The notes beneath the pieces are model-generated. The model searched no databases. It worked only from the letters and a program-made list of their open reading frames with translations, and was not told where the DNA came from. Positions 1 through 24,244 of a stretch of 24,244 bases of DNA are shown here, one piece after another (positions within the stretch are counted from its first letter, which is position 1; every line of letters starts with the position of its first letter). A program made the translations under genes and the position numbers. Origin of the DNA: a virus; IMG/VR virus record IMGVR_UViG_3300025674_000380, positions 1 through 24,244 of that record. One strand, given 5' to 3'.

Positions 1-1076
1 AAAAGTTATGGCAGTTCCCAAGTGGAGCAAAGATTGAGTTTGGGTTCTTGGAACGAGATGCAGATGTTTATCGTTATCAAGGACAAGCGTACAGTTGGAT
101 AGGGTTTGATGAGATAACTCATTTACCTACAGAGTTTGGATGGAACTACTTAGCATCACGTTTAAGAACTACCAATCCAGAACTTAAAACATATCTAAGA
201 TGTACAGCTAACCCCGGTGGTGTTGGTGCTGCTTGGGTTAAAAAGAGATACGTAGAACCTGCAACAGAAAATAAAAGTTTTATAGGTAAAGACGGTCTCA
301 CTAGAAAGTTTATACCAGCTAAGTTACAGGATAATCCATACTTAGCAGAAGACGGTGAATACGAAAGGATGCTACAGTCCTTACCGGCAGTTCAAAGAAA
401 ACAACTGCTAGAAGGTAACTGGGACATAAATGAAGGAGCAGCCTTTGCTGAGTTTGAACCTCCGGTTCACGTCATACCACCTTTCGAGTTACCGGGGTGG
501 TGGGAAAGAGTTAAAGCAGTAGACTATGGTTATGCTGCTGAAAGTTGCTGTTTATGGGCTGCTATCGACCCTGAAGACAAGACCATCATAATATATAGAG
601 AACTATACAAGAAAGGTCTAACAGGCGAAGCACTCGGAGACGCAATTACCGAAATGGAAGGTAATGAAATAAAATCCATTACTGGTGTACTAGATACAGC
701 AGCTTGGTCAAGGACTGGTTATACTGGTCCTACCATAGGTGAAATCTTAGTTAATAAAGGACATAAACTAAGACGAGCTGATAAAAATAGAGTAGCAGGT
801 AAAGCTCAGATACATGAGCATTTACGAGTAAATAAAGGTACTGGAAGACCTAGATTGCAGATATTTAATACATGTCCCAATCTAATTAAAGAACTTCAAG
901 GTTTACCATTATCTAAAACTAATCCAGAAGATGTGGATACTCATGCTGCTGACCATGCTTACGATGCTCTAAGGTATTTAATTATGAGCAGACCAAGAAT
1001 GGACCATCCTCATGATAGGATGTTAAGAATAAAAGAAGATTTATATAAACCTGCTGATACAGGATTTGGTTATTAA
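1..1076 (+). CDS. terL: Terminase large subunit, 5' end missing
   Basis: ATP-driven DNA-packaging motor with a nuclease that cuts the concatemer; it docks on the portal. The reading frame is open from the first base (first full codon at base 3), so the gene starts outside the window. The TTG at 48 is internal, because the upstream codons read as a good terminase sequence (PSGAKIEFGF). Walker B is seen as WIGFDE, with Asp and Glu at about 108-113. The ATPase coupling motif follows as TANPGGVGAAWVKK. The Walker A P-loop lies upstream and is not visible. The C-terminal RNase H-like nuclease shows its acidic residues in VKAVDYGY (Asp at 522), GVLDTAAW (Asp at 693) and HAADHAYDALRY (Asp at 951 and 963). 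The visible part is 357 residues, consistent with losing roughly the first quarter to third. The gene ends one base before the portal ATG. Family assignment is secure; the terminase subtype is not. Confidence 0.95.
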   Translation, partial: KLWQFPSGAKIEFGFLERDADVYRYQGQAYSWIGFDEITHLPTEFGWNYLASRLRTTNPELKTYLRCTANPGGVGAAWVKKRYVEPATENKSFIGKDGLTRKFIPAKLQDNPYLAEDGEYERMLQSLPAVQRKQLLEGNWDINEGAAFAEFEPPVHVIPPFELPGWWERVKAVDYGYAAESCCLWAAIDPEDKTIIIYRELYKKGLTGEALGDAITEMEGNEIKSITGVLDTAAWSRTGYTGPTIGEILVNKGHKLRRADKNRVAGKAQIHEHLRVNKGTGRPRLQIFNTCPNLIKELQGLPLSKTNPEDVDTHAADHAYDALRYLIMSRPRMDHPHDRMLRIKEDLYKPADTGFGY

Positions 1077-1077
1077 T

Positions 1078-3285
1078 ATGGTAGAAGACAACACATTCTT
1101 AAGAGCTAACGACATCTATGAAGAAGTTGAAGGTGAATCTGGAGTTCAACTTACACTTGAAGAAGACCAACAAAGAAATATAATTGGAACTATTAAAGAT
1201 AGATTTCAAATAGCTGAAGATGCTAGACAAACTGATGAACGTAGATGGTTAAGAGCATATGAAAACTATAGAGGTTTATACGCTAAAAATATTAAGTTTA
1301 GAGAATCTGAAAAGTCTCGAGTATTTGTAAAGGTTACTAAGACTAAAGTACTTGCAGCATTTGGACAACTTGTAGATGTTATCTTTGGTACAGGTAAATT
1401 TCCGATAGGAATTTCGGAAACTAAAATACCTGAAGGTGAAACAGACTACGCACATTTAGATACTTCAAACCCTACACCCGGATTAGAAACTACTGAAGGT
1501 GAACTACCTGATAACTTTGGTAATCGAGAAGGTGCTAATACAAATCCTTATGATGTTGGTTACGAAGGAGATGGCAAAACTTTAAAACCCGGAGCCACTT
1601 ACTACAACGGTATTTTTGAAGATAGTCTTGAAGACCAAGCAGAAGAGTTAGGTATATTAAAAGATGGTGCTAGTCCTGACCCACAAAAACTTGAATTATC
1701 TCCTGCACAAAGAGCTGCAAGAAGAATGGAAAAGCTTATCCATGACCAAATAGAAGAGTCTAATGGTAATGCTGAAATGAGAAATGCTCTTTTAGAATCT
1801 GCTTTACTTGGTACAGGGATTGTAAAAGGACCATTTAATTATAATAAAAAACTTCACAAGTGGGATACAGATGAATCAGGAAATAGAACATATAACCCTT
1901 TAGAAGTTAGAGTACCTAGAATAGAATTTGTAAGTTGTTGGGATTTTTATCCAGACCCTAACGCAACTAATATGGAAGAATGTGAATACGTTATCCATAG
2001 ACATAAAATGAATAGAAGTCAATTAAGGCAGTTACGTAATATGCCTTACTTTGATGAAGATGCAATACGTAGTGCAATTCAAATGGGTGCAAACTACGAA
2101 GAAAAAGATTTTGAAAGTCAGTTAAAAGATGATGCAAGATATGATGAAGAAGTAGGAACTAACTTTGAAGTTTTAGAATACTGGGGAATCATGGATGCTG
2201 AATACGCTAGAGAAGTAGGTATTGATTTACCTAAAAGTGTTGATGACTTAGATGAAGTACAAGTTAATGTATGGACATGTGGACATTACATTTTAAGAGC
2301 TGTATTAAATCCATTTACTCCATATAGAATACCTTATCATGCTTTCCCATACGAAAGAAATCCATATAACTTCTTTGGTATTGGTGTAGCAGAAAATATG
2401 GATGACTCACAACAAATTATGAATGGTCATGCAAGAATGGCTATAGATAACTTAGCAATGTCTGGTTCATTAGTTTTTGATGTAGATGAGTCTGCTTTAG
2501 TTGGCGGACAGAGTATGGAAATATATCCGGGTAAGATATTCAGAAGACAAGCTGGTATGCCGGGACAAGCTATACATGGCTTAAAGTTTCCTAATACATC
2601 ACAAGAAAACTTAATGATGTTTGACAAGTTTAGACAACTTGCAGACGAACAAACAGGTATACCTAGTTATTCACACGGACAAACAGGTGTTCAAAGTATG
2701 ACAAGGACTGCTTCAGGTATGTCCATGTTACTTGGAGCATCAAGTTTAAATATTAAAACAGTTATTAAAAACCTTGATGACTTTTTATTAAAACCACTTG
2801 GAGAAGCTTATTTCCAGTGGAACATGCAATTTTTAGAGGACGAGTTGGATGTCAAAGGTGATTTAGAAGTTAAAGCTACTGGAACAAATAGCTTGATGCA
2901 AAAAGAAGTACGAAGTCAAAGACTTACTATGTTCTTACAAACTGCACAAAATCCTGCTGTTGCTCCATTTGTTAAGATTTCTAAACTCGTAAGTGAACTA
3001 GCCTACAGCTTAGACTTAGACCCTGATGAAATACTCAATGACCCTGAAGAAGCTGCATTAATGGCACAAATAATAGGAATGCAAAATGCTGGACAAACAA
3101 ATGGCGAAGAAGCTCAATCCCTTGGTCAACAATCCCCAATGGGAAGCCTTCAAGGAACACCTGAACAACCTCAAGAACTTGGAGTTACAGGCACTGGTGG
3201 TGGCAACATCGGAACAGGAAATGTACCGGTTGCAGGGGAAGCTGAATTTTCTGGAACGCCTAGGGCAGTTGGACCTACAGGTTAA
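1078..3285 (+). CDS. Portal protein (P22-size head-tail connector)
   Basis: Forms the dodecameric ring at one capsid vertex through which DNA enters and leaves. The product is 735 residues from ATG 1078; an in-frame TTG at 1066 would add four residues but lies inside terL and has no better ribosome site. The length matches P22 gp1 (about 725) rather than T7 gp8 (about 535). Visible: an N-terminal helical region with the ARQTDERRWLRAYENYRGLY stretch, a Gly/Asn/Pro-rich loop at about residues 115-180, a core with FVSCWDFYPDPNA and the YHAFPYERNPYNFFGIGVAE segment, and a helical stem with MTRTASGMSMLLGASS. The last 70 or so residues are low-complexity Gly/Gln/Pro. Position directly after the terminase and before the capsid genes supports the call. 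The final 200 bases are also read in another frame by the next gene. The Shine-Dalgarno is weak (AGGA 13 bases upstream), suggesting coupling to terL translation. Confidence 0.9.
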   Translation: MVEDNTFLRANDIYEEVEGESGVQLTLEEDQQRNIIGTIKDRFQIAEDARQTDERRWLRAYENYRGLYAKNIKFRESEKSRVFVKVTKTKVLAAFGQLVDVIFGTGKFPIGISETKIPEGETDYAHLDTSNPTPGLETTEGELPDNFGNREGANTNPYDVGYEGDGKTLKPGATYYNGIFEDSLEDQAEELGILKDGASPDPQKLELSPAQRAARRMEKLIHDQIEESNGNAEMRNALLESALLGTGIVKGPFNYNKKLHKWDTDESGNRTYNPLEVRVPRIEFVSCWDFYPDPNATNMEECEYVIHRHKMNRSQLRQLRNMPYFDEDAIRSAIQMGANYEEKDFESQLKDDARYDEEVGTNFEVLEYWGIMDAEYAREVGIDLPKSVDDLDEVQVNVWTCGHYILRAVLNPFTPYRIPYHAFPYERNPYNFFGIGVAENMDDSQQIMNGHARMAIDNLAMSGSLVFDVDESALVGGQSMEIYPGKIFRRQAGMPGQAIHGLKFPNTSQENLMMFDKFRQLADEQTGIPSYSHGQTGVQSMTRTASGMSMLLGASSLNIKTVIKNLDDFLLKPLGEAYFQWNMQFLEDELDVKGDLEVKATGTNSLMQKEVRSQRLTMFLQTAQNPAVAPFVKISKLVSELAYSLDLDPDEILNDPEEAALMAQIIGMQNAGQTNGEEAQSLGQQSPMGSLQGTPEQPQELGVTGTGGGNIGTGNVPVAGEAEFSGTPRAVGPTG

Positions 3286-3316
3286 AGAAGCAATAACAAG
3301 AAAAGAGGAGATATAA
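3086..3316 (+). CDS. Small helical protein nested out of frame in the portal 3' end
   Basis: A 76-residue protein whose first 200 bases overlap the portal gene in the +1 frame. The frame opens with a stop at 3074-3076, and ATG 3086 is the first start, with AGGA (3075-3078) seven bases upstream, a good ribosome site inside the portal gene. The stop TAA shares its last A with the next ATG (TAATG at 3314-3318). After a short basic N-terminus comes an amphipathic helical body with the pattern NPQWEAFKEHLNNL, then EQEMYRLQGKLNFLERLGQL. From memory, small proteins with a Pro-x-Trp start and a conserved YRLQG step recur in tailed-phage head modules; the function is unknown to me. Bases in the overlap look richer in G+C than the surroundings, as expected if both frames are constrained. 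Likely a real head-assembly or packaging accessory gene; chance ORF is the alternative. Confidence 0.8.
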   Translation: MLDKQMAKKLNPLVNNPQWEAFKEHLNNLKNLELQALVVATSEQEMYRLQGKLNFLERLGQLDLQVKEAITRKEEI

Positions 3317-4212
3317 TGTTACAAAAGCCTGATTACATAGATATAGATAACGATGGTAATACAACTGAGCCTATGAAAAAGGCTGCTAAAGAAAGAGATA
3401 TGAAATCTATGGGTGGTTTACTTGAAGATGATAGAGAACAATATGTTATCGGTGGTCTAGCTAAAATATTATCTAAATCAACAATTAAAAAACTTAAAAA
3501 TCTTAAAGCTAAAGCAAACAAAATGGATGAAGATGGAAGTTTAAAAAATCCTAAAGATGCTATAAAGTTTCAAGATGAATCTATTAAAGTATACGAAGAA
3601 TTAATAGATAAAGGATTATCTGCAGATGAAGCTACAAAAGCTTTACAAGATGCATTAAAAATAAAAGTGGGAATGGATGAAGGTGGTCCAATGTCTATGG
3701 ATGACCAAATGCTAATGGTTATGACAGCACCACAAGAATCTGAAATAGAATCTGATGATGATATGGAAGATGGATATACAAGATTTATAATGGAAGAAGC
3801 ATTGACAGAAGAAGAAGAAGATATGCTTATGTCCAAACTAGAACAAGATGAGGAACTAGCTATGATATTTGATAAAGTCATAGATGTTGCTCAAGAATTT
3901 GCTGGGTCTGGTCCTGTTGAAGGTCCGGGTTCAGGAGTCTCTGACAGCATACCCGCAAGGTTATCTGATGGAGAATTTGTCTTTACTGCAAAAGCTGTAG
4001 AAGAAATCGGAGCTGACAATTTAATGGCTATGATGAAAGAAGCTGAAGCTGCTGCAGATGAAAGACAACCAGCCCGAGATGGAGGTACTATGAAGGAAGA
4101 AAATAATAAAGGTTCTATTTTAGATACTAGAAAAGATATCGAAGAAGAAGAACCTAATTATACAAATCCTTTAGAACAACCACCTATATATGGGTCTGGA
4201 CTTAAACGATAA
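3316..4212 (+). CDS. Conserved phage protein with DSIPARLSDGEF-type motif
   Basis: A 298-residue acidic protein of unknown function. It starts at ATG 3316, overlapping the previous stop by one base, with a strong GAGGAG site (3305-3310). The N-terminus holds MKSMGGLLEDDREQYVIGGL, then a Lys-rich helical stretch at about residues 50-75. The middle (about 125-185) is very acidic and Met-rich. At residues 196-243 comes a Gly/Pro linker followed by SDSIPARLSDGEFVFTAKAV and an Ala/Glu helix. I know this Ser-Asp-Ser-Ile-Pro-Ala-x-Leu-Ser-Asp-Gly-Glu-Phe-Val signature from many marine phage structural-region proteins, where it appears alone or inside larger virion proteins, but I know of no proven role. 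The tail is acidic with a Pro-rich end. Position between portal and scaffold suggests a head-associated or assembly protein. The stop codon lies inside the first leader hairpin downstream. Confidence 0.85.
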   Translation: MLQKPDYIDIDNDGNTTEPMKKAAKERDMKSMGGLLEDDREQYVIGGLAKILSKSTIKKLKNLKAKANKMDEDGSLKNPKDAIKFQDESIKVYEELIDKGLSADEATKALQDALKIKVGMDEGGPMSMDDQMLMVMTAPQESEIESDDDMEDGYTRFIMEEALTEEEEDMLMSKLEQDEELAMIFDKVIDVAQEFAGSGPVEGPGSGVSDSIPARLSDGEFVFTAKAVEEIGADNLMAMMKEAEAAADERQPARDGGTMKEENNKGSILDTRKDIEEEEPNYTNPLEQPPIYGSGLKR

Positions 4213-4330
4213 AGCTACCTGAATTAATTAATCAGCCCTTTATCAAACTAAAACCAAAAGGCTACCTTTACAAGAACAAGCCCTCTAGTCGACATAGAGC
4301 TACCTTGTCAAACGAAGCCCCGAGTAGGAG
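4208..4330 (+). promoter_or_regulatory. Scaffold-gene leader with three related GCTACC...AGCCC hairpin elements
   Basis: The only sizeable non-coding gap (4213-4338). Three copies of a core GCTACCT(T)...(A)AGCCC start at 4214, 4261 and 4299, with AGCCC at 4234, 4279 and 4316. Element 1 folds well: outer stem GATAAAG (4208-4214) with CTTTATC (4238-4244), seven perfect pairs; an asymmetric internal loop CTAC/CC; inner stem CTGA (4219-4222) with TCAG (4232-4235). Element 2 can form AGG/CCT (4259-4261 with 4282-4284), the same CTAC loop, then CTT/AAG (4266-4268 with 4278-4280). Element 3 keeps CTAC and the inner CTT/AAG (4304-4306 with 4315-4317) but has little outer stem. A further CTCTA/TAGAG stem (4283-4287 with 4295-4299) lies between elements 2 and 3. 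The last element ends beside the scaffold ribosome site AGGAG (4326-4330). No U-run follows, so these are not terminators. Inferred to be an RNA regulatory leader; role unproved. Confidence 0.6.
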
Positions 4331-4338
4331 AAAAGAAA

Positions 4339-5220
4339 ATGACTAATACAGTCCAAAAAGAAGAAACGCCAAACCCTTATAACGCAAAGAAAGATTGGCA
4401 CAAAGGAGACGATAAACCTTTTGTATCATCTCAAAGTATGTTTTTTGAAGAGCCTTCTGAAAAGAATAAACTCTTTAAAAGTAATGATATAACTGAAGTG
4501 GAAGCTGAAGGAAGTGTTAATACTGAAGAACTGGAAACTAAAAAGGATACACCTTATAAAAAACCAGACTATAAAAAAAGATACGATGATTTGAAAAAAC
4601 ATTATGATAGTAAACTTAATGAGTTTAAAAGCAGAGAAGAAGAGTTATTAAATCAAGTTCAACAACCTGAATATAAAGCTCCAAAAACTGAAGAAGAACT
4701 TGAAAAGTTTAAAAATGATTATCCTGATGTTTATGAAGTTGTAGAAACAGTTGCACATCTACAGTCGGAGTCTAAAGCAAAAGTTCTAGAAGAACGCCTT
4801 AGTAAACTCCAAGAAAGAGAAAATCAACTAGTACGACAAGATGCAGAAAAAAGGTTAATGGAAAGACATCCTGATTTTGAAGATATCAGAAATAGTGATG
4901 ACTTTCATGGTTGGGCAAAAGAACAGCCTAAGTCTATCCAAGATTGGATATACTCAAATGCTGACGATGCTGACCTAGCTTCACGTGCTTTAGATTTGTT
5001 TAAAAAAGATTTTGGTATTGAACCTACAAAGACTAAGTCATCTTCTAAACCGACCAGAAAATCTGCTGCAGATATGGTTTCTACTAAAACAACTAGTGTA
5101 GAACCAGCTCAACAGAAAGTATGGTCAGAAAAGGAGATTGCTGCAATGAGTGTTGCTGAATTTGATAAATTTGAAAAAGAAATATCAGATGCAATGCAAG
5201 AAGGCAGAATCATTAAATAA
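4339..5220 (+). CDS. Capsid scaffolding protein
   Basis: Directs coat-protein assembly into the procapsid and leaves before or during packaging. The 293-residue length matches P22 and T7 scaffolds (about 300). The protein is highly charged, almost free of Cys and strongly helical: a disordered N-terminus, a Lys/Glu-rich coiled coil at about residues 75-115, a second helix at about 140-175, then HPDFEDIRNSDDFHGWAKEQ with a following acidic helix. After a Ser/Thr/Lys linker the C-terminus (about 258-293) forms two short helices, WSEKEIAAMSVAEFDKFEKE and a basic end, like the coat-binding helix-turn-helix of known scaffolds. Start ATG 4339 is set by AGGAG eight bases upstream. The gene directly before the major capsid gene is the classical place. 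The structured leader upstream suggests translational control. Confidence 0.88.
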   Translation: MTNTVQKEETPNPYNAKKDWHKGDDKPFVSSQSMFFEEPSEKNKLFKSNDITEVEAEGSVNTEELETKKDTPYKKPDYKKRYDDLKKHYDSKLNEFKSREEELLNQVQQPEYKAPKTEEELEKFKNDYPDVYEVVETVAHLQSESKAKVLEERLSKLQERENQLVRQDAEKRLMERHPDFEDIRNSDDFHGWAKEQPKSIQDWIYSNADDADLASRALDLFKKDFGIEPTKTKSSSKPTRKSAADMVSTKTTSVEPAQQKVWSEKEIAAMSVAEFDKFEKEISDAMQEGRIIK

Positions 5221-5249
5221 ACTATAATTAACTTAAAGGAGAATGTATC

Positions 5250-6224
5250 ATGGCTCAATATTTTGAACCCGCAACTGATACCGATGCTAACTTTGCTAAC
5301 TCCGTAAGTGGACAAACTAATAGTTTCTTTTTACCTTCGGTTTACTCTAAAAAGGTTTTAAACTTCTTTAGAAAAGCCTCAGTGGTAGAAGCTATTACTA
5401 ACACCGACTATGCTGGTGAAATATCTGCTTATGGAGACTCTGTAAAGATTATCAAAGAACCTGTCATTTCAGTATCAGACTACACAAGAGGTAGCGATAC
5501 TACTGACACAAAACTAACTGACCAAGAAATAACTTTGGTTGTTGACAGTGCTAAAGCTTTCAAATTCATCGTAGATGATATTGAAACAAATATGTCACAT
5601 GTGAACTTCAAAGAAGTTGCTTCAAGCTCTGCTGCATATGCATTGAAAGATTCATATGATGCTGCTGTTTTAGCAACTATGTTTGCTGGTGTATCAGCTT
5701 CATCACCTGACCATATCATCGGAGCAGATGCTGCTGCCGGTACTGGTGGTGTTGCAGAAACTACAGCTTCTGTCGACCTATTAGGTTCAGACGGAACTGG
5801 TGTAGATGCTATTGACCTTATGGCAAGAATGGCAAGACTTTTAGACGACCAGAATGTACCTGAAGAAGGTAGATGGTTTGTTGCACCTCCTTCATTCTAT
5901 GAAGAGTTGTCACAATCTGGTTCTAAGCTATTAAGTGTTGACTTTAACGCTGGTCAAGGCTCAATCAGAAATGGTTTAGTTTCAAGTGGAAAACTAAGAG
6001 GATTTGATATGTACAAATCTAACAATATCGCTACGCCTACAACGGCTACTGGTAAAGTTATGGCTGGACATATGAGTTCTACTGCTACTGCTAACACTAT
6101 CCTTTCAACAGAAGTGTTGAGAGACCCAACATCGTTTGGTGATATTGTTAGAGGTTTACATGTCTACGGTGCGAAAGTACTTAGAGATGATGCCTTAGTA
6201 TCAGCTTTTTATGCAATTGACTAA
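5250..6224 (+). CDS. Major capsid protein (HK97-type fold expected)
   Basis: Main shell protein, 324 residues, close to T7 gp10A (about 345) and shorter than P22 coat (about 430). The N-terminus (AQYFEPATDTDANFANSVSG, then LPSVYSKKVLNFFRKASVVE) forms the usual N-arm and first helix. The middle shows the expected pattern of alternating beta strands and a long helix around YALKDSYDAAVLATMFAGVS. The C-terminal half has GRWFVAPPSFYEELSQSG and the DMYKSNNIATP strand, as in other marine phage coat proteins, and ends with the RGLHVYGAKVLRDDALVSAF strand. AGGAG (5237-5241) eight bases before ATG 5250 is a strong ribosome site, as expected for the most abundant virion protein. A strong hairpin terminator follows immediately, consistent with high independent expression. 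Assignment rests on sequence pattern plus position after the scaffold gene. Confidence 0.93.
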   Translation: MAQYFEPATDTDANFANSVSGQTNSFFLPSVYSKKVLNFFRKASVVEAITNTDYAGEISAYGDSVKIIKEPVISVSDYTRGSDTTDTKLTDQEITLVVDSAKAFKFIVDDIETNMSHVNFKEVASSSAAYALKDSYDAAVLATMFAGVSASSPDHIIGADAAAGTGGVAETTASVDLLGSDGTGVDAIDLMARMARLLDDQNVPEEGRWFVAPPSFYEELSQSGSKLLSVDFNAGQGSIRNGLVSSGKLRGFDMYKSNNIATPTTATGKVMAGHMSSTATANTILSTEVLRDPTSFGDIVRGLHVYGAKVLRDDALVSAFYAID

Positions 6225-6233
6225 TATCAATTC

Positions 6234-6262
6234 GGGGGAGTCTTCGGACTCCTCCACTTTTT
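6234..6262 (+). terminator. Rho-independent terminator after the capsid gene
   Basis: A nine-pair stem (6234-6242 with 6247-6255, one G-U pair) is closed by a C(UUCG)G tetraloop at 6243-6246 and followed by ACTTTTT (6256-6262). The stable UUCG loop and U-run are textbook features. It begins ten bases after the capsid stop. The downstream genes lie on the same strand with no obvious promoter between, so it probably works partially, lowering transcription of the tail genes relative to capsid. In T7 the T-phi terminator sits in the equivalent place after gene 10. Confidence 0.92.
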
Positions 6263-6277
6263 AACAAGGAGATAAAA

Positions 6278-6451
6278 ATGAAACACGGAATGAAACACGG
6301 AAAAGAAAAAAGAAAAGAAATGATGATGGGTGGATATGACATGAAGCCTAGAGATAAAAAAATGGATGGTGGTAGAATGAAATATGCTAAAGGCGGTTCA
6401 GCTCAACCTATGTATGGTCATGGAGAATGTCCTAAAGCTTCAGCTAACTAA
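6278..6451 (+). CDS. Tiny basic Gly/Met-rich protein (57 residues)
   Basis: Starts at ATG 6278 behind a strong AAGGAG site (AGGAG at 6267-6271, six bases upstream). The product begins with a doubled MKHG, continues with a Lys/Arg/Met-rich stretch, then GGRMKYAKGGSAQPMYGHGE and ends CPKASAN. The KGG...PMYG.GECPKA pattern is one I know from very small proteins next to the capsid gene in marine phage contigs; the function is unknown. The single Cys and His-Gly repeats could bind metal or nucleic acid, but that is a guess. It lies directly after the terminator and two bases before the next tiny gene, so the two are probably translated together. It is small enough to be missed by length-filtered gene finders. 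Confidence 0.75.
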   Translation: MKHGMKHGKEKRKEMMMGGYDMKPRDKKMDGGRMKYAKGGSAQPMYGHGECPKASAN

Positions 6452-6453
6452 AC

Positions 6454-6600
6454 ATGAAAGTCGCAGCACCTAAAGGCTATCACTGGATGAAGTCCGGTAA
6501 GTCTTATAAATTAATGAAAGACCCTTCAGGTGGATACAAACCTCATAAGGGTGCAAGTAAAACAGCAAACTTTAAAATTCAAAAGGTACATAAAAAATAA
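6454..6600 (+). CDS. Tiny Lys-rich protein (48 residues)
   Basis: Begins two bases after the preceding stop and ends with TAATG, its stop sharing the A of the next gene's ATG. It has no good Shine-Dalgarno, so translational coupling is likely. The sequence reads MKVAAPKGYHWMKSGKSYKL, then MKDPSGGYKPHKGASKTANF and a basic end. It has 13 Lys, no Arg and one Asp in 48 residues, so it is strongly positive. The KGYHWMK...KL...P.GGYKPHKGAS arrangement is one I recognise from similar small genes in marine phage contigs. The function is unknown; a nucleic-acid-binding or capsid-surface protein would fit the charge. Tight packing on both sides argues it is a real gene. Confidence 0.75.
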   Translation: MKVAAPKGYHWMKSGKSYKLMKDPSGGYKPHKGASKTANFKIQKVHKK

Positions 6601-7367
6601 TGGCTACTACATATCTAGATTTAACTAACGAAGTATTAAGAGAACTTAATGAACTTCCATTAACTGCTGCAAACTTTGCAAACGCTACAGGCTTTCAGAA
6701 GTTTGTAAAAGATACTGTTAATAAATCTATATTTGATATAGCTAACCAAGAACCTCAATTACCTTTCTTTTCTGCTGGAGTTAGTGGAAGTACTGACCCC
6801 TTTTATGGGAACGTAACAGTACCTACAGTAGCAGGTCAAAGATTTTATACGTTAAAGTCTGATAGTTCTAGTATCACTACAGACTACGCATCAATCGATT
6901 GGGATGATTTTTATGTAACTACAATTAATGTAAGTGGAGAAACAGCTCCTTATGTTTCAAGAGGTTTAAGATTCCTTACACTTGATGATTGGAAAAGATA
7001 CTACAGAGACAGCGAAAACGAGGATGATGCTAACTCACAAAACTATGGAGAACCTAAATTTGTAATTAAGTCTCCAGATAGCAGGAAATTTGGATTAAGT
7101 CCTATTCCTGATAAAGTTTATAATATACACTTTTATGCTTTCGTAAGACCCACTGCTTTGTCAGCTTACGATGACACAATGGTTTTACCAGAGCAATACA
7201 GTAATATTGTAACAGCTAGAATGAGATACTATGTGTGGCAATTTAAAGAAAGTCCACAACAGGCTGCTTTTGCATTGGATGATTATAAGAAAGGAATGAA
7301 ACAAATGAAGTCTAATCTTATGAATCCAACGCCTAAATACATGACAGACGATAGAAGATACTTTTAA
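6600..7367 (+). CDS. Head-to-tail adaptor (T7 gp11 / tail tubular A-like)
   Basis: A 255-residue protein that probably forms the ring joining the portal to the tail hub. The N-terminal helices (TTYLDLTNEVLRELNELPLT, then FVKDTVNKSIFDIANQE) resemble the opening of podoviral adaptor proteins, which begin with a helical bundle docking on the portal. The middle is a beta-rich domain with RFYTL, DWDDFYVTTI-like strands and RGLRFLTLDDWKRYYRDSE, followed by FGLSPIPDKVYNIHFYAFVR. The C-terminus returns to helix (ARMRYYVWQFKESPQQAAFA, with a DDYKKGMKQM step), which fits insertion into the portal. It is somewhat longer than T7 gp11 (196) and P22 gp4 (166). The start overlaps the previous stop by one base. 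The call comes from this fold pattern and its place between the capsid and hub genes. Confidence 0.75.
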   Translation: MATTYLDLTNEVLRELNELPLTAANFANATGFQKFVKDTVNKSIFDIANQEPQLPFFSAGVSGSTDPFYGNVTVPTVAGQRFYTLKSDSSSITTDYASIDWDDFYVTTINVSGETAPYVSRGLRFLTLDDWKRYYRDSENEDDANSQNYGEPKFVIKSPDSRKFGLSPIPDKVYNIHFYAFVRPTALSAYDDTMVLPEQYSNIVTARMRYYVWQFKESPQQAAFALDDYKKGMKQMKSNLMNPTPKYMTDDRRYF

Positions 7368-7370
7368 ATT

Positions 7371-8975
7371 ATGGCACGTTCACAACCATTTACAGTAGCA
7401 TGTGAAGGCGGTTTAGTTACTGCTTCTAATCAGATTGATTTGCTACGAAGACCCGGAGTAGCTACAGAGTTAGAAAACTTTGAAGTTTCTATTGAAGGTG
7501 GTTATAGAAGAATTAGTGGATTTACTAAGTTTGGTGAAGGTAGTGCAACTCAACCAACTGGAGGAGCTACTACCATACAAGGAGTATTTCCATATGCAGA
7601 TGGTGTTATAGTAACTGCAGGAACTGATATATTTTTTAGTAACGATGGAGCTACATGGTTACAAATAAATAAATTATCTGCAGGTGGTGGTGATGACCAT
7701 ACAACTTTTACAGGTAAGTCAGCAACTGCAAGAACTGGACAAGGGCAATGTCAATTTGTACTTTTTGAAGGTGCAACATTTAATTACGGTGAAGTAATTA
7801 TAGCTGATGGTGCTAACAAACCTTGGGCTTTTAGAATGGAAGGCACAGGAGCTTTAAACACTAGAACATTTTTTACTCATGAAATAACTGTAGATGGTAC
7901 TAACGGTGTAAAGTATATTACTATTCATGACCATCATTTAATTGCAGCAGGAGTAGAAAATAATTTAAATACTGTTTATTACAGTGTTTATAACGACCCT
8001 GATAACTTTACAGGTTCTGGTGCAGGTTCTGTAACTATATCAGACCAAGTACAGGGTGTTAAAGGATTTAGAACAGATTTAATAGTTTTTGCTGAAAACA
8101 GCATACATAAACTAATAAACATAAATGATAGTGCTAATATTCGTATAGACCCTATTACCGAAAACGTAGGGTGTTTAAGCGGCTATAGTATACAAGAGAT
8201 TGCTGGTGACTTACTATTTTTAGCACCAGACGGAATAAGAACAGTTGCTGGTACTGCAAGAATTGGTGACGTTGAGTTAGGTACGTTATCTAAAGCGATA
8301 CAACCTGTATTAACAGCAATAACTCAAAATATAAATTTATATAGAATTACTAGTGTTGTTATTAGAGAAAAATCACAATACAGATTATTTTATAGTAACG
8401 TAAATGCAGTAGCTGCAGGACAAAGAGGAATTATAGGAACCATCAGAGCAAACGGTTTTGAATGGTCAGAAACAAGAGGACTAGAAGTAACTGAAATAGG
8501 TTCAGGATTTGATAAAGATGGAGTTGAAGTATATTATCACGGGAATAATACAGGTTATGTGCATATACATGATTCAGGTGATGACTTTGATGGGACTGCT
8601 ATATTAGCAAGATACTCAACGCCAGATTATGATTATGGTGATTTAGGAACTTTAAAAACTTTACATTATTTAAAAGTTTCAGCAGGTGCAGAAGGTTTAT
8701 CTACTCCAGAAGTTCAAATAAGATTTGATTATGGAAGTTCAGATGTACCACAACCAGCAGAAAATTTTTCACTTGGAACATTAAATCCACCTTCATTTTT
8801 TGGACGAGCTGTGTTTGGAACAAATATTTTTGGAGCAATAGCAGACCCTATGATTAGAATACCATTACAAGGAAGTGGGACTTCAAACAATTTTACATTT
8901 ATTTCAAACGATAATAAACCATCGTATAAAATTAACGGTTTATATGTAGATTACATACCTTCAGGTAGGAGATAA
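7371..8975 (+). CDS. Tail hub / stabilisation protein (P22 gp10-like)
   Basis: A 534-residue, beta-rich protein expected to form the hexameric tail hub below the adaptor and carry the fibres. The N-terminus holds GVATELENFEVSIEGGYRRI followed by SGFTKFG, a strong match to my recollection of the opening of P22 gp10-like stabilisation proteins. The body repeats short strands with Asp/Gly turns, such as IQGVFPYADGVIVTAGTDIF, TVYYSVYNDPDNFTGSGAG, and LIVFAENSIHKL and DLLFLAPDGIRTVAGT, as in beta-propeller hubs. The length is near gp10 (472) and below T7 gp12 (794). The gene starts three bases after the adaptor stop. Its end contains the next gene's ribosome site (AGGAG at 8967-8971). The functional name is inferred from pattern and order. 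Confidence 0.72.
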   Translation: MARSQPFTVACEGGLVTASNQIDLLRRPGVATELENFEVSIEGGYRRISGFTKFGEGSATQPTGGATTIQGVFPYADGVIVTAGTDIFFSNDGATWLQINKLSAGGGDDHTTFTGKSATARTGQGQCQFVLFEGATFNYGEVIIADGANKPWAFRMEGTGALNTRTFFTHEITVDGTNGVKYITIHDHHLIAAGVENNLNTVYYSVYNDPDNFTGSGAGSVTISDQVQGVKGFRTDLIVFAENSIHKLININDSANIRIDPITENVGCLSGYSIQEIAGDLLFLAPDGIRTVAGTARIGDVELGTLSKAIQPVLTAITQNINLYRITSVVIREKSQYRLFYSNVNAVAAGQRGIIGTIRANGFEWSETRGLEVTEIGSGFDKDGVEVYYHGNNTGYVHIHDSGDDFDGTAILARYSTPDYDYGDLGTLKTLHYLKVSAGAEGLSTPEVQIRFDYGSSDVPQPAENFSLGTLNPPSFFGRAVFGTNIFGAIADPMIRIPLQGSGTSNNFTFISNDNKPSYKINGLYVDYIPSGRR

Positions 8976-8980
8976 AAACA

Positions 8981-11900
8981 ATGGCAGGTTATATAAGACA
9001 AAGTAGTTTCATAGACGGAGATACAATTACTGCTGCATTATTTAATAATGAATACAATCAATTAGTTAATGCATTTAGTAATACAAGTGGTCACAAACAT
9101 GATGGAACAACAGCAGAAGGACCAGTAATAGGTCTAATTGGAGATGCTGGTGAAACTTCTCCAAACAATAAAGTATTAATAGATACTACAAATAACTACA
9201 TAGAATTTTATGTAGAAGTATCTTCAGCACCTGTACAACAATTATATATTGCAGATGGAGCTATTATTCCTGTCACAGATAACGATATAGATTTAGGTAC
9301 AAGTTCATTAGAGTTTAAAGATATTTATATTGATGGAACTGCCACCATTGATACATTAACTATTGATGAAGCTGCTACTGTTGGAACTACATTAGGTGTT
9401 ACAGGTGCTACAACATTAAGTTCTACACTTGCTGTTACAGGTACATCAACACTTACAGGTAATGTAACTGCAACCAATGACTTATCTGTTGGTGGTAATC
9501 TTACAGTAACAGGTAATGCTACTATCTCAGGTAATCTTACATTTGGTGATGCAGATACTGATAGTATTAATCTAGCTGCTGAAATTGATTCAGATATTAT
9601 TCCTAATACTGATGGTACATATGACTTAGGAAGTGCTACAAAAGAATGGCAAGACCTTTATATTGATGGTACAGCTAACATAGATAGCCTTGTAGCTGAT
9701 ACAGCAGACATAAACGGTGGTACAATTGATGGTGCTACCATAGCAACTTCAGATATAACTGTAGGTTCTGGTAAAACTTTAGACGTTTCAGCAGGTACAT
9801 TAACTTTAGCAGATGACCAAATTTCTGGTGATAAAGTTGAAGGCGGTACAATAGCTGCAACAACTATCACTACATTAACTTCAACAACTGGTAACATTAC
9901 TAACGTAAATGCTACTACAGTAGATTCTACAAATCTTGAAATTACAAATTTAAAAGCTAAAGATGGTACTGCTGCAGGTTCTATAGCAGACTCTACAGGT
10001 GTTGTAACACTTGCAAGTTCTGTACTAACTACAACAGATATTAATGGTGGAACTATTGATGGTTCAACTATAGCTACATCTGATATTACAGTTGGAACTG
10101 GAAAAACTTTAGATGTATCTTCAGGAACTTTAACACTTGCTGATAATCAAATATCAGGTAATAAAGTTGAAGGCGGTACAATAGCTGCAACAACTATAAC
10201 AGATTTAACTTTTGGTAGCCTTAACGATGGTACAATAACTATAACAGCTTTTGCAGATGAAGATGATATGTCTTCAGACTCTGCAACGCTTGTGCCAACT
10301 CAACAATCTGTAAAAGCTTATGTAGATAGTCAAGTTACAGCACAAGATTTAGATGCTACTACAGATAGTGGTACAATAGCAATAGACTTAGATAGTGAAA
10401 CATTAACTATTGCAGGTGGTGAAGGTATTGATACTTCTGCTGCAACAAATACAATTACTATTGCTGGTGAAGATGCTTCAACAACTAACAAAGGTATAGC
10501 TTCATTTAGTTCAGATGACTTTACAGTTTCTAGTGGAGCTGTAAGTTTAGCAACAACTTCAACTGCTGCAGAACTTAATATACTTGATGGTGCTACAGTA
10601 ACTACTGCAGAGCTTAATATTCTTGATGGAGTCACAAGTACAGCAGCAGAATTAAATATCTTAGATGGAGTCACAAGTACAGCAGCAGAATTAAATATCT
10701 TAGATGGAGTCACATCAACTACTGCTGAATTAAATATTTTAGACGGTGTTACATCTACTGCAGCAGAGTTAAACATTTTAGATGGTAAAGCTTTTCTTGA
10801 TGAAGACAATATGGCATCTAATAGTGCTACAGGTATAGCATCTCAACAATCTATTAAAGCTTATGTAGATTCACAAGTAGGTGCTGTAAGTACTGATGTT
10901 GTTAGTGATACAACTCCACAACTAGGTGGTGATTTAGATACTAACGGTAATGATATAGTATTTGCTGATACCGACAAAGCTATTTTTGGTTCACCGGGTT
11001 CAGATTTACAAATTTACCATAGTGGAACTAATAGTTTTATAACAGAGGCAGGAACAGGTAGTTTATTTATTGATTCTGATAATACTATACATATAAGAAA
11101 TGTAGCAGGTACTTCTAATATGGCTCAGTTTACTCCCGGTGGAGCAGTTTCTTTATACTATGCTAATGGTTTAAAACTAGCCACAACCTCAACAGGCATA
11201 GACGTAACAGGTACAGCAGTAACAGACGGTCTTACAGTAGCTGGTACAGCTCAAATAACCAATACCTCTTCTATAGATACACTAACATTAGCAGGTAATA
11301 CTGGTTCTGTTTCAGGTGTAAAACTACAAGCTGAAGAAGTACATGGTGCTATGTATGGAGTTAATATAGGCACTAACTATGGTGGTCTTGCTTTCCATAC
11401 AAATAATAACGGAACTGTAGCAGAAAAAGTAAGAATAGATAATGCTGGAAATGTTGGAATTGGAATTAGTCCTACACAAAGATTAGATGTATCAAATGTT
11501 TCTCGTTATACATTTAATGTTGATAATGCATATACTTTACAAACATCTTTAAACGCTGCTGGTTCTGCGGTGGCTGACTCATATATAAATGCAGCACAAC
11601 ATATTTTCCAAACATCTGCAACAGAAAGAATGAGACTTGATAGTTCAGGAAATCTTGGAATAGGACTTACTCCATCATATTCAGCAAGTGGTAGACCATC
11701 ACTTGAAATTGGCGGTTCAACACAAGGTAACTTAGCTTTTAATGGTTCAGGAAAATCAGGATTAATTATCACAAACTCAGCACATAATGGTTCAGCTTTT
11801 GTTGCTGTTAATACAGGAGTTTCTTCAGCTTATTCACAAGAATCAGGAGAACATAGATTCTTTTCAGCAGCTTCCGTATCAGCAGGTGCAGCACAAACAT

Positions 11901-13456
11901 TTAGTGAACACATGCGTATTGATTCATCAGGACGAGTTGGAATCGGAACAACCTCACCTCAAACAGATTTAAATATTGTAAATACTTCAGGTGCAACATT
12001 AGATATTAATACTAATCTAGCTGGTGCTGATTCTAAAATATTATTACATGAAGGAAGCTCATCAAGTCCAGCCAATGGTGCATCTATCAGATATGATGGT
12101 GCAAATAACTTATTTAAAATTGGTGTTGGTTCTAGTGTAGATACAACTAGATTAACAATTGCTAGAGATTCAGGCAATGTTGGAATTGGAACGACTAGTC
12201 CAACTGAAAAACTAACAGTCAATGGTGCTTTAGCTATAACAGGTGCTTTATCAGATGATAGAACATCTACTGCTGCTATCGACTTTTCAAGTGGCGTATC
12301 AAGAGTAGTTTCTTATGGTGCTAGTGGAACTGCTGGTATTACAGCTTTTAGGACAGCATCTGGTGGTGCTAGTTCTGCTGAATTGATGCGAATATTAGGA
12401 ACTGGTGAAGTGCATATTACTTCTGGCGGTGATGCAATAACTCCAACAACCAAACATAGTGGTGCTACAGGAGATGTAGCAAAACTAAGAGTAATAAATA
12501 GAAGCGGTCAAGGTGCTGACAAAGGTGGATTAGTAGAACTTGGTGCTGTTACTAATGATGGTGTTGATAGGTCAGATGTTCTTGGCTCAGTAGCTGGTTT
12601 AAAAACTAATGGCACTTCAGGAGACATGCAAGGTTATTTACAATTTAGTACAAATACTGGTTCTGCATTAAGTGAAGTTATGCGTATTAATTCTTCAGGG
12701 CAAGTTGGAATTGGAACAACCGATGCAGGTAATGCAAAGTTAGTTATTAATGGTAATACTGCAGCAGGTGATGTAGCTTGTATTGATTTTGATGGTTTTG
12801 GTAGTCGTGGCGATGGTTTTTCACAATCCATTAACTTTAGAATGGGTAGACCCGGTCAAGCTACTGACCAACCTGCACAAATAAAAAGTTATTTTCAAGG
12901 TGGTGGTGCTACTGCAGGTCAAACAAGTATTGGGTTTAAATTTACTACAATTAGTTCTAATACTCAAATTGACCAGTTTTTTATAGATGCTGCATATGCA
13001 AGGTTTAAATTTAATTCTGACGAAAATCCTCAATCAAATAATCCACAAACCTCTGCGTGTTTTGTTATAGGTCCATCAGGTTCAACAGCAGTAACATCAG
13101 GTTTAACAAGTTCTTGTGTTTTACTAAACAGAGGTGGTGAATTATATGCTGTAGATTCTTCTCATAATAATACACAGCTCACGCCACATAATTGGACATT
13201 AATACCTGACGGACCTTCAGAAGAATTAGCATGGACTTATTGGTCACAAAGACCTAACCCAGATAATCCTGAACAATTACAAGGCATAAATGTTGACATG
13301 GCAAAAGTTGCTAGAAAAGTTGAAGATTTGGTTGGTGAAAAATTAGTTTATACAGAAAATTCTAATATGGATGACCATACACATCAAAACATAATAGCTG
13401 ATATACAAAGTACATTAGCAGATTTAACAACAAGAATAGAAGCTTTAGAAGGCTAA
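8981..13456 (+). CDS. Long repeat-built tail fibre
   Basis: A 1491-residue fibre, probably the host-receptor-binding appendage. The N-terminus (about 1-50: FIDGDTITAALFNNEYNQLV, then SGHKHDGTT) resembles attachment domains of marine phage fibres. Then come repeat modules: two DLGSxxxEWxDLYIDGT-type units at residues 106-127 and 217-238, a duplicated 58-residue block (bases 9707-9880 and 10037-10210), six AELNILDG units (10556-10786) flanked by two SVKAYVDSQV units, and DTTPQLGGDLDTNGNDI. The distal part carries five RIDSSGxVGIGTTSP-type units at about 816, 882, 976, 1062 and 1232. The end (about 1390-1491) changes character: an Asp/Pro/Trp-rich segment, LQGINVDMAKVARKVEDLVG, and a short coiled coil ending TTRIEALEG, perhaps a trimerisation unit. 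I do not see a clear intramolecular chaperone peptidase motif. AGGAG lies nine bases before ATG 8981. Confidence 0.88.
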   Translation: MAGYIRQSSFIDGDTITAALFNNEYNQLVNAFSNTSGHKHDGTTAEGPVIGLIGDAGETSPNNKVLIDTTNNYIEFYVEVSSAPVQQLYIADGAIIPVTDNDIDLGTSSLEFKDIYIDGTATIDTLTIDEAATVGTTLGVTGATTLSSTLAVTGTSTLTGNVTATNDLSVGGNLTVTGNATISGNLTFGDADTDSINLAAEIDSDIIPNTDGTYDLGSATKEWQDLYIDGTANIDSLVADTADINGGTIDGATIATSDITVGSGKTLDVSAGTLTLADDQISGDKVEGGTIAATTITTLTSTTGNITNVNATTVDSTNLEITNLKAKDGTAAGSIADSTGVVTLASSVLTTTDINGGTIDGSTIATSDITVGTGKTLDVSSGTLTLADNQISGNKVEGGTIAATTITDLTFGSLNDGTITITAFADEDDMSSDSATLVPTQQSVKAYVDSQVTAQDLDATTDSGTIAIDLDSETLTIAGGEGIDTSAATNTITIAGEDASTTNKGIASFSSDDFTVSSGAVSLATTSTAAELNILDGATVTTAELNILDGVTSTAAELNILDGVTSTAAELNILDGVTSTTAELNILDGVTSTAAELNILDGKAFLDEDNMASNSATGIASQQSIKAYVDSQVGAVSTDVVSDTTPQLGGDLDTNGNDIVFADTDKAIFGSPGSDLQIYHSGTNSFITEAGTGSLFIDSDNTIHIRNVAGTSNMAQFTPGGAVSLYYANGLKLATTSTGIDVTGTAVTDGLTVAGTAQITNTSSIDTLTLAGNTGSVSGVKLQAEEVHGAMYGVNIGTNYGGLAFHTNNNGTVAEKVRIDNAGNVGIGISPTQRLDVSNVSRYTFNVDNAYTLQTSLNAAGSAVADSYINAAQHIFQTSATERMRLDSSGNLGIGLTPSYSASGRPSLEIGGSTQGNLAFNGSGKSGLIITNSAHNGSAFVAVNTGVSSAYSQESGEHRFFSAASVSAGAAQTFSEHMRIDSSGRVGIGTTSPQTDLNIVNTSGATLDINTNLAGADSKILLHEGSSSSPANGASIRYDGANNLFKIGVGSSVDTTRLTIARDSGNVGIGTTSPTEKLTVNGALAITGALSDDRTSTAAIDFSSGVSRVVSYGASGTAGITAFRTASGGASSAELMRILGTGEVHITSGGDAITPTTKHSGATGDVAKLRVINRSGQGADKGGLVELGAVTNDGVDRSDVLGSVAGLKTNGTSGDMQGYLQFSTNTGSALSEVMRINSSGQVGIGTTDAGNAKLVINGNTAAGDVACIDFDGFGSRGDGFSQSINFRMGRPGQATDQPAQIKSYFQGGGATAGQTSIGFKFTTISSNTQIDQFFIDAAYARFKFNSDENPQSNNPQTSACFVIGPSGSTAVTSGLTSSCVLLNRGGELYAVDSSHNNTQLTPHNWTLIPDGPSEELAWTYWSQRPNPDNPEQLQGINVDMAKVARKVEDLVGEKLVYTENSNMDDHTHQNIIADIQSTLADLTTRIEALEG
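9707..10210 (+). repeat. Duplicated 174-bp module in the fibre gene
   Basis: Bases 9707-9880 and 10037-10210 encode two near-identical 58-residue blocks beginning DINGGTIDG and ending near GGTIAATTIT, spaced exactly 330 bases apart. The DNA has diverged at many third positions, but 37 bases are identical (9831-9867 and 10161-10197), suggesting an old duplication with a recently exchanged or constrained core. Confidence 0.85.
10556..10786 (+). repeat. Six AELNILDG tandem repeats (39-bp period)
   Basis: Six consecutive 13-residue units of the form (GVTS)TxAELNILD. Two neighbouring units (10625-10663 and 10664-10702) are identical over all 39 bases and the next begins identically, while outer copies differ at synonymous sites. 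Exact neighbours point to recent unequal exchange or slippage. The unit probably forms a regular shaft segment in the fibre trimer. Confidence 0.93.
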
Positions 13457-13475
13457 CAACAAAAGGAGAATAAAA

Positions 13476-13823
13476 ATGGCAATTGGATATACTTGGGATG
13501 TTTCAACAGTTGATACTTACCCAACACTAGATGGTAATGCAGACGTTGTTTATAACGTGCATTGGAGATTAACCGCAGAAGATGATGCTAATCAGGATGC
13601 TGATGGTAACAACTGGACAGCTACTGTATACGGAACTCAATCTGTAGACACAGCAGATATCACAGACTTCACAAGCTTTGCAGACTTAACAAGCTCTGAC
13701 GTTCAAGGCTGGGTAGAAGCTGCTATGGGTGAAGAAGCTATAACAGCTTTAAAAGCTGGTCTAGATGCTCAAATCGAAGCTAAAATCAATCCAACATCTG
13801 TTACTAAAACTATAGGAGCATAA
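13476..13823 (+). CDS. Conserved small phage protein of unknown function (115 residues)
   Basis: Starts behind a strong AGGAG site (13464-13468) nineteen bases after the fibre stop. The protein opens with GYTWDVSTVDTYPTLDGNAD and VVYNVHWRLTAEDD, then an Asp/Asn-rich turn, TATVYGTQSVDTADITDFTS and a C-terminal helix with VQGWVEAAMGEEAITALKAG. I recognise this WDV...VVYNVHWRL...YG...F..LT...V..WVE...G pattern from short proteins next to fibre genes of marine phages, including cyanophages; the role is not established to my knowledge. The first half looks like a beta sandwich and the end like a helix. Fibre assembly or attachment would fit the neighbourhood but is inference. The next gene's ribosome site lies in its last codons. 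Confidence 0.85.
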   Translation: MAIGYTWDVSTVDTYPTLDGNADVVYNVHWRLTAEDDANQDADGNNWTATVYGTQSVDTADITDFTSFADLTSSDVQGWVEAAMGEEAITALKAGLDAQIEAKINPTSVTKTIGA

Positions 13824-13828
13824 ACATC

Positions 13829-14071
13829 ATGGAGCTAACACCTTATTTATTTTGGAATATATTTATAACCTTGGTGTTGGCACCAATCCTTTATGGTATT
13901 CGTAGTAATACTTCAGAAGCTAAAAGAATTGATATACTCTTAAATAAAACTCGTGAAGAGATGGCAAGAGAGTATGTAACCAAAAACGAACTAAAAGATG
14001 ATATGCAAGTCTTGATGGACAGGATAGATAAAATAGGTGAAAAGCTTGACAAATTGTTCGAAGTCAAGTAA
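13829..14071 (+). CDS. Membrane-anchored coiled-coil protein, holin-like
   Basis: An 80-residue protein with one N-terminal membrane segment (LFWNIFITLVLAPILYGI, about residues 7-24) followed by a charged helical tail with EYVTKNELKDDMQVLMDRID and a heptad-like IDKIGEKLDKLF end. One membrane span plus a coiled coil is common among small phage holin or lysis-associated proteins, and placement after the fibre gene is usual, but no catalytic motif can confirm it. Alternatives are a spanin-like or ejection-associated membrane anchor. ATG 13829 has AGGAG at 13814-13818, ten bases upstream, inside the previous gene. The last codons contain the -35 box and both arms of an inverted repeat belonging to the promoter candidate described separately. 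Confidence 0.75.
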   Translation: MELTPYLFWNIFITLVLAPILYGIRSNTSEAKRIDILLNKTREEMAREYVTKNELKDDMQVLMDRIDKIGEKLDKLFEVK

Positions 14072-14074
14072 AAT
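14046..14074 (+). promoter_or_regulatory. Sigma70-type promoter candidate with inverted repeat, before the ejection-protein module
   Basis: TTGACA (14046-14051), a 17-base spacer and TAAAAT (14069-14074, five of six consensus bases) make a near-ideal host sigma70 promoter, with a start predicted near 14081, just before the ATG at 14092. The -35 box and spacer also form a perfect six-base inverted repeat, CTTGAC (14045-14050) and GTCAAG (14063-14068), with twelve bases between, which could be an operator. No U-run follows, so it is not a terminator. The boxes overlap the 3' end of the preceding gene. Confidence 0.55.
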
Positions 14075-14091
14075 ATACATAAGAGATTATT

Positions 14092-17000
14092 ATGGCAAAA
14101 GGTAAACAAAAGAAAAAAAGAAATAAAAAGTATAGACCTACTTATGTTACAGGTGGTAGAGTAGATATGTCTAAAGGTGGTAGAGTAGGTTTTCAAAGAG
14201 GAGGTCCTAAAAGACCCGGTGAACAAGAACCACCTGTTATGGTAGGTGAACCTGTACAGCCACCTAAAAAAGTAGGAGGACCAGTACCACCACCACAACC
14301 TACACCACAGCCTACACCACAACCTACACCACAGCCTACACCACAGCCTACACCACAGCCACAACCTTCTACTACTGTAGTTGATGTAAAAGATAAAGAT
14401 GACGGTGAAAATAAACAAGGAGTTGCTATAGGAGCTAGAAAAGTTATAAACGGATATTGGCATGTATGGACAGGAGATGATTGGGTCAATACAGGACAAG
14501 CTTATGAAAGTGGTGATGATGACGATAACGGTGATGGTGACGATGGTGGTAATGACGATGGTGGTGATGAAGAAGAAACTGAAGTCGATGAATTTGAAGG
14601 AATGACAGAGTTTCAAAAACAACAATTAGCTGAAAAAGAAAGAGGTCAAAGAGTCATTGAAACAGGTAGAAGTGCAGAACAAATAGCTGCAGGAATAATG
14701 CCTGAAGATATGCCAACAATACCTGAACCTGAAAAGATATCAAGAGAAGATACGGAAATCGCAAAAGAAGATGTACCTCAAATGGGAGAAACTGAAAGAG
14801 GTGTAGCTGTAGATGTAGATGATGTTGGTGCGGAAAAAGTAAAAACAGGAACAGCTAAAACAGCAGAAGCAACAACACAAGTTCAAATAGGTACAGATGC
14901 AGAAGGAAAGCCTATATATTCATCTCCCGGTGTAGCTGTTACAGCTCCTACTACAACTGTATCAGGAACTCAAGTAGCTGTAGATGCTGCAACAGGAACA
15001 CTATCACCAGAAGCACAAGCTTCAGTAGACGAAATAAGACAACTATCTGGAAACGCAGTAGCTGCTCAAATTGAAGATAGTATAATGAATGCTGCTAAAG
15101 CTGAAGATATAGATGGAGTTTTATCTGCAGGTGCATTTGCTCCAGAAGTAACAGGAGCTAAAGTACAAGTAGCTGCAACAGCCGATGCAGAAGCTAAAGA
15201 ACGTGAAGCTATTACAGGACAACCAGCTAATACTGGACAAGCTTCTCAAATTATAGGAACAGTAGGTTATGAAGCTGCACAACAAAGAGCAGTAAAAGGT
15301 GTTGAAGCTAAAGGTGCTGCTGCATCTATGGTAGCTGAAGTTGGTAATATACCACCAGAAATAGCTGCTGCTATTGTAGAAGACCCTGCAACTGTAGAAG
15401 CCCAAGTAGATACTAATCCTGTAGAAGTTAATGCTGCTATTGCTGCATTGCCTACAGAAGCTTTAGTATCTTCACAAATGGAAAATTTATTAGGTGGAAT
15501 GGAAGACGGTGAAGTTCCTATGTGGGCTAAACCTGCTGTCGATGCTATCAATGCAAGAATGGCACAAAGAGGTATGTCAGTTTCTACAGTGGGTAGAGAT
15601 AGTTTATTTAATGCTATTATTCAAAGTGCTATGCCAATAGCTCAAAGCAACGCACAAGCATTACAGACTAGAGCAGCTCAAAATTTAAGTAATGAGCAAC
15701 AAGCTAACTTACAACAAGCTACTCAAGAACAACAGTTAAGAATGCAAAACTTAGCTAATCGTCAAGATGCTGCAAGTCAGACTGCACAAATGTCTCAACA
15801 AATGAGAACAATGCAAAGTCAATTTAGACAACAAGCTGTAATGACTACTGCTGAACAACAGCAACAAACAAGAATGGCTAACTTGCAGAATCAACAACAA
15901 GCTGCATTAGTTAATGCTCAAAACCAACAACAAGCAAACATGGCTAATCTTGGTAATGAGCAACAAGTAAACATGGCAGAGCTTCAAATAGAAGCACAAG
16001 TTCAAGGAGCTAATCAAAGTGCAATTAACCAACAACGTATGTTGGAAATGCAAAATGCTGCTGATTTTTTATCTAAAAATGCTGGATTTAAACAGCAAAT
16101 GGATTTAGCTAATTTATCTAATGACCAGCAAATGAGACTTGCAAACTTGTCAGCTCTTAATCAAGCTGGTTCAGAAAATCTTACTGCTGCTCAACAGACA
16201 GAACTTGCAAATCTTAACAAACAAATGCAGGTTAATATTAAGAATGGTGAGTTAGCTCAATCAATGGGATTAGCTCAACTTAATGTTGACCAACAAAGAG
16301 CTATGCAAAATGCAAACATTGTTGCAAATATGGACATGGCAAACTTTAATGCTGACCAACAAAGAGTATTAGCTAATAGTAAATTTATGCAAACAGTAGC
16401 TATACAGAATATGTCAGCAGAACAACAACTGGTAATGCAACAAGCTACAGCTTTAGCATCACTTGATATGGCTGCTGTAGACCAAAGAACAAAGTTAGCT
16501 ATTAGTAATGCTCAAAACTTTTTACAAATGGATATGGCAAACTTATCAAATGAGCAACAAGCAAGTATGATGAGAAGTCAACAAGAACAACAAAGATTAT
16601 TATCAGACCAGTCTGCTATGAATGCTCAAGCACAGTTTAATGCTACAAGTGAAAATCAAGTTAATCAGTTTATGGCTAACTTAGAACAACAAAATAAACA
16701 GTTTAATGCATCTCAATTAAATGCGATGGAACAGTTTAACGTAGCTAATACAAACGCTGCTGAAGCTAGAAGAGTCGGTAATGAGTTTGAGGTTGAAAAA
16801 CTAGAAGCACAATTACAAAGTGATATGTCTAAATTCAATGCACAACAAGATTTTGCAAAAGAACAATTCAATACACAAAATGAAACAGTTATTGCACAGT
16901 CTAATGTAGAGTGGAGACGTAAAGCTAATACTGCAGACACTGCTGCTTTTAATGCTGTTAATCAACAAAATGCACAGAATGCTTTTGGTCTTACTGCTTC

Positions 17001-17193
17001 TGCTAATAATTTTTTATGGCAAGAGCTTAGAGACGAAGCAGACTTTGATTTTAAACGATGGGATAACGAACAACAACGTAAAGCTTCGTTACTTATAGCT
17101 GCTTTAGGAAACACTGAAGCTGTTAATAGAAAAGATGATTGGGATAATAACGTAGCAAGTATTGCTAGATTATTAGACGGGTGGTTAAGCTAA
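14092..17193 (+). CDS. Large Gln-rich coiled-coil protein, probable internal virion protein
   Basis: A 1033-residue protein in four parts. Residues 1-45 are basic with repeated Gly-Gly-Arg steps (TGGRVDMSKGGRVGFQRGGP). Residues 55-95 are Pro-rich and include five Pro-Thr-Pro-Gln units. Residues 95-175 contain a short WHVWTGDDWVNTG element and an Asp/Gly stretch (SGDDDDNGDGDDGGNDD). Residues 200-500 are Ala/Glu/Thr-rich with little order. From about 520 to 960 the sequence is a long Gln/Asn/Ala helix with recurring NLSNEQQ, ANLxNxQQ and DQQxxLAN steps, typical of an extended coiled coil. The C-terminus (WQELRDEADFDFKRWDNEQQ) is more conventional. I associate this kind of protein with internal-core or ejection proteins of marine podoviruses, but the function is inferred from order and composition; a structural fibre or tape-measure-like role is the alternative. 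It follows the promoter candidate. Confidence 0.7.
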   Translation: MAKGKQKKKRNKKYRPTYVTGGRVDMSKGGRVGFQRGGPKRPGEQEPPVMVGEPVQPPKKVGGPVPPPQPTPQPTPQPTPQPTPQPTPQPQPSTTVVDVKDKDDGENKQGVAIGARKVINGYWHVWTGDDWVNTGQAYESGDDDDNGDGDDGGNDDGGDEEETEVDEFEGMTEFQKQQLAEKERGQRVIETGRSAEQIAAGIMPEDMPTIPEPEKISREDTEIAKEDVPQMGETERGVAVDVDDVGAEKVKTGTAKTAEATTQVQIGTDAEGKPIYSSPGVAVTAPTTTVSGTQVAVDAATGTLSPEAQASVDEIRQLSGNAVAAQIEDSIMNAAKAEDIDGVLSAGAFAPEVTGAKVQVAATADAEAKEREAITGQPANTGQASQIIGTVGYEAAQQRAVKGVEAKGAAASMVAEVGNIPPEIAAAIVEDPATVEAQVDTNPVEVNAAIAALPTEALVSSQMENLLGGMEDGEVPMWAKPAVDAINARMAQRGMSVSTVGRDSLFNAIIQSAMPIAQSNAQALQTRAAQNLSNEQQANLQQATQEQQLRMQNLANRQDAASQTAQMSQQMRTMQSQFRQQAVMTTAEQQQQTRMANLQNQQQAALVNAQNQQQANMANLGNEQQVNMAELQIEAQVQGANQSAINQQRMLEMQNAADFLSKNAGFKQQMDLANLSNDQQMRLANLSALNQAGSENLTAAQQTELANLNKQMQVNIKNGELAQSMGLAQLNVDQQRAMQNANIVANMDMANFNADQQRVLANSKFMQTVAIQNMSAEQQLVMQQATALASLDMAAVDQRTKLAISNAQNFLQMDMANLSNEQQASMMRSQQEQQRLLSDQSAMNAQAQFNATSENQVNQFMANLEQQNKQFNASQLNAMEQFNVANTNAAEARRVGNEFEVEKLEAQLQSDMSKFNAQQDFAKEQFNTQNETVIAQSNVEWRRKANTADTAAFNAVNQQNAQNAFGLTASANNFLWQELRDEADFDFKRWDNEQQRKASLLIAALGNTEAVNRKDDWDNNVASIARLLDGWLS
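14299..14358 (+). repeat. Five 12-bp tandem units encoding PTPQ
   Basis: Five perfect or one-base-different units of CCTACACCACAR, in frame, encode (Pro-Thr-Pro-Gln)x5 in the N-terminal linker of the large Gln-rich protein (residues 70-89). Such units expand or contract easily without breaking the frame. The opposite strand reads as spurious Cys/Gly or Trp/Cys-rich frames because of this repeat. Confidence 0.93.
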
Positions 17194-17203
17194 AGGAAAT
17201 ATT

Positions 17204-18118
17204 ATGGGTAAATTAAGAAAAATTGGAAGAAAAATTAAAAGAGGATTTAAAAAATTAGGTAAAAAACTTAAAAAAGGTTTTGGTAAACTAGCTAAAGCTT
17301 TTGGAAAGTTAGGTCCTTTAGGTTCTATTGCACTTTCTTTTTTACTTCCGGGTATCAGTAATGTTTTAACGGGATGGCTAAGTAATATGGGACCTGTCGG
17401 TCAGTTTATTTTAGATGTTGGTTCTAAAATTCAAACCGGTGCAAACTGGGTTAAAGATGGAGTTGGTAGAGTTTTTAACAGAGTTACAGATGCTATTGAA
17501 TTTGGAATGAATAAAGTAAGCGGTGGTACAGTAGGTAGTGACTTTAGAAACTGGGTAAGTGAACAAACTAAAGGATTTATTGACCCATCTACACAAGGTG
17601 TTGAAGATATTAAAGTTCCGGGAGAAACTAAAATAATTGAAGGTTCAAGTGATTTTAGAAAAGACACTCAAGTTCCTGAAGTTTCAAGTGCTAGTGAAAT
17701 AACTCAACAAGCTAAAGATAGTGTTGCAGTAATGGATAAAAAAATAGAACAAATTAAAGCAGAAGCACCAACTATTAAACCAGATACAAGTATAAAAACA
17801 GCAAAATCTGAAACAACAAAATATCTTGATGAAGTTAAAGGACAATATGCATATATAAAACCTATTACAAAAGTAGGTGAAGGAATACTTCAAGATGAAA
17901 GTGATGCAGCTTATGCTGATTATTTAATGAAACAAGAAAATGCTCAAAGAGCTGGATTATTAGCAGAAGAATCTTTATCTATGGTTCCTACTAATACATA
18001 TGCTTATGCACCTCAAGATTTTATTGACATAAATAATTTAAATAATAATCCAAATGCAATAGCACAAATGACTTCAGGCTATGGTCTTATCTTAGAAGAT
18101 TTTTACGCAACAACATAA
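17204..18118 (+). CDS. Putative ejection protein with cationic membrane-active N-terminus
   Basis: A 304-residue protein of unknown family. The first 35 residues contain 16 Lys/Arg and no acidic residue, spaced as an amphipathic helix (GKLRKIGRKIKRGFKKLGKK, then repeated GK-hydrophobic steps). It runs directly into a hydrophobic Gly-rich stretch (LGSIALSFLLPGISNVLTGW), about residues 39-59. This resembles cationic antimicrobial peptides and similar N-termini I have seen in marine phage virion proteins. The rest is soluble-looking: Gly/Val/Asn repeats, an acidic and Lys-rich middle, then a helical C-terminus with ILQDESDAAYADYLMKQENA. It lies between two internal-virion-type genes, 10 bases from each. 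AAGGA six bases before ATG 17204 supports the start. Inferred role: inner- or outer-membrane penetration during DNA delivery. Confidence 0.72.
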   Translation: MGKLRKIGRKIKRGFKKLGKKLKKGFGKLAKAFGKLGPLGSIALSFLLPGISNVLTGWLSNMGPVGQFILDVGSKIQTGANWVKDGVGRVFNRVTDAIEFGMNKVSGGTVGSDFRNWVSEQTKGFIDPSTQGVEDIKVPGETKIIEGSSDFRKDTQVPEVSSASEITQQAKDSVAVMDKKIEQIKAEAPTIKPDTSIKTAKSETTKYLDEVKGQYAYIKPITKVGEGILQDESDAAYADYLMKQENAQRAGLLAEESLSMVPTNTYAYAPQDFIDINNLNNNPNAIAQMTSGYGLILEDFYATT

Positions 18119-18128
18119 AGGATAAAAC

Positions 18129-18752
18129 ATGGAAAGTAAAGCAATATCACCATTAATAGAGCAAACAGCTTTTGAAGCTCCAATACCGGGACAGTCTTTA
18201 ACTAATAGTCCTGAAAATAATTATGCTTGGGAAAAACCACCTGAAATGGTAGACTTAAATGTAGCTAGACAAAAGATATTTTTAAATTTATTAGAGCCTA
18301 AAAATCTAGAAGAAATTCAAAAGCTTATGATTAATGAAGTTCCAGTAGATGCTATAGCTCAAACAGTATTGGTTGAAGGATTTAGACAAGGTAAATTTAA
18401 TCCTGATTTAGCTTTACAATTATTAGAACCTACTATGTATATGTTATTAGCTATTGCTGAAAAATCTGGTATAGAGCCTACATTAGATGCAGCAGGTGAA
18501 GAAGATGATGAAGACCTTGATGAAGAAGAAGCTGCACAAGTAAGAAAAGATAGTAGCGAAACATTTATGAAAGACGGTGGTCAAAGATTCCAAGATGCTA
18601 GAGTCGCAAGACCTCAACCTGCTTCAGTTGGTCCAGATATAAAAGAACAATTAGATAAATTAGATGTAGAAAAAATGCAACAAAGTATTTTACAAAAACC
18701 TAAACCAGAACTACAATCACAAGAAAGTCTATTAGGTAAAACAGGAGTTTAA
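18129..18752 (+). CDS. Conserved virion-module protein with PIPGQSLT motif (207 residues)
   Basis: Function unknown. The N-terminal segment APIPGQSLTNSPENNYAWEK (about residues 18-37) followed by PPE is a signature I know from proteins in marine phage structural regions. A helical core (about 45-115) carries FLNLLEPKNLEEIQKLM and a hydrophobic helix with ALQLLEPTMYMLLAIAEKSG, which is probably buried rather than membrane-spanning. A very acidic stretch follows (EEDDEDLDEEEAAQV, about 122-137), then a Lys/Gln-rich disordered tail ending in LLGKTGV. AGGA lies seven bases before ATG 18129. It is packed between two putative ejection-protein genes with 10- and 2-base gaps, which suggests it is co-packaged with them or acts as their assembly partner. 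Confidence 0.75.
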   Translation: MESKAISPLIEQTAFEAPIPGQSLTNSPENNYAWEKPPEMVDLNVARQKIFLNLLEPKNLEEIQKLMINEVPVDAIAQTVLVEGFRQGKFNPDLALQLLEPTMYMLLAIAEKSGIEPTLDAAGEEDDEDLDEEEAAQVRKDSSETFMKDGGQRFQDARVARPQPASVGPDIKEQLDKLDVEKMQQSILQKPKPELQSQESLLGKTGV

Positions 18753-18754
18753 AA

Positions 18755-21070
18755 ATGGCTGATAATAGTATGGAAAATTTAATCAGTAACTATGGTGATA
18801 TGAGTATTGAAGAACTCGGAAGTTCTTTATTACAACGACAGTCAGATATAGCAGCAGAGAGAGCTAAACAAGCTAAAAAGAATAGAAGATTTCAACAAGC
18901 TATAGGTTTATTAACAGCAGGTCAAGCCATATTTAAAAATGCTACTCAAAAAAGATTAAAAGAATTAGATGACCTTCAAGCTTTTAATATGCAAGATAAT
19001 GTTGAACAATCTAAACAAATAAAAACTTTAGGTAGAATAGGTGCAAACATGCCAAATCAAGAATGGTTTGCAGAAAGAAAAGATAAAGATGTAAATACTA
19101 TAACTAAAGAAATATTAAATGATGATAGGTATGGTAAAAACTTACAACAAAATTTAGCTCCTGTTATTGATGCAGCTATTAAACAAGGTGTACCTGAAGA
19201 AGAATATGCTATGTTTAAATCAGGAACATCTGAATATGATACAGCTTTTCAACTTGGATTACATAATTTAATTAGTAATTATGTTTCTCCTCATGTTGAT
19301 GCTAAAGGTAATAAAACAGGTAAACGTAATTTTGAAATGTACGAAATTGAATTAAGAAAATTACTCAATGAAAAAGATTTAGATTCTGCAAAATTATTTG
19401 AACAAGCTATTGCTATTACACCGGGACGTTTAAATCAAGCTGAAAAAAGATATTATGCTAGATTAAAAAGTGAATATGCTAACAGAGGATATATTGAAAG
19501 TTTTAAAGATATATTTAAAAAAATAGGTAATAGAGAAGAACAACAAGGACGTTTTAATTTATTTAGAAATGTAGAACAAACCGATTTATATGGTTCTGAT
19601 ATAAATGATATTTTAACAACTTTAAATATTGAAGGTCCTTTAATTACTTCCATAGATAAATCATTAGCTCAATATAGAGGAAGTGCTACTCAAGCTTTAG
19701 TTAGTGCTAAAACAGACCCTGATTTAGTATCAAGAGCTAATACAGCTATAGAAACTTATGGTAGAAATTTAGGTAATAAAAGATTATATAATTCTGACAA
19801 TACTTTAAAAATGTCAATACGTGGCGAAGGAAACTGGAATAATCATATAGAAGATTTTACTGACTCTCAAAAACAAAAATTTGCTGAAGATGTAGCTGGT
19901 TTAGCTAATTCATTTCAAGATGATACAGATTTTGCTTTAGCTGTTTTTAGTTCTACATTAAAAGATAGAGGAGAAGAAGTTACTGATGATATGTTAGCAG
20001 AATTTTATCAAAAAATAACAGGTCCAGATAATGAAACTTATAGGTTAAATATTGCAATTGCTGTAGCAGCTAATGAAGGCTTTGCTGCTGGTGGTGGATT
20101 TTTAGGTAGAAAGCCTGAATACTATAGAGACAGTTTTGATACAGTAGCTCAAAAATATAAATACGATAGATTTAAAGGAAGCATACCTACATTATTAGGA
20201 GAAGGTATTTCTGTACCATCTCAAACTACTACAGGAAATTATCAAGAAGATGCTAGTTATTCTAAAATGGATAAAGACTCTAGAAAGATTGCATTCGATA
20301 ATCAATTAAAATTTATTGAGCAAAGTAAGTTAAGCCCTACTTCTAAAATGAAGTTAATAGAAAATTTATTTGAAAATGTAAGACAACCAGAATTTACAAC
20401 ACCTCAAGAATATTTAGAAGCTTATCCACCTGAAAGTAGAAAGCCACAATATAGATATGTTTATATGTCAGGACCTACTGGAGGATATACAGCTAGGATT
20501 CCTGTTAATATTCCTGAAAAAAAAAATAATGTAGTTGACGATAATCAACTAAGTGATTCTGTTTATAAAAATAAAGCTGTAGGTAAAAAAGTAACTTCAG
20601 AAGCTATAAATGCTATAGTAAATATGGGTTCAGAAAGTGAAAAAGATAAAAAAAATATAATAGGTTTTTTAAATGATACTGCTAATATAGAATCTAGTTA
20701 TGGAAAGCATCGTAATACTTTTACTAATAAATCAGGTGCTAGAGGAATTATGCAAATAGTACCTAGTCAATCTTTAGCAGAATTACAAAGAAGAATAGAT
20801 ATTAATAATCCAACAATGGTAAAATATAATGAAAAATTAAAATCAAATTTTAATATTGATTTAACCACAGTAACTGCAAAAGATTTAGAAATACCATTAG
20901 TTAATGTAGCAGTAGCTAGAGGATATTATATGATTTTTCCAGAACCTATTCCTACTGATAAAGTAAAACAAGCAGAGTATTGGTTGAAAAATTATAACAC
21001 AGGAGATGGGAATGCTACTGTAGATATATATTTAAAAAAGAACGGATACGAAAATTTAATTAAAACTTAA
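18755..21070 (+). CDS. Internal virion protein with C-terminal lytic transglycosylase domain
   Basis: A 771-residue protein that probably cuts peptidoglycan locally when ejected. Residues 1-580 are helical, charged and without a recognised domain, with a Gly-rich EGFAAGGGFLGRKPEYYRDS segment near 440. From about 610 to 765 it shows the soluble-lytic-transglycosylase pattern: catalytic Glu646 in NIESSYGKH, then GARGIMQI (about 661-668), NVAVARGYY with conserved small residues, and the YWLKNYNTGDG motif (about 741-751), equivalent to the AYNxG of the family. In T7 the comparable domain is at the N-terminus of gp16; here it is at the C-terminus of a medium-sized protein. An A10 run at 20517-20526 (codons 588-590) separates body and enzyme. 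The gene starts two bases after the previous stop, with AGGAG in that gene's last codons. Confidence 0.85.
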   Translation: MADNSMENLISNYGDMSIEELGSSLLQRQSDIAAERAKQAKKNRRFQQAIGLLTAGQAIFKNATQKRLKELDDLQAFNMQDNVEQSKQIKTLGRIGANMPNQEWFAERKDKDVNTITKEILNDDRYGKNLQQNLAPVIDAAIKQGVPEEEYAMFKSGTSEYDTAFQLGLHNLISNYVSPHVDAKGNKTGKRNFEMYEIELRKLLNEKDLDSAKLFEQAIAITPGRLNQAEKRYYARLKSEYANRGYIESFKDIFKKIGNREEQQGRFNLFRNVEQTDLYGSDINDILTTLNIEGPLITSIDKSLAQYRGSATQALVSAKTDPDLVSRANTAIETYGRNLGNKRLYNSDNTLKMSIRGEGNWNNHIEDFTDSQKQKFAEDVAGLANSFQDDTDFALAVFSSTLKDRGEEVTDDMLAEFYQKITGPDNETYRLNIAIAVAANEGFAAGGGFLGRKPEYYRDSFDTVAQKYKYDRFKGSIPTLLGEGISVPSQTTTGNYQEDASYSKMDKDSRKIAFDNQLKFIEQSKLSPTSKMKLIENLFENVRQPEFTTPQEYLEAYPPESRKPQYRYVYMSGPTGGYTARIPVNIPEKKNNVVDDNQLSDSVYKNKAVGKKVTSEAINAIVNMGSESEKDKKNIIGFLNDTANIESSYGKHRNTFTNKSGARGIMQIVPSQSLAELQRRIDINNPTMVKYNEKLKSNFNIDLTTVTAKDLEIPLVNVAVARGYYMIFPEPIPTDKVKQAEYWLKNYNTGDGNATVDIYLKKNGYENLIKT
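20517..20526 (+). other. A10 homopolymer at the body/transglycosylase boundary
   Basis: Ten A residues are read Glu-Lys-Lys-Asn. Insertion of one A (or a -1 shift) brings TAA immediately; loss of one A brings TAG two codons later. Slippage in either direction would release a protein of about 590 residues lacking the enzyme domain. A second run of eight A lies at 20648-20655. Alternatively this is simply A-rich coding sequence. Confidence 0.6.
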
Positions 21071-21074
21071 AATA

Positions 21075-24000
21075 ATGAGAATACCCTTTGGTCAACCTAC
21101 AAGTTCAATTGTAGATTTATATAACGAACTAACTCAAGACGAGACTCAAAAGCCTCAAGAAATGCAAGAGGGAGTTAGTCCTCTTTATCAACAAATACCT
21201 GAAGTAAAACCTGATGAAATACAACAGGCTAAAGATTCTATTGTTGGTAATATTCAAAAACAAATTGAAGAAACTGTAACACCTCCAAGTACTGTTAAAA
21301 CTAAAAAAAGTTTAACAGAGTTAGCTAATGATGAAGAGTTTTCCATGAGAGCTGAAAGATTCTTAGAAGGTATTGAAAGTAATGAAAACATATTTGAATA
21401 TCTTAGAGATGCTGAATACAGTTTAAGTGCTGCAGCTACTCGTTCTTTTCAAACAGGTAAATGGACTGACGAACAAAAAGACGATTATGTTTATTTACAG
21501 AATGCATTTAGAAATGCAGACCTTAAAGGCTTTAGAGAACATTTTGGTTTAGTAAAAGATTTAGCAGGTGATTTACTTTTAGACCCATTAAATATTTTAG
21601 CTGCTGTTTTTGCAATACCAACTGCAGGTGCTAGTGTAGCTAGTCGTGCTGCTTTAGGTGCTGCAGCTCAACAAAGCATGAAAGCTTTTACTAAGTCTAA
21701 ATTAAAAAAAGCAATTACTAAAGGTACTGCAAAAGACTTTGCTTTATTCGGAGCTGCTGAAGGAATGGCTTGGGAAGGTCTACATAATTATTTTATGCAA
21801 GACATGAATGTCGATTTAGATTTAATTGATGCTATAGATTTATCTGAACTAAGTGCTTCCGCATTAATCGGTGGTACAATAGGTGCTGGTATTGGTGGAG
21901 CTGTTGGTGTAGGTATGGGTAGAAAATATTCTAGATTAGCAGAAAAAGAATTTAGATATGCTAATGAAGATGCATTTGGATTTGTAGGACCACAACAAAG
22001 AAAAGTAGAATTAGAACAATGGGAGATTGAACAAGCTTCTAAAAATCCTTTAAACTTAGATGAAGAATTTGTAGGACCTACACAAGAATTTGTTGGACCT
22101 TTACCAGAAACAGATTTTTTAAACAGACCATCTTTTTCACAAAGATTTAAAGAACGATTAAAAAAGAAAGTTCCATTTGATACTAGTAAAAGAAAAAGAC
22201 AACATCAATTAAATGTATTAATAGCTAAAACAACAGGTAAAGCTACTACAGAATTTTTAGAATACGCTAAAGACTCACCGGCATTACAAAACTTTTTAAG
22301 AAAAATAAGATACGACTATGATGTTGGTCTTATTACTGAAGGTGAAAGAAGTGTTAAAAAAGCTAAATTAAATGATGGTACTGAAAGTAAATGGTCTTTT
22401 GGTGAATTTGTTGGAAGACAGTTTGGTAAATATCATTATGGATTAAACAAAGCTTTAAATACTTTATATAGAACTGGTTGGTCTGCTCGTATAGTAACAG
22501 AACAAAACGATACTTTATATGCTTTATTATCTGATAAAAATATTGGTATTAAAAGAGGTGAAGGTAAAGTTAGTATAGATACTCTTTTAGAAAGAGGAGA
22601 ATATACTTCAAAAATTAATGACGTACCTAAAGTGTTTAAAATTGATGCTGATGTTGCTGATGCTTATAAAGGTGTTAGAGCATTACTAGATAAGTCTTTT
22701 GATGAAGCACAGGCATTAGGTTTATTTAAAACAGGTACTATTAATAAAGGCGGATTCTTTCCAAGACTTTATAAGTTTGATGTCCTTTCTAAAAAGCCAG
22801 ATGTTTTTGCACAAAAGTTAATTAGAGCAGGACATGCAGACCCTGATAATTCATTAATTGAAATTGATATAGTATTAGAAGATGGAACTAAAACTAAAGG
22901 TACTCCTGCTGATGCTAAGACTATGGATGATGAAATATTCCAGTTAAGTAAAAAATATCAAGTAACTAGTTTTGAGGACTTAGCTAAAAAAGAATTAGAC
23001 GTAGATGTAGCTGCTGGAAGAAGAACAACTTATACTCAAAAAGAATTAGAAACTACAGCTAAAGAATTAAAAGCTAAAGAAATTGTTCAAGGAATGATTG
23101 ATGAAAGATATACTCCTTATGAATTAAGAAAAGCAGGTGCTAATAATTCTTTAGGATTTTTTCAAGCTAGAAGATTTAATAATATAAAAGATAGTGATAT
23201 TGCAGAATTTTTAGAAACAGATGTTCAACAAGTATTAGAAAATTATTTTACTAATATGGCACAATCTCAAGGACGTAAAAAATATTTTGGAAATACTATA
23301 AGAGAATTTGAAACTGAAAGACAATTAATAAAAAATGAGTTAATGGAATCAGCTTTAAAAAGAGGTTTAAATAAAACAGAAGCTAGACAAGAAGCTGAAG
23401 AAATTGCAAAGAATATAGGAGATGTATTTCAAAAAGTTACTGGATTAGAAACTTATCAAAATAGTGTATTTAGAAATACAAAAATGGGTAGAGGATTTAG
23501 TGATGCTACTAAGTTAATACAACAGATGGCTCATTTACCTTTTGCAACTATTTCTAGTATAACAGAACCATTAATTTTATTAAGTCGTGCAAATCCCGGA
23601 GATGTAAAAGAAACTGCAAGAAGTATAGGTACAAGTATTGTATCAGAAGGTAAAAATACTTTTAAAAGATTATTTCAAAATCTTGAAAGAAGTAGTTTTG
23701 GTGGTTTAAAAAAAGGTAAAAAGATAAAAGGTTTTGAAGATGTTAATGATGAAACATGGGCAGAGCTTTATCAAACTGGATTAGCTTTAGAACAAGCAGT
23801 ACAAGAAAGGATTGAAGGATTAGCTGGTGAAGCATTAGGTAGTAAAAAACTTAGAAGCCTTCAACAAATGTTTTTTAAAACAAACTTACTTACACAATGG
23901 ACAAAAGCTGTTCAACTTGCTGCATTTACTACAGGTAAAAGATTAATAAAACAAAATGCAGAACAATTATATTATGGTAAAACTTTAGTTGGTAGAAAAT

Positions 24001-24244
24001 TAACTGATAAAAATAAAGATTATTTAATAAAACAATTAAATGAATTAGGTGTTGATGAAACTGAAGCTTTAAAATGGTATAAAGGTTCGTTAGATAAAAA
24101 CGGTAAATACGATATAAATAAAGCTAGAGGTATGGATGATAAAGGACAAATTATCCAAGACCAATACGGTAATGTAACTTTTAATGCTAATTTTTATAGT
24201 AAAGATTACTTAAATGCTGCAAATAGATTTACTAAAGAAATTAT
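21075..24244 (+). CDS. Giant internal virion / DNA-ejection protein, 3' end missing
   Basis: The frame is open from ATG 21075 to the window edge without a stop: at least 1056 residues. The start lies four bases after the previous stop and has no clear Shine-Dalgarno, so coupling is likely. After a disordered N-terminus (1-85) comes a helical domain; two possible membrane segments follow: LLLDPLNILAAVFAIP (about 167-185) and a glycine zipper, ALIGGTIGAGIGGAVGVGMG (about 262-281). A doubled EFVGPTQEFVGP-like motif is near 330. The remainder is Lys/Glu-rich and helical, with GGFFPRLYKF near 560 and MAHLPFATISSITEPLILLS near 818. Size, last place in the module and zipper segments match the largest ejection proteins of podoviruses (T7 gp16-like role). 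No enzyme motif is visible in this part. The specific function is inferred from context. Confidence 0.8.
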   Translation, partial: MRIPFGQPTSSIVDLYNELTQDETQKPQEMQEGVSPLYQQIPEVKPDEIQQAKDSIVGNIQKQIEETVTPPSTVKTKKSLTELANDEEFSMRAERFLEGIESNENIFEYLRDAEYSLSAAATRSFQTGKWTDEQKDDYVYLQNAFRNADLKGFREHFGLVKDLAGDLLLDPLNILAAVFAIPTAGASVASRAALGAAAQQSMKAFTKSKLKKAITKGTAKDFALFGAAEGMAWEGLHNYFMQDMNVDLDLIDAIDLSELSASALIGGTIGAGIGGAVGVGMGRKYSRLAEKEFRYANEDAFGFVGPQQRKVELEQWEIEQASKNPLNLDEEFVGPTQEFVGPLPETDFLNRPSFSQRFKERLKKKVPFDTSKRKRQHQLNVLIAKTTGKATTEFLEYAKDSPALQNFLRKIRYDYDVGLITEGERSVKKAKLNDGTESKWSFGEFVGRQFGKYHYGLNKALNTLYRTGWSARIVTEQNDTLYALLSDKNIGIKRGEGKVSIDTLLERGEYTSKINDVPKVFKIDADVADAYKGVRALLDKSFDEAQALGLFKTGTINKGGFFPRLYKFDVLSKKPDVFAQKLIRAGHADPDNSLIEIDIVLEDGTKTKGTPADAKTMDDEIFQLSKKYQVTSFEDLAKKELDVDVAAGRRTTYTQKELETTAKELKAKEIVQGMIDERYTPYELRKAGANNSLGFFQARRFNNIKDSDIAEFLETDVQQVLENYFTNMAQSQGRKKYFGNTIREFETERQLIKNELMESALKRGLNKTEARQEAEEIAKNIGDVFQKVTGLETYQNSVFRNTKMGRGFSDATKLIQQMAHLPFATISSITEPLILLSRANPGDVKETARSIGTSIVSEGKNTFKRLFQNLERSSFGGLKKGKKIKGFEDVNDETWAELYQTGLALEQAVQERIEGLAGEALGSKKLRSLQQMFFKTNLLTQWTKAVQLAAFTTGKRLIKQNAEQLYYGKTLVGRKLTDKNKDYLIKQLNELGVDETEALKWYKGSLDKNGKYDINKARGMDDKGQIIQDQYGNVTFNANFYSKDYLNAANRFTKEI

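What the first reader, a model, noticed from the sequence alone, without database searches (positions are those of the whole stretch)
17204..17400. Antimicrobial-peptide-like head on a virion-module protein
The first 35 residues carry 16 positive charges and no negative ones in an amphipathic spacing, followed directly by a hydrophobic Gly/Leu stretch. Embedded among ejection genes and next to a peptidoglycan-cutting protein, this is a plausible membrane-piercing device for genome delivery, a role not established for this family as far as I know.
Basis: partly seen in the sequence, partly recalled or inferred. Interest (0 to 1): 0.52.

Follow-up and report, generated by a model that had tools for sequence, protein, structure and literature searches.

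The report
Phage protein with peptide-antibiotic-like head
An ocean phage carries a protein whose front end is a strongly positive, two-faced helix running into a greasy stretch; the same head is kept in dozens of related marine phages, and in some of them the gene is paired with a fat-attaching enzyme otherwise known for arming bacterial toxins, which makes it a good candidate membrane breacher for DNA delivery.

Summary
The window is an IMG/VR virus record related to HMO-2011-type podophages. Gene B (17204-18118, 304 aa) begins with 16 K/R and no D/E in residues 2-36, on a near-ideal amphipathic helix (muH 0.69, z 5.8). A nearly charge-free Gly/Leu segment follows.

It is a family trait. In 70 of 70 related viral loci holding both flanking genes A and C, the gene between them has a +9 to +16 head. 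In 62 distinct heads aligned on the hydrophobic motif, K/R and hydrophobic positions alternate in one fixed register. The equally K/R-rich head of gene A is not amphipathic, which argues against charge alone.

Best reading: B is a T7-gp14-like ejected protein whose head binds and perturbs the host envelope (confidence 0.55; no virion or membrane data). A new clue: in HTVC115P and 16 viral contigs an HlyC-family lysine acyltransferase (ApxC fold, Z 15.9) lies directly upstream of, and overlaps, B. No HlyC was found in the window's own group.

Against: 8 of 12 cultured relatives inspected lack B. The lytic-domain gene is two genes away and its SLT match is weak in the window. DNA or partner binding is not excluded.

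The parts
17204..18118 (+). Gene B, 304 aa, the protein of the finding
   Evidence: ORF; relatives in viral contigs
17194..17199 (+). AGGAAA, ribosome-binding-like site of gene B
   Evidence: sequence
17204..17308 (+). Residues 1-35: cationic amphipathic head (16 K/R, no D/E)
   Evidence: helix 3-34 in the AlphaFold2 model
17309..17383 (+). Residues 36-60: hydrophobic Gly/Leu core with GxxG (LGPLGSIALSFLLPG...)
   Evidence: GxxG in 62 of 62 distinct heads; hydropathy
14092..17193 (+). Gene A, Q/N-rich 1033-aa neighbour with a K/R-rich but non-amphipathic head
   Evidence: syntenic upstream gene in 70 of 80 loci
18129..18752 (+). Gene C, 207 aa, acidic PIPGxSLT protein
18755..21070 (+). Gene D, 771 aa, C-terminal SLT-like lytic domain (gp15-sized)
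21075..24242 (+). Gene E, at least 1056 aa, cut by the end of the record (gp16-sized)
   Evidence: phrog_7348 match

Best explanation
Gene B encodes an internal (ejected) virion protein whose head is a membrane-active device. Steps: (1) a 35-residue helix with one Lys/Arg face and one Leu/Ile/Phe face docks onto anionic envelope lipid or LPS; (2) the charge-poor LGPLGSIALSFLLPG segment that follows inserts into the bilayer; (3) several copies open or line a passage, in the manner of T7 gp14; (4) the D protein (lytic domain) and the giant E protein then cross the wall and inner membrane. In a related subgroup an HlyC-type enzyme encoded just before B may fatty-acylate B and so strengthen insertion. 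Shown here: the head's composition, its amphipathic register and conservation, its syntenic place, and the HlyC neighbour in some relatives. Inferred: virion location, ejection, membrane contact, pore formation, acylation.
For: Amphipathic register conserved relative to the hydrophobic core in 62 distinct heads, GxxG in 62 of 62. 42 of 46 non-redundant heads amphipathic at p<0.01, against 3 of 34 gene-A heads (equally K/R-rich, same genomes) at p<0.05. 70 of 70 loci with A and C have the cationic gene between them. The cassette resembles T7 gp14/15/16 in size and order and holds a lytic-domain protein. HlyC-family enzyme directly upstream of and overlapping B in 16 of 80 HlyC loci and in HTVC115P; HlyC relatives modify membrane-acting or LPS-binding proteins (passages of PMC8510554).
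Against: No virion proteome or membrane assay. 8 of 12 cultured relatives inspected have no B and yet deliver DNA. The hydrophobic core stays below the usual transmembrane threshold in 56 of 80 members. No sequence or fold link to gp14 was found. No HlyC match in the window or in the records of L002-L005.
Confidence: 0.55

Rival explanations
1. The head is a polyanion clamp: it binds packaged DNA (or escorts the leading DNA end) inside the capsid, and the hydrophobic part only packs the protein.
For: Very high K/R density and no acids; a virion-interior location is likely for this cassette by analogy with T7.
Against: DNA binding alone needs no conserved hydrophobic face; hydrophobic positions never carry K/R in 62 heads, and the gene-A heads show what K/R richness without amphipathicity looks like.
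Confidence: 0.18
2. The head is an assembly handle: an amphipathic helix that docks B onto an acidic partner (gene C, portal or another core protein) in the procapsid.
For: A 3-4 spaced hydrophobic stripe also fits a helix-helix contact; C is acidic (net charge median -22.5 in 52 representatives).
Against: C is about as acidic in the 8 phages without B (maximum acidity p 0.20, net charge p 0.51), so no sign of a charge pair.
Confidence: 0.15
3. B is not a virion part but a late protein that permeabilises the host membrane at lysis, like a holin or a phage antimicrobial peptide.
For: Cationic amphipathic plus hydrophobic anatomy would also suit this.
Against: Position is fixed inside the A-C-D-E cassette; B is long (257-459 aa among 46 representatives) with a net negative remainder in 42 of 46.
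Confidence: 0.07

Closest known systems
T7 gp14 / P22 gp7 class of small ejection proteins (outer-membrane pore)
   Same: Small hydrophobic protein encoded just before a gp15-sized and a gp16-sized gene; proposed first contact with the envelope (T7 facts from passages of PMC8954989)
   Different: No sequence or fold match found; [quoted passage not shown]
Cationic amphipathic antimicrobial peptides (magainin and cecropin type; resemblance recalled, not tested)
   Same: Lys-rich helix with one hydrophobic face and high moment
   Different: Part of a 304-aa phage cassette protein, not a secreted free peptide; no activity data
HlyC / RTX protoxin pairs and CdiC / CdiA
   Same: In HTVC115P-type relatives an HlyC-family gene (PF02794, 58-66 bits in the 4 B-linked copies tested; cut-off 25) is directly upstream of B; Gly-Lys motifs occur in all 14 of those heads (read), and HlyA's acylated lysines lie in Gly-Lys motifs (passages of PMC8510554)
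   Different: The neighbour is a phage cassette protein, not a secreted toxin; acylation untested; no HlyC match in the window's record or those of L002-L005

Membership tests
T7 gp14-like ejection protein | sequence homology to gp14 families | tested here: inconclusive
   No Pfam match; only weak PHROG matches (E 0.0027 to unknown function, E 0.089 to a baseplate protein) for B; families this diverged can be missed
T7 gp14-like ejection protein | gene order small - gp15-sized - gp16-sized in the late operon | tested here: met
   B/C - D (771 aa) - E (at least 1056 aa); C could equally be the gp14 counterpart
T7 gp14-like ejection protein | present in virions, ejected first, pore-forming | not testable with these tools
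   needs virion mass spectrometry and membrane assays
Cationic amphipathic membrane-active helix | net positive charge with significant helical amphipathicity | tested here: met
   16 K/R, 0 D/E, muH 0.69, z 5.8
Cationic amphipathic membrane-active helix | membrane perturbation | not testable with these tools
   needs vesicle or cell assays
HlyC (TAAT) acyltransferase, the neighbour of B in HTVC115P-type relatives (not in the window) | PF02794 over cut-off and TAAT fold | tested here: met
   58.2-66.5 bits of 25 in 4 of 4 B-linked copies tested; ApxC 4whn TM 0.71, Z 15.9 at 136 aligned residues, rmsd 3.4
HlyC (TAAT) acyltransferase, the neighbour of B in HTVC115P-type relatives (not in the window) | catalytic His/Asp dyad | tested here: inconclusive
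   Asp at the WxID site in 16 of 16 B-linked copies, aligned by phmmer with an ApxC Asp in HTVC115P gp46 (that it is the catalytic one is inferred). A His equivalent could not be fixed; His at residue 9 is Asn in L016

The most novel reading that the evidence does not exclude
Some marine phages lipidate their own DNA-delivery protein: a phage-encoded HlyC-type enzyme fatty-acylates lysines (or the exposed N-terminal glycine) of B's long cationic head during assembly, so that the ejected protein inserts into the host envelope, while relatives such as the window's phage rely on the amphipathic head alone. Phage 'hlyC' genes in these contexts would then be virion-maturation genes rather than virulence genes.
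Probability: 0.3. Interest if true: 0.82.

Novelty: new variant of a known kind. Interest (0 to 1): 0.6.

Why it matters
How short-tailed phages first breach the envelope is known in detail for few models, and the marine groups are little explored. A conserved, separable 35-residue head makes the question directly testable with a synthetic peptide and vesicles. The HlyC pairing suggests a kind of phage virion modification that I did not find described. It also offers an alternative reading of 'hlyC' in marine phage genomes, which one survey counted as a virulence gene ('hemolysin C, a toxin'; passages of PMC7003362).

Tried and rejected
Charge-partner idea (acidic C present only with B): not supported. 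Fold of B: Foldseek in the viral library gave nothing below E 0.24. A profile search of PDB sequences gave only weak matches, best E 0.0079 (haemagglutinin HA2, profile positions 94-186, outside the head), judged chance. Direct tblastn of B against 50,697 phage records: no match; relatives had to be reached through gene C and viral contigs. Gene E likewise had no phage-record match; gene D matched 11 records in its C-terminal domain only. HlyC as B's exclusive partner: rejected. HTVC103P/104P keep HlyC in the early region, away from B, and 54 of the 80 HlyC loci have it before a tail-hub (J-like) gene, 50 of these with Glu for the Asp. Gene C scan of bacterial genomes: 2 loci only, one of them (L224, Maricaulis MAG) with a B-like ORF with a cationic head. 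Literature: searches for phage acyltransferase, HlyC, cationic amphipathic and lipidated-virion terms listed no paper that I recognised as describing B or acylation of a tailed-phage protein; open-licence PMC papers only, and most listed papers were not opened. The listings served to place the phage group; PMC9038755 (passages) has no hit for 'acyltransferase' or 'internal'; passages of PMC13320782 concern a T7-like Vibrio phage.

Full report
WHAT THE WINDOW IS. The window is a 24,244-base virus record. Its coat protein is 59% identical to that of Pelagibacter phage HTVC115P and 43% to that of Puniceispirillum phage HMO-2011, which places it near HMO-2011-type podophages. The finding lies in gene B, in the order A (14092-17193, Q/N-rich), B (17204-18118), C (18129-18752, PIPGxSLT protein), D (18755-21070, C-terminal SLT-like lytic domain), E (21075 to the end, at least 1056 aa).

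THE OBSERVATION. Residues 2-36 hold 16 K/R and no D/E. Their hydrophobic moment is 0.69 at 100 degrees, z 5.8, not reached in 20,000 shuffles. None of the 13 other plus-strand ORFs of at least 100 aa in the window exceeds 8 K/R in an acid-free 35-residue stretch, and the maximum over 200 shuffles of the proteome is 11. Residues 37-90 are nearly charge-free (3 K/R, 2 D/E). AlphaFold2 with 60 sequences gives one helix at residues 3-34 (mean pLDDT by tens 86, 87, 70, 60), then short helices; the whole model is poor (pLDDT 67.5, pTM 0.31) and says nothing on the fold of the rest.

A FAMILY TRAIT. No phage record matched B directly, so relatives were reached in two ways: by B itself in viral contigs and, independently of B, through gene C (best 80 of 188 matches). 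Of those 80 loci, 70 hold both A and C; 10 do not show A. In all 70 an ORF between A and C starts with net charge +9 or more in its first 40 residues: 67 were measured (minimum +9, median +14, maximum +16), and L047, L048 and L079 (+14, +15, +14) appear. Among 46 non-redundant members 39 have no acid in the first 40 residues. Of 231 other ORFs of at least 150 aa in these loci 17 reach +10, and by position and sequence they look like gene A.

NOT JUST CHARGE. 42 of 46 non-redundant B heads are amphipathic at p<0.01; of 34 gene-A heads of the same genomes, similarly K/R-rich (median 11 in 30 residues), 3 reach p<0.05. Aligned on the hydrophobic core, 62 distinct heads without adjacent HlyC show one register: positions -25, -18, -14, -11, -7 and 0 never carry K/R; positions -27, -20, -16 and -1 carry K/R in 92, 97, 100 and 97%; the two glycines of GxxG are in 62 of 62 (members whose core does not fit the search pattern are not in this set, for example 6 of the 60 representatives without adjacent HlyC). 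Between close relatives the head keeps its charge: window against L002 differs in 19 of the first 60 codons, 10 synonymous and 9 not, 3 of the latter K/R swaps. Against L003 the figures are 3 synonymous and 10 non-synonymous (2 K/R swaps), so codon counts alone do not prove purifying selection. Beyond the first 110 or so residues distant members hardly align: the head plus core is the conserved element.

WHERE IT IS MISSING. Of the 22 phage records with gene C I inspected 12 phages. B is present in HTVC115P, HTVC103P, HTVC104P and Pseudoalteromonas phage Slicky01. Between A and C only other, non-cationic proteins are found, or no clear gene, in HTVC033P, HMO-2011, CHOED, MQM1, phiM6, CRP-2, CRP-3 and RHph_I3_11. 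So B is a lineage trait, not a universal need.

THE ENZYME NEXT DOOR. In HTVC115P the gene between A and B (gp46) is annotated toxin-activating lysine-acyltransferase and matches Pfam HlyC at 58.2 bits, cut-off 25. It overlaps the start of B. A scan of viral contigs for HlyC relatives (best 80 of 180) gave 16 contigs in which HlyC is directly upstream of B, overlapping it by 8-17 nt, 54 in which it is directly upstream of a tail-hub (J-like) gene, and 10 others. An Asp at the WxID site is present in 16 of 16 B-linked copies, while 50 of the 54 J-linked copies have Glu. By fold the B-linked enzyme is ApxC-like (model pLDDT 87; TM 0.71; Z 15.9 with 136 residues aligned at rmsd 3.4, next entry Z 10.2). 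The catalytic His could not be placed and is the weak point. B heads next to HlyC are longer before the core (56-67 residues in 9 representatives) than those without it (33-60 in 54); all 9 start with MG, as do 49 of 60 of the others, so the MG start is not specific. HlyC relatives outside RTX toxins are known: CdiC acylates CdiA at a lysine and aids target-cell recognition (passages of PMC8510554). The window's record, the records of L002-L005 and those of HTVC033P, Slicky01 and HMO-2011 have no HlyC match (3 of 11 records searched have one), and HTVC103P/104P carry theirs in the early region away from B; some of these records are fragments. Acylation can therefore only be an add-on.

MECHANISM. 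I read B as an ejected protein that works like T7 gp14, which leaves first, goes to the outer membrane and forms pores in vitro (passages of PMC8954989). The amphipathic head would bind the anionic envelope surface and the hydrophobic core would insert. Confidence 0.55. Shown: anatomy, conservation, register, synteny, neighbour enzyme in some relatives. Inferred: virion presence, ejection, membrane insertion, pore, acylation. Rivals are DNA clamping (0.18), an assembly handle (0.15) and a late lysis aid (0.07). The handle idea predicted that C's acidity would track B, which it does not (p 0.20 and 0.51).

AGAINST THE READING. No virion or membrane data. The hydrophobic segment is below the usual transmembrane threshold (recalled value 1.6) in 56 of 80 members. 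The head could serve DNA or partner binding. The lytic protein is two genes away and weakly matched in the window.

NOVELTY. Membrane-active ejection proteins are a known kind; this family with its antimicrobial-peptide-like head, and the HlyC pairing, were not found described in the searches made (open-licence papers only, mostly listings). I file it as a new variant of a known kind, not as a member of the gp14 family, for which no sequence link was found.

Noticed in passing
L024 8986-9372, L025 8905-9333, L026 8929-9336; 54 of 80 loci: In HTVC112P-, HTVC026P- and HTVC111P-type pelagiphages an HlyC-family gene lies directly upstream of a tail-hub (J-like) gene whose product starts MGG/MGS plus a hydrophobic segment; most copies have Glu where B-linked ones have Asp.
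   Followed up: partly
window 20555-21067 and L003 6559-7078: Gene D of the window and of relative L003 are nearly identical up to about residue 590 and then carry different lytic-like C-terminal domains, which looks like a domain swap.
   Followed up: no
window 14092-14200 and 6278-6451: Gene A starts with a K/R-rich, non-amphipathic tail followed by repeated GGRV...KGG-type motifs; a similar motif occurs in the 57-aa ORF at 6278. Role unknown.
   Followed up: no
L027 5911-6360 (HTVC104P): HTVC103P and HTVC104P carry an HlyC-family gene in the early region near the ssDNA-binding protein and primase genes, away from B.
   Followed up: partly
window 13476-13823: 115-aa protein matching DUF7936 (PF25590, E 9.1e-25), between the long tail-fibre-like gene and the cassette.
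   Followed up: no
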